Assembly: GCF_003173355.1 (NCBI RefSeq)
Contig: NZ_QGMY01000016.1
Coordinates: forward strand, 1 to 64,000
Source of the DNA: Methanospirillum lacunae
Lineage (GTDB): Archaea; Halobacteriota; Methanomicrobia; Methanomicrobiales; Methanospirillaceae
Length of the DNA: 64,000 bases
Direction of reading: 5' to 3'
Below are positions 1-64,000 of the stretch, piece by piece. How positions within the stretch are numbered: the first letter of the stretch is position 1; every line of letters starts with the position of its first letter. A program made the translations under genes and the position numbers. The notes beneath the pieces were generated by a model. That model searched no databases. It saw only the letters and a program-made list of their open reading frames with translations, and had not been told where the DNA came from.

Positions 1-45
1 ATAGAATAGCATTACGCAATCTGAATACCAACCTCTTGTCACACA

Positions 46-380
46 CCTAACTTTGCCACTTTGGCTTCAGATCCTCAATGAGCCCATCCACTATCTTGAT
101 CTAATTTTTCCCTGATTTCATCGGGAAACTGTATTTGACAGTTGAAGATTTTTTCCCTCAAAACTTCATGTAATGACCCAATTATGGTCCAAAATAGCTG
201 TGTTGATGGCATCAAAATTGGAGTAAATGAACTTTTTTTGTATTCCTCATCCACGAATAAATCGTAACTGTCAAATTCGATAGCGCTATTTTTGATGAAT
301 TTCGTTGAGATATGCTTCATATTTTGGAGGATTCAAACATCACTAATAACACATTTATTTTGATTAGTGGCAAAGTTGGG
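46..380. repeat. Inverted repeat pair bracketing a small ORF
   Basis: The 15 bases at 46-60 (CCTAACTTTGCCACT) recur in inverted orientation at 366-380 with one mismatch. The arms lie about 335 bases apart and enclose an AT-rich ORF on the minus strand. This is the shape of a miniature inverted-repeat element or a deleted insertion sequence. I see no convincing target-site duplication outside the arms, and no transposase motif, so the mobile nature is inferred. Confidence 0.5.
75..320 (-). CDS. Small hypothetical protein inside the inverted repeat
   Basis: An 81-residue ORF that begins just inside the right arm and stops just inside the left arm of the flanking inverted repeat. The product is charged, has no signal peptide, no membrane segment, no cysteine and no motif that I recognise. 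Its base composition is more AT-rich than the genes to its right. It could be the remnant of a transposase or a passenger gene, or a chance ORF. No function can be assigned. Confidence 0.3.
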   Translation of the reverse strand: MKHISTKFIKNSAIEFDSYDLFVDEEYKKSSFTPILMPSTQLFWTIIGSLHEVLREKIFNCQIQFPDEIREKLDQDSGWAH

Positions 381-620
381 TTGTAATCAAATAAAGGTTG
401 TTTTGCAGAAATAACCCTTAATTGAGTTAATTTATTGTGAGAGAGAACTCATACTATAAAAATAGGTAATTTGCCGGGTAATCAGAGGCCCATTCAATAT
501 TCATCCTGTTCACGGGAATCCAAACAGATGAAAAAGTGGTGAGTGGTATGCACACAAAGATAAAACAAATTATAAATTGGATCTTGGATACAGGCAAGTT
601 TCCATTAATTTAATCCCATT
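381..620. other. AT-rich intergenic stretch, no supported gene
   Basis: Between the inverted-repeat element and the glycosyltransferase gene lies AT-rich sequence with no convincing gene. A 21-codon plus-strand ORF at 548-613 follows a GGTGAGTGGT ribosome-binding-like stretch. It ends just before the convergent glycosyltransferase stop codon and could be a decayed gene start or a micropeptide. Confidence 0.5.
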
Positions 621-1763
621 TTACGGGCTAAAATCACATCCATCCCTGTCACACCGAAGGAGCATCATGCTCACCAAAATTGCTGTAAATACCATCTGAA
701 GACCGAGAATAATACTGCAGAGAATCAGAAGAGCGCTCATAACCTGAGACAATTCACCAAACGACCGGTGAATCCAGTCATACATAATACTAACTCCGTT
801 AGCCAGCCCTAAAACGATAAGAATACCCCCACCAAACAGAAGATACTCAAGGGTCCGGTACCGGAGCATAGGTCTAAACCATTTTCCACAGACATCAAAG
901 CCATTAGTCACAGCATATGCCTTGAGGGCTATACCCATCATTACCAGTTGAAACCCACCGGTCAGAAAAACAACACCCAGAATAAACGAATGAAACCCTG
1001 AACCGTGCGAGTTCATGAGGACAAAACCCATCATCACAAGCCCGAATAGCGCGAAAAGACCTCCTGGAACAGCGAGAAACGGAAGAGGTTTTTCAAGCAT
1101 GATAAACCGGACATGACGCCATCCATCAGCAAAACTGTGAAGATTTGACGGGCTCTCCCTTGGGTAATATGTGATCGGGATCTCAGCAACCTTAAGATTC
1201 TTTTTTGCCGCTTCAATCATCATCTCTGATGCAAATTCCATCCCACCGGTATGAAGAGAGAGCCGTTCTAGAACATCTTTTCTAAAAGCACGAAAACCAC
1301 TATGACAATCAGAAAAACTAGTCCCGAAAGCGAAATTCAGGAGACGGGTAAGCAAAGGATTTCCTAGATACTGATGAAGGGCTGGCATAGCTCCGGGAAG
1401 AATGGTACCGGTCATCCGGGATCCAATGACCATGTCTGCATTTCCCTGCCTGATCGGGTGAATTAATTCAGAGATGATCCGGAAATCATACGTGTTATCA
1501 GCATCACCTATGACTATGATATCCCCTTTTGCATGAGCAAAACCCGCAAGGTAGGCGTTCCCATACCCTCGCTTTTCAGGGTGAATAACCCGGGCTCCCA
1601 TCTCTGAAGCGATGACCGGAGTCTGATCAGTTGAAGAATCCGCAACAATGATTTCATAGGAGATCCCTGATAATTCACACCCTTCATGAATTTTTTTTAT
1701 ACAAGCCCCAATCGTCTTCTCTTCATTCAAAGCAGGGATAACTATTGATACAACCGGATTCAT
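621..1763 (-). CDS. Family 2 glycosyltransferase, polyprenyl-phosphate type
   Basis: A 380-residue membrane glycosyltransferase of the dolichol-phosphate mannosyltransferase/GtrB group. The GT-A domain covers roughly residues 1-220. It starts with a VSIVIPALNEE strand typical of the family and carries the metal-binding DADNTYD stretch near residue 88. The C-terminal third holds four hydrophobic segments (about 229-250, 258-285, 305-330 and 340-370), the usual anchor of this subgroup. It likely transfers a sugar from a nucleotide sugar to dolichyl or polyprenyl phosphate on the cytoplasmic face. Lying divergent to AglB, with a GDP-mannose pyrophosphorylase gene just beyond, it probably supplies lipid-linked sugars for N-glycosylation. 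The exact sugar cannot be read from the sequence. Confidence 0.88.
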   Translation of the reverse strand: MNPVVSIVIPALNEEKTIGACIKKIHEGCELSGISYEIIVADSSTDQTPVIASEMGARVIHPEKRGYGNAYLAGFAHAKGDIIVIGDADNTYDFRIISELIHPIRQGNADMVIGSRMTGTILPGAMPALHQYLGNPLLTRLLNFAFGTSFSDCHSGFRAFRKDVLERLSLHTGGMEFASEMMIEAAKKNLKVAEIPITYYPRESPSNLHSFADGWRHVRFIMLEKPLPFLAVPGGLFALFGLVMMGFVLMNSHGSGFHSFILGVVFLTGGFQLVMMGIALKAYAVTNGFDVCGKWFRPMLRYRTLEYLLFGGGILIVLGLANGVSIMYDWIHRSFGELSQVMSALLILCSIILGLQMVFTAILVSMMLLRCDRDGCDFSP

Positions 1764-1804
1764 TGACTAGGCTACTCCTGAAATAATAATACCCTGAAAA
1801 ATCG

Positions 1805-1837
1805 GATATTTAAAAAAAGATCAGAACGCTCTGATCT
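1805..1837 (-). promoter_or_regulatory. TATA box and palindrome upstream of the glycosyltransferase
   Basis: Read on the minus strand, a TTTAAATA box (1812-1805) sits about 45 bases ahead of the ATG at 1763, a fitting distance for an archaeal promoter with a short leader. Immediately upstream is a perfect inverted repeat, AGATCAGA-ACGC-TCTGATCT (1818-1837), in the BRE/activator position. The same hairpin followed by a T-run also resembles a terminator on the minus strand. A regulator-binding site is the likelier reading, because no gene feeds into it on that strand. Confidence 0.45.
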
Positions 1838-1960
1838 CAATAATTAGTATAGATCTCTCACCCGATGCTATTAGTTATTCTGAAGGGATCCTGTCTGGAT
1901 AACCAGGATGAGATCCTGAAACCTATTTCCGCAATCCAGCCTATTATTCTGTAGTATAAC

Positions 1961-4426
1961 ATGGGCCTCACCAACATAAAGCAGAAAGAATCTGCTATCA
2001 TTCTGGTAATTATATTAATATTTGCTCTTTTTGGATTCTGGTTACGGCTTTTGCCGATGGAGCAACTCACAAGCGGGCTGGTTCCAAAGGTGATCTTCAT
2101 GGACTCATGGTATAACATGAGATTGATCGAAGTCATTGTCTCTAACTTTCCGGCATATCCATGGTTTGATCCTATGAATGGGTTTCCAATCGGGAAAGAC
2201 AATGACTGGGGCCCTTTTTACCCCATGCTTTCAGCGGTTATTGCAGTTCTCACCGGTGCGGTCTCTCGAAATGATATCATGACAGTGGCATCCTGGATAC
2301 CACCTATCTTTTCTCTTACAATGATCCCAATGCTCTATGTAATTGGAAAAACCGTTGTAGACAGGAAAACCGGTGCAATATCTGCTTGTTTAATTTCAAT
2401 CATAGCCGGGGAATATCTCTATAGATCTTTTTATGGATATATTGACCATCATTTCTTTGAAGTCATCTTCTCTACAGCCTTTATTCTATTCTATCTTTTT
2501 GTAATTCGGGAGAGTATTAGAGAGAATATATCGAGATATCCATCCTCATGCCTGATCCTCTATTCAACTCTTACCGGCCTGATGTATTATTTTGGGATTA
2601 TGAACATCCCGACAATGGTTCTCTTTGCGGGAATCATTGGAGGATTCTGTGTAGTCCATGCCCTTATATCAAGAGATGAACAATCACTCAAATCACTGAC
2701 ATTTGCTCATGGAATACTATTCGGAGTATTCATCATTCTCTTTGGCCTTACCGGAATTCATAATGAAGGGATGAGTCTTGCGCAATACACACCTACTCAC
2801 ATCTTTCTTGCACTTGCGCTTATCATCGAACCTCTGTTTCTCACTGTGGCATTACATTTGACACGAGGAAAAACAGCAGGACTCACCTGGGGAATAATTA
2901 TTGGAATTCCCGTTGTGATTTATGCAATAGTTTCTATCATACTTCCATCATTGGTTCAGACGATATCCTCAGGATTTTCATACTTTTTCTTCTTCTCATA
3001 CAAAGAGACCTTTATAAATGAGATGCAGATGTGGGACCTGACCAGGGCTTATCACTCATTCAATATTGCCCTGCTTGTCATGGTTGTTGGCCTTGTTCTG
3101 ACCATATATCAAACCTTCAAAAAATACGATGCCATCAGACTATGCATACTTATCTGGGCGTTCGTTATCCTGATTTCAACAATTCTTCACCTGAGATATG
3201 AATATTATGTAGCAGTTATAGTGGTCCTCTTCACATCAATTGCCCTGTCATATCTCTGGGATCTTCTCTCGCCCAGCAAAATCAGTGAGCCAAAAAGTTT
3301 GAAAAAGGGACAAAAAGAATCTGGCATTACTTTGGTTAAAAAGAATCTGCCTATCATAGTAGTGGGAATTATTGTCCTGATCATTACAGCCATGTCAGCA
3401 CAGATTACCTGGGAAGTTGGAACGAAACAACTCCAGATGATAGGAATGAATGATGACTGGGCTGGTGCTCTCACTTGGCTTGAGAAGAACTCACCAGATG
3501 CCGGCATTGATGATCTGAAGATCTACAATAAAGACGGATTTTCCTATCCGAACAACTCATATGGAGTGCTCTCATGGTGGGACTATGGTCATTGGATCAC
3601 GTACCTTGCCAAACGTATCCCTATCACAACCCCGTTCCAAAACAATGTGCCCCCGGTAGCACAGTTCCTGGTATCCACCGATGAAAAAGCGGCAGATTCA
3701 TTAGCAGATAAGATGGGAGCAAAATATGTCATCATCGATTACGAGACGATAAACAGTAAGTACCCGTCATTACCACTCTGGGCAAATGGACAGAATGAAC
3801 GTGATAAATATCAGAAATATTACTATCAGCAATCAAAGAACAATCCAAACCAATATGATCCAGTTCTTACCCTGAAGCCGGATTTCTTCACATCCATGGT
3901 ATCCCGCCTTTACATCTTTGATGGTACTGAAACGAATAGTACTGGAGGAAGCCTTGTCCAATATGGAGAGATGCAGACAGGGAGCCAGAAAGTCCCTGCC
4001 ATCTCACGAATAACCACCCTGACACCAGATCAGGCGGAAAAGGCTGCATCAGAACCATTGAGCGCAGGAACGGATCTTGTCTCTATCCAGTATACCCACC
4101 CGATTACTAAAATCCCTGCCCTCATGCATTACCGTTTGGTATATGAATCTCCTACAGTAACTGCATCAGACGAACTTGCTGAGATGCACAATGTAAAAAT
4201 TTTTGAGCGGGTTCCAGGATACCAGATCAATGGAACAGGAACAATAGAACTCCCGGTGGTCACTAACCAGGGCCGTTCGTTTACATATCGTCAGGAGAGT
4301 AATAACGGGACATTTACTGTGCCTTACTCAACCAGCAGGGATGGAGCAGGTGTTCATGTAACAGGACCATACAGGAATCTGCAGACCGGAGAAACCTTTG
4401 AGGTTTCAGAACAGCAGATCTCTTAA
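1961..4426 (+). CDS. aglB: Oligosaccharyltransferase AglB (STT3 family)
   Basis: An 821-residue GT-C membrane protein that transfers lipid-linked oligosaccharide to asparagine in N-X-S/T sequons on the outer face of the membrane. The sequence shows about a dozen hydrophobic segments in residues 10-490. Acidic loop residues expected to bind metal are Asp48 (MDSWYNMR) and Asp162/Glu167 (DHHFFE). The sequon-recognition motif WWDYGHW is at 539-545, at the start of the globular C-terminal domain. Length is in the family range. The gene is divergent from the glycosyltransferase and convergent with the mannose-1-phosphate guanylyltransferase, so the three probably form one glycosylation locus. Several sequon-dense secreted proteins at 22-25 kb are plausible substrates. 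Confidence 0.95.
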   Translation: MGLTNIKQKESAIILVIILIFALFGFWLRLLPMEQLTSGLVPKVIFMDSWYNMRLIEVIVSNFPAYPWFDPMNGFPIGKDNDWGPFYPMLSAVIAVLTGAVSRNDIMTVASWIPPIFSLTMIPMLYVIGKTVVDRKTGAISACLISIIAGEYLYRSFYGYIDHHFFEVIFSTAFILFYLFVIRESIRENISRYPSSCLILYSTLTGLMYYFGIMNIPTMVLFAGIIGGFCVVHALISRDEQSLKSLTFAHGILFGVFIILFGLTGIHNEGMSLAQYTPTHIFLALALIIEPLFLTVALHLTRGKTAGLTWGIIIGIPVVIYAIVSIILPSLVQTISSGFSYFFFFSYKETFINEMQMWDLTRAYHSFNIALLVMVVGLVLTIYQTFKKYDAIRLCILIWAFVILISTILHLRYEYYVAVIVVLFTSIALSYLWDLLSPSKISEPKSLKKGQKESGITLVKKNLPIIVVGIIVLIITAMSAQITWEVGTKQLQMIGMNDDWAGALTWLEKNSPDAGIDDLKIYNKDGFSYPNNSYGVLSWWDYGHWITYLAKRIPITTPFQNNVPPVAQFLVSTDEKAADSLADKMGAKYVIIDYETINSKYPSLPLWANGQNERDKYQKYYYQQSKNNPNQYDPVLTLKPDFFTSMVSRLYIFDGTETNSTGGSLVQYGEMQTGSQKVPAISRITTLTPDQAEKAASEPLSAGTDLVSIQYTHPITKIPALMHYRLVYESPTVTASDELAEMHNVKIFERVPGYQINGTGTIELPVVTNQGRSFTYRQESNNGTFTVPYSTSRDGAGVHVTGPYRNLQTGETFEVSEQQIS

Positions 4427-4442
4427 AAACATTTTTAGGGAT

Positions 4443-5807
4443 TTATACCCGTTTAAAATCATCTTCTGTCCGTTCAATATCATCCTCTTCAAGGTACTCT
4501 CCAATCTGGACCTCTATAACCTCAAGAGGAATTTTACCAGTATTTGCAAGTCGATGCATCACACCGGCAGGAACATAGGTGGACTCACCTGGCCGTAAAA
4601 ACTGGTGGGTTCCATCAAGCTGCACATCAGCACTTCCATGCACAATGACCCAGTGTTCAGATCTGTGGTGATGACGCTGCATTGAGAGCCGCTTTCCAGG
4701 GTTTACATTTAGACGCTTGATCTTGTAACCAACCGTCTCTTCAAGTTCAGTATACGACCCCCATGGTCTGAAAACTGTCCGGTGAAATTCTGTGATGGGA
4801 TTACCCTGCTTTTTCAGTCCCTTTACCAGGTCACCAACCTGCTCGGCCATATCACGCCTGCAAACCAGAAGCGCATCATCGGTATCGACTACGATAGTAT
4901 CTTTAATACCAATCAATGCTGTGACCCGATCACCGGTGCTGATGAAATTCCCAGATGAACCCATTCCCTGATAGGACCCCACGTTCTCATGTTCATCTTT
5001 TGGTGAGACATCGTACCATGCTGCAAATGTACCAAGATCAGTCCAATGAGCTGAGAGAGGGACTGTGACAACCCGGGAAGAATACTCAAGAAGACCGTAG
5101 TCAATTGAGATAGAAGGCAGATCCTGATACACCAGATCCGGCGAAACAAAAGCTTCGAAAATTTCGGGCTGATACTGTTTCAACTCATCCTGAAAAACTC
5201 GAGCTGAAAAGAGGAACATTCCACTGTTCCAGAGATATCCATTAGAGACATAGGTTTCAGCAGTCTTTTGATCCGGTTTTTCTTTGAACTGCTTAACCCG
5301 AAACCCGGGGCCTATCTTTTCACCAGGCGCGATATATCCATATCCAGTGTGAGGGGTGGCAGGACGAATCCCAAAGGTTACCAGGTTTTCTTCTCCAAGT
5401 TCGATCGCTGCTCTTATTTCGTCTATCGCTTTTTCGTCGAGTTTATGATCGCTTGGAAATACTACAACCGTTGCATCAGGGGACTCTTTTTGAATTTCAC
5501 GAACAGACCAGGCGATAGCTGGCAAGGTATTGCGCCCTTCAGTCTCACGAAGTAATCGCTCATCTGTAATTGAAAATCCAAGTTCAGCAACCTGATCCCT
5601 CACCAGGAACTGATGAATTTCATTGGTGACAATGAAAATATGATCCGGGTCAGATAGCCGCAATGCACGCAGGTATGTTTCCTGGAAAAGAGAGTGACCT
5701 TGAACCTGGAGAAACTGTTTCGGATACTGGGTTCTGGAGAGGGGCCAGAGCCTGGTTCCCACACCTCCGGCAAGGATGACAGAAAAGACAGCACTCATCT
5801 CTGACAT
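4443..5807 (-). CDS. manC: Mannose-1-phosphate guanylyltransferase / mannose-6-phosphate isomerase
   Basis: A 454-residue bifunctional-type enzyme. The N-terminal nucleotidyltransferase domain (about 1-290) opens with the pyrophosphorylase signature GGVGTRLWPLSRTQYPKQF and makes GDP-mannose from mannose-1-phosphate and GTP. The C-terminal 110 residues form a cupin isomerase domain with the metal-binding QRHHHRSEHW stretch. The gene ends 17 bases from the convergent aglB stop. It starts 80 bases from the divergent lipoprotein gene. An internal Met at residue 4 is an alternative start. GDP-mannose would feed the glycosyltransferase/AglB pathway next door. Confidence 0.93.
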   Translation of the reverse strand: MSEMSAVFSVILAGGVGTRLWPLSRTQYPKQFLQVQGHSLFQETYLRALRLSDPDHIFIVTNEIHQFLVRDQVAELGFSITDERLLRETEGRNTLPAIAWSVREIQKESPDATVVVFPSDHKLDEKAIDEIRAAIELGEENLVTFGIRPATPHTGYGYIAPGEKIGPGFRVKQFKEKPDQKTAETYVSNGYLWNSGMFLFSARVFQDELKQYQPEIFEAFVSPDLVYQDLPSISIDYGLLEYSSRVVTVPLSAHWTDLGTFAAWYDVSPKDEHENVGSYQGMGSSGNFISTGDRVTALIGIKDTIVVDTDDALLVCRRDMAEQVGDLVKGLKKQGNPITEFHRTVFRPWGSYTELEETVGYKIKRLNVNPGKRLSMQRHHHRSEHWVIVHGSADVQLDGTHQFLRPGESTYVPAGVMHRLANTGKIPLEVIEVQIGEYLEEDDIERTEDDFKRV

Positions 5808-5886
5808 ATCTGTTAGTAACGACCATCAACTCTTCTCCCCTATCCTCAAATTCTCAAACTGTGAAGTGATAGATACAGGTGTAATT

Positions 5887-7071
5887 ATGGATCATCGTAT
5901 CGGGATTTTAACAGGGGTACTTATGATTATCGGAGTTCTGCTCTCCGGTTGTACCTCTCCAGATAAATCTCAACCTCCTGAATCAATCCCAGGTCCTTCA
6001 ATAATTGATCTTGAAGATATTGCTGCAACCAACAGTGGGATTGTGCTCACTGATGCTATTGGCAGAGAAGTTACAGTGCCCAGAAATATTACCCACATCC
6101 TCTGCTCTGGACCTGGGTGCATGCGATACCTCGCCTATATAGGGGAAACCAAAAAGGCAGTGGCAGCAGATCCTGTAGAGCGGGATACACAATCACCACC
6201 TCCTCTCCCATACCTTGTGGCAAATCCTCAGATCAGAGCCCTTCCTGCTGCTGGAAAAATAACAGACGTAATTGAACCATCACAAATCACTGCATTAAAT
6301 CCACGCCCGGATCTTATCATCCTGATGGGAGACAATCCACAGATTTCTGCTGATGAACTGCAGAGAAGGACAGGCATTCCGGTAGTAGTTCTTCAGGATG
6401 GTGATCTTTCATACCGCAGGAATGCCATGAATTATTCTCTTCGGATCATGGGCCTTGTTCTCGGAAAATCAGAAAGGGCGGAAGAAGTGATCAGGTTCTT
6501 TGATAAAGTCACTGAAAATCTGGAGGCCAGAACATCAACAATATCAGATTTTCAGCAGAAAAAAGCATATATTGGGGGATATTCTAATCCAAATCCCGAG
6601 GGTTTATACTCAACTACATCAATCTTCATACCTCTGCGACTGATATCAGCCCATAATATTGCAGAAGAGTATGGGAACCAGAACGGACTTTCAGGGCCAT
6701 TTACAATCCCCAAAGAGGCGCTAATAAGGATCGCACCGGATGCACTATTTCTCGATATGACAACCTGGTCATTGAAGGAGAGTGCTGTCACTGATATTGA
6801 GAAGAGTGAGTCTCTCAAAGGACTTCCCGCGGTCAGGCAGGGTGAGGTATACGGCCTTTTGCCAACCTCCTTATATGGCGAAGATCACGAGTCAGACCTG
6901 ATGAATGCATATATTATTGGCAAGGCACTCTATCCTGAGAAATTTACCGATGTTGAACCGAAAGTGATGGCGGATTATATCTATACATTCCTCTATGGAG
7001 AGCCTATCTTTGAAGAGATCAATAAAAATTATGGAGGAATGGCATTGTCTCGAATTCCTCTATTCACCTGA
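5887..7071 (+). CDS. ABC-transporter substrate-binding lipoprotein (iron/cobalamin type)
   Basis: A 394-residue periplasmic-binding protein of the BtuF/FhuD group (PF01497 type). I chose the ATG at 5887 rather than the longer frame from 5776. It directly precedes a signal peptide with basic residues, a hydrophobic core and a lipobox ending LLSGC. The upstream extension would overlap the divergent manC gene and has no signal character. The mature part begins with a low-complexity linker, then a domain with VTVPRNITHI and PDLIILMGD strands typical of the fold. Likely ligands are ferric chelates or cobamides. No permease or ATPase lies in the window, so its partner transporter must be elsewhere. 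Confidence 0.8.
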   Translation: MDHRIGILTGVLMIIGVLLSGCTSPDKSQPPESIPGPSIIDLEDIAATNSGIVLTDAIGREVTVPRNITHILCSGPGCMRYLAYIGETKKAVAADPVERDTQSPPPLPYLVANPQIRALPAAGKITDVIEPSQITALNPRPDLIILMGDNPQISADELQRRTGIPVVVLQDGDLSYRRNAMNYSLRIMGLVLGKSERAEEVIRFFDKVTENLEARTSTISDFQQKKAYIGGYSNPNPEGLYSTTSIFIPLRLISAHNIAEEYGNQNGLSGPFTIPKEALIRIAPDALFLDMTTWSLKESAVTDIEKSESLKGLPAVRQGEVYGLLPTSLYGEDHESDLMNAYIIGKALYPEKFTDVEPKVMADYIYTFLYGEPIFEEINKNYGGMALSRIPLFT

Positions 7072-7189
7072 TTTTCCAATATTAAAAATCTATTAATATT
7101 CAGGTTTCTATCACCGGTTTCAGCGAAACAGGTTTAAAGAAAACTTCAAATAATGAACCAAAGCAAATTCTAAAAAATATTAAAAATAG

Positions 7190-7263
7190 TGGGCTCGCTG
7201 AGATTCGAACTCAGGATCTCCGCCATGTCAAGGCGACGTCATAACCAGCTAGACCACGAGCCC
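7190..7263 (-). tRNA. tRNA-Val (GAC)
   Basis: The reverse complement folds as a cloverleaf. The acceptor stem is GGGCTCG/CGAGCCC with discriminator A. The D arm holds the AGCTGG loop. The anticodon stem is TCGCC/GGCGG with loop TTGACAT, giving anticodon GAC for valine. The T arm is CTGAG-TTCGAAT-CTCAG. No CCA is encoded. It lies downstream of serA on the same strand but has its own promoter. Confidence 0.95.
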
Positions 7264-7272
7264 CCGGTTGTG

Positions 7273-7303
7273 CCCTACAATGTAGGGGGGACGACTATTT
7301 AAA
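7273..7303 (-). promoter_or_regulatory. tRNA-Val promoter with a core palindrome
   Basis: On the minus strand a TTTAAATA box (7303-7296) lies about 36 bases ahead of the tRNA 5' end. Between box and tRNA is a perfect palindrome, CCCTACA-A-TGTAGGG (7273-7287), covering the expected transcription start. It may be a regulator site or a leader hairpin used in 5' processing. The tRNA-Gly gene has the same arrangement with a different palindrome. Confidence 0.55.
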
Positions 7304-7335
7304 AATTGTTGTTTTAGATTGAATCCATTCACCGG

Positions 7336-8931
7336 TCAAAGTCTAGCAAACTTGGCTGAATATATCCCCGGCATTCCCCGGATGGCTTCCATAACCCCTT
7401 CAGGAACGTCACCGTCAACATTCAGGACCATAATTGCTTCTTCTCCAGCTTTGAATCTTCCAACCTGCATTCCAGCGATGTTAATCTGGCTTTCACCAAG
7501 AATGGTTGATGCACGCCCGATAACTCCCGGCTTGTCCAGATGACGTGAGATGATGACCGCGCCTTCTGGGATCATGTCCATAGTATATCCAGCGATAGAT
7601 ACAATCCTGCTTCCTCCCTGATAGAGAATGGAACCTGAAATACAGAGACTACCTGTATCAGTCACTACATTCATGGTCAGGAGATTCTTATATCCGGCAG
7701 ATTCGGCAGTCTGGGTTTCAGACACAGAAATGCCCCTATCCTGGGCTACTACCGATGCATTAACCATGTTTACCGGGAACCGGAGGATGGGATCCAGAAG
7801 GCCTTTGATAGCCATATGAGTGATCAGTTTTGATGATGGCCCAATTGATCCAAGTTCACCACCGTAGATCATCTCAAGTTTTTGTATTCTGCCATCAGCG
7901 ATCTGGACCAACAGGCGACCCATCTTCTCGGCAAGGATTGCAAACGGCTGGATAGAATCATGAAGGTCTGCTGGAATAATTGGCGCATTCACAACATACT
8001 TCGCACTTCCACCATTCAGAACTTCAAGACACTGCTTTGCGACTGATATAGAGACATTCTTCTGTGCCTCGACAGTGCTTGCACCCAGATGTGGAGTGGT
8101 AATGATTCCGGGAACTCCAAGGAGTGGGGAATCCTTTGGAGGTTCTGACTCAAAGACATCGATCGCTGCACCGGCAACCTTCCCAGATTTTACAGCATCA
8201 GCCAGTGCCTGTTCGTCAATGATTCCACCACGCGCGCAATTGATGATCCTGACTCCATCCTTCATTGTCTTGATGGTCTGTGAATTTACAATATGGCGGG
8301 TCTCTTTGATCAGAGGTGTGTGGACCGTGATTATATCTGCCTGCTTGAAGAGTTCTTCAAGGCTCATCGACTGGATACCCATCGCTGCAGCTTTTTCTGT
8401 AGTGATGAACGGATCATACCCAATAATTTTCATATCAAAGGAAGAGGCTCTCTTTGCAATCTCTCTTCCAATTCTGCCAAGACCAACAATACCAAGAGTC
8501 TTCTCGTTCAGTTCAACACCCATGAACTTGGAACGCTTCCACTCACCGGCCTGCATTGATGCATTTGCCTGTGGGGTATTTCGGCAGAGAGAGAGCATCA
8601 TTGCCATGGTATGCTCTGTTGCTGCCAGCGTGTTACCTTCTGGGGCATTCGCAACGATGATTCCACGCTTTGTCGCGGCCTTCATATCGATATTGTCAAC
8701 ACCGGCCCCGGCCCTACCGATGAACCGCAGTTTTTTACCTGCCTCAATTACTCTCTCGGTAACCTGTGTACCGGAGCGAACCAGAAGAGCATCATAGTTC
8801 TCAATGGTTGCAACAAGTTCATCCTCTGATAAACCGGTCTGCACATCAACCATCACCTTCTCTCTGAGAATCTCTATACCTTCTTCTGCAAGATCGTCAC
8901 TGACAAGAACGTTAAATTTCACAGTACTCAT
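7336..8931 (-). CDS. serA: D-3-phosphoglycerate dehydrogenase
   Basis: A 531-residue long-form enzyme that oxidises 3-phosphoglycerate to phosphohydroxypyruvate, the first step of serine synthesis. The catalytic and Rossmann domains fill the first 310 residues. NAD-binding GLGRIGREIA and the catalytic region TTPHLGAS are visible. An intervening ASB domain follows, then a C-terminal ACT domain (about 455-531) that begins HLDKPGVIG and probably senses serine. The ATG at 8931 fits the usual N-terminus (KFNVLVSDDL); an in-frame ATG at 8967 would add 12 residues. It follows purF on the same strand with a 90-base gap containing a T-rich run, so it may have its own promoter. Confidence 0.95.
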   Translation of the reverse strand: MSTVKFNVLVSDDLAEEGIEILREKVMVDVQTGLSEDELVATIENYDALLVRSGTQVTERVIEAGKKLRFIGRAGAGVDNIDMKAATKRGIIVANAPEGNTLAATEHTMAMMLSLCRNTPQANASMQAGEWKRSKFMGVELNEKTLGIVGLGRIGREIAKRASSFDMKIIGYDPFITTEKAAAMGIQSMSLEELFKQADIITVHTPLIKETRHIVNSQTIKTMKDGVRIINCARGGIIDEQALADAVKSGKVAGAAIDVFESEPPKDSPLLGVPGIITTPHLGASTVEAQKNVSISVAKQCLEVLNGGSAKYVVNAPIIPADLHDSIQPFAILAEKMGRLLVQIADGRIQKLEMIYGGELGSIGPSSKLITHMAIKGLLDPILRFPVNMVNASVVAQDRGISVSETQTAESAGYKNLLTMNVVTDTGSLCISGSILYQGGSRIVSIAGYTMDMIPEGAVIISRHLDKPGVIGRASTILGESQINIAGMQVGRFKAGEEAIMVLNVDGDVPEGVMEAIRGMPGIYSAKFARL

Positions 8932-9020
8932 TACTAGGTCGTCTGAAGATGACTTGATGGTTGTCATATGAAAGCATTTTCAGGATAGATAATGGCAGGA
9001 TAGCAAAGGGATAAAAAAAG

Positions 9021-10436
9021 TCAGTGGTGAAAGAGGTTTGTCTGAAAGTCACGATCTACAATTGTGATACACCGGTTATCACAAACCTCATTGGTGATCT
9101 CTACCGGATAACAGCCGGTGAGACACCCAAGACAAAGATCTTCCTGTGGGATCCCGATTGCCTCCACAAGAGCAGAAACTGAAAGATAGTGGAGTGATGT
9201 TGCGGTGATGCTTTTACGAACTTCTTCAACATCCTTGTCACTGCCGATAAGTTCAGTACGGGTAGGCATGTCAACCCCCAGGTAGCACGGAGCCTTGATG
9301 ATGGGTGAGCCAATCCTCATATGAATCTCCTGTGCCCCTGCATCCCTCATCGTTTCAATAATTCTCCGGGAAGTTGTTCCACGAACAATTGAATCATCAA
9401 CCAGAACCACCGAGCGGTTATTCAGATGATCAGGGATCGGATTGAGTTTGATCCTCACAGCCTGCTCACGCTTTTTCTGGGTTGGCATGATAAATGTCCG
9501 GCCCATATACCGGTTCTTGATCAGACACTCCTTAAACGGAATGCCGGATTGCTCAGAGAAACCTACAGCATACGCTGTACCGGAGTCAGGAACCGGACAG
9601 ACAACATCGGCTTTCACTGGTTCATCATCAGATATCTGGGCACCTATCTTTCTGCGCACATCATACACAAGCGAGCCGTCAAGACGGGAGTCTGCTCTTG
9701 CAAAATAGATGTACTCAAAGACACAGTGTCCACGGTGTCGTGCCTCGGCTATCTGCTTAGATCTGACACCATCCTGATTGATGTGAATCATTTCACCAGG
9801 ATATACATCGCGCTCAAGTGTTCCTGCCAGTGCGTCTATTGCTACACTCTCTGAACAGATGATGTATGAATCACCAGCCTTGCCAAAGCATAGCGGACGA
9901 ATACCATGGGGATCACGAAACGCATAGAGATCTCCATCATACATCATCACAACCGAGTATGAGCCCTTAAGACACTCCATGCACTTGCGAACAGCGTCTT
10001 CAATAGTGCCGCCTTTCCTGATCTCTTCGGTTATGATCTTAGAGATGATCTCAGTATCAGAGGTAGACCAGAATATCTGCCCCTTATCCTCGAATTTTGT
10101 CCGAAGATCACGATAGTTGACCAGGTTGCCATTGTGGGCTATTGCAATCACATGTCCGCGGAAACTGAAAAGAAACGGCTGAATATTCTCTGGCCGGTTC
10201 TCTCCGGTTGTCGGATACCGGACATGGCCAATACCTACCGAACCGGATAGCGAACTGAGTGTAGCCTCTGAAAAGACTTCTGATACAAGGCCATTGCCTT
10301 TGAACTTACACAGTCCGCTTCCGTTAAAAGTGGCAATCCCGGCACTTTCCTGACCGCGATGCTGAAGCGCGTACAGCGCATAATAAAGAGAAAAGGAGAC
10401 GTCGGCACAATTACTGATGCCAACGATACCGCACAT
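9021..10436 (-). CDS. purF: Amidophosphoribosyltransferase
   Basis: A 471-residue glutamine amidotransferase that makes phosphoribosylamine from PRPP, the committed step of purine synthesis. It begins MCGIVGIS, so Cys2 is exposed as the nucleophile after Met removal and there is no long propeptide. The N-terminal Ntn glutaminase covers about 1-230. The PRPP-binding loop VVLVDDSIVRGTTSRR follows around residue 340. The C-terminal cysteine cluster CLGCLTGC suggests the iron-sulfur form of the enzyme. The start lies two bases after the L37e stop, so purF is co-transcribed with ribosomal and RNA-binding genes. Confidence 0.96.
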   Translation of the reverse strand: MCGIVGISNCADVSFSLYYALYALQHRGQESAGIATFNGSGLCKFKGNGLVSEVFSEATLSSLSGSVGIGHVRYPTTGENRPENIQPFLFSFRGHVIAIAHNGNLVNYRDLRTKFEDKGQIFWSTSDTEIISKIITEEIRKGGTIEDAVRKCMECLKGSYSVVMMYDGDLYAFRDPHGIRPLCFGKAGDSYIICSESVAIDALAGTLERDVYPGEMIHINQDGVRSKQIAEARHRGHCVFEYIYFARADSRLDGSLVYDVRRKIGAQISDDEPVKADVVCPVPDSGTAYAVGFSEQSGIPFKECLIKNRYMGRTFIMPTQKKREQAVRIKLNPIPDHLNNRSVVLVDDSIVRGTTSRRIIETMRDAGAQEIHMRIGSPIIKAPCYLGVDMPTRTELIGSDKDVEEVRKSITATSLHYLSVSALVEAIGIPQEDLCLGCLTGCYPVEITNEVCDNRCITIVDRDFQTNLFHH

Positions 10437-10438
10437 GA

Positions 10439-10621
10439 TTAATGAGTTGCTTCTTTTGGACGCTTGTTAATCCAGCGGTATCCACGAAGTCTTGGGCTTC
10501 GTCCAAATCCACATGAAGAACAGATCTTGTGTCTCTTGTGGTAGGACATCTTTCCACACCGCCGGCAGGTGATGTGGGTCTGCGTCTGACGCTTTCCGCG
10601 TGATGGTGTTCCTTTTGACAT
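10439..10621 (-). CDS. rpl37e: Ribosomal protein L37e
   Basis: A 60-residue basic zinc-ribbon protein of the large ribosomal subunit. The zinc site is formed by CRRCG at residues 19-22 and CSSCG at 34-37. The N-terminus, [15 protein letters not shown], is characteristic of the family. It lies 14 bases after the LSm gene and 2 bases before purF. The LSm-L37e pair is conserved in archaea and is shared with eukaryotes; bacteria lack L37e. Confidence 0.96.
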
Positions 10622-10635
10622 AGACTCGTTACCTC

Positions 10636-10863
10636 TTATTGAACTGACGGGGAGATGTAGATGACATTATCGCCGCGGATAATCAGGGTGCCGATACTTG
10701 CAGGCTGCCCGTTTATCTCCTCCTCTGCCTTATCGAGGACGAGGTTCATGTGGACATCATATCCCTGCAGGACGCCCCGGATTTCACGTCCGCCTTTCAG
10801 AGATACCAGTACCGGTTGCCGGTTGAGGACCTGATCTAAAATATCCATAGGTCTTTTGGTCAT
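10636..10863 (-). CDS. LSm (Sm-like archaeal) RNA-binding protein
   Basis: A 75-residue Sm-fold protein expected to form a heptameric ring that binds U-rich RNA. The Sm1 motif covers the [24 protein letters not shown] stretch in two segments, and Sm2 is the [11 protein letters not shown] segment. It is the first gene of a minus-strand operon with L37e and purF and is preceded by a TATA-like box at 10914-10921. The 140-base divergent region to the PUA gene holds promoters for both directions. Confidence 0.95.
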
Positions 10864-10911
10864 ATTACTACCCTGTGTAACTCGAGATGAGTGAATAGAT
10901 TGAGAGCGGAC

Positions 10912-10930
10912 GGTACTTAAACGTTTTCCG
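10912..10930 (-). promoter_or_regulatory. Candidate promoter of the LSm-L37e-purF operon
   Basis: On the minus strand GGAAAACG followed by TTTAAGTA (10921-10914) resembles a BRE plus TATA box. The spacing predicts a transcription start near 10890, giving a leader of about 28 bases ahead of the LSm ATG at 10863. Confidence 0.4.
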
Positions 10931-10967
10931 AATCCACTCTCCGGGTTTCATGCCCGTTATCTACAGA

Positions 10968-10976
10968 CATATATGG
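10968..10976 (+). promoter_or_regulatory. TATA box of the PUA-SepF-ZPR1 operon
   Basis: CATATATGG lies 29-37 bases ahead of the ATG at 11005. With usual archaeal spacing, transcription would start within a few bases of the start codon, giving a nearly leaderless mRNA. Confidence 0.45.
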
Positions 10977-11004
10977 GTTTGATCATCAAAATGATACCTG
11001 ATAT

Positions 11005-11502
11005 ATGGGGAAAATAATTGCAAAACGGCGCCATCCGATCAGGAAGTCACAGGTCGCTGAACTCATCGGATCTCTAAAAGAGGAGATAGGGGCATCTGCT
11101 GAACTCTTTACTGCTAAAACCATCGAGGTGCTTGAGACAGGTACGCAGCTCCATATTTATCTCGTGGATAAAGAACCGCTGCTTCTTGAGAAAGACGGTG
11201 TTCTCTTTCCAAGTCTCAAGGGCGCACTTGCAAGACCCTTTCCACAGCGACGCATCGTAGTTGACATGGGTGCAGTTTCATTTGTCATTAACGGTGCAGA
11301 CATCATGCGCCCGGGAGTCAAATCAGTGAGCCCTGATGTGAAAGCAGGAAGACCTGTTCAGATAGTTGACGAACGTCATGGAAAACCGCTGGCCCTTGGA
11401 ATTGCCCTCTTCGATGCTGAAGACCTCATGGCACAGGAGAAAGGCAAGGTAATCAAAACATTCCATCATGTCGGTGATGAGATCTGGACCGTTGAACTCT
11501 GA
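11005..11502 (+). CDS. PUA-domain RNA-binding protein (MCT-1/Tma20-like)
   Basis: A 165-residue protein with an N-terminal pre-PUA region and a C-terminal PUA domain at about 80-155 (RIVVDMGAVSFVINGADIMRPG then the GRPVQIVDE strand). PUA folds bind structured RNA such as tRNA or rRNA. The layout matches archaeal homologues of the eukaryotic translation factors MCT-1/Tma20. It heads a short operon with sepF (71-base gap) and the ZPR1 gene. It may act in translation re-initiation or ribosome recycling; that role is known for the eukaryotic family and is only inferred here. Confidence 0.8.
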   Translation: MGKIIAKRRHPIRKSQVAELIGSLKEEIGASAELFTAKTIEVLETGTQLHIYLVDKEPLLLEKDGVLFPSLKGALARPFPQRRIVVDMGAVSFVINGADIMRPGVKSVSPDVKAGRPVQIVDERHGKPLALGIALFDAEDLMAQEKGKVIKTFHHVGDEIWTVEL

Positions 11503-11573
11503 TACAGGAAATTCGGCGGAAAATACCACGGAAACCAGCATCTTTAATATTGAGCACACAAAAAGGTTTTGTT

Positions 11574-11933
11574 ATGGGACTTCGTGACCTTATCTTCAGG
11601 CCCAAAGATAACAGTGATCCTGACCAGTATAAAGAACTCCCCCTGAAGGATTACGAGGGTGAGAATCCTGCACTGCTTGTAAAAGTGGCGACTGTCACCA
11701 GCCTGCGGGAAAGCCAGATAGTAAAGGATCAGATCTATGATGGTGACATTGTTATAGTCGATATCAACCGGCTCAAGATGGACAAGATCAATTACGAGCG
11801 GGTGATGAAGGACTTTTATCAGGTTGCGCGTGACGTTGACGGAGATATCGTAGGTCTTGGGGACCAGCAGTATGTAATCATCACCCCCCGCAATGTCAAG
11901 ATATCACGCGACCGGATCGGTGGCGGTGCCTGA
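11574..11933 (+). CDS. sepF: Cell division protein SepF
   Basis: A 119-residue cytoplasmic protein of the SepF family (formerly DUF552). It anchors FtsZ to the membrane in archaea that divide with FtsZ. The ATG at 11574 is chosen because MGLRDLIF forms the short amphipathic membrane-binding N-terminus; the longer frame from 11550 would bury it. A flexible linker (about 12-35) is followed by the alpha/beta core, with conserved DGDIVIVDINRL and a glycine-rich end. Its stop abuts the GTG start of the ZPR1 gene. Confidence 0.9.
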   Translation: MGLRDLIFRPKDNSDPDQYKELPLKDYEGENPALLVKVATVTSLRESQIVKDQIYDGDIVIVDINRLKMDKINYERVMKDFYQVARDVDGDIVGLGDQQYVIITPRNVKISRDRIGGGA

Positions 11934-12464
11934 GTGCGTCAGGAGGTCAGGGGAACCTGCCCGGCCTGTGGTGAAGAGGTCGAATATCTCTATGAGACCG
12001 AAAATATACCCTATTTCTCCGAGATCCTGATCATCACATGCTCCTGTCCACTCTGTGGGTACAGATTTTCTGATGTCCAGTCTCTGACTTCCCGCGAGCC
12101 TGTCCGGATAGAATTCCCTGTCACATCAGAAGAGGATCTGATGGTCAGGGTCGTCAGAAGTACACAGGGGGAGATCCAGATACCAGAACTTGGAGTTGAG
12201 ATCACACCAGGTCCTGCATGTGAGGGTTTTGTCTCCAATGTAGAGGGTATCCTCATGCGAATAGACAAAGTTCTTGACAGTGCGATCATCGATGGCGATG
12301 ATGAACAACGGAGGAACGCGATGGATCTCAAGGAGAAGATTGCACTGGTAAAAACCGGATCATTTCGAATAACCCTGATCATCATTGATCCAATGGGTAA
12401 CTCTGTGATAGATTCAGATCGCGCGAAAAAAGAGTCCTATGAAATCTGTACCGATTCGCTCTGA
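11934..12464 (+). CDS. ZPR1-type zinc-finger protein
   Basis: A 176-residue protein with a single ZPR1 module: a zinc finger at about residues 8-45 (CPAC near the start, CPLC after about 28 residues) followed by the ZPR1 beta domain (EFPVTSEEDLMVRVVRS). Eukaryotic ZPR1 has two such modules and binds or chaperones elongation factor eEF1A; archaeal forms have one. The GTG start at 11934 follows directly on the sepF TGA with no gap, so translation is probably coupled. The final residues approach the convergent purM stop within 8 bases. Confidence 0.85.
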   Translation: MRQEVRGTCPACGEEVEYLYETENIPYFSEILIITCSCPLCGYRFSDVQSLTSREPVRIEFPVTSEEDLMVRVVRSTQGEIQIPELGVEITPGPACEGFVSNVEGILMRIDKVLDSAIIDGDDEQRRNAMDLKEKIALVKTGSFRITLIIIDPMGNSVIDSDRAKKESYEICTDSL

Positions 12465-12472
12465 ATGAAGGG

Positions 12473-13474
12473 CTATCGGATCTCTTTTCCTTTCAGCAAT
12501 ACACCGGGCTTCTCGGTAACCCTACCGACAATTTTTGCATCCGGGAAGATAGAACTGACTGCTGTTACACCTGATTCAGGTACAATGCAGACGTATCCCA
12601 TTCCCATGTTAAAGGTGCGGTACATCTCACTGTCAGAAATTTTTCCTTTTTCCTGTATCCAGCGATAGATCTCCTGGGGTTCGAGTGGTGTATCGATCGA
12701 GAACCCGAACCCGGAGAGCCGGGTAAGATTGAGAAGACCGCCACCGGTTATGTGGCACATACCATGAACTTGAGTTATAGCAGTGAGTTTCAGAACTTCA
12801 GCATAGATTCGTGTTGGAGTAAGCAGGATCTCTCCGATTGCCCTGCCATCACTGAGTCGTTCATCGTATGAACCATACTCGGTAACCATCCTCCTGGCAA
12901 GAGTCAGGCCGTTGCTATGGATACCAGACGAAGGGATGCCAACAATGAGGTCTCCAGGGGCAACTTTCTCACCGCTTATCACCTTATTCTTCTCCTGAAT
13001 TCCAAGGCAGGCACCGGCAAGGTCTAAACCCTGGACTAATCCCTTCAGAGTGGCGGTCTCGCCCCCGACAATTGAGATATTGGATAGGCGGGCTCCCTCG
13101 TTTAACCCAATTCCAATCTGCTTCATCTGCTCAAGTGAGAGAGCATTTGTTGCAACATAATCGACAAATGCCACCGGTTCCAGATTCATGACATAGAGAT
13201 CGTTGACATTCATCGCGATGCAGTCTATCCCTACAGTTGACCAGTCTTTCAGTTCATCGGCGATGAGCATCTTGGTGCCGACCCCGTCAACTGCAAGTGC
13301 AAGGACATGGGAGCCAAAATTTACAAACCCGGCAAAATGACCGATGTCTGAAGCCATCTGGTATTCGCCCTTTCGTTTGAAAGTCAACTGGGAGACCAGC
13401 GCCTTCACAGCCTGGGCCTCAAGGTCAATATCAACCCCGGCTTCCCGGTATGCATCCTTGTTGTTGTCTGTCAT
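12473..13474 (-). CDS. purM: Phosphoribosylformylglycinamidine cyclo-ligase (AIR synthetase)
   Basis: A 333-residue ATP-dependent enzyme that closes the imidazole ring in purine synthesis. The family signature is GVGTKMLIAD, with conserved GMCHITGGG in the C-terminal domain. The ATG at 13474 is preferred over the GTG at 13480 because a GGAG ribosome-binding site sits five bases upstream. The ATG also overlaps the aspartate kinase stop as TGATGA. This makes purM the second gene of a two-gene minus-strand operon, an unusual pairing of purine and aspartate-family synthesis. Confidence 0.95.
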   Translation of the reverse strand: MTDNNKDAYREAGVDIDLEAQAVKALVSQLTFKRKGEYQMASDIGHFAGFVNFGSHVLALAVDGVGTKMLIADELKDWSTVGIDCIAMNVNDLYVMNLEPVAFVDYVATNALSLEQMKQIGIGLNEGARLSNISIVGGETATLKGLVQGLDLAGACLGIQEKNKVISGEKVAPGDLIVGIPSSGIHSNGLTLARRMVTEYGSYDERLSDGRAIGEILLTPTRIYAEVLKLTAITQVHGMCHITGGGLLNLTRLSGFGFSIDTPLEPQEIYRWIQEKGKISDSEMYRTFNMGMGYVCIVPESGVTAVSSIFPDAKIVGRVTEKPGVLLKGKEIR

Positions 13475-14877
13475 CAGCACTCCTCACACTTGGTAGAGAG
13501 TTCAAACTCTTCATGGAGGACCATCACTGCTCTGGGTCCGTCCTCCTGTTTTACCACAAACGAGATATTCACTTCAGAAGAGCCCTGCGAGATCATCATG
13601 GCATTGATCCCGGCTTTTCCAAGAGCTGAAAATGTTCGTCCTGCTGTCCCAGCCATACCAGCCATACCTGAACCAACAACTGCTACCGCACATACATCTT
13701 CGTTTGCAGTGATCTCTCTGAAGACACATCGCTCTTTCAGCGGTTGCAGGGCATCCTTGGCTGTCTGAACTTGCTTTTCTTCGATGATCAGTGAGATATT
13801 CGCTTCCGAAGAACCTTGGGAGATCATCATCACGTTGATCTGATTCTCTGCAAGGATAGAGAAGATATGCTTGGCCACTCCTGGTCTTCCGATCATCTGG
13901 GCGCCTGTGATGGTGATGGCTGCCACTTTGTCAATGAAGGTAATGGCCTTTACCACTCTCGTCTCACGACGCTCACCTTTCTCAATGCAGGTACCCGGGT
14001 ATGAAGGATTGAAGGTATTCTTCACCCATACAGGGATATTCTTCTGCATTGCCGGTTCGATCGAACGTGAGTGCATAACCTTGGCCCCAAAGTAGGAGAG
14101 TTCCATAACCTCGATATAAGAGATCCGGGGAATTACACGCGCATCTTTCACCAGTCTGGGATCAGTGGTCATGATTCCATCCACATCTGTCCAGATCCAG
14201 ATCTCATCGACCATGAGTGCAGCACCGAGAATCGCAGCTGTATAGTCTGAACCACTTCGCCCAAGAGTCGTTACAACACCCTTCTCAGTACAGCCCATAA
14301 ATCCCATAACCACCGGGACAGAGGTTGTTATGAGAGGGTCAAGACGTGAGCGGATCCGTGCTTCTCCTGCTGGGAGCGCAATAGCATCACCGTGGTTGCC
14401 AGTTGTGAGAATACCAGCCTCACATCCATCCAAAGCCAGAGATGAAATCCCCCGTTGCCTGAGTGCTGCACTAATTATTGGTGCATTCAGCCGCTCCCCA
14501 AATGAGATCACATAGTCGCGTGACCGGGGGGTGAGTTCCCGCAGATGAAAAACAGCATGGAGAAAATCATGGAGGTTGTTAATCGCCCTGATAATAACCT
14601 CACTTGTTTCTGAATAATAATCAGGAGCGACCGCTTGAAGAGTGGTCAGGTGAGTGGATGTCAGATAATCGACCAGGACATTCACTGCCGATGTATCACG
14701 GGAGCTGACCATCTGCTCTGCAGTCTCGATGATCCGATCAGTCACACCGCGCTGTGCCGAGACCACAACCACCATCTGATCACCTTTTGCCAGATGGCTG
14801 GTGATGATATCCATGGTCTTACCAACAGCATCAGCATTCTGGACAGAGGTCCCCCCAAATTTCATTATGAGCTTCAT
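13474..14877 (-). CDS. lysC: Aspartate kinase
   Basis: A 467-residue enzyme that phosphorylates L-aspartate, opening the route to lysine, threonine and methionine. The amino-acid-kinase domain (about 1-280) starts KFGGTSVQNAD and carries the GRSGSDYTAAI active-site loop. Two C-terminal ACT domains (about 305-380 and 385-460) each show the VNISF/ANISL strand after a SQGSSE turn, as in feedback-inhibited aspartate kinases. It overlaps purM by four bases and is divergent from tfrA. Confidence 0.95.
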   Translation of the reverse strand: MKLIMKFGGTSVQNADAVGKTMDIITSHLAKGDQMVVVVSAQRGVTDRIIETAEQMVSSRDTSAVNVLVDYLTSTHLTTLQAVAPDYYSETSEVIIRAINNLHDFLHAVFHLRELTPRSRDYVISFGERLNAPIISAALRQRGISSLALDGCEAGILTTGNHGDAIALPAGEARIRSRLDPLITTSVPVVMGFMGCTEKGVVTTLGRSGSDYTAAILGAALMVDEIWIWTDVDGIMTTDPRLVKDARVIPRISYIEVMELSYFGAKVMHSRSIEPAMQKNIPVWVKNTFNPSYPGTCIEKGERRETRVVKAITFIDKVAAITITGAQMIGRPGVAKHIFSILAENQINVMMISQGSSEANISLIIEEKQVQTAKDALQPLKERCVFREITANEDVCAVAVVGSGMAGMAGTAGRTFSALGKAGINAMMISQGSSEVNISFVVKQEDGPRAVMVLHEEFELSTKCEEC

Positions 14878-14921
14878 TCAGCCGCAACTCTCATACTAAG
14901 TACTTTTTATCTCATTTTAGG

Positions 14922-16565
14922 ATGCACCCTACTAATAAGATGAAGGTCAGGGAGATCATCAGTTCGCATGTTCTGGTCATCGGAAGCGGTGGCGCCGGAG
15001 TCAGAGCTGCCATCGAAGCATCGACACATGGAGAGTGTGTTCTGGTCTCAAAGACCATTGCCGGAAAAGGTGGATGCACCATCATGGCAGAGGGTGGGTA
15101 CAACGCCGTTCTAAATTGCGATGACAAAACAGATGATCACTTCGCTGACACCATGAAAGGGGGAGCCTTTCTCAATAACCCAGAACTGGTCAGAACTCTT
15201 GTAACCGAGTCACCAGAGAGAATCCGGGATCTCCTCTCCTGGGGAGCAGTTTTTGATGTTACAGGTGAATGTTCCCTGGCTCAACGTCCTTTTGGAGGAC
15301 AATGTTTTCCTCGAACCTGTTTTGCAGGTGACCGCACCGGCCATGAGATGATGATCACCCTGATGGATCGCCTGGCAGCCACCGAGGTGAGGATCTGCCA
15401 TGAGGTGACAATCATTTCCCTGCTCTGCGAAGGTGGGCGGGTTATAGGAGCTGCCGGTCTAGACAGAAACGGAGAGCTCATTGAGTTTCTTGCCGATGCA
15501 GTAGTCCTTGCCACAGGTGGTGGAACCCGAGTGTATGATATTTCCACCAACTCAACAAGCGGGACCGGTGATGGATATGCAATGGGATTTCGTGCAGGTG
15601 CAGAACTCATCGACATGGAACAGGTTCAGTTCCATCCAACCGGTGCCGTATATCCCTGGGACGCACGGGGCCGTCTTGTGACAGAGGCAGTCAGAGGAGA
15701 GGGAGGAGTCCTTAAAAACGCGCTCGGTGAGCGGTTTATGACCCGGTACGATCCCCAGAGGATGGAACTCTCAACCCGTGATGTTGTGGCCCGGGCTGCA
15801 GCTACAGAGATCAGGGAAGGACGTGGAACACCACATGGTGGTGTCTGGCTTGATATCTCACATCGCTCTCCTGAAGATATAGAAACCAGGCTTCCAACTA
15901 TGCTTGAACAGTTCCTGATGTTCGGCGTTGATATTCGGAAAGAACCGATGGAAGTCGCACCAACTGCACATCATATCATGGGAGGTCTGCGCATTGATCG
16001 CGAATGCAGAACAACAGTTCCCGGTCTGTTTGCCTGTGGTGAGGTTGCAGGAGGTGTTCATGGTGCAAACAGGCTTGGTGGAAACGCCCTTGCAGAGACA
16101 CAGGTGTTTGGAAGAAGGGCCGGTGACTCAGCTGGCAAAGAGCCGGTTCGCGAGAAGAACCTGAACGATTCTGCAATCCAACTGGTGATCAGAGATCTCA
16201 AGGAATTTTCTGAGGGACAGACTCCTGCTCGTGAGATACGGACACGACTTCAGGAAGCGATGTGGAACGGGGCTGGAATATTCAGAAACAAGGGTGCGCT
16301 TCAACATACCTTAAACGAGATAGACTCGCTTGATCAGGTCAGGATGAAAGCCACAATTCCGGAAGAGTATGCAGAGTGCTGTATTGTGAAAAACATGCTG
16401 ACTACCGCACGACTTATCGTGCGTTCTGCCCTGACCAGAGAAGAATCCCGGGGTGCCCATGTCAGGACTGACATAACCCAGGATTGGGATAACGCATCCT
16501 CCCCATTTGGTCACACTCATATCAGTCAGAAAGATGTTTCGATAGAACACAGGGAGGGAGCATGA
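14922..16565 (+). CDS. tfrA: Fumarate reductase (CoM/CoB) subunit A
   Basis: A 547-residue flavoprotein of the succinate dehydrogenase/fumarate reductase family. The FAD-binding GxGxxG is VIGSGGAGVRAA at about 22-33, and the active-site region HHIMGGL lies near residue 350. In methanogens this subunit reduces fumarate with electrons from coenzymes M and B, yielding succinate for the incomplete reductive citric-acid route and heterodisulfide. No membrane segment is seen, consistent with the soluble enzyme. It overlaps tfrB by four bases (ATGA). A second Met at residue 7 is an alternative start; neither has a strong ribosome-binding site. Confidence 0.9.
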   Translation: MHPTNKMKVREIISSHVLVIGSGGAGVRAAIEASTHGECVLVSKTIAGKGGCTIMAEGGYNAVLNCDDKTDDHFADTMKGGAFLNNPELVRTLVTESPERIRDLLSWGAVFDVTGECSLAQRPFGGQCFPRTCFAGDRTGHEMMITLMDRLAATEVRICHEVTIISLLCEGGRVIGAAGLDRNGELIEFLADAVVLATGGGTRVYDISTNSTSGTGDGYAMGFRAGAELIDMEQVQFHPTGAVYPWDARGRLVTEAVRGEGGVLKNALGERFMTRYDPQRMELSTRDVVARAAATEIREGRGTPHGGVWLDISHRSPEDIETRLPTMLEQFLMFGVDIRKEPMEVAPTAHHIMGGLRIDRECRTTVPGLFACGEVAGGVHGANRLGGNALAETQVFGRRAGDSAGKEPVREKNLNDSAIQLVIRDLKEFSEGQTPAREIRTRLQEAMWNGAGIFRNKGALQHTLNEIDSLDQVRMKATIPEEYAECCIVKNMLTTARLIVRSALTREESRGAHVRTDITQDWDNASSPFGHTHISQKDVSIEHREGA

Positions 16566-18007
16566 TCCACCTGAAAGTCCAGATTTCACGGTTTAATCCT
16601 CAAGGAGATCTGAAGCCACACACTAAACAATACGCTGTTGATGTGAATGAGGGAGCACGAATACTCAATGTTCTGCAGGCGATCCAGAGTCAGGATCCCA
16701 CCCTGTCATTCAGGTCCAGTTGTCGTGCAGGTCAGTGTGGGAGTTGTGCAGTCAGGGTCAACGGTGAGCCAAAACTTGCCTGCATGGCAGAGGCAACAGA
16801 CAGGATGCTCATCGAACCACTGGATCTTCCTGTAATCAAAGATCTTGTTGTAGAACTTGTCCCGGGTATCAATTCTATTCCACGTATCCACCCATGCGAT
16901 TGCCATGACATCCCTGACCCTGCACAGATTGCCAGACTAAAACCACTGCGGGACTGTATCGAATGCCTCTCATGTGTTTCAGCTTGTCCAGCGATGAAAG
17001 TGACAGACTTCATTGGGCCGACCTCAATGCGTGCACAGATGCGGATCGCTCTTGATCCTCGTGAGACAGAAAGCAGGATCAGGGATGCAATCGCCCAGGG
17101 ACTTTTCACATGCACCAGTTGCCAGAGATGCCGGGTAGTCTGCCCGAAAGAGATCGAGATACCGGGAAAAGCCATCGAAAAACTTCGTGAGATTGCAAAT
17201 CGTGAAGGTCTAACCCTCCCACGGCATCAGGCAGTTGCCGATCTTGTAAAAAGAACAGGGCGGAGCGTTGAGACATCTGATAAAACATTTCTCGATCAGG
17301 TCCCGGATATCATCGAGCCTTTTGGTGAGGTAAAAGGGGAGGTAGGATTTTTTGTCGGTTGTATGTTCAACGGGAGGCTCCCTGAACGTGCACTAGATCT
17401 GCTGGAAGTAATGAAACGTGTCGGTATCAGGGTCATCATTCCAAAGGATCAGATCTGCTGCGGTTCTCCTCTCATACGAACAGGACAAACTTCTTTTCTC
17501 GATGAAATCAAAGAGAAAAATATCCGGGCATTCACGAGCCGTGGGATCACAACAGTAATGACCATGTGTGCCGGGTGTGGTTCAACCCTGAAACATGATT
17601 ATGAGACCCCATTTACTGTCAAAGACGTTACAGAAATATTAACAGAAATAAAAATTCCCCTGCCTGCCCGTCTTGGTGAGATTGTAACCTACCACGATCC
17701 CTGTCACCTCATGAACGGACAGGGAATCAGTGAGCAACCCAGAGAGTTGATCAGAAGAGTCGCAGGATCGTTCGTTGAGATGCCAGCGCAGTGCTGTGGA
17801 TCTGGCGGGGGAGTCAGATCTGGACTGCCTGAAGAGGCTGCAGCGCTAGGAGAACTGCGAAGAAGCGCCATCGAAGCGACAGGTGCTGATTCAGTCATCA
17901 CGATCTGCCCGTTCTGCGAATACCATATTCAGGAACATACTGATAAACCAGTTAAAAATCTGATGACCCTTCTGCTTGAAGGTTACCGGAAAAAAGAGGC
18001 ACAGTAA
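16562..18007 (+). CDS. tfrB: Fumarate reductase (CoM/CoB) subunit B
   Basis: A 481-residue iron-sulfur subunit that fuses two modules. The N-terminal half resembles SdhB: a [2Fe-2S] site CRAGQCGSC with a distal Cys, then two [4Fe-4S] motifs, CIECLSCVSACP and CTSCQRCRVVCP. The C-terminal half carries two CCG domains like those of heterodisulfide reductase HdrB (CCGSP and CCGSGGG), which bind an unusual cluster for disulfide chemistry. This composite layout is diagnostic of the CoM/CoB thiol:fumarate reductase. The methyltransferase gene begins seven bases downstream. Confidence 0.95.
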   Translation: MIHLKVQISRFNPQGDLKPHTKQYAVDVNEGARILNVLQAIQSQDPTLSFRSSCRAGQCGSCAVRVNGEPKLACMAEATDRMLIEPLDLPVIKDLVVELVPGINSIPRIHPCDCHDIPDPAQIARLKPLRDCIECLSCVSACPAMKVTDFIGPTSMRAQMRIALDPRETESRIRDAIAQGLFTCTSCQRCRVVCPKEIEIPGKAIEKLREIANREGLTLPRHQAVADLVKRTGRSVETSDKTFLDQVPDIIEPFGEVKGEVGFFVGCMFNGRLPERALDLLEVMKRVGIRVIIPKDQICCGSPLIRTGQTSFLDEIKEKNIRAFTSRGITTVMTMCAGCGSTLKHDYETPFTVKDVTEILTEIKIPLPARLGEIVTYHDPCHLMNGQGISEQPRELIRRVAGSFVEMPAQCCGSGGGVRSGLPEEAAALGELRRSAIEATGADSVITICPFCEYHIQEHTDKPVKNLMTLLLEGYRKKEAQ

Positions 18008-18014
18008 CATCATA

Positions 18015-19280
18015 ATGAGCCGGCGAGATCCCGATGAGGTGGATGCATACCTCCGGTCTTTTATTCTTGAAGATGACTCTTCAGGCCAGTGTACCTTTAG
18101 CGAGGGGACAACACTTCAGGATGTTATCTCAGTTTCAGGGGAAAAAATTACCAGGTACACAAATGAGTTCTGGACAGCGAGACAGAGACAGGCTGCCAGA
18201 GTTCATGAGATATCATATCGTGCCTGTTTCAAACCCCAACTTCCCAGGTTTTTCATTAAACTTCTGACAGAGCCGGGAGATCTTGTGTACGATCCATTTG
18301 CAGGAAGAGGAACAACACCTCTTGAAGCTGGTCTCCTTGGAAGAAAGGTTGTTGCAAATGATATCAACCCCCTATCCCGAATTCTTACAGTTCCACGTTT
18401 TTTTATCCCTGATCCCGCAGAAGTCAAAGCAAGGCTTCTTTCAATTCCATATATATCCGGGCTCAAGGTCGAACGTGATCTCTCCATGTTTTTTCATCCG
18501 GAGACTGAAGCAGAGATCCTTTCTCTTCGAACGTACATCCTGGCCCGTGAACATACTGGCAGTCTTGACCACCTGGACCAGTGGATTCGGATGGTTGCAA
18601 CCAATCGACTAACCGGACATTCCCCTGGTTTCTTCTCAGTATACACCCTCCCGCCAAACCAGGCAGTCTCACCCGAACGGCAGATCAAAATAAATGAGAC
18701 ACGGGGACAGCAACCCCCATACCGGAGTACCAGGGATATCATCCTGAAAAAAACCCGAATCCTTGTGAAGGATCTAACAAGACAAGAGATTCAAAACCTC
18801 CGTGAAGCAGGAGAAAAAATTCTGTTTATAACTGGGGATGCAAGACAGACATCTTCGATAGAGGAAAATTCTGTTCGTCTCACAGTCACATCACCTCCAT
18901 TTCTTGATATCGTTCAGTATTCTGCCGATAATTGGCTCAGGTGCTGGTTCAATGGTATTGATGAAGAAGAGATTGGATCAAAAATTACCAAACTCCCGAA
19001 AGTAACTGATTGGACTGATGTGATGCAGGGAGTTTTTCATGAACTCTACAGGATCACACAACCAGATGGATGGGTAGCCTTTGAAGTGGGAGAAGTGAGG
19101 AACCGGACAGTCATGCTTGATGAGGTTATTGTCCCGGTTGGGATGAATGCCGGGTTTACCTGTGTTGGAATTGTGGTGAACAGCCAGGAGTTTACCAAAA
19201 CCGCAAACATCTGGGGAGTATCAAACATGGAGATCGGCACCAATACCAACCGGATAGTGCTCTTTCAAAAAGAGGGATAA
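18015..19280 (+). CDS. DNA methyltransferase, amino type (probable N4-cytosine)
   Basis: A 421-residue S-adenosylmethionine-dependent methylase. The AdoMet motif DPFAGRGTT starts at residue 93 and the catalytic motif TSPPF is at 292-296. SPPF rather than DPPY favours N4-cytosine methylation. The motif order is AdoMet site first and catalytic site last with about 190 residues between, presumably holding target recognition. The ATG at 18015 is used; a frame from 17976 would run inside tfrB. No restriction endonuclease is adjacent, so it is an orphan methylase, probably co-transcribed with tfrAB. A tRNA- or rRNA-directed role cannot be excluded. Confidence 0.75.
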   Translation: MSRRDPDEVDAYLRSFILEDDSSGQCTFSEGTTLQDVISVSGEKITRYTNEFWTARQRQAARVHEISYRACFKPQLPRFFIKLLTEPGDLVYDPFAGRGTTPLEAGLLGRKVVANDINPLSRILTVPRFFIPDPAEVKARLLSIPYISGLKVERDLSMFFHPETEAEILSLRTYILAREHTGSLDHLDQWIRMVATNRLTGHSPGFFSVYTLPPNQAVSPERQIKINETRGQQPPYRSTRDIILKKTRILVKDLTRQEIQNLREAGEKILFITGDARQTSSIEENSVRLTVTSPPFLDIVQYSADNWLRCWFNGIDEEEIGSKITKLPKVTDWTDVMQGVFHELYRITQPDGWVAFEVGEVRNRTVMLDEVIVPVGMNAGFTCVGIVVNSQEFTKTANIWGVSNMEIGTNTNRIVLFQKEG

Positions 19281-19286
19281 ACCGGA

Positions 19287-20441
19287 TTAGTGGTTTACCA
19301 TCAGATAATCAAAGGCAGACAGAGCTGCTTTTGCCCCTTCACCGGCTGCAATGATAATCTGCTTGCCAAGAACAGCAGTAACATCACCAGCTGCAAAAAT
19401 ACCAGGAGCATTAGTCCGACAGTTGATATCGATGACAATCTCTTTTAGATAATTGAGGTTCACGAGTCCTTCCAGGAAACTGGTGTTTGGAATCCAGCCA
19501 ATCTCAGTGAAAAGACCATCGACTTTCAGCTCTTCGCTCTTCCCGGAGGATCGCTCGTTGATTACAATACCACTGAGCCGATCAGTTCCTTTGAATTCAG
19601 TCACCTCTGAACCGAGATGTATGATAATATTTGAACGGTTTTTGATCTTCTCCTCGTAAACCGCATCAGCTCGTATCTTGCTTCTGACAATTAGGTGCAC
19701 AGTTGTGGCAATATTACTCATCTCAATGGCAGTCTGCAGCGCCGAGTTCCCGCCACCAACAATAGCGACGACCCGTTCCTTGAAGAGCGGACCATCACAT
19801 GTGGCACATACTGATATTCCCCTGCCGGTAAACTCCTCCTCGCGCTCAAGCCCAAGACGTTTGGGTCTTTTGCCCTGGGCAAGGATGACGCTTTTCCCTT
19901 TGAACTGTTTTTCTGATGCGGTCTTAACCAGGTATCCACCGGTTGTAGGAAGAAGTGATGAAATCTGATCGAGCTCGATCTTGATATCGGTCTGCCTTAC
20001 CTGTTCCTCAAACTTTGACATCAGTTCATCGCCGGTGATCATCCGATAGCCCATGTAATTTTCAATATTCCAGCTTTCAAGAGCCTGACCGCCGATATCT
20101 TCAGAAATAACAATGGTTTTCAGATTCTTACGAGCACAGTACAGTGCCGCAGTCATTCCTGCCGGTCCTGCACCAGCGATGATAATATCGTAGACTGAAG
20201 ATTCATCACTGCTGCCAAACAATTCAGAGAGCCGGTTTGAATCAAAACCAACAATCACCTCATCATCAACAGTGATGACCGGCACCCCGTACTGGCCGGA
20301 CTTTTCAACCATCTCTTTTGCTGCCGTGCGATCGACACCAACATCAATACTTCGGTATTCAACCCCGTATCGATCCAGAAAGGCCTTGGCGAGTCGACAA
20401 TAAGGACAGTTCTGCGTTGAATAGACGGTCACCTGTGGCAT
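19287..20441 (-). CDS. Glutaredoxin-thioredoxin reductase fusion
   Basis: A 384-residue fusion. Residues 1-75 form a glutaredoxin-like domain with active site CPYC at 12-15 and the cis-proline region GVPVITV. Residues 83-384 form a thioredoxin-reductase-type flavoprotein with FAD motif GAGPAGMTAAL, redox pair CATC near residue 220, nucleotide motif GGGNSA and C-terminal GIFAAGDV. Electrons probably pass from a pyridine nucleotide or F420H2 through FAD and CATC to the tethered glutaredoxin. The nucleotide motif lacks the clear basic patch typical of NADPH use, so the donor is open. It is convergent with the methylase gene, 6 bases apart. Confidence 0.88.
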   Translation of the reverse strand: MPQVTVYSTQNCPYCRLAKAFLDRYGVEYRSIDVGVDRTAAKEMVEKSGQYGVPVITVDDEVIVGFDSNRLSELFGSSDESSVYDIIIAGAGPAGMTAALYCARKNLKTIVISEDIGGQALESWNIENYMGYRMITGDELMSKFEEQVRQTDIKIELDQISSLLPTTGGYLVKTASEKQFKGKSVILAQGKRPKRLGLEREEEFTGRGISVCATCDGPLFKERVVAIVGGGNSALQTAIEMSNIATTVHLIVRSKIRADAVYEEKIKNRSNIIIHLGSEVTEFKGTDRLSGIVINERSSGKSEELKVDGLFTEIGWIPNTSFLEGLVNLNYLKEIVIDINCRTNAPGIFAAGDVTAVLGKQIIIAAGEGAKAALSAFDYLMVNH

Positions 20442-20495
20442 ACAGGTGGATATGCAGTGGAAAGATATGAAGGTGCGGGAAAAAGGGAGTGACAG

Positions 20496-21005
20496 TTATG
20501 ATCGTCGCGCAAACAGTACCAGTGCAAGAAGGCCTGCAACAACAGGAGCACCAACCATGGGTGCTGCCTTTGTTGGTTCTGTTTTCGGGAGATCAGGAGT
20601 ATTGGTCTGCTGGGAAGGAGTGACCGATGCATCAATACTTCCGGATACACCGGGTGCAAAGGTCAAATCCAGACGTTGGGATTCACCGGCGTAGAGTTTG
20701 ACCTTCTGCGCTGCCTCCATTCCCTGAGCGCTGAAGATAATATACTGACCGATCTGCTTTTCTTCCCCATTTACTACAAGACGCTTGTCAAAGGTGTCTG
20801 AACCTCCATATACACCAGCATCGACAACTGTGATGTTCCCTACTTCAGTCCCGTTAATTTTGGCTGAAATGACAGTTCCTGCAGGTATAGGAGCACCATT
20901 GATCGTGGCGTTGCCATAGAACTCATACGGCAGTGGTGGAATTGCAGACACACTACTGACAATGAAGAACAGTGATACTAGAATTATTCCGGCTTTCAGA
21001 TACAT
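20496..21005 (-). CDS. Secreted protein with C-terminal membrane anchor
   Basis: A 169-residue protein with an N-terminal signal peptide (hydrophobic GIILVSLFFIVSSVSA), a beta-rich domain (about 20-130) starting PPLPYEFYG and holding N-glycosylation sequons at NGT and NIT. A Thr/Pro/Gln-rich linker leads to a C-terminal hydrophobic segment ending FARRS. That end resembles archaeal cell-surface anchors cut by archaeosortase-type enzymes, but no recognised tripeptide signal is clear. The ATG at 21005 is chosen because it starts the signal peptide. The role is unknown; neighbours are also exported proteins. Confidence 0.65.
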   Translation of the reverse strand: MYLKAGIILVSLFFIVSSVSAIPPLPYEFYGNATINGAPIPAGTVISAKINGTEVGNITVVDAGVYGGSDTFDKRLVVNGEEKQIGQYIIFSAQGMEAAQKVKLYAGESQRLDLTFAPGVSGSIDASVTPSQQTNTPDLPKTEPTKAAPMVGAPVVAGLLALVLFARRS

Positions 21006-21024
21006 GATATCAGCGTCCGAGTCT

Positions 21025-21038
21025 TTGCCAATTGGCAA
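21025..21038. promoter_or_regulatory. 14-bp perfect palindrome ahead of the anchored protein
   Basis: TTGCCAATTGGCAA is its own reverse complement. It lies 19 bases upstream of the ATG at 21005, between that gene and the cohesin-like gene. It could be an operator for a dimeric regulator; no direct evidence exists beyond symmetry and place. Confidence 0.35.
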
Positions 21039-21083
21039 GTCTCTCAGTACAATGGCACCCAGAAATAAATGGATTTGTCCCCT

Positions 21084-22055
21084 TCAGGGGGTAAGTTGTC
21101 CAGGTGCAGAGAGATAGATCCAATATCCTGCTCCCGGAACCAGCGGAGTCTTATCTGAATTTTGGCCTGAACCGCCTTTGATAATGGACTGCTGATACTG
21201 CTGATGTGCAGAATCAAACCCAACTACATAAGTCCAGTCAGACAAACATGCAAGAATATCAGACGCTGGTTTTTGGGCCATTCCGGGTGGTCCAAAAATA
21301 TTCCATCCTGATCCAAGAGACCGGGGCGATGTTGCTGGTCCCTGAACCCTGAGTGGAATGGTCAGTGCCTGTTCAGTGAAGATCCAGTACGCATTCATTG
21401 GAGAGAGAGCATCCTTCGGGCCGACGATGCTCCATCCCTTCTGGGCATCATAGGTAAAGACTGAGTGTCCGGCACTTGGAACATTTCTAAACACCTCTGC
21501 AGTATCTGTCCCTGGCTGCATGACCATCGGAATGCCAACAAAGTTCCAACCCGGTGTAAGTTGCAGGTTCAGAATCTGATCGCCACTGCTGCCCCCCACA
21601 GTTATCTGCCCGGGAATCGTCTGAGGAATGATTGCATTCCCGGCATCATCATCGAGTTGTTTAACCTCGATAACAATTTGGGTGCTTCCCGGTGATACCC
21701 CATTAAGGTTCAGGGTCGCGAGAAGGACATTTGTAGCTCCCGGAACAACGGCATCATTCATGTCCAGAGCCCTGATGGTATAGGCAGCCCCTTCACCATG
21801 TGAAGCATCAGAAAGAGTTGCCCATGCAGGGAATATTGCACCGGTAATTGATGCGATCTGCGGGCTTTGTGGGTACACCGAGAAAACATACCCGGAAAGG
21901 CCCTGGTCAGCAGAGTCAAGAGAGATTGTTGCAGTACTGCTCATCCCTATTCCTGATATTGAGGCGGGAGAGATGGTTATAGTAGATGCACTACTGAACG
22001 CAGAGCAAAAACCAGTAAGAAGCACAATTAATAACGCAAGGTACAATTTTTTCAT
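21084..22055 (-). CDS. Secreted cohesin-like protein
   Basis: A 323-residue exported protein. A signal peptide (about 1-23) is followed by a beta-sandwich domain at about 25-155 (TITISPASISGIG, then LSGYVFSVY and ATLNLNGVSPGST) that resembles type I cohesins. The C-terminal half holds two diverged copies of a domain opening L-x-x-GWN-x-x-G (about residues 165 and 245) and closing AYWI/GYWIY. The ATG overlaps the TGA of the upstream dockerin-bearing gene and has a GGAGG site seven bases away, so the two are translationally coupled. Cohesins bind dockerins, which suggests that the two products form a complex outside the cell. The cohesin call rests on pattern only. Confidence 0.6.
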   Translation of the reverse strand: MKKLYLALLIVLLTGFCSAFSSASTITISPASISGIGMSSTATISLDSADQGLSGYVFSVYPQSPQIASITGAIFPAWATLSDASHGEGAAYTIRALDMNDAVVPGATNVLLATLNLNGVSPGSTQIVIEVKQLDDDAGNAIIPQTIPGQITVGGSSGDQILNLQLTPGWNFVGIPMVMQPGTDTAEVFRNVPSAGHSVFTYDAQKGWSIVGPKDALSPMNAYWIFTEQALTIPLRVQGPATSPRSLGSGWNIFGPPGMAQKPASDILACLSDWTYVVGFDSAHQQYQQSIIKGGSGQNSDKTPLVPGAGYWIYLSAPGQLTP

Positions 22056-23866
22056 CGGGAAGCCTCCTCAAACAATGCGGTAATATCCCCATAATCCAGA
22101 ACTCCGTTTCCATTGAAATCAAAGGCCTGGTTTGGAAGGTTTGCTTTTATCCAGTCAAAGTTATTGAAGAGTATAGGTGGATCCTGCAAGTCAATCTTCC
22201 CATTTCCATTCAGGTCCTCATATTTTCCATCATGATTCGGATCACCCGGTATCTGAACAAACCCGGGAATCGCAACAAGGGTAGCATTTGATGAATTTGT
22301 CAGATTTGTGTGAGCAGTTGCATTTCCCGGAGTCTGATTGATAACTGGCGGGGGAATGACCAGTGTCTTGTTTTCAGAACTATTTACAGGGACCGGCGGC
22401 ATCGCCGGAGAAGAAGTGGCATTCAAGAAACCAGTACTGGTAGTATTATTTGCCAGATGTGGAATCGGTTGCTGGGTTACATTTGCGGCAATGAGAGGAA
22501 CTGAACCATTACCAGCACTCACATTACTTGCATTCACAGAAGCAGCCTGAACAGTTGCATTCGTTGAGATATTTCCGGTACTAATCTTAACTGCCCAGAG
22601 ATCACCATTGCCGATAATTCCATGAACATCGCCATCAGATGAACGTGTTGTTCCAACAACAGCCAGATTCCCATCCTGCATAAGCCTGCCCCAAGACCCG
22701 CTGTCATAATTACTTCCACCCATTGTCCGCTGCCAGATGAGGGCCCCATTTCCATCAATCTCAGAGGTCCAGAGATCTGCATCGCCATGATTACCCAGAA
22801 TATCACCATCTACAGAGAAGGTTTCCCCAACAAGGAAAGCCCCTCCTCTTGGAGATGATTCTATCTTCCAGACATTATCGCTGAAGTTTCCACCATATGT
22901 TTTCTCCCAGATCAAATTACCCTGGGATGAAAGCCGGAGAACCCAGATATCTCCTGCACCATGATTGAGATGAACATCACCATCTGAAGACGCTGTCACT
23001 CCGGCGACAAGGAGATCGCCACCCGGAAGTTCTACCAGGGAATGACCCCAGTCTAATTTCGAACCACCATATGATTTCTGCCAGAGGAGAGTACCGTTTG
23101 CATCAGTCTTTACAACCCAGAGATCACTGCTACCGTGATTTGAGGTTACATCTCCATCACTGGAGTAGGTATTTCCAGTCATGGCGTACCCACCATCTGA
23201 TGTCCTGATGATACTACTCCCGCTATCGCGCTTTGATCCACCAAACGTCTTCTGCCAAACAATTGACCCCGTTTGATTCAGGTGCAACATCCAGAGGTCA
23301 CCACCCCCATGATGGCCCGTCACATCACCATCATTGGACATAGTGTACCCCACCAGCATGTAACCACCATCAGGAGTCTGGATGATATCTCCACCTTCAT
23401 CAGTCATATTCCCCCCATAGACATGTTTCCAGACCGGTTCACCTGAGGATGTAAGTTTGATGACCCAGAGATCGCCGTTGTCATGATACCCAGAGATATC
23501 CCCGTTTGTTGATCCGGTTGTTCCAACAATGATGAAACTACCATCAGGGATGGCTTTTACCGAAAGACCATAATCAGATCCATTCCCACCATAGGCATGA
23601 TTCCAAAGAGGTTTTCCATCTGGGCCGAGCCGGACCACCCAGAGATCACCCTGACCTTTTGCTCCTGAAATATTGGCATCTTCAGAGTAAGCAATCCCGG
23701 TGATGATCATCCCATTGTCTGAAGTTGTATCAACGCTATATCCCCATTCCTCTGCAGACTGACCCCCAAGAGTCTGCTGCCAGATAATATCTCCCGGGAC
23801 TGCAGACACAATATGGATAAGCAGCAGGAAACCGCATATAAATAGCCCTGTGAACACCTGTTTCAT
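22052..23866 (-). CDS. Secreted seven-repeat beta-propeller protein with C-terminal dockerin
   Basis: A 604-residue exported protein. After the signal peptide come seven repeats of about 58 residues (roughly residues 28-430). Each opens W-Q/K-x-x-x-GG-x-x-x-D and carries a DGD-x-x-x-x-H-x-x-x-DLWV core, as expected for a seven-bladed propeller. A linker (about 430-540) is extremely rich in Asn, Ser and Thr and full of N-glycosylation sequons. The C-terminus is a type I dockerin with two calcium-loop segments, DPNHDGKYEDLNGNGKID and DFNGNGVLDYGDI. It precedes the cohesin-like gene with a 4-base overlap. It probably acts as a scaffold or adhesion unit; no catalytic domain is seen. Confidence 0.82.
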   Translation of the reverse strand: MKQVFTGLFICGFLLLIHIVSAVPGDIIWQQTLGGQSAEEWGYSVDTTSDNGMIITGIAYSEDANISGAKGQGDLWVVRLGPDGKPLWNHAYGGNGSDYGLSVKAIPDGSFIIVGTTGSTNGDISGYHDNGDLWVIKLTSSGEPVWKHVYGGNMTDEGGDIIQTPDGGYMLVGYTMSNDGDVTGHHGGGDLWMLHLNQTGSIVWQKTFGGSKRDSGSSIIRTSDGGYAMTGNTYSSDGDVTSNHGSSDLWVVKTDANGTLLWQKSYGGSKLDWGHSLVELPGGDLLVAGVTASSDGDVHLNHGAGDIWVLRLSSQGNLIWEKTYGGNFSDNVWKIESSPRGGAFLVGETFSVDGDILGNHGDADLWTSEIDGNGALIWQRTMGGSNYDSGSWGRLMQDGNLAVVGTTRSSDGDVHGIIGNGDLWAVKISTGNISTNATVQAASVNASNVSAGNGSVPLIAANVTQQPIPHLANNTTSTGFLNATSSPAMPPVPVNSSENKTLVIPPPVINQTPGNATAHTNLTNSSNATLVAIPGFVQIPGDPNHDGKYEDLNGNGKIDLQDPPILFNNFDWIKANLPNQAFDFNGNGVLDYGDITALFEEASR

Positions 23867-24073
23867 AGACCCTTAACCCCACATCTACAAAGATAGTTCT
23901 GAGGATATATGGGAAAAACTAATATCAAGGTTTCGTGAAGGCTTCAACTACTATTCTGTTCAATTGATCCTGCTTATTATTTTTTAAGATAAGATAGGAT
24001 TCGCGGAAGAATCTATTAAAGTGATATCGCAATGAACACAGCAGACAAAAAAAGAAAGTATGTATCTCCAGAT

Positions 24074-24883
24074 TTACGCGGTGAGATTGGATACAGTCTT
24101 GTTAATTACTTCTTTTACAGCGGTCTTGACAGGGGTGTTTGCTGGTTCTGTAACATTGGTTGCATTTACTGCAGAACTTGTAACATTTGCAGTTGCATTG
24201 GTCTTTGATACAGATTTCTTATCATCCTTGGTCTGATAGACGCCGGCACCAATAAAGTATGTTCCATCCACACTGGCAATGTAGGATACCTTATTCATGA
24301 CAGTTCCCTGTTTCAGTGGGTTTGCTTCCTGGTACTTGACAAAGCCAACACCCGGGATCTTTGCTACATCAACCATCTGCTGAACATAGCGAAGACCAGT
24401 TGAGTCAGTTGCGGAAATCATATTCTTTCCGACAGAGCCCAGGTCAAACGGAAGAGCTAGTGCCTTTCCATCATTGTCGTAGGCAAAGATGAACATCTTG
24501 TCGTTGGAAAACTGACTTGATGGGTTGTTAAAGGTAGTGAGAGCCACAGTCTTGCCGTTGTTAAGTGCAAACGTTCTGGCATCATTCACAAACTTCACTA
24601 AGGTATCATTAACAAGGTCAGGTTCCTTAGTTGAGACGTTTGCTGAAGTACCGTTGGTTGCATTTACCTTTGCAGACGGAGAAGTTGCATTAACTGCCTT
24701 ACCCGTAACATTCACACTAGTTGCTTCCTGAGCAGGAACAGCGGTCTTGTTTATGTCAAGGGCACCAGTCGCCTTTACAGTAGAATTGTTCACAGACTCC
24801 GCAAATGCTCCGGAGACGAGCAGGGAGACGAGAACCGTGAGGACACATCCAATCCAGAAGATTGATCTCATGCACCTATTCAT
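24074..24883 (-). CDS. Secreted cache-domain protein rich in glycosylation sequons
   Basis: A 269-residue exported protein. After the signal peptide (about 1-28) comes an Asn/Thr/Ala-rich segment, then a single-cache ligand-binding domain at about 90-225. Cache features are LVKFVNDARTFAL, the FIFAYDNDGKALA strand and YIASVDGTYFIGAGVY. The C-terminal tail is again Asn/Thr-rich. I count about 14 N-X-S/T sequons, nearly all in the two flanking segments. There is no membrane segment after the cache domain, so it is a free or wall-bound binding protein, unlike receptor-bound cache domains. A second Met at residue 5 is an alternative start; TATA-like CATATATACC lies close upstream. Confidence 0.75.
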   Translation of the reverse strand: MNRCMRSIFWIGCVLTVLVSLLVSGAFAESVNNSTVKATGALDINKTAVPAQEATSVNVTGKAVNATSPSAKVNATNGTSANVSTKEPDLVNDTLVKFVNDARTFALNNGKTVALTTFNNPSSQFSNDKMFIFAYDNDGKALALPFDLGSVGKNMISATDSTGLRYVQQMVDVAKIPGVGFVKYQEANPLKQGTVMNKVSYIASVDGTYFIGAGVYQTKDDKKSVSKTNATANVTSSAVNATNVTEPANTPVKTAVKEVINKTVSNLTA

Positions 24884-25037
24884 TCTCTACGAAGGTATAT
24901 ATGAATGATTGTCATCTATCAGCAACGAGAGAGATAAGCGGAAAAACAAAGGATCTATTCCGGTAAAATGCTTGTCAGAAAAATGTCATACAAAAAACCA
25001 ACAAAACTGAATCAGGATCACAAGTTAAAAAAATTAT

Positions 25038-25538
25038 TCAAAGGGAAATCTCTGACCACTTTGATCCTGGCACTCCACAGATGGGACAACTTCCCGGGGC
25101 TTTATCCAGAGCCACATTTCCACATACCGGGCATAAATAGACATGTTCTGCCTGGAGATCTTTTCCAGACTTAACCGCAGTAAGGGCTTTTTCATACAGA
25201 CCGGCATGAACCTGTTCAGCTTTCATCGCAAAGGTGAATGAGCGGGTAGCTTCAGTGTTTGCTTCTGCTTCTGACTCTTTAATAAATCCAGGATACATCT
25301 CGGTGAACTCTTCAGTCTCGCCAGCAACGGAGGCCACGAGATTGTCTGCGGTAGAGGATATCCCTAAAACAGAGAGATGCCTCTTTGCGTGAATGGCCTC
25401 AGCTTCTGAAGCCGCACGGAAGAGTTTTGCTACCTGAGGAAATCCTTCTTCTGCTGCTTTCTCAGAGAATGATGCATATTTCCGGTTTGCCTGAGATTCT
25501 CCGGCAAAACCTGCTTTCAGATTGTCCTTGGTTGCCAT
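25038..25538 (-). CDS. rbr: Rubrerythrin
   Basis: A 166-residue peroxide-reducing protein of anaerobes. The four-helix di-iron domain (about 1-130) shows the two E-x-x-H type helices (AEAIHAKRH and KAEQVHAGLYE) and further ligand glutamates. The C-terminus is a rubredoxin-like [Fe(SCys)4] site formed by CPVCG and CPICG. It is the first gene of a redox-defence island and is divergent from the RadC-like gene, 73 bases apart. Confidence 0.96.
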   Translation of the reverse strand: MATKDNLKAGFAGESQANRKYASFSEKAAEEGFPQVAKLFRAASEAEAIHAKRHLSVLGISSTADNLVASVAGETEEFTEMYPGFIKESEAEANTEATRSFTFAMKAEQVHAGLYEKALTAVKSGKDLQAEHVYLCPVCGNVALDKAPGSCPICGVPGSKWSEISL

Positions 25539-25611
25539 ACCGGATCATAATACAGATGGCCATAAATTAGTTCTGATTACCGAATGTTCGTACATATTCA
25601 TTTAAAGAAAA

Positions 25612-26340
25612 ATGAACCCAAGAACAGATCATTCACATCCATATGGATCAGATGACAACAGAGATATTATGAGGCGGATGCGGGATATTGAGGTTCATGA
25701 TCGTCCCAGAGAAAAGATGGTGCAAAAAGGGGCAGCATCTCTGGAAGATCATGAACTCATATCAGCCATTCTGGGTAAAGGAACACCAAATCGTGATATT
25801 ATTTCCATTTCAAAGGAAGTTGCAGATCTTTTAAAAAAAGAGGATTTTCCAAAGTATGAGCAGCTCATCAGAGTTGAAGGTATAGGACAGTCAAAGGCCT
25901 GTGTTCTTCTGGCATGTTTTGAAATTGCCCGAAGATATGGAAAAGCATCAGAGGAGCCTTTGATCAAAATTACCAGACCTCAAGACATTCTTCTGTTACC
26001 TGAGATCGCTGATATCAGAACAAAAAAGCAGGAGCATTTTCTGGTTGTAACTTTGAATGGTGCATCAGAGGTGATACGACCAAGGATTATTACAATGGGC
26101 CTGCTCAACCACAGTCTCGTCCATCCACGGGAAGTTTATTGTGATGCTATAACAGACCGGGCTGCTTCAATCATCTGTGTTCATAATCATCCTTCAGGCA
26201 ATCTTGAACCAAGTACACAAGATATCAGGATCACATCCCAACTTGCACAGGCAGGAACAATTTTAGGCATCCCCTTATTAGACCATATAATAATCTCAAA
26301 AACAGGAATTACATCACTGAAAGAAGGGGGGGTTTTATAA
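25612..26340 (+). CDS. RadC-like JAB/MPN-domain protein
   Basis: A 242-residue protein of the RadC/YicR family. An N-terminal helix-hairpin-helix region (about 65-110, VEGIGQSKACVLLAC) precedes a JAB/MPN metalloprotease-like domain with the metal motif HNHPSGNLEPSTQD and an upstream catalytic Glu. Bacterial RadC has no settled biochemical role despite an old link to DNA repair. Here it sits in an oxidative-stress island, between rubrerythrin and a flavoprotein, and ends 30 bases from the convergent flavoprotein stop. Confidence 0.9.
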   Translation: MNPRTDHSHPYGSDDNRDIMRRMRDIEVHDRPREKMVQKGAASLEDHELISAILGKGTPNRDIISISKEVADLLKKEDFPKYEQLIRVEGIGQSKACVLLACFEIARRYGKASEEPLIKITRPQDILLLPEIADIRTKKQEHFLVVTLNGASEVIRPRIITMGLLNHSLVHPREVYCDAITDRAASIICVHNHPSGNLEPSTQDIRITSQLAQAGTILGIPLLDHIIISKTGITSLKEGGVL

Positions 26341-26369
26341 TGTTCGTCAGAACAATCCCCAGATTATTC

Positions 26370-26975
26370 TTAATTACAATATTTTCCGGTAAGGAGCCCG
26401 CCAAGTCTGAACCCTTTCTGATATGCAGCATCAAGAAGGTCAGGAAATCTATCCAGATCCACTTTATTGTCCATATCCCTGATAAAGAGTTCATCGTCAT
26501 ACCGGCAGTCCAGAATATCACAAAATGATTTGACTGAAAGAGTAACCCCATCAAAATTTTCTGGAAGATTCATCCCAGAAATGGAGAGAAGAAGTGTACG
26601 TCTAACAGCTCTTTTTTCCTTTGAAACAAGTCGCTTCTTTCTCACGTATTTAGCGCAATAAAAGACCTGAAATCGATCCATGAAAGACTTAAGATGACCG
26701 GGTATCCCCATAGTCATTACCGGCGTGGCAATGATCATACTATCCATCTCCCTGAAAGCAGGATACAAACCACTGACATCATCTTCCATCATACAAGTCT
26801 CATGATCTTTGCAGAAGTAAAACTCCCGACAGGCAGTCAGTTCAAGTTCGGGTACATGAATGACCCGAACATCGCATCCTGCAGATTCAGCGCCTGATAC
26901 TGCCTTTTTCAATAATTTAGCGGTATTTCCTTCAGTAAGCGGACTTCCAAGAAGCGCGATGATCTGTGGTCTCAT
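26370..26975 (-). CDS. NADPH-dependent FMN reductase-like flavoprotein
   Basis: A 201-residue flavodoxin-like protein. The FMN phosphate loop is GSPLTEGNT at the N-terminus and the isoalloxazine loop is ATPVMTMGIPGHLKSFMDR. In place of the compact four-cysteine cluster of iron-sulfur flavoproteins, it has widely spaced cysteines (CREFYFCKDHETC), so a cluster is doubtful. The ATG at 26975 is preferred over a GTG at 26990, as GTGGT precedes it. It is divergent from the zinc-ribbon gene across a palindrome-rich promoter region. Likely role: electron transfer in oxygen or quinone detoxification. Confidence 0.8.
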   Translation of the reverse strand: MRPQIIALLGSPLTEGNTAKLLKKAVSGAESAGCDVRVIHVPELELTACREFYFCKDHETCMMEDDVSGLYPAFREMDSMIIATPVMTMGIPGHLKSFMDRFQVFYCAKYVRKKRLVSKEKRAVRRTLLLSISGMNLPENFDGVTLSVKSFCDILDCRYDDELFIRDMDNKVDLDRFPDLLDAAYQKGFRLGGLLTGKYCN

Positions 26976-27014
26976 ACCACTGATATTCACCTATATCCAG
27001 ACAAGTATGTTTCG

Positions 27015-27061
27015 ATCGGACCGATTAAAAAACCAAAATATTTAAAAAATATTGCAATATT
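27015..27061. promoter_or_regulatory. Divergent promoter region with two palindromes
   Basis: Between the flavoprotein (start 26975) and the zinc-ribbon gene (start 27117) lie two symmetric sites: ATCGG-A-CCGAT (27015-27025) and the perfect 14-bp AATATTGCAATATT (27048-27061). A further AATATTT copy lies at 27037-27043 and TATA-like tracts sit among them. The position suggests operators controlling both redox operons. Confidence 0.45.
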
Positions 27062-27116
27062 AAGAAAATAACCAATTAATTCAACACATTTTCATCCGAA
27101 TCATTAAATAACGATC

Positions 27117-27362
27117 ATGATGAGTATAGATATGGTAAAAACCATGAGTGAACCGAAACGAGTAAAAGCAGGAGAAAAGGTCGGCCCAGGAAAATACGTC
27201 TGTGTGGATTGCGGAAAGACATACGAGATGACCGACGCTGAACAGGATCTGAGACACTGTCCTGCATGTGCATGTGAGATGTACGACTGTTTCCCGATTA
27301 CTCATATCAGGGATGACGTAAAAACTCCGGAAGACGCAACGCATCCCCCGAAGCGATCATAA
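27117..27362 (+). CDS. Small rubredoxin-like zinc-ribbon protein
   Basis: An 81-residue protein with one zinc- or iron-binding ribbon: CVDCGKTYE at about residues 38-46 and CPACACE at about 57-63, with an extra Cys in each half. The spacing resembles rubredoxin-type knuckles but the protein is not a standard rubredoxin. Internal Met codons at residues 2, 6 and 10 make the start uncertain. It heads a plus-strand run with desulforedoxin, a CMD protein and peroxiredoxin, so a redox role is plausible. Confidence 0.7.
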   Translation: MMSIDMVKTMSEPKRVKAGEKVGPGKYVCVDCGKTYEMTDAEQDLRHCPACACEMYDCFPITHIRDDVKTPEDATHPPKRS

Positions 27363-27430
27363 CCGCTTCGACCTGTCCCGGCAGGATTCCCGGTATTGCC
27401 TTCTGAATATCTCACCCCAGAGGAACATAA

Positions 27431-27556
27431 ATGGTTAATGTATCAGCGGAAGGACAGGTCTTTGAATGCGAGATCTGCGGAAATGTGGTAAAAGTTACCG
27501 AAGTCGGAGGCGGCGAACTTATCTGCTGTGGCGAACCGATGGTTCTCCAGGAGTAA
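27431..27556 (+). CDS. dfx: Desulforedoxin
   Basis: A 41-codon gene with an ATG at 27431 and TAA at 27554. The product has the desulforedoxin pattern: C-E-I-C-G at residues 13-17, then V-K-V with a glycine-rich turn, then adjacent cysteines CCGE at 32-35. This C-x2-C ... C-C arrangement binds one iron in the small homodimeric protein known from sulfate reducers and forms the N-terminal domain of desulfoferrodoxin. Here it stands alone, without the superoxide reductase domain. It lies four bases before the CMD gene in the redox island. Confidence 0.9.
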
Positions 27557-27560
27557 TCCC

Positions 27561-27899
27561 ATGACAGCAGGAATTGATGATCTTGAAACAAAGATCGGAA
27601 AAGTACCTCGCGTTTTTAAAAAGTTAGCCGAAACCGATCCGGATTTACATGAGATGATCCTCAAACTTGACCAGTATATCTGGGACGATGGGGCACTATC
27701 TCGGAAAACTAAGAAACTTATCGCTATCGCCATTGCTACCTCAATGAGGGATCAGCATGCTATCAGGGCACAGATGGCTGGAGCGAAAAACCTCGGAGTA
27801 ACCAAAGACGAAGTTGAAGAAGCTCTTAGAGTGGCTTACCTTCTAGCTGGCATGCCGGCATATGTAAACGGGAAGATTGTTGAAGAAGAGGTTATGTGA
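27561..27899 (+). CDS. Carboxymuconolactone decarboxylase (AhpD-like) family protein without cysteines
   Basis: A 112-residue all-helical protein of the CMD/AhpD fold. The conserved histidine and following helix (QHAIRAQMAGAKNLGVTKDEVEEAL) are present. The peroxidatic CxxC that precedes this histidine in AhpD is absent and the chain has no cysteine at all. It cannot therefore act as an AhpD disulfide reductase and may be a decarboxylase-like or structural member. The ATG at 27561 is chosen over an upstream frame that overlaps desulforedoxin. Its stop lies two bases before the peroxiredoxin ATG. Confidence 0.82.
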   Translation: MTAGIDDLETKIGKVPRVFKKLAETDPDLHEMILKLDQYIWDDGALSRKTKKLIAIAIATSMRDQHAIRAQMAGAKNLGVTKDEVEEALRVAYLLAGMPAYVNGKIVEEEVM

Positions 27900-27901
27900 G
27901 T

Positions 27902-28561
27902 ATGAATTGCGATGAAGAGTATGAATGTGACTGTATCAGCCTTCCCATCCTTGGGGCCCCGGCTCCTGATTTTGAAGCGGTAACAACCCAGGGAACCATT
28001 ACCCTATCAGAATTACAGGGTAAGTGGGTGGTTCTCTTCTCCCACCCTGCTGACTTCACACCTGTCTGCACAACTGAATTCATCGCTTTTGCCCAGGTAT
28101 ATGATGAACTCAAGGCTATGAACACTCAGCTCATCGGACTTTCCATTGACAGTGTTCACTCCCATATTGCCTGGATCAGAAATATCAAAGAGAAGATGGG
28201 TATTGAGATCCCATTCCCTGTTATTGCAGATCTTGATATGAAAGTTGCAACTCTATACGGAATGGTTCATCCGGGCCAGAGCAGCACAGCAACGGTGAGG
28301 ACTGTCTTTTTCATTGATGATAAGGGGATACTCAGGGCAATGATCTATTACCCACTCAGTAACGGGAGATCAATTCCGGAGATTGTCAGATTGGTAAAAG
28401 CACTTCAGACATCTGACAAAGAAGGAGTTGCAACACCAGCAAACTGGCAGCCTGGGGATAAGGTTATTGTTCCACCTCCAAAGACTGTAGAGGAGGCAGA
28501 AAAGCGTATTACTGAAGGATACGATTATAAAGATTTTTACCTCTGCTTCAAAGACTCCTAA
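27902..28561 (+). CDS. Peroxiredoxin (Prx6/1-Cys type)
   Basis: A 219-residue thiol peroxidase. The peroxidatic Cys56 lies in HPADFTPVCTTEF, the Prx signature, and the C-terminal arm (EEAEKRITEGYDYKDFYLC) is the Prx6-type extension, with a further Cys at 215 that may resolve the disulfide. The N-terminus is unusual, with three cysteines in the first eleven residues (MNCDEEYECDC) ahead of the fold. The ATG at 27902 follows the CMD stop closely; a GTG at 27896 would overlap it. Confidence 0.93.
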   Translation: MNCDEEYECDCISLPILGAPAPDFEAVTTQGTITLSELQGKWVVLFSHPADFTPVCTTEFIAFAQVYDELKAMNTQLIGLSIDSVHSHIAWIRNIKEKMGIEIPFPVIADLDMKVATLYGMVHPGQSSTATVRTVFFIDDKGILRAMIYYPLSNGRSIPEIVRLVKALQTSDKEGVATPANWQPGDKVIVPPPKTVEEAEKRITEGYDYKDFYLCFKDS

Positions 28562-28601
28562 CCCCTCTTCTTTTATCTGGCAACCGCCAACACTGGATGA
28601 T

Positions 28602-29216
28602 ATGGGGATCAGTGTTCTTGCCATTTCTGGAAGTCCTCGCAGACACGGCAATTCTGAACAATTAATGGACTGGGTCCTTTCATCGATGATGAATCAACCA
28701 GATGTATCAGTCCAAAAGATCACCCTCGTTGACGCCGATATCAGGCCATGCCGTGGCTGTAATGCATGTGAAAAATTGAATCGGTGTGTTATCAGGGACG
28801 GCATGGATCAATTGCATGACCAGATCATAAAAGCTGACTGTATCATTGTGTCATCGCCGATCTACTGTATGAGTGTTTGTTCCCAGGTTAAAGCTCTCAT
28901 CGACCGAGCACAGGTCTTTAGATCCCGTAAGTACGTACTAAAACTACCGGTTGTTCCACCAGAGCGGAAGGGAAAACGACTAGGACTATTCATCTCATCA
29001 GCAGGACAAGACTGGAGTTATGTCTTTGATGCCGCCATCCCCGTGATAAAATGCTTTTTTCATGTGATTGAAGTCAGGGATAGCGATATTGGATACCTGA
29101 TGATCAATCATGTGGATGAAAAGGGGGCAGTGCTTAATCATCCCACTGCACAAAAAGATGCAATTCAGAAAGGCTCTGAGATAATCTCTGTACTGAGGGA
29201 GAGGCTTTCTGTATGA
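28602..29216 (+). CDS. Iron-sulfur flavoprotein (Isf family), copy 1
   Basis: A 204-residue flavodoxin-like protein with FMN loop SGSPRRHGNSE at the N-terminus and a compact cluster motif CRGCNACEKLNRC (C-x2-C-x2-C-x5-C) at about 50-62. This is the [4Fe-4S] binding pattern of iron-sulfur flavoproteins that reduce oxygen and peroxide in methanogens. The second flavin loop SSPIYCMSVCSQVKALIDR follows. It overlaps the next, paralogous gene by four bases (ATGA). Confidence 0.88.
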   Translation: MGISVLAISGSPRRHGNSEQLMDWVLSSMMNQPDVSVQKITLVDADIRPCRGCNACEKLNRCVIRDGMDQLHDQIIKADCIIVSSPIYCMSVCSQVKALIDRAQVFRSRKYVLKLPVVPPERKGKRLGLFISSAGQDWSYVFDAAIPVIKCFFHVIEVRDSDIGYLMINHVDEKGAVLNHPTAQKDAIQKGSEIISVLRERLSV

Positions 29217-29842
29217 GCCAGGGAATTAAAGTTATCGGAGTGCTTGGTAGTCCACGAAGGCATGGAAACACTGAGATTTTACTAGATTCTTTCCTGAAAG
29301 GTGCAACAGAAGCAGGAGCGGAGACTGATAAAATTATTCTCAGCAAAATGTCATATTCCTCGTGTAAAGGGTGCAATGCCTGCCATAAAACCGGGGAGTG
29401 TATTCTAAAGGATGATGTTCATCCGGTTTTTGAACAAATGTTGAGTGCTGACTGCCTTGTTATATCATCGCCCATCTACACCATGGGTATAACCACCGAA
29501 CTCAAAGGATTCATCGATCGTGCCCATTATGTCTGGGTCAGACATTACAAGCTTAACACGCATCCCCTCCCCCCGGAAAAAAAGAAACTCCACAGAGGGT
29601 ATTTTCTATCAACTGCAGGAATGGACCGGGATGACGTTTTCTCGACTGCGTTTCCCATGATGACCGCATTATTTAATATATTCGGTTTTTCATATTGTGA
29701 AAATATCCTCGCAAAAGATATGGATGGATTTGGTGGAATAACCGGAAACCCCGAGATACTCACGGCGGCACACAAGAGTGGGTCAAATGCAATAAAAGGA
29801 ATTCTGGCTAAAGAACCGTGTAATACTGTGAAAAAAGTATGA
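29213..29842 (+). CDS. Iron-sulfur flavoprotein (Isf family), copy 2
   Basis: A 209-residue paralogue of the preceding gene, with FMN loop LGSPRRHGNTE, cluster motif CKGCNACHKTGEC (same spacing) and flavin loop SSPIYTMGITTELKGFIDR. The tandem arrangement and 4-base overlap point to duplication followed by joint translation. Differing lengths in the C-terminal half suggest different partners. It ends six bases before the convergent membrane-protein stop. Confidence 0.88.
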   Translation: MSQGIKVIGVLGSPRRHGNTEILLDSFLKGATEAGAETDKIILSKMSYSSCKGCNACHKTGECILKDDVHPVFEQMLSADCLVISSPIYTMGITTELKGFIDRAHYVWVRHYKLNTHPLPPEKKKLHRGYFLSTAGMDRDDVFSTAFPMMTALFNIFGFSYCENILAKDMDGFGGITGNPEILTAAHKSGSNAIKGILAKEPCNTVKKV

Positions 29843-29848
29843 TTTATT

Positions 29849-31771
29849 TTAAATCGGGTTTGAAATGGAAATATTATTAAACCCTATTATCGGATATCGT
29901 TCCATTGTTCTCCATATCGGCATTTTTTCTAGATCATGGACATTGAGTTGAATAATATTCAAACCCTTTTTCAGGTTAATCTTCTGAGTATAACTTACTC
30001 CATTCGGTGTTATTACGGTTTTTTCCTGAATTTTTCCGTCTAATATTATGTCAAGTGTTCTATTTTGAGAGTTGCTTCTCGCTTGAATATTTAATTGAAC
30101 TCTTCTTTCATCTGGAGAAGATACAGCAAATGTACCATTATTTTCCATCCAGCGAAATGGCTTTCCATTCTCACTTTTGAGTTGACTCCACCCGGTTGTG
30201 TAATCGATAAACTGTATTGACTTGTCAAAAATATCAGGTTTGAATGTATTTTGTGCAAATATGTGAACTTTATTTATATCAACTGGAAAATCTGAAATCT
30301 CCAAATCTCCGTTGATATATCCTGGCCCATGTTGGATAACGGCCTTTTTTTGATCGATAAAGGCAGTATTATCAATTTTATCGAGAAGAGGAATAGAATT
30401 ATTGTCAGAAAATTCCTTTCGAATATTGTTTTTGTAGGTCACAAAATAGGGAAATCCATCCTCATATGAGTATTCAGTATATAGTGATCTTTCTCCAAAA
30501 ATCTCATTATCTGGATTATAACATGCTGGACATATCACCATTACAGATTTGGACAACTGATTAAAGGTCAGATAATTATCACCCCGGTGATCCATAAGAC
30601 ATCCAATCGTGATTCCTCCGGTTGATATTAACGTGGCTAGAAGAATTAAAGAGACCAAATAATTTGAATTATATTCAGTAATAAGGGATACAATCAAAAT
30701 AAACAGTGGAATAATCCAGATTGCATAACGAAAGAGGTACATCATTCCACAATTCCAATTTATTGTCGTTGTTCCTGCAAATGCAAGAGCAATAGCGATC
30801 ATCCAGATTAGTAATATTCGGTAATCATGCTGAATAACAAGAGAATAGGGGACTAGAAAAATTGAAATTATTAATAACAGGGGTAGATATACAAGAATTC
30901 CTGAATTCAGATCAATAAATAACCCTACTACTCTCTCCCAGGATATGAAGGAAAAACTTGCAGCATTAATGTACATTTGAGGGTTGGTTGTGTGAAAAAA
31001 ATAAAAACTATAGAGGTATGGAAGGAGAGAGATAGAAGAAATTGAAACTAAATAGACAAAATATCTGAATTTGTAAAATTTAGATTTCCAACCTAACAAA
31101 ATCAGGGATAATGATAGAACTGCAATTGGAGGATTTTGTAATGAAGCCAATGAAGAAAAGAGAACTGCCAGGTAATAATTTCGTTTATCAGACAGAAAAC
31201 TAAAATAGAGAGATAAAATAACAAAACAATATGAAAAAACTTCTGTATGAGTCCAATGTAGATAGAGAAGAACAGGAGAACTTATCGTAAATGCAATATA
31301 CCAAAAATGTTTTGGTTTTATTATCGTATCATGTCGATAAATGATACAGATTGTAATAATTAACAAAAAAATGTTGAAAAACTGAAATGCCTTTAATTCA
31401 TTAAAAGATAAGAGATGAAAAACCCAGAAGATTGGTAAAACGAAGAGAGAATAAAACCAAAGATGGGATGCTTCAAGAGTTCCTTTAAGTGATGTAATAT
31501 AACCAGCTGTTAAATTTACAGTAATTCCATTTTTTTCATATATTTTCTGTTTTAGCTCTGTATCTTGAGGTTTGTAATCAGGGGACCAATGATTTAATAA
31601 AGAGATTGTCATCCCGACATACTCATTTCCATCCCCAACAATAATCGGATGAAAAATACACCCTCCAATAAGAAGAAACAAAGATGATAAAATAATTAAA
31701 GTGAGGGTTATGACCCTAATGCGTGAGATAAAATAAGAATTAAGCGAGATTAATTTCGAACAAAAAAACAT
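29849..31771 (-). CDS. GT-C-like integral membrane protein, probable glycosyltransferase
   Basis: A 640-residue membrane protein with about eleven hydrophobic segments in residues 15-410 and a long C-terminal extracellular beta-rich domain. An acidic residue in the first external loop (VGDGNEY near 50) fits the GT-C arrangement of polyprenyl-phosphate sugar-dependent transferases, but no diagnostic motif is present. The gene is markedly AT-rich compared with its neighbours, with runs of A and T, which suggests recent transfer. Sequons in the C-terminal domain support an outside location. It could attach sugars to surface proteins or lipids; its substrate is unknown. Confidence 0.6.
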   Translation of the reverse strand: MFFCSKLISLNSYFISRIRVITLTLIILSSLFLLIGGCIFHPIIVGDGNEYVGMTISLLNHWSPDYKPQDTELKQKIYEKNGITVNLTAGYITSLKGTLEASHLWFYSLFVLPIFWVFHLLSFNELKAFQFFNIFLLIITICIIYRHDTIIKPKHFWYIAFTISSPVLLYLHWTHTEVFSYCFVILSLYFSFLSDKRNYYLAVLFSSLASLQNPPIAVLSLSLILLGWKSKFYKFRYFVYLVSISSISLLPYLYSFYFFHTTNPQMYINAASFSFISWERVVGLFIDLNSGILVYLPLLLIISIFLVPYSLVIQHDYRILLIWMIAIALAFAGTTTINWNCGMMYLFRYAIWIIPLFILIVSLITEYNSNYLVSLILLATLISTGGITIGCLMDHRGDNYLTFNQLSKSVMVICPACYNPDNEIFGERSLYTEYSYEDGFPYFVTYKNNIRKEFSDNNSIPLLDKIDNTAFIDQKKAVIQHGPGYINGDLEISDFPVDINKVHIFAQNTFKPDIFDKSIQFIDYTTGWSQLKSENGKPFRWMENNGTFAVSSPDERRVQLNIQARSNSQNRTLDIILDGKIQEKTVITPNGVSYTQKINLKKGLNIIQLNVHDLEKMPIWRTMERYPIIGFNNISISNPI

Positions 31772-31876
31772 CTAGATCAATATATAAACGGCCTATTTTT
31801 TTTACTTTTTTATGAGATACGTCCTTTTTCTTAGGGGTTGGATACCTGAAACACTTTCGCCCTGTGCCCTTCATAA

Positions 31877-31899
31877 TTTATATACCACGACGATGAGGT
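31877..31899 (+). promoter_or_regulatory. Promoter and ribosome-binding site of the MrfB-MrfA operon
   Basis: TTTATATAC (31877-31885) is a good TATA box about 27 bases ahead of the ATG at 31908, and GAGGT (31895-31899) is a ribosome-binding site eight bases ahead of it. The transcription start is therefore probably a little upstream of the simple prediction. Confidence 0.5.
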
Positions 31900-31907
31900 A
31901 TCGGTAG

Positions 31908-32978
31908 ATGCAGGGAACAGATCTCGTCTCGGTGAGCCAGAGGTGGCAGGCACGAATAACTGCTTCGCCCGACTACAGGATAGTCCCCCATGACAATGTA
32001 TTCCGCATGGGGCTTCATGCCTCCGCGATTGGTGAATCTACCTATAATCATTTCGAACAATACTACCGCGAAATTTGCCGTAAATATTCCGGTATTCCCG
32101 TTGAAGATGCTATCCCGGGATCCCCAGCCATAAATGAAGATGGAGAATATTACCATGTTCAGAATATTCGGCCGATACAACTCACCTCACATCATCAACC
32201 AGATCCGTCAGTTATGAGTGAACTCAGGCTTGTCAGGGGCATTGGCCCAAAAGGAGCGGATAGGCTCAGGCAACGCGGATGCAAACAAATTTCAGATCTC
32301 CTTCACCACCGCAGGTACCAAAGGAAGGCTGCCCATGTATTGGAAGTACTACATGCAGGTCCAGCTGGTGCGACTCATCTGATCAGATCACGGCTCGGCC
32401 CATCCCATCCCCTGGGCCTGATTGCTTCTGAAGGATTCACTCCTGAAAAAATCAGGTTCCTGGATCTTGAAACTCTGGGCATTTTTGGCAGACCAGTCAT
32501 CCTTTTTGGCATAGGATGTCCTGGTCCAAGAGGATTGACCATCCATCAGTTTGTCCTCAGGGATATTACTGAGGAGCCAGCAGCATTGACAGCAGTCAGA
32601 GAACTCCTTGATGGTGCTGATGTACTGGTAAGTTACAATGGGAGAAGTTTTGATTTCCCATACCTGAATGAGCGATGTGCATACTACGGATTCGATCCCC
32701 TTCCGAGTCTCCCACATATTGATCTTCTCCACTATGCCCGAAGATTGTGGAGGGAACAGATTCCTGATTGCAGGCTCTCAACAGTTGAACAAAAATTCCT
32801 GGGTGTTGAACGTGAATTTGACCTTCCAGGAATGCTTGTCCCTGAGTGGTACATGAAGTACCGGGATACCGGTAACTGTGGTCCATTAGTGCCTATCGTC
32901 AGACATAATGAACAGGATATCGCAAGCCTTCCTCTTCTCCTTGATCTTCTCAGGAGTAAAGCACGTGAGTGTTGCTGA
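31908..32978 (+). CDS. MrfB/YprB-like RNase H-fold exonuclease
   Basis: A 356-residue nuclease. Residues 105-135 hold a helix-hairpin-helix (VRGIGPKGADRLRQRG). The RNase H-like exonuclease domain spans about 183-350 with acidic residues at FLDLET (Asp186, Glu188), NGRSFD (Asp249) and HNEQD (Asp337). This matches the DnaQ-like exonuclease YprB, renamed MrfB in Bacillus, which works with the MrfA helicase in excision of mitomycin-type lesions. The next gene encodes that helicase and starts inside this one. The order here is nuclease then helicase, and the N-terminal 100 residues resemble nothing I recognise. Confidence 0.85.
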   Translation: MQGTDLVSVSQRWQARITASPDYRIVPHDNVFRMGLHASAIGESTYNHFEQYYREICRKYSGIPVEDAIPGSPAINEDGEYYHVQNIRPIQLTSHHQPDPSVMSELRLVRGIGPKGADRLRQRGCKQISDLLHHRRYQRKAAHVLEVLHAGPAGATHLIRSRLGPSHPLGLIASEGFTPEKIRFLDLETLGIFGRPVILFGIGCPGPRGLTIHQFVLRDITEEPAALTAVRELLDGADVLVSYNGRSFDFPYLNERCAYYGFDPLPSLPHIDLLHYARRLWREQIPDCRLSTVEQKFLGVEREFDLPGMLVPEWYMKYRDTGNCGPLVPIVRHNEQDIASLPLLLDLLRSKARECC

Positions 32979-35217
32979 ATTTCTTGAGATCATCGGAGAA
33001 AATTCTCGATTTTCGCGCTACATAGCACACATTAAAGTTATTCCCGGACATGATGCTGTTTTTGGAGAATTACAGGAACCACTCCCGGAACCAGTTGAAA
33101 AATACTTGGATAATATCGGTATCAGACTTTATTCTCACCAGACAAAAGCCATTGATGCAGTTAACTCAGGACAGGATACCATCCTTTGCACACCCACAGC
33201 ATCAGGAAAGACACTCGCTTTCCTTCTCCCATACTGCAAGATGAGGATGCAGGATCCCTCGGCTACTGCTCTTGCCATCTACCCGGCAAAAGCGCTCACC
33301 AGAGATCAACTCACAAATGCAAAAGCAATAAGTGAAGCAACAAAAATCCCTTTTAATCCTGCCATCTATGACGGTGATACTCCCCGTCACGACAGGCCTG
33401 CTATCAGAAACAAAGCAGGTCTCGTTCTGACAAATCCCCACGAGTTACATCATATCCTACCCTGGCATCACCAGTGGTCTGTTTTTTTTTCACACCTGAA
33501 ATACATCATTATTGATGAAGCACATCAGTACCGGGGAATATTTGGGAGCCATATGGCACTTCTGATAAGAAGGCTGCTTCGGATATGTGCACACTATGGA
33601 TCTCATCCAACATTCTTCCTCTCTTCAGCAACCCTGGCCAACCCAAATGAGTTTGCAAAGGAACTCATAGGACGCGATTTTCAGGTTATTGATACATCAG
33701 GAGCACCGGCAGGAGTCAGGTACTTCATTCTTTATAATCCATACATCGGAGGATTTGCTGAAAAGTCAGTTTACACCGAGAGTGCTACACTCCTTGCATC
33801 ACTTGTTGAGGCAGAACTTCAGACACTCTGCTTTACCGGCTCCAGAAAGATGACAGAGGTGGTAACAACATGGGCAAGAGAGCGCCTGAACGAAGGTAAT
33901 TCTAACAGAAACGACAAAATTGCTGCTTATCGTGCAGGTTATCTCCCTGAAGAGCGAAGAAACCTCGAACATCGACTGAAAAAGGGAGAACTGAAAGGTA
34001 TTGTATCAACTAATGCTCTTGAACTAGGGATTGATATTGGATCTCTTGATGCAGTTGTCATGACCGGATATCCTGGGACTATGATGTCAACCTGGCAGCA
34101 GACTGGCAGGGCAGGGAGAGGGGCAGGTCCGTCACTGGCAATTCTTGTCAGCTTTCAAAACCCTCTTGACCAGTATTTCATGGATCACCCAGAGGAGTTT
34201 TTTGGTTCATCCCACGAACATGCGATCATCACCACAAAAAATCCATATATTCTCTCAGGGGAGCTTCTCTGTGCTGCTGCAGAGCTCCCGCTTAATCCTG
34301 CCCTTGATACACGGTGGTTTGGAAACAGAATCCAGGAACATATCAACGCATTTACTGATGCAAATCTTTTAACGAAAACAAATCGTGGATATGTGTATTC
34401 TGGGCGAAAAAGAGCGGTTGAACTGGTGTCTCTTTCAGGCACCGGGGAAACATGGACGATAGAGGAGAGAGGGAGAGTACTTGAGACAGTGGATCTCGGC
34501 CAGGCCTGCAGGGAAGCACACCCAGGGGCTGTCATAATTCACCAGGGCGAGAAATATCTGGTGAACTGGTGGGATCATGGACATCACAGGATCCTTGCCG
34601 ATGCAGCAGATGTAGAATACTACACACGACCAAATCAGCAGACCACCGTTACAATCATAAAAGATACAATCTCAAAAATCGTTCCCGGGGCTGTACTTCA
34701 TCTAGGAGAAGTGGAGGTATCAGAGACCTGCAGTGGATATCGGAAGATCGTCAGGCAGACTACAATTGGATCTGAACCCCTTGTTCTGCCACCGATAACA
34801 TTTACAACATCAGCACTCTGGATGGTTTTTGATCAGGACACTATAACAAAAATCAGCGACAACTCTTGTGATATCACGGGAACACTTCACGGAGCTGAAC
34901 ATGCTCTGATCGCCATGACCCCATTCTTTGTCCTCTGTGACCGGTGGGATCTCGGTGGCCTCTCAACTGCAATAGATCACCAGACAGGTTCAGCAACAAT
35001 ATACATCTACGATGGATATGAAGGTGGAGTGGGTTTAGCTGAACGTGCGTTTGAACTGTTTTTGGATATTTCCAGGATAGCTGCAACCCTTGTTACTGAA
35101 TGTAAGTGCGCATCAGGATGTCCGGCATGCATTCATTCACCAAAATGTGGTAATGACAATCAACCGCTCGACAAAGCAGGGACGAGTATGTTGCTTAAAA
35201 AACTGGCAGGTCTCTAA
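32965..35217 (+). CDS. MrfA/YprA-like DEAH helicase with C-terminal zinc-binding domain
   Basis: A 750-residue superfamily 2 helicase, almost the same length as Bacillus MrfA. Visible motifs are Walker A TASGKTLAFLLPY, DEAH in IIDEAHQYRG, SAT in LSSATLANP, and motif VI QQTGRAGRG. The C-terminal MZB domain (DUF1998) ends with the four-cysteine cluster CKCASGCPACIHSPKC. The GTG at 32965 is chosen because AGGAG stands eight bases upstream and the preceding codons overlap mrfB in another frame. The overlap of 14 bases implies coupled translation. The family includes yeast Hrq1. Likely role: unwinding damaged DNA for excision by the partner exonuclease. Confidence 0.9.
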   Translation: MSVAEFLEIIGENSRFSRYIAHIKVIPGHDAVFGELQEPLPEPVEKYLDNIGIRLYSHQTKAIDAVNSGQDTILCTPTASGKTLAFLLPYCKMRMQDPSATALAIYPAKALTRDQLTNAKAISEATKIPFNPAIYDGDTPRHDRPAIRNKAGLVLTNPHELHHILPWHHQWSVFFSHLKYIIIDEAHQYRGIFGSHMALLIRRLLRICAHYGSHPTFFLSSATLANPNEFAKELIGRDFQVIDTSGAPAGVRYFILYNPYIGGFAEKSVYTESATLLASLVEAELQTLCFTGSRKMTEVVTTWARERLNEGNSNRNDKIAAYRAGYLPEERRNLEHRLKKGELKGIVSTNALELGIDIGSLDAVVMTGYPGTMMSTWQQTGRAGRGAGPSLAILVSFQNPLDQYFMDHPEEFFGSSHEHAIITTKNPYILSGELLCAAAELPLNPALDTRWFGNRIQEHINAFTDANLLTKTNRGYVYSGRKRAVELVSLSGTGETWTIEERGRVLETVDLGQACREAHPGAVIIHQGEKYLVNWWDHGHHRILADAADVEYYTRPNQQTTVTIIKDTISKIVPGAVLHLGEVEVSETCSGYRKIVRQTTIGSEPLVLPPITFTTSALWMVFDQDTITKISDNSCDITGTLHGAEHALIAMTPFFVLCDRWDLGGLSTAIDHQTGSATIYIYDGYEGGVGLAERAFELFLDISRIAATLVTECKCASGCPACIHSPKCGNDNQPLDKAGTSMLLKKLAGL

Positions 35218-35247
35218 GTAGAAAAATAGGGAGAAAGAGATGATGGA

Positions 35248-35661
35248 TTATTTCTTTGTGGGTTGTGGCTGGCAGGCACTGGTCTTCTGCTTGTAATGTT
35301 CAGTGATCTTATTGATATGTGCAATCTTATCCATTTCAGGACCATAAAGGGCATACCCTCGCTTATCAACACCCACTATCCGATACGTTTTTTTGAGAAC
35401 ATCAGGAACTTTTGTTGAAGGAATCCGATTCATGTTCATAAAATTCTCAATCTGAACCTGGAAGTGTTTCTGAAGAAGAGCACGCATCTCGGTGATCATC
35501 GCCTTGAACTCTTTGATGTCTTCCATATTCCAGGAACGAATCTTAACCTCAAGTTTTTCAATATGATCAATGACTTCCTTACTATTTTCGATGTGTTCAT
35601 CAACTGCCTGTGCGAGTGCCTGCTCTGCCATATCAGCACTATTTATTGAATCATAATCCAC
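35248..35661 (-). CDS. Hypothetical coiled-coil protein
   Basis: A 137-residue hydrophilic protein with a long, probably coiled-coil helix in residues 10-75 (repeated EQALAQAVDEHIENSKE-like heptads) and a small globular C-terminus holding a GYALYGPEM turn. No known domain is recognised. The GTG at 35661 is chosen because a GGAGGT site lies seven bases ahead; a GTG at 35670 sits inside that site. It is convergent with mrfA (30-base gap) and divergent from the vWA gene, between two presumed stress systems. Function unknown. Confidence 0.65.
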   Translation of the reverse strand: MDYDSINSADMAEQALAQAVDEHIENSKEVIDHIEKLEVKIRSWNMEDIKEFKAMITEMRALLQKHFQVQIENFMNMNRIPSTKVPDVLKKTYRIVGVDKRGYALYGPEMDKIAHINKITEHYKQKTSACQPQPTKK

Positions 35662-35850
35662 AGATACCACCTCCGGAGCAGAAAATTACTTATTAGATCT
35701 ATCTTCACGATACATCAATATTGTTAAGTCCTAATAATCAGTGAAAATCATGGAGAGGTATAATACATTTTTTAATTCTTGATCCAGGAAAGTCACTTTT
35801 TTTCCATTTCTCATAAGGCAGATTAAATTATTACCGTTTTTTGCCACAGA

Positions 35851-35858
35851 ATTATATA
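35851..35858 (+). promoter_or_regulatory. TATA box of the vWA-PP2C-kinase operon
   Basis: ATTATATA lies 25-32 bases before the ATG at 35883, predicting a leaderless or nearly leaderless transcript for the first gene of the triad. No ribosome-binding site is seen in the gap, consistent with this. Confidence 0.5.
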
Positions 35859-35882
35859 CCCTGTCTGCTGACGAGAATACTG

Positions 35883-36584
35883 ATGGATTCTGATACACTT
35901 GAGCAGTTGGTAGATATCCCGTACCCACAGCATCCTCATTGTGCAACTGTTCTCGTCCTTGATACCTCAGCCTCCATGAAAGGGGCAAAGATAGCAGAAT
36001 TAAATGAAGGTCTGAAGATCCTATCTGATGAACTCATTCAAGACGATCTTGCAGCAAAGCGAATTGATCTCGCAATCATATCCTTTGGAAGGAAGGTTGA
36101 AGTTATTCAACCATTCACCGGAGTAAGTCAGTTTGAACCACCTGAACTGGAAGCAGGAGGATACACACCGATGGGAGCGGCCATTCTTGAAGCCGCTTCG
36201 ATCATAGAGAAACGTAAGGCTGAATATCGTGAAACCGGAGTTGATTATTATCGTCCCTGGATATTTCTGATTACTGACGGACAACCGACAGACATGTCGC
36301 GGGGCGATACCAGATGGCAGGAGGTTATCCAGGTGATCCACGGTGGCGAATCAGACCGGAAATTCCTATTCTGGGCACTGGGAGTAGATCAGGCTAATAT
36401 GACAGTCCTTCGTGAACTCTCTCCCCCAAACCGCGTACCACTTCAGCTCAAAGAGGCTCAATGGTCTGACATGTTCCTCTGGCTTTCCCGCAGCCTTGCA
36501 AAAATATCAGACTCACGTATCGGGGAGCAAATAAGTCTTGAAAACCCAACCGGACCTGATGGATGGGGTTCAATTCCCCTCTAA
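35883..36584 (+). CDS. von Willebrand factor A protein, TerY-like
   Basis: A 233-residue cytoplasmic vWA domain. The metal-ion-dependent adhesion site is intact: DTSAS near residue 28, a Thr in GGYTPMGAAI, and Asp in TDGQPTD. The N-terminal segment LEQLVDIPYPQHPHCATVLVLD and the length match TerY-type vWA proteins of bacterial tellurite-resistance and stress loci. The ATG at 35883 is used, as the longer frame adds a segment lying over the promoter. It is followed by a PP2C gene (48-base gap) and a kinase gene, forming the TerY-phosphorylation triad in conserved order. Confidence 0.88.
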   Translation: MDSDTLEQLVDIPYPQHPHCATVLVLDTSASMKGAKIAELNEGLKILSDELIQDDLAAKRIDLAIISFGRKVEVIQPFTGVSQFEPPELEAGGYTPMGAAILEAASIIEKRKAEYRETGVDYYRPWIFLITDGQPTDMSRGDTRWQEVIQVIHGGESDRKFLFWALGVDQANMTVLRELSPPNRVPLQLKEAQWSDMFLWLSRSLAKISDSRIGEQISLENPTGPDGWGSIPL

Positions 36585-36632
36585 TCATATAATGCCAGTA
36601 TTAAAGCAGAACCAAAAATCCTGGATTGGTAT

Positions 36633-37394
36633 ATGAATATCAGAATTTCCGGATCTTCAGTCAGGGGAAACAGACATATTCAGTCTGAACAGCCATGCCA
36701 GGATGCATACGCTGTCGCGTATTCAAAAAATGGTTGGGGGATAGCAGTTGCTGACGGACTTGGGAGTGCCGGGCATTCAGATGCCGGAGCCCGAATAGCA
36801 GTCGATACTGCATCTAAAGTAGTAATTGCTGATTTTGAATGTCCCGATATTTCAGTTGAAGAACGGATAAGGCAGGCATTTCTCAAGGCACGAGAGGCGG
36901 TTATTAAAGAAGCTAGTGAACTGGAGATTAGCCCATCAGAGTTTGCATCAACGTTGATCGTGGCATTCTATTCTGGAGAGAGGATCACCCTTGGACATAT
37001 CGGAGATGGCATTGCAGTAGGCACAAAGAAAGATCAGGCTGTGCTCCTGTCATCACCAGGTGAAAGCGAATATGCAAACGAGACTGCCAGTCTTATACAA
37101 ACAGACTGGGAAAACCAATTACGGATTACTCCTTGTTTTGAAATTGATCACGTTATTATCGCAACTGACGGGTGCCAGGGAGCACTTGCAGTTAAACGGG
37201 ACGGAAGGTATCAACCGCACGAACCATTCATTCTCCCACTGATCTCATTTATTGAGAGAAAAATATCAGTTAACCTGAGTCCAGAACCTGACATCTCCAC
37301 GTTGCTCTCCTCCAAAAAAATGCAGGAACTTTCAGGTGATGATAAAACCCTTGTGGTCATTTTCAGGGAGCAAGTACCTAAAGCAGAGTCCTGA
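36633..37394 (+). CDS. PP2C-family protein phosphatase
   Basis: A 253-residue PPM/PP2C serine/threonine phosphatase. Metal-binding and structural motifs are present: VADGLGSAGHSDAGA near residues 36-50, GHIGDG in the middle, IATDGC and the final GDDKTLVV aspartate. It starts with a short RGNRHIQSEQPCQDA segment typical of the family. As the middle gene of the triad it would reverse phosphorylation made by the next gene's kinase. The kinase gene starts 10 bases downstream. Confidence 0.92.
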   Translation: MNIRISGSSVRGNRHIQSEQPCQDAYAVAYSKNGWGIAVADGLGSAGHSDAGARIAVDTASKVVIADFECPDISVEERIRQAFLKAREAVIKEASELEISPSEFASTLIVAFYSGERITLGHIGDGIAVGTKKDQAVLLSSPGESEYANETASLIQTDWENQLRITPCFEIDHVIIATDGCQGALAVKRDGRYQPHEPFILPLISFIERKISVNLSPEPDISTLLSSKKMQELSGDDKTLVVIFREQVPKAES

Positions 37395-37404
37395 AGGATA
37401 ACCA

Positions 37405-40400
37405 ATGGCTGCACTCTTTACCGGTAACAGCCCGCCACGGCTCAAGGTAGATCGTGACCTGATTCCGGTTCAGAGTGTCACCAGTGTAAAGACTGAAATC
37501 CTCACAATAATGAATGACGGAGGAGGGATCCTCAAGGGAACTGCTATCTCCGATGTGAGTTGGATCAGGATACCCAACCCTCGTATTGAGACACCTTTTA
37601 TTGTTCCTTTCAGAATCGAGATTGTACCCGGACGAGTCTCACCTAATATCCCGCTAAAAGGCGCAGTTACCATTATCACCAACGGAGGAACAGTAAAGGT
37701 CAGGGTTGAATGCAATACCCTGCCTGCAATAAAACCGTGCCTCACAGTTGACGAGCGTCAGTTTCAGTTCTGTAACCTCAGAAAAGGGGAAAATTTCTCA
37801 TTTGATCTTATTATCCGCAACAGTGGAAACGGGTTACTCAGCGGAACAATTCAATCTGAATCCGACTGGATAGAAGTAAAATCACGAACACTCTGGACGC
37901 AAAAAGTTCAGGTAGTTCAGGTAACTGTCCATACTACAAATGCACCTATAGTACGCCAGCCTACAGGAAAAATAAGGATCAGAAGTACAGGAGGAGACCT
38001 AGAGGTCCCTATCTCCATCAACTTCCGAGGTGGAGATGGCCCGATATTGAAACTAATTTCATCACGGATAATATGTTTATGGGATAAGAAGGGGATCTTC
38101 GAAGAAACGCTCAAAATTCAGAATGAAGGCCGTGGAATTCTCAGAGGAACTATCCCGGCACCGGCTCCCTGGATAAAAATCCTGCCATCTATCTTCTCTG
38201 CTGAATCAAGCAAAAAAATTCTTTTTAAAATTGACACCCGGATGCTCACATCTGACAGGAGTGTGAGCGTTCCGGTTCAGATCATCACCAATGCCGGAAC
38301 ACAGATCCTCACCCTTGATGTTGTTCCTTCAAGACGCACCCCGGTTCAGGTCAAAAAAACCCGGACGTCGGTAAGGCAGCAACCACGTACCAAACTCACA
38401 GTTTATGAACCGGGTGGAAAGGTGTGCACCCTAATTTCAACGGGTAAAGCAGGAGGCGAGGGTGAGATCTACTACTTTGCTGATGATGATACAAAATGTG
38501 CCAAGATCTTTCACCCTCATCGAAGGACACAGGAGATCGAAGAGAAGATTCGTACAATGATTGCTGCCCCTCCAGAGAGGGAACTACTACAATTCCTGAC
38601 CTGGCCACTGAAACCTCTTACTGATCTTCCAGGAGGGGGAAAGATCATCGGATATGTTATGCGTCGTATCCCTGATGAGTATAGATCTGTCCACCTTTGG
38701 TACGATGAACCACAAGAAAAAGAGAAGAGAAACCTCCAAAGTCGTATCGTTGCCTCACTTCAGCTAGCGAGACTTGTGGCCGGTGTTCACAAAGCAGGGC
38801 ATGTAATTGGCGACCTACGGGAAAATAACCTGCTCATCAACAAACGCGGTGATCTTGTTCTTATTGATACAGACTCATTTCAGATTCGTGATAAAAACAG
38901 CAGACGAACTTTCTGGAGCCGGGTAGGAACAGGCGAGTACCTCCCTCCTGAGCATCTGGATGGATCGTTTGCAGAATCAGGATGTGATCGTCGGTATGGC
39001 GATTACTTTGCTCTGGCGGTTCTCATTTTCAGGTTCATGATGGGCGGTGTTCATCCATTTCAGGCCAAAGGGCCACTCGTTAAGGATGCACCAGCAACTA
39101 CAGATAAGATATTGCTTGGGTACTTTGCATTTGAGTGTCGAATCGCCGGAATATCCCCTCCAGATTACGCACCTCCATATGCTTCTCTTCCATCTTCATT
39201 TCAAACACTTTTTAGGGAAACATTTGTTTCAGGACTACGTGAACCTCACAAAAGACCTGGTGCTGAACGTTGGGAAACAATGCTTTCTTCACTCATTCCC
39301 AGGGAGAAAAAAATCCAGGAGACGACGAAGCAGAGGGTCGTGGAAAAACAAAATCAAGATACGCGAATTACTCTTGACGGATGGAGTGATCCGAATAAAC
39401 TAAAAACAGATCAGAGCGGGATATTATTTCGAACTGAGGCCGGGATCATCACCACATTTGTGCCAGGAACACAGGTGTTCATTGTTCACAATGGGATTAA
39501 TCCGCCAGAGCCAGGTGCAATATATCCACATGGGATTCCACAGTCGCTTGTTATCCCGCTACAGGTTGTGTATAGAGATAATATGCCAGTAGGATGGACG
39601 ATTCAGGCAATCGACCCAGGAAGATTTCATCCATGGCATGTGGCTGCCGATCCACAAAGCAGAAGAGAGAGATTTGATGGGAAATTTTACTTTAAACACC
39701 GTATTGCAGCCTGCCTCAACCTGACGGCTGTACTCATATCAGCCAGAAACCATGGCATCAGGGATGTGTACCTCTCTGAACGGACTGTATTCGTGGGCCC
39801 TGACGCATCGATCAGATTACTCATCCTCCCAAAACCAGAACAGGTAATGTCCACTTTAAAGATGAGTTTGTCGCCTGCAATCCTTATCTTTAGAATGTTG
39901 ATGGATGGATACCACCCATTCCATGCAATAGGAAGCCGGACAACAGGTGCAGGATCACATGAACGACGGATGGCATCAGGTCTCTATCCATGGAGTGATG
40001 ATGATCCTGCTCTTCGCCCACCACCACAAGCACCACCTATCAGGACACTTCCAAAGCCTCTCATCGATCTCTTTGATGAAGAATTCCAAGAATTCAAAGG
40101 AGATTCACAGGATAATAACAACATCGAAACCTGGTTTAATGTAATAGATCAGGTGTACAAGCGACTGGTCTGTTGCGATTTAAATCCAGACCACTGGTAT
40201 CTTCCAGATTCCGAAGGGTGTCCCTGGTGCAATCTTAATTACCTGAAATCTGTGCCTACTTCCATCTGTCTTGTACAGCAGATTTTTTCACCTGTCGTTT
40301 TCTTACTCATGGCCCCAAAGGTGGCAGGACTGCTGCAGGAGCGAAACAGACGCAGACGAACAACCTCTACCCGTACAGAACCACCACGCTGGGTAACCAT

Positions 40401-41070
40401 ACCACTCCCTCCGGAACGCATAACCCGGATTCTCCTTCCAAAAAAGAACTGTATCCTCGCTCTCGGATCAGGTAAAAAGACAAGGTACCTGCCTGTTCAA
40501 TACACCAGACCATGGATTGCATGTATTCATCGGTCAGATGATCAGGAAGTGGATTTCAAGATCCAAAAGGACCTAAAACCCCGGGATAAGGACTCTGAAA
40601 TGATCCATCCAATATTCATTCAGGGAATGGAGGACATTACCCTTGTCGATGAGATGATATGGGTCAGTATGATGGACAGGCTCAGGGGAGAAGGTATCGG
40701 CCAGCCGCGGAGAAAAATCAGGACAAAAACACGGGAGAAGATCCAGAGGAGAAGGCCAATAGAGGTCATGCTCTATCCCATAGACCTTCGTATCCCTGAA
40801 AAGGCCATCGATGAATCAGATATAACAAACCAGGTCATTTCAAATCAGGTAAAACCAACATCAAAAAGAGGGGCGAGAACAAGAATAAGATCAAGACTCC
40901 AGACGATCCTCAAAGATTTCATCTGGGGAGGGGATCTGGATCAATCCTCTCCAGTATCTGATGAAAATAATTCAATACATATACCTGGGTCTGATGAGGC
41001 TCATAAGACCAAAAACAAGAAGGTAACATCCGAGGAAAAAGACCATGATCTGCATTCCCTGGACCGGTGA
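37405..41070 (+). CDS. Large multi-domain protein kinase of the TerY-type triad
   Basis: A 1221-residue protein. Residues 1-310 form three Ig/BACON-like beta domains of about 100 residues, each with a W-I and a G-G-I/L-L turn. A protein-kinase domain follows (about 330-620): glycine loop GKAGGEGE, Lys367, catalytic loop GDLRENN with Asp470 and Asn475, and DTD at 488-490 in place of DFG. A second, diverged kinase-like domain covers about 655-900 and lacks the catalytic residues. Next comes a Cys/His cluster ending CPWC (924-942), a hydrophobic stretch near 955-975 and a basic, disordered tail. The CPWC element recurs in kinases of bacterial TerY triads. The last 99 bases overlap the convergent HdeD-like gene. 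Confidence 0.85.
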   Translation: MAALFTGNSPPRLKVDRDLIPVQSVTSVKTEILTIMNDGGGILKGTAISDVSWIRIPNPRIETPFIVPFRIEIVPGRVSPNIPLKGAVTIITNGGTVKVRVECNTLPAIKPCLTVDERQFQFCNLRKGENFSFDLIIRNSGNGLLSGTIQSESDWIEVKSRTLWTQKVQVVQVTVHTTNAPIVRQPTGKIRIRSTGGDLEVPISINFRGGDGPILKLISSRIICLWDKKGIFEETLKIQNEGRGILRGTIPAPAPWIKILPSIFSAESSKKILFKIDTRMLTSDRSVSVPVQIITNAGTQILTLDVVPSRRTPVQVKKTRTSVRQQPRTKLTVYEPGGKVCTLISTGKAGGEGEIYYFADDDTKCAKIFHPHRRTQEIEEKIRTMIAAPPERELLQFLTWPLKPLTDLPGGGKIIGYVMRRIPDEYRSVHLWYDEPQEKEKRNLQSRIVASLQLARLVAGVHKAGHVIGDLRENNLLINKRGDLVLIDTDSFQIRDKNSRRTFWSRVGTGEYLPPEHLDGSFAESGCDRRYGDYFALAVLIFRFMMGGVHPFQAKGPLVKDAPATTDKILLGYFAFECRIAGISPPDYAPPYASLPSSFQTLFRETFVSGLREPHKRPGAERWETMLSSLIPREKKIQETTKQRVVEKQNQDTRITLDGWSDPNKLKTDQSGILFRTEAGIITTFVPGTQVFIVHNGINPPEPGAIYPHGIPQSLVIPLQVVYRDNMPVGWTIQAIDPGRFHPWHVAADPQSRRERFDGKFYFKHRIAACLNLTAVLISARNHGIRDVYLSERTVFVGPDASIRLLILPKPEQVMSTLKMSLSPAILIFRMLMDGYHPFHAIGSRTTGAGSHERRMASGLYPWSDDDPALRPPPQAPPIRTLPKPLIDLFDEEFQEFKGDSQDNNNIETWFNVIDQVYKRLVCCDLNPDHWYLPDSEGCPWCNLNYLKSVPTSICLVQQIFSPVVFLLMAPKVAGLLQERNRRRRTTSTRTEPPRWVTIPLPPERITRILLPKKNCILALGSGKKTRYLPVQYTRPWIACIHRSDDQEVDFKIQKDLKPRDKDSEMIHPIFIQGMEDITLVDEMIWVSMMDRLRGEGIGQPRRKIRTKTREKIQRRRPIEVMLYPIDLRIPEKAIDESDITNQVISNQVKPTSKRGARTRIRSRLQTILKDFIWGGDLDQSSPVSDENNSIHIPGSDEAHKTKNKKVTSEEKDHDLHSLDR

Positions 41071-41493
41071 AACGAGCAGAAAAAGACCGACTATAACGGT
41101 CAGGGTTCCACCCAGAAGGGCCAAGGCATAATAGAGTTTGTCTACTGAAAAGCGGGAAGCAAGCAGGAGTTGGCCAGCACCAAGGAAGAACATCCAGACA
41201 CCAAGAAATATTCCCAGCACAGAAACGGCAAGATCAGGCGAGACAAGTGCGGTAATGCCTAAACAGAAGCCCAGAATACCAAGGATCAGCAGGGCTAACC
41301 CAAATCCGATCCCCCGCATCATCGCACCAGAGATGATCATGCCAACAGATATCACCAGCACTATTGCAGAAAGTACTGTTCCAATAAGACTTGTGACAAA
41401 CGGAGCAAAGAGAAGAATAATTATACCGATAATCAGTGCAATAAGCCCTGAAGACCGTTGACTCTGTGGTGTCGAAACCCAGACAAACTCCAT
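40972..41493 (-). CDS. HdeD/DUF308-family membrane protein
   Basis: A 173-residue integral membrane protein with six hydrophobic helices arranged as paired repeats, typical of the HdeD (DUF308) family linked to acid resistance in bacteria. Glycine-rich helices such as LGVWMFFLGAGQLLLA are visible. The C-terminal 32 codons lie antisense to the end of the kinase gene. The hydrophobic pattern continues into this overlap, so the stop codon is believable. Role in archaea unknown. Confidence 0.82.
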   Translation of the reverse strand: MEFVWVSTPQSQRSSGLIALIIGIIILLFAPFVTSLIGTVLSAIVLVISVGMIISGAMMRGIGFGLALLILGILGFCLGITALVSPDLAVSVLGIFLGVWMFFLGAGQLLLASRFSVDKLYYALALLGGTLTVIVGLFLLVSPVQGMQIMVFFLGCYLLVFGLMSLIRPRYMY

Positions 41494-41579
41494 GGACAGA
41501 TATTTACCTGGTCGCTATTTCTGCATAACGATTGACTGTAGAAAAATACCAAATCATTATTAAAATAGTAAAAAACGAA

Positions 41580-41651
41580 TGCATCGACCGGGACTCGAAC
41601 CCGGGTTTAGGCGTTGGCAACGCCTAGTGATGACCACTACACTATCGATGC
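41580..41651 (-). tRNA. tRNA-Gly (GCC)
   Basis: The reverse complement folds as a cloverleaf with acceptor stem GCATCGA/TCGATGC and discriminator A. The anticodon stem is AGGCG/CGCCT with loop TTGCCAA, giving anticodon GCC for glycine. The T arm is CCGGG-TTCGAGT-CCCGG. No CCA is encoded and no intron is seen. Confidence 0.95.
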
Positions 41652-41666
41652 GTAAGTGCTCTACAA

Positions 41667-41690
41667 GGTGATACTTATCACCATATATAA
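41667..41690 (-). promoter_or_regulatory. tRNA-Gly promoter with a core palindrome
   Basis: On the minus strand TTATATAT (41690-41683) is the TATA box, about 35 bases ahead of the tRNA. The perfect inverted repeat GGTGATA-CT-TATCACC (41667-41682) abuts it on the downstream side, where the RNA polymerase start region should be. The tRNA-Val promoter has a palindrome in the same place. Confidence 0.55.
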
Positions 41691-41860
41691 TTTTTGAACT
41701 TAATCCCCCAGGAAGTACCACTTTCATTCAGGAACATAACACGCGCCCAGAGTATGGACCTTGTTTCAATCTGATAAAAATTTAAAAATTGAGGCGAATT
41801 GATCATAAATCCGGATGAATTTTAGACAGATTCATATTTTTCAGATCCTAATTTCTTACT

Positions 41861-42481
41861 ATGATTCCCCTCATGGTTGACTGTTCAAAGAGGCTGGTAA
41901 CCATCTTTGGAGGGGGAGAAGTGGGTGCACGCAAGGCCCGGTACTTTGCCGATGAAGCTGATGTTACAGTCTACAGCCGATCCTTTTCACCGGCATTTGG
42001 ATCCATTCAGGTAAAACAGATCAGAACAACAATACCCAGGGATGAAACTGCAATTTCCGATCTAATCAGAGGAACTTTCCTGGTCATCACAGCAACCTCG
42101 GATCCAGATCTCAATCAAATAATTGCAACCAGATGCAAAGCAGATGGTATTCTCTGTAATAATGCCACAGACTCTCATTCAGATGTCACCCTTCCGGCAA
42201 AAATTACAGGTGACAGATACACTATAGCAGTCAGTACCAGCGGAAGTAGTCCAGCAGTTTCCCGATTTATTCGAGAACAGATTGAAGAGATGTGGCCTGA
42301 TCTCGATAAGATGATCTCCCTGTCTGAAGAACTCAGAATGGATATGCGGACGAGAATGATTCCGGAAACCAGGAAGAGAGAGATTCTTACTGCAATTTTG
42401 CATGATCCTACAGTATGGAAGAGTCTTCGTACTGAAACAGAGGATACTCTCATGAGAGTGAAAGAGACCTACCTGACATGA
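41861..42481 (+). CDS. Precorrin-2 dehydrogenase / sirohydrochlorin ferrochelatase-type
   Basis: A 206-residue enzyme of the CysG N-terminal/Met8p type. The NAD-binding Rossmann loop FGGGEVGARKA is at the start, and the conserved Asp-containing strand and STSGSSPAVSRFIR follow. It oxidises precorrin-2 to sirohydrochlorin, the branch metabolite for F430, cobamides and sirohaem. It overlaps hemA by four bases (ATGA) and opens a six-gene tetrapyrrole operon. There is no fused methyltransferase domain; that activity is the last gene of the operon. Confidence 0.9.
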   Translation: MIPLMVDCSKRLVTIFGGGEVGARKARYFADEADVTVYSRSFSPAFGSIQVKQIRTTIPRDETAISDLIRGTFLVITATSDPDLNQIIATRCKADGILCNNATDSHSDVTLPAKITGDRYTIAVSTSGSSPAVSRFIREQIEEMWPDLDKMISLSEELRMDMRTRMIPETRKREILTAILHDPTVWKSLRTETEDTLMRVKETYLT

Positions 42482-43746
42482 GACAAACTCTTTTTGCTCC
42501 ACTTACTATTGCGGGCATATCACATCATACCGCTTCGGTTCCGGAGATAGAAGAGTTCAGATTTACTGATGAAGACGTATTCCTTACTGAAGCCCGGGAG
42601 TGGTTCAAAGGAGTTGCACTTCTCCAGACCTGTAACCGAGTTGAAGTTATTGTTCATGGAGAACCGGATATCCTCGCTGAATTTCTTAAGAGCAGGGGAA
42701 GATCAAGGTTCAGACTCTATCAGGATCAGGAAGCACTCTCACACCTGCTTGAGCTCGCAGCAGGGATTGATTCACTTATCATCGGAGAAGATCAGATTCT
42801 TGGACAACTCAGAAGAACTCTGACAAAGTCTGAAGAACTGGGGGTTGCTAGTCCCATCCTGACGCTCTGTATCAACAAGGCTATTCATACAGGATCCGAG
42901 GTCCGTAGAAGAACCGGGATAAATAACGGGGCAATATCAGTCGGGTCAGCAGCAGTGCTTTTAGCCGAAGAGCAGCTCCATACCCTGGAGGGAAAACGTA
43001 TCCTAATCCTTGGTAGCGGGGAGATGGGAGTGCTTGTCACACAGGCTCTTGCGGCAAAACAGCTTTCTGCCATTTATGTTGCAAACCGGACGCTTGACAG
43101 AGCTCGGGTCCTTGCCCATAAAATTGACGGAACAGCAGTACCGATGGATGATCTCTACCGGTATCTAGCCCTTTCAGACGTTGTAATCTGTTGCACGGCT
43201 GCCCCACATCCGGTCATCCGTGCTAACGATGTCAGAGAAGCAATGAAAGGCAGAACCTGGCCACTCGACGGGGTAGTAAAACCTGTCATCATCGTTGATA
43301 TTGCCCAGCCGCGTGATGTGGAAGAGGAGGTTGGAAAGATTGACGGAGTCTGTCTTTTTACTATTGACGATCTCAGACAGGTCAATGACGCCACTTCCCA
43401 GCTCAGACGAGAGGCAGCAACTCACGCCAGACTTTTCCTTGAAGAGGAACTTGATCAGTTTATCAAACTGTATAATCGCCGGGCTGCAGACGAGACCCTT
43501 GCTACCCTCCATACCTGGGCCGAAACGGTCAGGGTCCGGGAACGTGACAGGGCATTTGCCAGACTGCAGGGATATGATGATCATGCCCATGAGATTGTTG
43601 AGGATCTGACCAGGGCTCTGACCAGAAAACTCCTGGCTGATGTGACCATGTCAATTCGGTTCTGTGCGGAACGGGGCGAGATAGCCCTGGCCGAAGAACT
43701 TGTATCGGCAATTACCAGAGGAGAAGGACTATGTTCCCGCAAATAA
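42478..43746 (+). CDS. hemA: Glutamyl-tRNA reductase
   Basis: A 422-residue NADPH-dependent enzyme that reduces glutamyl-tRNA(Glu) to glutamate-1-semialdehyde. The N-terminal catalytic domain has the nucleophile Cys in LLQTCNRVEV, near residue 48. The conserved GEDQILGQL segment follows, then the NADPH-binding ILGSGEMG loop and a C-terminal helical dimerisation domain. It starts within the previous stop and its end overlaps hemB by 16 bases, so the whole operon is tightly coupled. Confidence 0.96.
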   Translation: MRQTLFAPLTIAGISHHTASVPEIEEFRFTDEDVFLTEAREWFKGVALLQTCNRVEVIVHGEPDILAEFLKSRGRSRFRLYQDQEALSHLLELAAGIDSLIIGEDQILGQLRRTLTKSEELGVASPILTLCINKAIHTGSEVRRRTGINNGAISVGSAAVLLAEEQLHTLEGKRILILGSGEMGVLVTQALAAKQLSAIYVANRTLDRARVLAHKIDGTAVPMDDLYRYLALSDVVICCTAAPHPVIRANDVREAMKGRTWPLDGVVKPVIIVDIAQPRDVEEEVGKIDGVCLFTIDDLRQVNDATSQLRREAATHARLFLEEELDQFIKLYNRRAADETLATLHTWAETVRVRERDRAFARLQGYDDHAHEIVEDLTRALTRKLLADVTMSIRFCAERGEIALAEELVSAITRGEGLCSRK

Positions 43747-44714
43747 GATTGAGACGACTCAGGCGGCGCCAGATACGCCCGCTTCTGAACGAGACCCGTA
43801 TCGCAAAGACTGACCTTATTGCACCCCTGTTTTTTGATGAAACAGCAGAATCTCCAATACCAATCGCATCAATGCCCGGAGTTGAACGGTATCCTCCGGA
43901 AATGGCTGATAAAGTATGTAAAAACCTTGCATCTGTTGGTATCAAAGCAGTTCTTCTCTTTGGAATACCAAAGGTGAAGGATGAAGCAGCCTCAGGGGCA
44001 TTTGCGCCGGATGGGGTCATTCAGCAAACAATAAAAAAAATACGAACTGCTGTTCCTGAAATGGTAATCATCACTGATCTCTGTGCATGCGAGTATACAT
44101 CACATGGACACTGCGGGATCATAGGTGACTGCAGAGACGGGATAGATCTAAAAAACGACGAATCACTCGCCCTGATGCAGAAGATCGCTGTTTCCCATGT
44201 TGCTGCCGGTGCAGATATCATTGCCCCGTCATGTATGCTCGATGGAATGGTGACAGCCATCAGATCCGCCCTTGACGAGAATGGATATGAGGAGATCCCG
44301 ATCATGTCCTACTCCTCCAAGTTTTCAAGCAGTCTTTATGGCCCGTTCCGTGATGCAGCAGGATCAGGATACTCATTTGGGGACCGGACCACATATCAGG
44401 AACCTGTCGGAAACCGACGCGAAGCGATCAGAGAATCTGAACTTGATGCAGCTGAAGGAGCTGACATTCTGATGGTCAAGCCTGCCGGATGGTTTGGTGA
44501 CATTATTTCTGATGTTGCAACTCTTGGCCTTCCAGTAGCAGCCTATCAGGTATCAGGTGAGTACTCAATGATCAAGGCAGCGGCTATAAACGGCTGGCTT
44601 GATGAAAAACGGGTGGTGATGGAGAGCCTTATATCGCTCAGGAGGGCAGGGGCCGATCTGATCATCACCTATTTTGCTGAATCAGTATGCAGGTGGATCG
44701 ATGAAGAGCAGTGA
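43731..44714 (+). CDS. hemB: Delta-aminolevulinic acid dehydratase (porphobilinogen synthase)
   Basis: A 327-residue TIM-barrel enzyme that joins two 5-aminolevulinate molecules. A cysteine-rich zinc site is present ([12 protein letters not shown] near residue 120). The two Schiff-base lysines fall in the [10 protein letters not shown] and MVKPA segments. The C-terminus overlaps the hemL start by 14 bases. Confidence 0.96.
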
Positions 44715-45942
44715 ATTATACAATATTGCTAAACAGGTAATTCCTGGCGGTGTTTCAAGTCCTGTCAGGGCAATACAGCCATACCCGTTTTATGTCACAT
44801 CTGGACATGGGCCCAGACTGACAACTGTAGACGATGCGGATCTCATCGACTGTTGTTGTGCATACGGACCCCTGATCCTCGGCCATGCCCATCCAGTCAT
44901 AAAAGAGGCAATCATAGGGCAGCTCTCTGATGGGTGGCTGTATGGAACACCTGCTCCCGCGGAGATAACACTTGCAGAGCAGGTGATCAGAGATCATCCA
45001 TCAATTGAGATGGTACGGTTTGTCTCATCAGGATCAGAGGCGACCATGGCTGCACTCAGACTTGCACGAGGATTTACCGGCAGGACTGATATCATCAAGA
45101 TCGAAGGCGGGTTTCATGGAGCACATGATGCTGTTTTAGTTCAGGCTGGATCAGGATGTACAACCCTTGGACAGCCTGATTCAGCAGGGGTCCCAGCTGA
45201 TCTTGTAAAGCATACACGACAGATCCCATACAACGACATCGAGTCACTCACATCACTTCTGGAAAAAGATTCATCATCAATTGCTGCCCTCATCATGGAA
45301 CCTGTTCTTGGTAATATTGGCCCGATTCTGCCTGAAAAGGGGTACCTAGAAGAGGTGAGATCGGTGACTGCAGAACATGATGTCCTTCTCATCTTTGATG
45401 AAGTTATCACCGGGTACCGTCTCGGCATAGGCGGGGCGCAGCAGTACTTTGGGATCAGACCTGACCTGACGACACTAGGAAAGATCCTTGGAGGGGGACT
45501 TCCCATCGGGGCATTTGGAGGAAGAAAAGATATCATGAGCATGATTGCACCAGCCGGACCGGTGTATCAGGCCGGGACGTTCTCCGGAAACCCACTATCA
45601 CTCACAGCAGGAATTGCTACACTGGAATGGATACATAAGCACCCAGAAATGTATGGAGATCTCGAATCAAAGACAAAAATAATTGAAGATGCATGTACCG
45701 GGAAAGGTGGCTCATTTGTCCGGATTGGATCGATGTTCAAGTACTACTTCAGAAACCAGCCTCCTAGAAACTACCGTGAAGCCAAAGAAGCAGATACCAC
45801 AGCATTCAGATCATTCTGGGAAAAAATGCTCAAAGCAAGAATCTTCCTCCCACCTTCCCAGTTCGAGACAAATTTTATCTCTGTAGCACATTCAGAACGT
45901 GAAATAGAGGCTATAAGCCAGGCATACAAGGCATGCATCTGA
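44701..45942 (+). CDS. hemL: Glutamate-1-semialdehyde 2,1-aminomutase
   Basis: A 413-residue PLP enzyme that makes 5-aminolevulinate. The PLP lysine is in [12 protein letters not shown], and the [13 protein letters not shown] loop near residue 110 is typical. The ATG at 44701 is used; a frame from 44674 would add nine residues read from hemB. The start lies inside hemB and the end overlaps hemC by 10 bases. Confidence 0.95.
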
Positions 45943-46820
45943 AAATTGGAACCAGAAGTTCGATGCTGGCCCGGGCACAGGCAGAAAAGGTTGCAGGGCT
46001 TCTTGAAAAAGAGGGAGTCACAACAGAACTTGTGTTCATATCAACTGTTGGTGATGAGAAGACCGGAGTACCTCTCCATGAGATAGGTGGCCAGGGAGTT
46101 TTTGTCAGAGCCCTTGATGATGCTCTCATAAACAGAGAGATTGACATCGCAGTTCACTCGATGAAGGACATTCCGGCTGAGCGGCCCGAAGGTCTGACGA
46201 CTTCAGCAATCCTGAAACGGGATTCTCCTGCAGATTATGTTGTGACTGAGAAGGATCACGATGCCATCAGAGTCATCGGAACTTCCAGTACCAGACGCAC
46301 TGCCCAGTTGAAGCGTAACTGGTCAGGGATATCGATACTCCCCCTCAGAGGAAATGTTGATACGCGTCTTGGAAAACTGAAAGCTGGAGAATACGATGCA
46401 ATTGTCCTTGCCGAGGCCGGACTGCAGCGTCTCTCACTTTCTCTTCCCGGATTCAGACTTGATCCCACAATCCATGTTCCCTCTACCAACCAGGGGACGA
46501 TTGCTGTAGTGAGCAGAAACGAGCCTCCAGTTAGAGGGATACTCGCAACCATTGACGACGAGATCACCAGAACAGATACCCTGATCGAACGGGCAGTCAT
46601 GGAAGAGATAGGTGGCGGATGTTATACACCATTGGGAATATTCTGCAAAGACCGCCATCTGATCACTGAGGTGCTCTCACTTGAGGGAGATCGGGTTTTC
46701 AGGCTGGAGCAGAAGATCAGCGATCTGGATCAGGCACATGCCTTCGGTACTGAGATCAGGAAAGGCGGACGTGAGTTGATTGATGAAGCCTATTTGAGGT
46801 TGGGACTTTCACATGACTGA
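45933..46820 (+). CDS. hemC: Hydroxymethylbilane synthase (porphobilinogen deaminase)
   Basis: A 295-residue enzyme that polymerises four porphobilinogens. It begins with the signature [13 protein letters not shown]. The dipyrromethane cofactor cysteine is in GGGCYTPLG near residue 228, and the arginine-rich [12 protein letters not shown] and [12 protein letters not shown] motifs are present. It overlaps the following methyltransferase gene by eight bases. Confidence 0.96.
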
Positions 46821-47559
46821 AACTAGAGGTAAAGTATTTCTGGTCGGATCAGGACCGGGAGGGTGCGGAATGCTGACAATCCGGGCCCGGGAAGTGATAG
46901 ATCAGGCTGAAGTAATTTTGTTTGACCAGCTTCCAGGAGATGAGGTACTCTCTTCCCTTCCAAAAAGTGCTGAACTGATAGATGTAGGAAAATATGCTGA
47001 CAAACACACCCGCAAGCAGAATGAGATAGAAGACCTCATGATCCAGCGAGCCAAACAAGGAAAACGGGTGGTCAGGCTCAAGGGTGGAGATCCTTTCATG
47101 TTCGGCAGGGGTGGGGAAGAACTTGAAACCTGCAGAGAACATGGGATCCCGGTTGAAGTGGTTCCAGGGGTGACAAGTGCCATCGCTGTGCCTGCATCAG
47201 TAGGTATACCAGTTACTCACAGGAAATGGGCATCACAGGTAACAGTTATCACAGGAAATGAAGACCCGACAAAAGAAGAATCTGCAATCGACTGGGAATG
47301 GCTTGCACGTAGCAGAGGAACGATCGTAATCCTCATGGGTGTAAAAAATCTTCCCACGATTGCGGAAACCCTGATAAAATTTGGAAGAGAACCCGAGACT
47401 CCGGTTGCAGTCATCGAACGTGGACTCAGACCTGATCAGCGCGAGACGATCGGAACACTAGCCACAATTGCTGAGAAGGCAGCTGCGGCAGGTGTCAAAC
47501 CCCCGGCAGTCATCGTCATAGGCGGGGTTGTTGAGATGTACCGATCTGATGAAGAGTGA
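46813..47559 (+). CDS. cobA: Uroporphyrinogen-III C-methyltransferase
   Basis: A 248-residue SAM-dependent enzyme that makes precorrin-2. The glycine-rich VGSGPGG at the N-terminus, the GDPFMFGRGGEE loop and the PGVTSAIAVPASVGIPVTHR segment are family hallmarks. It is the last gene of the operon. No uroporphyrinogen-III synthase (hemD) follows, although hemD often stands beside cobA in methanogens; it must be elsewhere. Confidence 0.95.
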   Translation: MTETRGKVFLVGSGPGGCGMLTIRAREVIDQAEVILFDQLPGDEVLSSLPKSAELIDVGKYADKHTRKQNEIEDLMIQRAKQGKRVVRLKGGDPFMFGRGGEELETCREHGIPVEVVPGVTSAIAVPASVGIPVTHRKWASQVTVITGNEDPTKEESAIDWEWLARSRGTIVILMGVKNLPTIAETLIKFGREPETPVAVIERGLRPDQRETIGTLATIAEKAAAAGVKPPAVIVIGGVVEMYRSDEE

Positions 47560-47684
47560 ATGGTCCGGCCGCCATTCCAAAAAAGCCAGTAAGACCCCTT
47601 TCCTTTTTGTAAAACTCAGCATACTATTCTTTTTCCAATGGGAGAAGGATTATTATCCACTACCCGGATAGTATCGATCATGAC

Positions 47685-47710
47685 AGGGTGATGCTACCCT
47701 GCAGGAGAGG
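47685..47710 (+). promoter_or_regulatory. Hairpin and strong ribosome-binding site before the first PPC-like gene
   Basis: AGGGT-GATGCT-ACCCT (47685-47700) can form a five-pair hairpin directly ahead of AGGAGAGG, which lies four bases before the ATG at 47715. The hairpin does not cover the binding site; it may stabilise the mRNA end. Confidence 0.35.
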
Positions 47711-47714
47711 AAAA

Positions 47715-48653
47715 ATGAATTCATCCAGGTTATACAGTGGCTTATCAACGCTGTTTCTCGTCCTTCTCCTTGCCGTGAGTACAGCTTCAGCTGGATCTCA
47801 GGTCTCCTGGACGAAATCCGGACTCCTGTACTCAGGACAGGGGATCGTTCATCAACTCCAGATCGATTGCAGCACCCAGCTTGTGCTACATGCACCGGTT
47901 GGCACTGTATTTGATCTCTATGCGATGAAAAATGACAACCCATTCAGTTCCTGTCAGGGAGTCTCTTACATCATAACTCATCATGACCGGGCTTCAATCG
48001 GAAGAGGTGGAATTAGTTCACTTACCCTTGAACCGGGAACCTGGTGTGTGGCAGTTTATGCCAGTAAGGGAAGTGGCCAGTATCAGCTTGAAGGAAGCAG
48101 TACATGTCCGGTTCCTCTGCATCCCTATTGGGATGCCTGTTTCGATAATGTCTGTTGTGATGATCAGTGTCAGCCAGGCTGTACTCCAATCAAAACGGAT
48201 GTGAAAACAGGATATCTCTATCAGGGGCAGAGTAGAACATTCGGCTACTACATTCCTGCAGAGCGATCCTATATCGAGTGGATCCTTACCGGGCCATGTG
48301 GTAGCGAGATCATCCCTATGAGTATGATGTCAGCCGGGGATATTCGAACGATGCGAACCAGATTCTGTGGTCCAGATTTTGATCTCTACATTTACAAACA
48401 GGAGAAACACAGAAACTGGGGGTGGTACGCCGATTATGCAGATACAGAATCAGGATCTGACGGGTATGTTGGTATATCATACCCAGAGACCGGAGCCACG
48501 TACTACGCTCAGGTATATGCCAAACAGGGAAGTGGAACATACACCCTGACCTGCCGGAGTTATACCTGCCAGGACGAAGTGGTCATGATGATGAAGCAGA
48601 CCGATTTTTCATCAATGATGTACACAGCAACGTCTGTTGCTCCACCATCATGA
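47715..48653 (+). CDS. Secreted protein with two PPC-like domains, copy 1
   Basis: A 312-residue exported protein. The signal peptide covers about residues 1-28. Two beta-sandwich domains (about 30-130 and 160-290) follow the PPC pattern: an opening G-x-L-Y-x-G-Q strand, a D-L/F-x-L-Y core (FDLYAM and FDLYIYK) and a final G-x-Y-x-L strand. Between them lies a cysteine-rich hinge with six cysteines (CFDNVCCDDQCQPGC). PPC domains usually trail secreted peptidases, but no catalytic domain is present. The ATG at 47715 has AGGAGAGG upstream. The next gene is a paralogue. Role unknown, perhaps structural or adhesive. Confidence 0.75.
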   Translation: MNSSRLYSGLSTLFLVLLLAVSTASAGSQVSWTKSGLLYSGQGIVHQLQIDCSTQLVLHAPVGTVFDLYAMKNDNPFSSCQGVSYIITHHDRASIGRGGISSLTLEPGTWCVAVYASKGSGQYQLEGSSTCPVPLHPYWDACFDNVCCDDQCQPGCTPIKTDVKTGYLYQGQSRTFGYYIPAERSYIEWILTGPCGSEIIPMSMMSAGDIRTMRTRFCGPDFDLYIYKQEKHRNWGWYADYADTESGSDGYVGISYPETGATYYAQVYAKQGSGTYTLTCRSYTCQDEVVMMMKQTDFSSMMYTATSVAPPS

Positions 48654-48680
48654 GGAGAAATCAGGACGAATTCACCTCTG

Positions 48681-48689
48681 TATAAATGG
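48681..48689 (+). promoter_or_regulatory. Candidate TATA box for the second PPC-like gene
   Basis: TATAAATGG lies about 75 bases ahead of the ATG at 48760, predicting a leader of about 50 bases that contains the GGGGAG ribosome-binding site at 48748-48753. Confidence 0.4.
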
Positions 48690-48759
48690 AGAAGATTGAT
48701 TAGGAACCTTGAGTAAGATCATAGAGTCAGAGCATAGTACAATGTTAGGGGAGTGGAAA

Positions 48760-49701
48760 ATGAAATACATTTCAGGATATCTGACCGCTGCAGTGATCCT
48801 TGTGGTCATGGCAGCATGCATTGCACCCGGGTCGGCAAGTTCCGGGTACTTCTGGTCAAAGAGCGGATACCTCTATCAGGGGCAGGCCGCAACATATGAA
48901 ATCCAGGTGGACTGCGGGGCCCAGTTGGTTTTGAACGCACCTTATGGGGCAGATTTTGATATCTATGCCATGAGAAGCCCGGTTGGAAGCTGGCCAAATG
49001 AAAATTACATCATGGCACACTACGACAAGTCAGAAACCTCATACAACCAAGTGAAGTACCTGAATCTGGACAAAGGATCCTGGTACGTTGTGGTGTATTC
49101 CTCATCTGGATACGGTCAGTTCACACTTGATGCATCAAACACATGTACCGGACCAAACCCACCATATCCAGACCCATGTTATGGCAATCCGAATTGCGGG
49201 GGAACCACTTGTGCTCCGGCAGCAGATGATGTCAAAACCGGGTACCTGAATTCAGGAGAGGCAAAGACCTACACCTATCAGATCATGGGTGACCGTAACT
49301 ACATCGAGTGGATCCTGACAGGCCCCTGTGGCAATGAAGTCATCCCGATGGCAATGATGTCGGCAAGTGATGTCAGCACAATGCGGACCAGTTACTGTGG
49401 ACCTGACTTCTCGCTTTACATCTACAAGGACTGTGATCCACGGTACAGCAGTTGTGCAGCAACCCGGGCAGATACAAGCAGTGGTTCAAACAAGTACGTA
49501 GGAATCACGTACCCGACAACCGGTTCCCGATATTACGCTCTCGTCTATGCAAAGAATGGCAGTGGGTCATATACACTCCATGCACGGAGTTACAAATGCC
49601 AGAGTGATGTCATCGCCATGATGGCAAAACCAGACATGGTCTCCATGATGAGCACTGCCACTGATATCGAAGCTCCGGTAAGCGTTCTTGGAACTTCGTA
49701 A
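48760..49701 (+). CDS. Secreted protein with two PPC-like domains, copy 2
   Basis: A 313-residue paralogue of the preceding gene with the same plan: signal peptide, PPC-like domain, cysteine-bearing hinge, second PPC-like domain. The stretch EWILTGPCG through MRTSYCGPDF is nearly identical between the copies, including both cysteines, while the hinge has diverged and is Pro/Gly/Asn-rich. The ATG at 48760 is set by the GGGGAG site and the start of the signal peptide. A strong hairpin terminator follows the stop. It probably arose by tandem duplication. Confidence 0.75.
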   Translation: MKYISGYLTAAVILVVMAACIAPGSASSGYFWSKSGYLYQGQAATYEIQVDCGAQLVLNAPYGADFDIYAMRSPVGSWPNENYIMAHYDKSETSYNQVKYLNLDKGSWYVVVYSSSGYGQFTLDASNTCTGPNPPYPDPCYGNPNCGGTTCAPAADDVKTGYLNSGEAKTYTYQIMGDRNYIEWILTGPCGNEVIPMAMMSASDVSTMRTSYCGPDFSLYIYKDCDPRYSSCAATRADTSSGSNKYVGITYPTTGSRYYALVYAKNGSGSYTLHARSYKCQSDVIAMMAKPDMVSMMSTATDIEAPVSVLGTS

Positions 49702-49709
49702 AAAACACA

Positions 49710-49737
49710 GCCACCAGAGGTGGCCACATCTTTTTTT
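49710..49737 (+). terminator. Hairpin plus T-run terminator
   Basis: GCCACC-AGA-GGTGGC (49710-49724) followed after six bases by seven T residues has the form of an intrinsic terminator for the PPC-like gene. Archaeal termination usually needs only the T-run, so the hairpin is notable. Confidence 0.65.
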
Positions 49738-49789
49738 GTATACAATTATGAGGAGAGAACCTCAAATTTCCGGAAAAAAGAGCTTGATA

Positions 49790-51046
49790 TTATTCTAACA
49801 AGTGAACAAGCAGTCCACTCAGGAGTTTTGGCTCAAACCATGTGGACTTCGGGGGCATAATACCACCGTCATCTGCAATCGCACAGACAGTTTGTACATC
49901 CACGGGTTGCATGGCAATCGCTGCAACGTATTCTCCTGAGTCTACCTTTATCATCAGATCGCGGATGGGTCGGGCCCCACCCAGGTACTGGAGCCGTGCA
50001 TCTCCCCGTGAATCAGTGATCCCAAGAAACGGGACCAGAACCTGATCCTGCAGAACAGAAACATCAAGAGAATCTATACGTGATACTGCACCCGAGATCT
50101 GGATTGCGCATTCATACCATCTTCCTTCCAGGTAAAGATGGAAGACATGAAGCCCTGTTTTTTTCTGCTTTGGAGTGATCGAGTACGAAGAGGGCTCAAC
50201 TCCCTCAAATGGCGTTATGGTTGCAACCGCACGAAGGGCAGTCAAAAAGGTTTGAGGAGTATAATCACCGAGGGAGGTTAGCAAACGGCTGTACCCGTGT
50301 ACCTTAACCTCATCTTCTGCAAAGACGACCCCCATAACATGCCAGGTCTCTTCGGGAATGTTGATACCCTTTTCAATCCTGCGTTCCGCAACATTCAGGG
50401 CAGATTTGCATCGGTGATGACCATCAGCAATATAGAGTGCAGGGATTTTACCAAATGCATCAACAATTAGTTTGATCTTTTCGGAGTCACGCACTGCAAA
50501 GATCTGATGAATGCTTCCATTTGCTGCAGTGACTTCCATGAGAGGAGTTCCAGTAACAGACTTGCTGAGAAGTGTTGCCACTACATCGTTCTTCAGATGA
50601 AGCAAAACAACGGGCCCGGTATTGGCATTCATGGCATCGATGTGTCTTGTCCGATCCTCCTCCTTGTCATACCGGGTCAATTCATGACGGTGAATAACTC
50701 CAGACTTGTATTCACGGGCATCCACACAACATGAAAGACCGGTGTACGATCGTCCCTCATGGAGAACCCGGTATACGTAGAGGAAGGGAACTGATTCCTG
50801 AACACATATTCCATCAGATATATACTCATCAAATATTTTTTTGGAGAGAGCATAGACCTGATCAGAATATGGATCTGTGTCAGGCAGCAGGGCGTCTGCT
50901 CTGCTAATCCGAAGGAAACTGAGCGGTTGATTGTTGATGATCTCCCGTGCCTCCGAAGCACTTACCACATCATAAGGAACTGCAGCGATCGCCTGTGCCT
51001 TTCCATCAGCAGGTCTCACGGCAGCAAAAGGATATATATGAACCAT
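49790..51046 (-). CDS. DUF1015-family protein
   Basis: A 418-residue soluble protein of the DUF1015 family. Conserved pieces are AVPYDVVSASEA at the N-terminus, the HRHELTRYDKEEDR segment and the ADGHHRCKSA motif of the central ParB/sulfiredoxin-like region. ParB-fold relatives include ADP- or ATP-dependent kinases of free serine, and in other genomes DUF1015 genes often stand near serA, but here serA is 41 kb away. The function is therefore not assigned. It is divergent from rimI. Confidence 0.8.
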   Translation of the reverse strand: MVHIYPFAAVRPADGKAQAIAAVPYDVVSASEAREIINNQPLSFLRISRADALLPDTDPYSDQVYALSKKIFDEYISDGICVQESVPFLYVYRVLHEGRSYTGLSCCVDAREYKSGVIHRHELTRYDKEEDRTRHIDAMNANTGPVVLLHLKNDVVATLLSKSVTGTPLMEVTAANGSIHQIFAVRDSEKIKLIVDAFGKIPALYIADGHHRCKSALNVAERRIEKGINIPEETWHVMGVVFAEDEVKVHGYSRLLTSLGDYTPQTFLTALRAVATITPFEGVEPSSYSITPKQKKTGLHVFHLYLEGRWYECAIQISGAVSRIDSLDVSVLQDQVLVPFLGITDSRGDARLQYLGGARPIRDLMIKVDSGEYVAAIAMQPVDVQTVCAIADDGGIMPPKSTWFEPKLLSGLLVHLLE

Positions 51047-51120
51047 GTGTCTGACACCAGTCTGATTATACGTATCCCCCTGCCCCTATAAGAGTGCAGT
51101 GACAAACCAGTACCGGAAAT

Positions 51121-51585
51121 ATGGAGAACAGGAGTCTGCAGATCCGCAAAATGAAAGAGGCTGATATCCCTGCCGTTGAATCTATTGAACAGAAATCATT
51201 TTCAGATTTCTGGAGCCGGGATACTCTTGAAGAGGCTCTTGAAATTTTTCCAGATACCAATTTTATTGCTGAGTCACAAGAGGGAATCGCCGGGTATATC
51301 ATCTGTGGAGTGGAAGATACCGGTGAAGACATATATGGCCATATCTGCAGTCTTGCAGTATCGCCATTCCACCGGGGGTCAGGAATTGGCTCTGCTCTGG
51401 TGCAACGGGCTGAGTACCAGGTCATGCTCAAGGGCGCTACAGCCATGCAGCTTGAGGTCAGGATATCAAACCAGCCCGCACAAAAATTTTATAAAAAACT
51501 TGGATATGAACCGGTGTTTCAGTATGCAGGATACTATGCAAACACCGAAGATGCAATCGTCATGATGCGATGGTTCAGGTATTGA
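51121..51585 (+). CDS. rimI: Ribosomal-protein-alanine N-acetyltransferase (RimI-type GNAT)
   Basis: A 154-residue GNAT acetyltransferase. The acetyl-CoA loop is SPFHRGSGIGSAL, following a SLAV strand, and the C-terminal FYKKLGYEPVFQYAGYY segment is the family end. The archaeal member acetylates protein N-termini co-translationally with broad specificity. The gene stands alone between DUF1015 and the CAP protein. Confidence 0.88.
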   Translation: MENRSLQIRKMKEADIPAVESIEQKSFSDFWSRDTLEEALEIFPDTNFIAESQEGIAGYIICGVEDTGEDIYGHICSLAVSPFHRGSGIGSALVQRAEYQVMLKGATAMQLEVRISNQPAQKFYKKLGYEPVFQYAGYYANTEDAIVMMRWFRY

Positions 51586-51701
51586 CCCATCATTCTCTCA
51601 TGGCGACTAAAACATAGGAACACCGTGAACTAATTATTCTCTGAACCTGAACCTTTCCTTACTATCCTGATCACCAGACCTGTGATCGGGAGTGATATAT
51701 C

Positions 51702-52634
51702 ATGGAATTAAGACCCGTAATACTCCTTATCCTTTTGAGTATCCTTTTCATTATACCATCTCCAGTGGCAGCAGCCCAGAATGAATCATCCACCTTTGAT
51801 CTTGCCATTTCGGATCTGCATTCTGCTCCATCAGGAGCCCCGGGAAGCCCGCTATACACATGGTTTACAGTAACAAACAAGGGCACCAGGATATCAATGA
51901 CCGATACAGTCACGCTGTACCTTTCAACAGACAAAAACATTACAACAGCAGATTACCCCATCGGCGAGACAGAAATTTCGTTTATCCGTCCCGGAAATTC
52001 AGTGGAAACAGGCCTTATCGGAAAAGTGCCAGATACCATACCTGCTGGAAAATACTACGCCGGTGCATTGCTCACGATCAAGTTTACACTCCTCAAAGAT
52101 GCCAACGAAAGCGATAACAGCATAAGTAGTAACCTGGTCACCATCAACAATACCTATACCCGTCCCCAGGATTGGTACAATGAACGGATATCAGAGCTTG
52201 TACTAAATTATACAAATGCCGAACGTGTTAAGAGAAACCTGACCGAGTTGAAACGGGACTCTGCACTTGATGTTGTTGCAGAGGATCAGAGCCAGGATAT
52301 GGCAGATCGCCAGTTCTTTGATCATGTAAACCCATCTGGCGAAAACCCAATCGACAGGGCAACACGTCACGGATACAACCAGACGCGATACCTCCCGAAC
52401 GGGAAGAAGTTCTATGGTATTAGTGAAAATATTGTAAAGATTCCAATCGGCGATGTATACCAGTTTGGAAAGATAAATCCAGATGACCCTGATCAGGTGG
52501 CATCAGTTGCAATTCAGTCATTTATGAACAGTATCTCTCACAAAACCACATTGCTACTTCCAGAATTCAGAGTGATCGGACTCGGAACATCATTTGATGG
52601 AACAAGTTACTACATCACCCAGAACTTCTTCTAA
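51702..52634 (+). CDS. Secreted CARDB-CAP domain protein
   Basis: A 310-residue exported protein. A signal peptide (about 1-25) is followed by a CARDB-type beta domain (about 30-140, DLAISDLHSAPSGAPG). A CAP/SCP (PR-1-like) domain covers about 165-310 with LVLNYTNAERVKRNLTELKRD, the HVNPSGENPIDRA segment and the GISENI strand. CAP proteins of archaea and bacteria are secreted and mostly of unknown activity. It carries several sequons, and no anchor is visible. Confidence 0.88.
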   Translation: MELRPVILLILLSILFIIPSPVAAAQNESSTFDLAISDLHSAPSGAPGSPLYTWFTVTNKGTRISMTDTVTLYLSTDKNITTADYPIGETEISFIRPGNSVETGLIGKVPDTIPAGKYYAGALLTIKFTLLKDANESDNSISSNLVTINNTYTRPQDWYNERISELVLNYTNAERVKRNLTELKRDSALDVVAEDQSQDMADRQFFDHVNPSGENPIDRATRHGYNQTRYLPNGKKFYGISENIVKIPIGDVYQFGKINPDDPDQVASVAIQSFMNSISHKTTLLLPEFRVIGLGTSFDGTSYYITQNFF

Positions 52635-52669
52635 TTTTTTTTGACGAAAGTGGTAAAAAGAGAACGGGT

Positions 52670-54964
52670 TTACACCCTGAATCGATGAATCTCATTCTTC
52701 AGTTCACTGGTGAGATCGCCAACTTCCACTATTGCGCTGTTGATCTCCTCAACCGAAGCACTGACCTGTTCAGCAAGGGTTGAGAGTTCTTCAACCTGCT
52801 TCAGATTATCCCCGGTCAGTTTGATTCCTTCCTGTGCCGTGTTAACAACCGAAGACGAAATATTAGCCTGCTCTTCGATAGCCTTAACAATCTCCCGCAT
52901 ATCACGGGTTACTTCGGATGCTCCATTTACCATCTGATTGAGCGCTTCAATGGTCTTGGTCACACTATCCACCCCATGTGCAATTTCCGAATGTGAGGAA
53001 CGGATTGCAGTTGATGTCTTCTCACTACTCCGCTGGATGGCATTGATAACATCAGAAATATGATCGGTTGCTTTGCGGGCGTCAGCAGCCAGGTTCTTGA
53101 CTTCACCTGCAACAACGGCAAACCCACGACCAGCATCCCCTGCCCGGGCAGCCTCTATTGCGGCATTGAGGGCCAGAAGATTGATCTGTCCGGCAATGTC
53201 ATTGATCATCTTCACAATCTTGTTGATCTCACGGATCTGATTGTTGAGTTCATCAATATCCTCAACACTCTCCTGGGCGATCCGCTTGACCACATCCATC
53301 CTGTCATTTGCTTCGTTGCCAAGGGACTGTGCTTCACTTCCCCGCACAGTAACATCCTGTGCATGTTTGAGGATCTCCTGAGAAGTGCTGGTAATCTCTT
53401 CATTTGAAGCAGAGAGGGTGGAGATCTGATCAGTAATATCCTCGATGTGAGCAATAAGGTCCTTTCCAGTCTCTGCAGATTGCTGGACAGTACGAACCAC
53501 CTGAAGGGTTGCTTTGGCGATAGATTCTGATCCTTTGTTGATCTCCTGCATCGTATCAGAAACCTGACCAGATACACGGTTAACTTCAAGAAGGGCATTT
53601 CGGAGAGCACCAACCGTCTTGACTGCGTCATTCTTGACTAACCCCAGAGGATCACCTTCTCTGACAATGATATCGGTAGTAAGATCACCGGAAGAAACTC
53701 TTTCAAAGGCCCCGGCAAGGTCCTTTGCACTGGTATCAAGTGCTGCCGTATGATCCTTAGCTTCCTGAATCATCCGCTGGATCTCTTTTTCTTTCCTGAT
53801 CTCTTCAGTCCGGTCCTTGTATGTGGACATCACACTGACCACCTGATCGTACTTGTCTAAAAGTGGGATGATGTCCTGTTCAATATGATGGACCCCGGCA
53901 GGGAACTCAACAACCAGATGACCGGTTACGGCTTTTTTCGTCCTCAGAGCATCCTTAAGTCCCATTCCCGTCTTTTCCAGGACCTTGAAGTCATGGGCTT
54001 TCATAGAAAGGAGTTGGTTCTCTGAGTACCCACTCATAAGAAGAAACGAGTCATTCACCTTGAGGATTCGCAGATTGAGATCCATGAGAAGCAAAGGAAG
54101 AGGATTCTGATTGATCATCGTCATCTCCTGTTGCTGGAGTTCACGTATTGTCTCCATCTGATCCTTTATTTCACGTTCAACGCGCTTGCGTTCGGTGATA
54201 TCCCGAAATGTTGCCTGTGTCCTCTTTCCTTCAGGAAGCTCAAGAACCTTCATTGTCACTTCTGCATCAAACGAAGTACCATCACCCCTGTTTAAGACAC
54301 ACTCAAAATTCTGGGGAATCCCTCGCAGTGCATCATCATAGTGCCTATTGAAGAAAAGAATTGACTCGGTCCCGTCAGGTTGCGTAGGTGGAGAGAGATC
54401 ACGGAGGTTTTTCCCAAGAATGTTTTCTTCCTGAATCCCAAAAATTTCCGAAGTTGTTGTGTTGCATTCAACGAGGGTATCTTTATCAAAGAGAGTTATG
54501 GCATCATAAGCTGCATTTATCATAGCGCGGTATTTTCGGGCCTCTGCCTCACGACGCCGATCATTCTCCCGGCTTTTTTTCCGGTTTTCTGATTCTCGAA
54601 TCTCACGCTGAATGACAGGGATAAGTGGCTTGAGATTTCCTTTAAAGATATAATCATGGGCCCCACTTTTCATCAGCGAGACAGCAGTATCCTCACCAAT
54701 CTCACCGGAAACAATGATGAATGGAATATCCAGGCCCCGTTTATTGAATTCCTGAAGAACATCGAGACCAGTAAACCCGGGAAGTGAGTAATCACAGAGG
54801 ACGACATCCCACTCCTTGGAGTCTAATGCATCACAGACTGATTGAAGAGTGTCCAGCCTCAGGAGATCTGTTGAATATCCACCTTTTTTTAATTCATGCA
54901 TTACCAGAAATGCATGATCCTCATTGTCCTCAATCAAAAGGACATGCAATTGTTCTGTTGCCAT
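52670..54964 (-). CDS. Soluble chemoreceptor with receiver and PAS domains
   Basis: A 764-residue cytoplasmic protein. Order of domains: a response-regulator receiver (about 5-125, phosphoacceptor Asp in LCDYSLP), a PAS domain (about 145-265), a second PAS (about 280-400), a HAMP-like segment with [10 protein letters not shown] (about 420-470), and a methyl-accepting signalling domain (about 500-764) with the hairpin tip [25 protein letters not shown]. No membrane segment is present. It would link a phosphorylation input and a small-molecule or redox sense to CheA/CheW. cheW lies divergent, 590 bases away; no cheA is in the window. Confidence 0.93.
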
Positions 54965-55555
54965 TATTTATCCCTGAGTTACTATAGATCAACACTCTCG
55001 CAGCGCAAATAATAATAATCTCGCACGACTCACATTAAAGACTTTTTTTATTACCCATGTAGAGTATGGTCATGCGGCACCTACCCATCCACATCAAAAA
55101 TAACCATAGCCTTCGCGCGAGATGAAAGACGACAATCTAGATTTCAAGTGTTTAAAAAAAATATCTTTTTTGCTGAATATCAAAATTAAATTTTTATTTC
55201 TGAATCTTTTTTAATAAGAAGCCCGATAAAAAGTATTCTAAATCCAAAGGATATAATTTACCCAAGTGACTTGAGCGGTGATTATAACATCAGAATCGTG
55301 CATCAGGGAGAAATGAGGAGATATATTTCATACTAAAATAAAAAGTATTATATATCGGACAGAAAAATCAATTAATTGTCAGGGAAACTTCTGTGGACAT
55401 ATCAGGCATGAGATATCCGGGGGGTTTTGAACACATATAGGCAGGTGTTATTTCTCCTGCCTTTCCACATTCCCTGATATATGAAAAGTGTGCCTTTTTT
55501 GTTTATCTGATCACAAAGGTTGAAACCCTCACACGGTAAACTCACTCACGATAAG
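54965..55555. other. Long AT-rich divergent intergenic region
   Basis: About 590 bases with no supported gene between the chemoreceptor and cheW. It holds several TATA-like elements (ATTATATATCGG near 55350 and GATATATGAAA near 55485), poly-A/T runs, and the inverted repeat at 55439-55462. Only a 7-codon ORF follows a GGGAGA site near 55310. The length is unusual for this gene-dense window and suggests regulatory sites or an unrecognised small RNA. Confidence 0.5.
55439..55462 (+). promoter_or_regulatory. Inverted repeat upstream of cheW
   Basis: AGGCAGG (55439-55445) and CCTGCCT (55456-55462) form perfect arms about ten bases apart, some 95 bases ahead of the cheW start. No T-run follows, so an operator or RNA hairpin is likelier than a terminator. 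Confidence 0.35.
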
Positions 55556-56065
55556 ATGGCTGTCGATATTCTTGAGTTTGATCTGGGGGGAGAATCATAT
55601 GCCATGGATATTCAGATTGCACGTGAGATCGTTGAGATGCTCCCCATCACCCCAATCCCACGAGCTCCCGGCCATGTCACCGGACTTCTAAACCTGCGTG
55701 GTGAGATCACAACAATAATTAATATCCATCATCTTCTTGGAATAAAGCCTGCCAAACAACGGGAAGAACAGAATATCATGGTATTGATCCCGGATGTATT
55801 TGAGAATACAAGTGTAGGGATGATCGTTGATGAGGTCCATAGCGTTCTCACCGTTGATGAGAAAGATATTGATACTAATGTCAAGGGTGTGAATGCAGAA
55901 CTAGCGGATTATGTCCATGGCATCATTAAACTCTCTCATGATGACGGGGTTAAGACAGAAGCCGAGGATACTGATAAGGAGAGTAAGAAACGACTGATTA
56001 TCTGGATTGATGTCAGGAAGATACTGACCGAGACGATTGAGAGTCCGGGATCACGTCAGGAATAA
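55556..56065 (+). CDS. cheW: Chemotaxis adaptor CheW
   Basis: A 169-residue CheW-fold protein that couples receptors to the CheA kinase. The DILEFDLGGESYAMDI start, the ITPIPRAPGHVTGLLNLRGEI centre and the IVDEVHSVLTV strand are family hallmarks. An acidic insert (about 125-150, DDGVKTEAEDTDKESKK) lengthens the usual protein. The ATG at 55556 is chosen; a TTG at 55520 would add twelve residues. It is divergent from the chemoreceptor, its likely partner. Confidence 0.88.
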   Translation: MAVDILEFDLGGESYAMDIQIAREIVEMLPITPIPRAPGHVTGLLNLRGEITTIINIHHLLGIKPAKQREEQNIMVLIPDVFENTSVGMIVDEVHSVLTVDEKDIDTNVKGVNAELADYVHGIIKLSHDDGVKTEAEDTDKESKKRLIIWIDVRKILTETIESPGSRQE

Positions 56066-56142
56066 CTTTTTTTCTTGTTCGAGAGACAAAAAGATTTTTT
56101 TTTTTGAATTGGATTTTTTGGATAAATGAAGGGATTTGGGGA

Positions 56143-57801
56143 TTACATCCCCATGCCGCCCATTCCACCCATACCGCCCATGCCTCCCATCTCATCCATA
56201 CCACCTGGTGGCATGGCCGGGGCTGCTGACTTTGCAGAGGCGATGATATCGTCAATCCTGAGGATCATGATTGCTGCTTCTGCAGCGCTGGCAATTGCCT
56301 GGGTCTTGACACGCAGTGGCTCAACGACTCCTTCCTTCTGCATATCAGATGGTTTTGCTTCGAAGACATTGAGTCCGACAGTTTTCTGCCCTTTCTCATG
56401 TGCTGCACGAAGCTCAACAAGCATATCGATTGGATCTAGACCTGCGTTCTCAGCGAGAGTCCGGGGGATGATCTCAAGTGCTGATGCAAATGCCTCGATT
56501 GCGAGCTGGGCACGGCCACCAACAGTTGCTGCGTATTCACGGAGACGGAGTGAGAGTTCAGTTTCTGGTGCTCCTCCACCGGCTACACACTTCTTGTCCT
56601 CGAGAACAACACCAACTACACGAATTGCATCCTCGAATGCACGTTCAAGTTCTGCAACAACATGCTCAGTTCCACCACGGATGATGATTGAGACTGCCTT
56701 GGGGTTTTTGCACTCCTCGACAAAGATCATCTCTTCGCCTGAGATCTTACGTTCCTCAACAATTCCTGCAAATCCGAGTTCTGAGTCTGAGATTGCATCG
56801 ATGCTGGAGACGATTGCTGCTCCGGTTGCCCGGGCAAGTTTCTCCATATCACTCTTCTTGACACGGCGAACTGCGAGGATGCCTGCCTTTGAGAGGTAGT
56901 GCTGTGCAATGTCATCAATACCCTTCTGGCAGAAGACGACCTTTGCACCGCTCTTGATCACCTTGTCGGTGATGCTCTTGATCATCCGCTCTTCCTCATC
57001 GAGGAATGCCTGGAGTTGATCAGGGCTGGTGATGTTGATCTCGGCGTCAACTTCAGTTTTCTTGAACTCAATTGCCGCGTTCAGGAGCATGATCTTCGCC
57101 TTGTTGATGCTGCTTGGCATACCAGGGTGGACACGCTCCTTGTCAATGACCATTCCAAGAACTATCTCTGAGTCTTCGATTGATCCGCCGACTTTCTTCT
57201 CGATCTTGATATTTTCGGTGTCAACAGTTCCATCGGTCTCTGCGACCATGGTCACTGCCTTGACAACAAGGTCACAAAGACTGTCCTTTGAGGCTTCTGC
57301 ACCCTTTCCGGTCATTGCAGTCTCGGCGATCTTCTTCAGGATCTTTACATCCTTTGGCTTTACGTCGATTGCAAAGCCCTTGAGAAGGTCCTGTGCCTTT
57401 TCTGCTGCCATCCGGTATCCGTGAGCGATAACGGTAGGGTGCACATCCTGTTCAAGAAGTTCTTCTGAACGCTTGAGTAATTCACCTGCAATTACAACTG
57501 CAGTTGTGGTACCGTCACCGACCTCATCATCCTGGGTCTTGGCAACTTCTACCATCATCTTTGCAGCCGGGTGCTCGATGTCCATCTCTTTGAGGATTGT
57601 TACACCATCGTTGGTAATGACGACATCACCGATGGTATCGACGAGCATCTTGTCCATGCCCTTGGGTCCTAGGGTTGTCCGGACTGCGTTGGCAACCGCC
57701 TTTGCGGCGGCGATGTTCATTCCCTGGGCATCGCGCCCACGGGTGCGTGAACTGCCTTCTTTAAGAATAAGAATTGGTTGTCCTCCAAGCTGTGTAGACA
57801 T
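56143..57801 (-). CDS. thsA: Thermosome subunit (group II chaperonin)
   Basis: A 552-residue chaperonin that folds proteins in a two-ring complex. ATP-binding signatures [11 protein letters not shown] and [15 protein letters not shown] lie in the N-terminal equatorial domain and [10 protein letters not shown] in the C-terminal one. The tail is a run of GGM repeats ([14 protein letters not shown]), usual in archaeal thermosomes. GGTGAT lies five bases before the ATG. It is preceded by its own TATA box although the COG1395 regulator gene ends only 52 bases upstream on the same strand. Confidence 0.97.
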
Positions 57802-57840
57802 ACAGAATCACCACGTGTAGGATAAGGTTGTTTAGTGGTT

Positions 57841-57850
57841 CTATATAATG
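57841..57850 (-). promoter_or_regulatory. TATA box of the thermosome gene
   Basis: CATTATATAG on the minus strand, centred about 45 bases before the ATG at 57801, predicts a leader near 20 bases. It sits just past the stop codon of the upstream regulator gene, giving the chaperonin an independent promoter. Confidence 0.55.
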
Positions 57851-57853
57851 ATT

Positions 57854-58771
57854 TCAGTTTAGAATGACATTGAGAAGATCATCTGCTTCTTCCATTGAAA
57901 GAAGGTCCTCTTCTCCAAGCATCAGGGTTTTGCCGATTCTGCGCTTGCGCTGATCGTCAGTCATGATGCACATGGCATGGGAACGGGTTACCTGTGAGAT
58001 ATTACCAATAATTCCTGCCCGTTTCGAAAGTTTCTGGGATCTCCCATACCCGGTAAGGATGGTATGATCTTCATATCTGATCAAGGCCTGGAAGGGCGCA
58101 CGGCTCATCATCTGCAGGTGCATCCCCATCTCTTCAATAAAGGGCTGGATCGGAATGTCTTCTGCAGGAAGAGAGAAATCAGAAGGGATCTGGGGAGTAT
58201 AAACCAGCAGATCAATGGGCTCCACGACACCGCTGTCAAAGGTCTCCTCGATTCTGATGGCAATGTCAATAGTAGTGCCCATACCGGCTTCGTATTTAGC
58301 AACAGTGCGGCGGGAAACTCCCAGAACCTGACCTAGATCTCCAAGGGAGAGGTTATTTAGTTCACGAAGTTCACGCAGTTTTTCTCCGCTGATATTCACA
58401 TAAAGACCGCCAGGTGAGGCGTAAATAAGAGGTGGAGATCCATCTACAAAGAAATCGTGAAGAGTGGCATAATTTATTGCGGATATCCCATATCTGACGT
58501 ATACAGCCCCCCGCTCAAGTTCTGCATCACGGGCACGCTCACCAACGACAAGCGGAGTACCACCGAGGTTTCGGGATATTTGATCAAGATCGCGTGCGTT
58601 CTCTTCGGTGATGCTGTCAATATGAGATATGACCTTCAGAACAACTATCTGACTACCGTTATTGGCGATTAAATCAAAACTCTTGGGCCTCATTGCAAAG
58701 AGTTCTGAAACATCATATCCAGCCATCATCATAACGCTGATGGCATTCTGGAGCAGACGGTCCTGTGACAT
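57854..58771 (-). CDS. COG1395-type HTH transcriptional regulator
   Basis: A 305-residue archaeal regulator. The N-terminal part (about 1-110) resembles a nuclease-like or PD-D/E-like fold seen in this family (FDLIANNGSQIVVLKV). A Cro/XRE-type helix-turn-helix follows at about 125-180 (LSLGDLGQVLGVSRRTVAKYE), then a C-terminal domain unique to the family. The conserved placement before chaperonin genes is not something I can verify; here it lies 52 bases upstream of the thermosome on the same strand and might regulate it. Confidence 0.85.
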   Translation of the reverse strand: MSQDRLLQNAISVMMMAGYDVSELFAMRPKSFDLIANNGSQIVVLKVISHIDSITEENARDLDQISRNLGGTPLVVGERARDAELERGAVYVRYGISAINYATLHDFFVDGSPPLIYASPGGLYVNISGEKLRELRELNNLSLGDLGQVLGVSRRTVAKYEAGMGTTIDIAIRIEETFDSGVVEPIDLLVYTPQIPSDFSLPAEDIPIQPFIEEMGMHLQMMSRAPFQALIRYEDHTILTGYGRSQKLSKRAGIIGNISQVTRSHAMCIMTDDQRKRRIGKTLMLGEEDLLSMEEADDLLNVILN

Positions 58772-58880
58772 TCCTTTAGTTACTTTGTATTGGTTAAAAG
58801 AGTAATAAGAATATGGTATCAGGTGAATTGAGCAGGTTTATTCAATAATCCAAAAGATAGTTATATCCACTCGTGTTTAT

Positions 58881-60275
58881 ATGAAATTCATCTCTGCTAA
58901 TCTGAACAGATATGACATTATCTTTCTTTTGTTCCTCAGTTTTTACATTCTGTTTTTTTCCTGGTATTCAATCCTCAAACTGAATACTTTCCAGATGAAT
59001 CATGACCTGGGAATTTTTAGCCAGGCCCTCTGGTCTACAGTAACAGAAGGAACTTTTTTCTTCAACTCACTTGAAAACACAATCAATGCCGGTGTAACAT
59101 CCCATTTCGGTGTGCATACTTCTCCGATACTCGCGGCGCTTCTCCCGGTATATGCCCTGGCTCCGGGAGTTAAGACACTCCTGGTAGTACAATCAATCCT
59201 TCTTGGTCTGGGAGCAGTGCCAATCTATCTGACAGCAAAAAAAATCCTCGGGAACCCAGGTGCTCTTATTATCTCTCTCGTTTACTTCCTGTACCCGGGT
59301 CTCCATGGAGTGAACCTGACAGACTTTCACGAAATAGCATTTCTTCCGCTATTTCTGGGATTTTTCTTATATGCCTGTGTACTGCAGAGAACCAGATGGA
59401 TTTTTCTTTTCGGGTTGCTTTGCCTGTTGATCAAAGAGGATGTCGCAGTCATCATTCTTTGTGCATCGCTCTACGGCGTATATGTGAGCAGAATTCAAAA
59501 CAGGATCTGTTTTAAAACGTTTCTCGTCCTTTCCATTATATCTGCTGCATGGGTAATTGCTGCATTTTTTGTCATCATGCCAGCTTTCAGCCCGGTGCAT
59601 GAACTGATCTCTACAACCTTCATTTCACAGTACTATCAGTTGGGTACACATTCTGATTTTGACCAGATGCCCAGGATCATATACTTCATAGAATTATTTG
59701 GACCACTCCTGTTTCTCCCATTATTATCACCTGAAATTCTGATCATCTCCATTCCCTCATTTGCAGAAATTTTCCTTTCACAATCAGGTTTTTTTAACAT
59801 CGGTGCACAGTATTCATCATTAGTGGTCATGCCACTCTTTTTTGCAACCATCTTCTCTCTCAGAAAAATTCAGAAAAAAACCGATGGGAACACACATCAC
59901 TTCTTTGAGATCCTTCTTATTGGTCTTGTGGCAAGCAGTGTAATTTCCTGTTGTATTTACTCCCCGGCAGTAACAATCAACGCTATTCTTGATGCTCCTG
60001 AAGATATGCATGCAGATTCAGACTGGTTTATAAAGGGAGTGTCACAGATCCCGGATACTGCATCTGTGTCCACTCAGGCAAATCTGGTACCATTCTTTTC
60101 AGACAGGATGAATGTTTATGAAGACCAGATCAATAATGCTGACTATATAGTGTTTTTAACAAAGTTTGTGAACTCAAAGCCATACGTTGATGGGATACAG
60201 GATATTACCCGTTCATATCGATGTATTTACAAAGAAAACGGCCTGTATATCTTCAAACAAACCTCTCTCACATAA
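58881..60275 (+). CDS. DUF2079 integral membrane protein
   Basis: A 464-residue membrane protein of the DUF2079 family, related to GT-C glycosyltransferases. Characteristic are NHDLGIFSQALWS in the first external loop and HFGVHTSPILAALLPVY after it. About nine hydrophobic segments follow and the C-terminal external part is short. Members are thought to transfer sugars or lipids outside the cell, but no substrate is known. It stands alone, divergent from the COG1395 regulator. Confidence 0.85.
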   Translation: MKFISANLNRYDIIFLLFLSFYILFFSWYSILKLNTFQMNHDLGIFSQALWSTVTEGTFFFNSLENTINAGVTSHFGVHTSPILAALLPVYALAPGVKTLLVVQSILLGLGAVPIYLTAKKILGNPGALIISLVYFLYPGLHGVNLTDFHEIAFLPLFLGFFLYACVLQRTRWIFLFGLLCLLIKEDVAVIILCASLYGVYVSRIQNRICFKTFLVLSIISAAWVIAAFFVIMPAFSPVHELISTTFISQYYQLGTHSDFDQMPRIIYFIELFGPLLFLPLLSPEILIISIPSFAEIFLSQSGFFNIGAQYSSLVVMPLFFATIFSLRKIQKKTDGNTHHFFEILLIGLVASSVISCCIYSPAVTINAILDAPEDMHADSDWFIKGVSQIPDTASVSTQANLVPFFSDRMNVYEDQINNADYIVFLTKFVNSKPYVDGIQDITRSYRCIYKENGLYIFKQTSLT

Positions 60276-60335
60276 AATCTTAAGGATTGTTGTAGGAATT
60301 GATAAAATATTTTCTAGTTTTTTAGACGGTGAGAA

Positions 60336-61604
60336 TTGCCAGAAAATACTGAATTCTGGATCGGTGTTGATGACACAGACTCTCCAGAGGGAATGTGTAC
60401 AACATGGCTTGGAGCAAAACTTATCAGGGATCTTCGTGTTTTAGGTTTTTCGATCTACGAAGCACGCTTGATAAGGCTAAATCCGACTATTCCCTTCCGG
60501 ACAAGGGGAAACGCTGCTATTGCCATCAGGGCCCGAGGGGATCCTGGTGTTGCGTTTACTCAAGCATGCAGCCTTGTCAGTGCATATGCAGACTTGAAGT
60601 GCGAAAAAACACATCCAGGAGTAGTTGTCGCAAAGGAGCAACTTCCTTCTGACTTCTACTTTAAAGCAGTAACGTCTGTTTGTTCAATCTCTGAAGTTGA
60701 AGAACTCCTTAAAGAGCACGCTTTAGCCTGGAAGGGATATAAACTAGGACGGGGACTCATTGGAGCTACAGCCGCAATTGCTTCTGTTCTTCCGGATCAT
60801 ACATGGGAATATCTGGCTTACCGTGAAGAGACACGATGGGCCACACCCCGTGATGTCAATCATAACAGTCTCTTCATAGCAGATGAAGAGACAGCACCCC
60901 ATACCTGGGATACTGTCGACTGGGAACGGGGTTCTGTTGTCTGTGTCCCTCATTCACCTGATCCGGTCCTCTATGGCATACGTGGTGATTCTCCATTTGC
61001 AGTTGCCCATGCTGTTTCATGCATTAGATCAGAGCCATTTCCCTGGGGACAGATCTGGCTTACAAATCAGGGAACCGATGCACACCTGCTTGAAGGAACA
61101 ATCGGATCACTGAATGAGAACTCGTCGTACAGGATATGTGGAACTGTTTTGCATCCTCCGATCACAGGAACAGGCGGTCATGTCAGCCTGGTCATTGGAA
61201 ATGGAGGGAAAGAACTCACCTGCATGGCATTTGAACCAACGAAAGGTTTCAGACAACTGGTGAGATCCCTTATTCCTGGAGATCAAATCATTGCGGTCGG
61301 CTCATTCCTAAACGGTACTTTAAATCTTGAAAAATTCTGCCTCTGTTCGATGGAGAGAGACGAGGTTAAATCAGCACCATTCTGCAGTAAATGCCAGAAG
61401 CAGATGACCAGTGCCGGAGCAGGTAAAGGATACAAGTGCAGAAAGTGCGGGGCGAAAGCCCCGACTCCGGAAACAATAATCAGAGATCGGGAGATCCTCA
61501 CCGGATGGTATGAAGTCCCTCCAACAGCCCGCAGACACCTTGCACGACCCCTTATCAGGGGAAAAGAAGTCTTCAGGGAAGGTTCTTTTCAATCTGTATC
61601 CTAA
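60336..61604 (+). CDS. tiaS: tRNA(Ile2) 2-agmatinylcytidine synthetase
   Basis: A 422-residue enzyme that attaches agmatine to C34 of tRNA-Ile2 so that it reads AUA codons. The N-terminal kinase-like domain has WIGVDDTDSPEGMCTTW, the signature of the family. An OB-fold (about 270-345) and a C-terminal zinc ribbon (CSKC and CRKC, about 352-370) follow. The start is a TTG at 60336: an in-frame TGA lies at 60330-60332, no ATG precedes the conserved DDTDS, and GGTGA sits just upstream. Essential in most archaea. Confidence 0.93.
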   Translation: MPENTEFWIGVDDTDSPEGMCTTWLGAKLIRDLRVLGFSIYEARLIRLNPTIPFRTRGNAAIAIRARGDPGVAFTQACSLVSAYADLKCEKTHPGVVVAKEQLPSDFYFKAVTSVCSISEVEELLKEHALAWKGYKLGRGLIGATAAIASVLPDHTWEYLAYREETRWATPRDVNHNSLFIADEETAPHTWDTVDWERGSVVCVPHSPDPVLYGIRGDSPFAVAHAVSCIRSEPFPWGQIWLTNQGTDAHLLEGTIGSLNENSSYRICGTVLHPPITGTGGHVSLVIGNGGKELTCMAFEPTKGFRQLVRSLIPGDQIIAVGSFLNGTLNLEKFCLCSMERDEVKSAPFCSKCQKQMTSAGAGKGYKCRKCGAKAPTPETIIRDREILTGWYEVPPTARRHLARPLIRGKEVFREGSFQSVS

Positions 61605-61614
61605 CTCTTCAGAC

Positions 61615-61803
61615 ATGCCGGCAGTTCAGATTACCATGGCAGAAGGAAGAACACAGGATCAGAAGAGGGCGGTTGCCAGACGTGTTACCGATGTACTCGT
61701 CGAGGAACTGGGTGTATCTCCTGATGCAATAACCGTATACATCTACGAAATCGGGCGGGATCATATTGCTAAATCAGGAGTATTCCTTTCAGATACAGCA
61801 TAA
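61615..61803 (+). CDS. 4-oxalocrotonate tautomerase family protein
   Basis: A 62-residue tautomerase. After Met removal Pro1 is the catalytic base (PAVQITMAEGRT), and the C-terminal part ITVYIYEIGRDHIAKSG fits the family. The ATG at 61615 is chosen because only this start exposes the proline; a longer frame from 61510 overlaps tiaS. The natural substrate in methanogens is unknown. Confidence 0.92.
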   Translation: MPAVQITMAEGRTQDQKRAVARRVTDVLVEELGVSPDAITVYIYEIGRDHIAKSGVFLSDTA

Positions 61804-61821
61804 CTCATCACCAGTTACTTG

Positions 61822-62772
61822 ATGCGTGAAGGTACATACATACACATGGACTGCGATATTCCGGTCAGACAGGCTCATCTCAAGCCGGGAATGAGTGTCA
61901 ATGATCTGGTCACGGTGATGGAGCAGGCTGGTGCGTATAATGGAGGTGCTTTCTCCCGTGCTGTCTCCATCTACACATCCATGCTTACCGATGCACGGGC
62001 CACCCGATTCCTTGGATTCGCCGGGGCAATGGTTCCCGCAGGAATGGGAGGAATCGTTAGTGATCTGATCCGGGACGGACGAGTTGATGCCCTCGTCTCA
62101 ACCGGGGCAAACCTCACTCATGATGTGATTGAGGCGATTGGCTGCCACCATTTCAAAGGAACGGAGCGTTGCAATGATGTGGATCTCAGACACGAAGAGA
62201 TAAACAGGATATACGATGTCTACCTCCCTAACGATGCCTTCATCGCTTTTGAAGAGTTTATGCAGGGAGTATACAGTGAACTGGAAGACGGGAGTGTCAT
62301 CTCTATTAGTGATCTCCTTGCCCACATCGGATCAAAGCTTGAGACAGGGATCCTTGCAACGGCAGCGAGACACAATATTCCGGTTTTCTGTCCTGCCATT
62401 CAGGACTCGATGATAGGTCTTCAGTACTGGCTCTTCCGTCAGGGGAGAAAAGTAACAGTTGATGCCTTTGCTGATATGACAAAGATCATCGATCTCTGTT
62501 TTGAATCTGAGAGAGCAGGAGCCCTCTTTATCGGGGGAGGGGTTCCGAAAAACTTCATCCTCCAGAGTATGCTGATGACTCCGAAAGGGTTTACCTACGC
62601 AATTCAACTGACCGGTGACAGGCCAGATCTGGGTGGTCTTTCAGGGGCAACCCTTGACGAGGCACGATCCTGGGGAAAAGTGGAAGAAGATGCAGAGACT
62701 GTGACTGTTTATTGTGACGCCACAATTACTTTCCCACTGCTTGTTGCAACAGCGATGGAGAGAATTTCGTGA
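61822..62772 (+). CDS. dys: Deoxyhypusine synthase
   Basis: A 316-residue enzyme that moves the aminobutyl group of spermidine onto a lysine of initiation factor aIF5A. NAD-binding and active-site segments SVNDLVTVMEQAG, DALVSTGANLTHD and the lysine in FIGGGVPKNFILQ are present. The ATG at 61822 is used; a TTG at 61819 is the alternative. The stop overlaps the GTG of pyrF by four bases (GTGA). Confidence 0.95.
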   Translation: MREGTYIHMDCDIPVRQAHLKPGMSVNDLVTVMEQAGAYNGGAFSRAVSIYTSMLTDARATRFLGFAGAMVPAGMGGIVSDLIRDGRVDALVSTGANLTHDVIEAIGCHHFKGTERCNDVDLRHEEINRIYDVYLPNDAFIAFEEFMQGVYSELEDGSVISISDLLAHIGSKLETGILATAARHNIPVFCPAIQDSMIGLQYWLFRQGRKVTVDAFADMTKIIDLCFESERAGALFIGGGVPKNFILQSMLMTPKGFTYAIQLTGDRPDLGGLSGATLDEARSWGKVEEDAETVTVYCDATITFPLLVATAMERIS

Positions 62773-63413
62773 CCGACCTTATCCTTGCACTTGATCCGAC
62801 AACCAGAACAGATGCCATGCGGATCGCTTCAGCAGCAGCACCGCACATTGATGCAATAAAGATAGGGTATCCCCTCATCCTCGCCGAAGGTCTCGGTATT
62901 GCCAAAGAGCTAAAAGCATTTGGTCTCCCTCTTATTGCTGACTTCAAGGTTGCAGACATCCCAAATACCAACCAGCTCATTGCACAGCAGGTTTTTGAAG
63001 CAGGATTCTCAGGAATCATCTGCCATGGATTTCCGGGATCAGATTCGGTCAAGGCCTGCGTGAATGTTGCACATGACAATGGGGGAGAATGTTATGTGGT
63101 AGCCGAGATGAGTCATCCCGGAGGCGCTGAATTCTTCCAGAGCGGAACAGCAGAACGTATCGCCAGGGTGGTTATTGAAACCGGGGCTGATGGGATAATT
63201 GCACCTGCAACCAGGCCGGAGAGGACACGAATCCTGCGTGAGATTATTGGGACCAGAAAGATCCTTTCACCCGGTGTCGGAGCCCAGGGGGGGGATCCTG
63301 ACGCAATAGCCGGTCTTGTCGATGGCATTATTGTCGGCAGGGCTATTTATGAATCAAATGATCCCGGGGCAGCAGCTGCCCGTTATGCCTCACTTCGCGG
63401 AAAGCGAACATAA
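62769..63413 (+). CDS. pyrF: Orotidine 5'-phosphate decarboxylase
   Basis: A 214-residue TIM-barrel enzyme that makes UMP. The catalytic tetrad segment is ADFKVADIPNTN near residues 57-68, the N-terminal LALDPTTR strand and the phosphate loops SPGVGAQGG and IVGRAIY are in place. The GTG start lies within the dys stop. It follows deoxyhypusine synthase in one operon, with no functional link known. Confidence 0.96.
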   Translation: MTDLILALDPTTRTDAMRIASAAAPHIDAIKIGYPLILAEGLGIAKELKAFGLPLIADFKVADIPNTNQLIAQQVFEAGFSGIICHGFPGSDSVKACVNVAHDNGGECYVVAEMSHPGGAEFFQSGTAERIARVVIETGADGIIAPATRPERTRILREIIGTRKILSPGVGAQGGDPDAIAGLVDGIIVGRAIYESNDPGAAAARYASLRGKRT

Positions 63414-63477
63414 GAAAATCTGATGGTCTTCAATATTTCCAGATACTCTCATAAGGTCAAATTTAGTATGTATGTGT

Positions 63478-63840
63478 ATGATATGGAGTGAACAACAGCG
63501 CAAGATTGCTGCACAGTATTCATCAAAAGATGAGGTACCGGTTGCAGAGCGGCGTTATAAATGTCATTCCTGCCATCTCATCGTAGATGAAACACCATGT
63601 CCTGTTTGTGGTGAGAAGAACCTGGAGATCATGTGTCCGCTTGACACCTGCGATTGTGGTCATGAAATATCCTCAACAATCGAATATTGCCCACTTTGCG
63701 GTGAACCAGTCTGTCCTGAATGCGGGTCTCATGATGTCGTGCAGATCAGCAGGGTCACCGGGTACCTTCAGGATGTATCAGGCTGGAACGCAGGAAAGCA
63801 GCAGGAACTCAAAGACAGACACCGATATTCGGTTGTATGA
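63478..63840 (+). CDS. Free-standing NrdD-type glycyl-radical and zinc-ribbon domain protein
   Basis: A 120-residue protein with two cysteine-rich knuckle sets: CHSC/CPVC, then CPLC/CPEC, with further cysteines between. It ends with the stretch RVTGYLQDVSGWNAGKQQEL. That last part, with the zinc ribbon before it, matches the extreme C-terminus of anaerobic ribonucleotide reductase NrdD, where the glycine of RVTGY carries the catalytic radical. The catalytic 10-stranded barrel is absent. The start is either ATG 63478 or ATG 63472. It may be the C-terminal part of a split NrdD, a spare radical domain like YfiD, or a regulatory relic. The stop overlaps the next gene. Confidence 0.7.
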   Translation: MIWSEQQRKIAAQYSSKDEVPVAERRYKCHSCHLIVDETPCPVCGEKNLEIMCPLDTCDCGHEISSTIEYCPLCGEPVCPECGSHDVVQISRVTGYLQDVSGWNAGKQQELKDRHRYSVV

Positions 63841-64000
63841 GGTATTACCTCACAAAGGATACCCTCATTGTACGCGGCTCATTTCGTGCCTGCAGTACCG
63901 GGGATAATGGTGGCATTAAAAATGTCACATCTCTTTTAACCCAACAGGTACAGCCCTCAAATCCTGTTGAACATTCACTGTTGATTAGAAATGCAGCATA
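63837..64000 (+). CDS. Start of a probable adenosylcobinamide amidohydrolase (CbiZ-like), cut by the window end
   Basis: An open frame from the ATG at 63837 (overlapping the previous TGA) to the end of the window, 54 codons. The visible N-terminus, with DTLIVRG then FRACSTGDNGG, resembles CbiZ/DUF105 proteins, which cut amide bonds in cobinamide salvage. Only the first quarter is visible, so the assignment is tentative. It would tie in with cobamide metabolism. Confidence 0.4.
   Translation, partial: MRYYLTKDTLIVRGSFRACSTGDNGGIKNVTSLLTQQVQPSNPVEHSLLIRNAA

Follow-up and report, generated by a model that had tools for sequence, protein, structure and literature searches.

A predicted archaeal TerY-P-type triad in Methanospirillum lacunae whose kinase carries a second, kinase-derived pseudokinase domain

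The window, a 64,000-nucleotide stretch of Methanospirillum lacunae DNA, bears three adjacent plus-strand open reading frames with intergenic gaps of 48 and 10 bases (Table 1), as an earlier note on this DNA had described. The products that the note named, a vWA protein with a complete MIDAS, a phosphatase of the PP2C type and a large kinase, are borne out by Pfam scores of 37 bits for VWA (cut-off 23.8), 151 bits for PP2C_2 (cut-off 24) and 32.0 bits for Pkinase (cut-off 31.7; residues 452-555 of the 1221-residue kinase). For the vWA protein the ATG at 35883 is favoured over an upstream TTG at 35841 because several relatives start at the equivalent residue. The closest locus to the triad is on a Methanospirillum hungatei MAG contig. 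A convergent gene for a DUF308 membrane protein (40972-41493, minus strand) overlaps the 3' end of the kinase gene with its own 3' end by 99 bases (40972-41070), an overlap that is present in locus L036 and absent from L037. The kinase match in the latter genome (G204; L009 / L037 5383-9060) contains two in-frame stops, so the C-terminal tail of that kinase may be truncated.

Table 1. Positions of the three triad genes and of the parts of the kinase within the window.
Feature	Positions	Strand	Basis
TerY/YegL-type vWA protein, 233 aa, complete MIDAS	35883..36584	+	Pfam, profiles, relatives' alignment
PP2C (PPM) phosphatase, 253 aa, PphC-like, metal-binding aspartates retained	36633..37394	+	Pfam, alignment
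YegI-type Ser/Thr kinase, 1221 aa, multidomain	37405..41070	+	Pfam, E. coli comparison
Kinase residues 1-315: about three Ig/BACON/HYDIN-like beta domains	37405..38349	+	Weak Pfam, hhalign
Kinase residues 319-640: first kinase domain; motifs GKAGGEGE, CAKIF, GDLRENN, IDTDSFQ intact	38359..39324	+	
Kinase residues 641-920: predicted pseudokinase	39325..40164	+	Motif loss, tree, hhalign
Kinase residues 923-942: zinc-ribbon motif CCDLNPDHWYLPDSEGCPWC, family hallmark, joined to pseudokinase	40171..40230	+	
Kinase residues 947-1221: fast-evolving C-terminal tail, without recognised domain	40243..41067	+	Pfam, dN/dS

Alignments show that the MIDAS residues D27, S29, S31, T95 and D132 of the vWA protein are retained in 41-42 of 42 relatives, and that D24, D41, D125, D179, D236 and D237 of the phosphatase are retained in all 39 relatives aligned. 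Near the C-terminus of the vWA protein, Ser204 and Ser209 are invariant in the rows of all 42 relatives, that of the ter-plasmid TerY included. By their conservation these serines are candidate phosphosites, or they could instead be structural, since they lie at the end of the last vWA helix. The literature that we searched holds no demonstration of vWA phosphorylation in any triad, and a PDB sequence search with the vWA protein returned no match. Searches for the PP2C protein gave no match in any of the archaeal control genomes.

The gene order, vWA-PP2C-kinase, is identical to that of YegL-PphC-YegI in E. coli K-12. Identity is 47% between the vWA protein and YegL (over 215 aa), 28% between the phosphatase and PphC, and 30% between the first kinase domain and YegI, which shares with the window kinase a C-H-C-C motif after the kinase. 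YegI differs in having one kinase domain, with neither Ig-like domains nor a pseudokinase; an HhH match in it is sub-threshold, and it is reported to be membrane-bound and to autophosphorylate on Ser, the phosphate being removed from it by PphC (PMC13232886). The TerY-P triad of ter plasmids has the same gene order and a C-terminal Cys-rich ribbon on its kinase, with identities to the window proteins of 29% (vWA), 26% (PP2C) and 26% (kinase), but its vWA protein is annotated with a TerY-C metal-binding C-terminus and its PP2C has a long N-terminal extension, both unlike the window proteins; it also sits in a ter operon, whereas a TerD search of the window's genome found none. With a profile built from YegL-type proteins of bacteria, the window vWA protein reaches 235 bits and the ter TerY 80 bits; with a ter-type profile the window protein reaches 81 bits. 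Neither profile matches the BatA-like vWA protein of the same genome, and the YegL-type profile does not match E. coli YfbK.

TerY-P has been defined by a TerY-like vWA protein, a PP2C and a kinase with a C-terminal zinc ribbon (PMC11090510, PMC4978471). In the window we find a TerY-like vWA protein, an adjacent PP2C gene and a kinase with a C-terminal zinc-ribbon motif, and the three genes remain linked in relatives. With the identities and the YegL-type profile scores, this indicates an archaeal TerY-P-type triad of the YegL branch, closest to the free-standing YegL-PphC-YegI triads, and agrees with the TerY-type reading of the earlier note, in that the vWA protein groups with TerY/YegL. Triads of this kind are already familiar from bacteria; what sets this one apart is that its kinase has acquired several Ig-like domains and a second copy of the kinase domain that is dead.

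It is thus the kinase, with Ig-like domains, an intact kinase and a pseudokinase bearing a zinc ribbon, that is the unusual part of the triad. The Methanospirillum kinases begin with Ig-like domains, continue with an intact kinase and a second kinase-like domain, and then carry the zinc-ribbon motif. The extra beta domains noticed previously are Ig/BACON/HYDIN-like, by Pfam matches that are weak and below cut-off; the Ig-like block is N-terminal in the family of the window kinase and C-terminal in another family (hhalign 99.5%), and kinases of other relatives have HEAT repeats. In most triad kinases a C-x-H-x-CP[WF]C motif directly follows the single kinase domain, whereas the C-H-C-C motif of the window kinase, from which a zinc ribbon is predicted, sits after the pseudokinase and not directly after the active domain. 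Kinases of the YegI type lack the His of HRD, which weighs against the switch proposed below. AlphaFold2 models built from two-row alignments have a mean pLDDT of 33.5 for the pseudokinase region and 32.0 for the Ig region.

The earlier note had also claimed a second kinase-like domain. This domain is real, matching kinases mainly over the C-lobe at hhalign probabilities of 97-99% with the zinc motif trimmed off, but it is predicted to be catalytically dead, as the Gly loop, Lys, catalytic Asp and Asn, DFG Asp and activation segment are missing in 9/9 genus members. We regard it on these grounds as a kinase-derived pseudokinase. In another genus, represented by genome G130, the second copy is full-length and also dead. 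A kinase-domain tree unites the second copies with a support of 94 and joins the first copies, together with one extra row, in a separate group, indicating that the duplication predates the split from the genus of G130 and is older than Methanospirillum, although the long branches of this tree call for care.

Estimates of dN/dS are 0.008-0.03 for the vWA protein, 0.04-0.09 for the active kinase domain, 0.12-0.14 for the Ig block, 0.15-0.17 for PP2C, 0.20 for the pseudokinase and 0.20-0.30 for the C-terminal tail of the kinase. When the window is compared with the closest full relative, dS is near saturation and the ratios are rough. The unsaturated G198/G200 pair serves better, with approximate domain borders: its dN/dS climbs from 0.008 (vWA protein) through 0.085 (active domain) and 0.17 (PP2C) to about 0.20 (pseudokinase). 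These values indicate that the pseudokinase is still under purifying selection. As the fastest-evolving folded part, which in one clade has lost the activation segment and further parts of the C-lobe, it could be a degenerating remnant that has no role itself and is retained merely as the carrier of the zinc ribbon; this is unlikely, however, given a dN/dS of about 0.2 with no stops, its presence in each of the nine genus members compared, and a counterpart that is full-length but dead in another genus. A functional role is possible, if still short of an even chance: tandem duplication may have produced an active kinase-pseudokinase pair in which the dead copy with its zinc ribbon acts as the TerY-P sensor or allosteric switch while the Ig-like arrays supply another input, which would make the system a prokaryotic counterpart of JAK-type control. 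JAK kinases combine an active and an inactive kinase copy in a single polypeptide. So does PglW (PMC12839542), like the window kinase; unlike in either, the dead copy in the window is C-terminal, appears to have arisen within the TerY-P kinase lineage and retains the zinc ribbon.

The kinase search covered 232 genomes of the order and identified relatives in 74, including all 12 same-genus genomes, and every complete TerY-type neighbourhood that we read has the order vWA-PP2C-kinase. The recurrence of this order in about 30 archaeal neighbourhoods and in bacteria argues that the triad is not due to chance, and answers the check on relatives that the earlier note had proposed. Strong vWA matches are present in 22 of 393 genomes of a sample of the phylum, 20 of them within the order. 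The copies of one genus (g12) are close to bacterial YegL and are parted from the main archaeal clade in the vWA tree (98/99 support, unrooted), which suggests either two or more transfers from bacteria or an ancient divergence; this tree yields unrooted groupings only, and the long branches of the ter rows and of the second triad described below leave their placement unsure.

Wherever the contigs of the genus extend far enough upstream, the triad is preceded by a 140-aa opposite-strand gene and mrfA/mrfB-like helicase/nuclease genes. In the window the mrfB/mrfA-like pair, a nuclease (RNase_H_2) and a DEAD helicase with the MrfA Zn-binding domain, lies at 31908-35217, and the opposite-strand gene separates these repair genes from the triad. 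Downstream lie hem genes, which the window shares with two close relatives and with G130. We also looked for a fourth gene that recurs near the triads, and found only lineage-specific synteny. We considered but rejected a mobile origin for the triad in the window, as its GC equals that of its surroundings and its synteny is shared in the genus.

Related bacterial TerY-P triads are described as protecting against T7-like phages (PMC7699616), and the window triad could by analogy be an anti-phage or conflict module, its kinase sensing infection and triggering a protective response. Anti-phage TerY-P (Gao 2020, as given in PMC11090510 and PMC7699616) has the same three-protein composition as the window triad, but an OB-fold replaces the zinc ribbon of its kinase (PMC11090510) and it acts as a stand-alone defence, whereas the PADLOC TerY match of the window is very weak (13.5 bits, E 0.009, partial) and neither the PP2C nor the kinase gene has a TerY-P-specific PADLOC match. 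The PADLOC TerY model is a narrow one, since the ter-plasmid TerY itself is not matched by it. No defence genes adjoin the triad, which lacks the association with ter genes or with DNA-processing or defence modules that is frequent, not obligatory, in TerY-P, and no nuclease or restriction partner is fused to it or beside it; synteny with housekeeping genes is fixed across the genus, and the GC of the triad equals that of the window. Because of these fixed neighbours, the lack of TerD in the genome and the poor fit of the anti-phage models, a defence island is unsupported, and we consider a role in defence improbable. The earlier note, seeing no ter genes in view, had suggested a new archaeal module for stress or defence signalling; this is not supported, the closest relatives being the YegL-PphC-YegI triads.

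Several other loci contain related triads. The second triad of the same genome (L003 7230-10310, minus strand; contig C2 about 231229-234309) is likewise a complete set of vWA, PP2C and kinase genes; it has a single kinase domain, the same zinc motif and, from the sequence, probable membrane helices. Its GC of 33.8% is lower than that of its locus (39.9%) and of the window (46%); the kinase search showed no such triad in other same-genus genomes, and it is probably a recent import. Elsewhere in the phylum, in a distant genome (L101 6329-10151), a bPH-domain gene precedes the triad, the kinase has a PIN-like N-terminal extension by eye, and ParA-like and helicase-like genes are nearby. Seven loci of other Methanomicrobiales (L057, L059, L061, L063, L064, L066 and L073) hold a second, more divergent class with a ter-like vWA protein, a PP2C and a kinase with a Cys-rich motif and, by eye, an FHA-like tail, followed by a HEAT-repeat-like protein. 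In another family (L051 10243-12410 and L054 4126-6359) a STAS-like protein, a membrane protein and a candidate RsbW-like ATPase adjoin the triad by eye, possibly as a partner-switching module.

The foregoing analysis establishes gene identity and order, motif integrity, conservation, pseudokinase status and evolutionary rates. We favour, with a probability of roughly 0.6, the interpretation that the window triad is a vertically kept archaeal TerY-P / YegL-PphC-YegI phosphorylation switch, with the kinase as input, PP2C as reset and the vWA protein as output; its signalling direction, its substrate, the role of the pseudokinase and the physiological signal are what we infer. The Ig-like domains and the pseudokinase-zinc-ribbon unit, as a sensor or allosteric element, would control the single active kinase domain, which would autophosphorylate, phosphorylate a partner, most likely the vWA protein on its invariant C-terminal serines, or do both. 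The PP2C protein would take the phosphate off again, and the slowly evolving vWA protein would bind a conserved target via its metal-ion site. This switch is supported by homology to, and identical order with, E. coli yegL-pphC-yegI and by the zinc-ribbon motif that directly follows the kinase unit in nearly all triad kinases, that of the ter plasmid included. The near-frozen vWA protein beside a fast-changing kinase suggests a constant output and a variable input, and the variability of the kinase accessory parts, with Ig-like domains at either end and HEAT repeats, also supports a variable input.

vWA domains are usually metal-dependent binding modules, and the extreme conservation of the window protein would fit essential contacts, so that it might instead serve only to bring the kinase and the phosphatase together with the target, as an adaptor or scaffold, with the kinase phosphorylating targets elsewhere in the cell. 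We find this rather unlikely, as it accounts less directly for the invariant C-terminal serines than does a switch with the vWA protein as output.

Loci linked to stress, tellurite or phage defence repeatedly contain TerY-P triads, and the triad of the window documents a PP2C-based pathway in archaea, in which PP2C is uncommon. The Methanomicrobiales offer a natural series, from a single kinase with a zinc ribbon, through a full-length dead second copy, to an eroded pseudokinase, beside a vWA protein that is almost unchanging. This series makes it testable whether the vWA protein is an output with serine phosphosites and whether a pseudokinase may take over sensing in a prokaryotic kinase.
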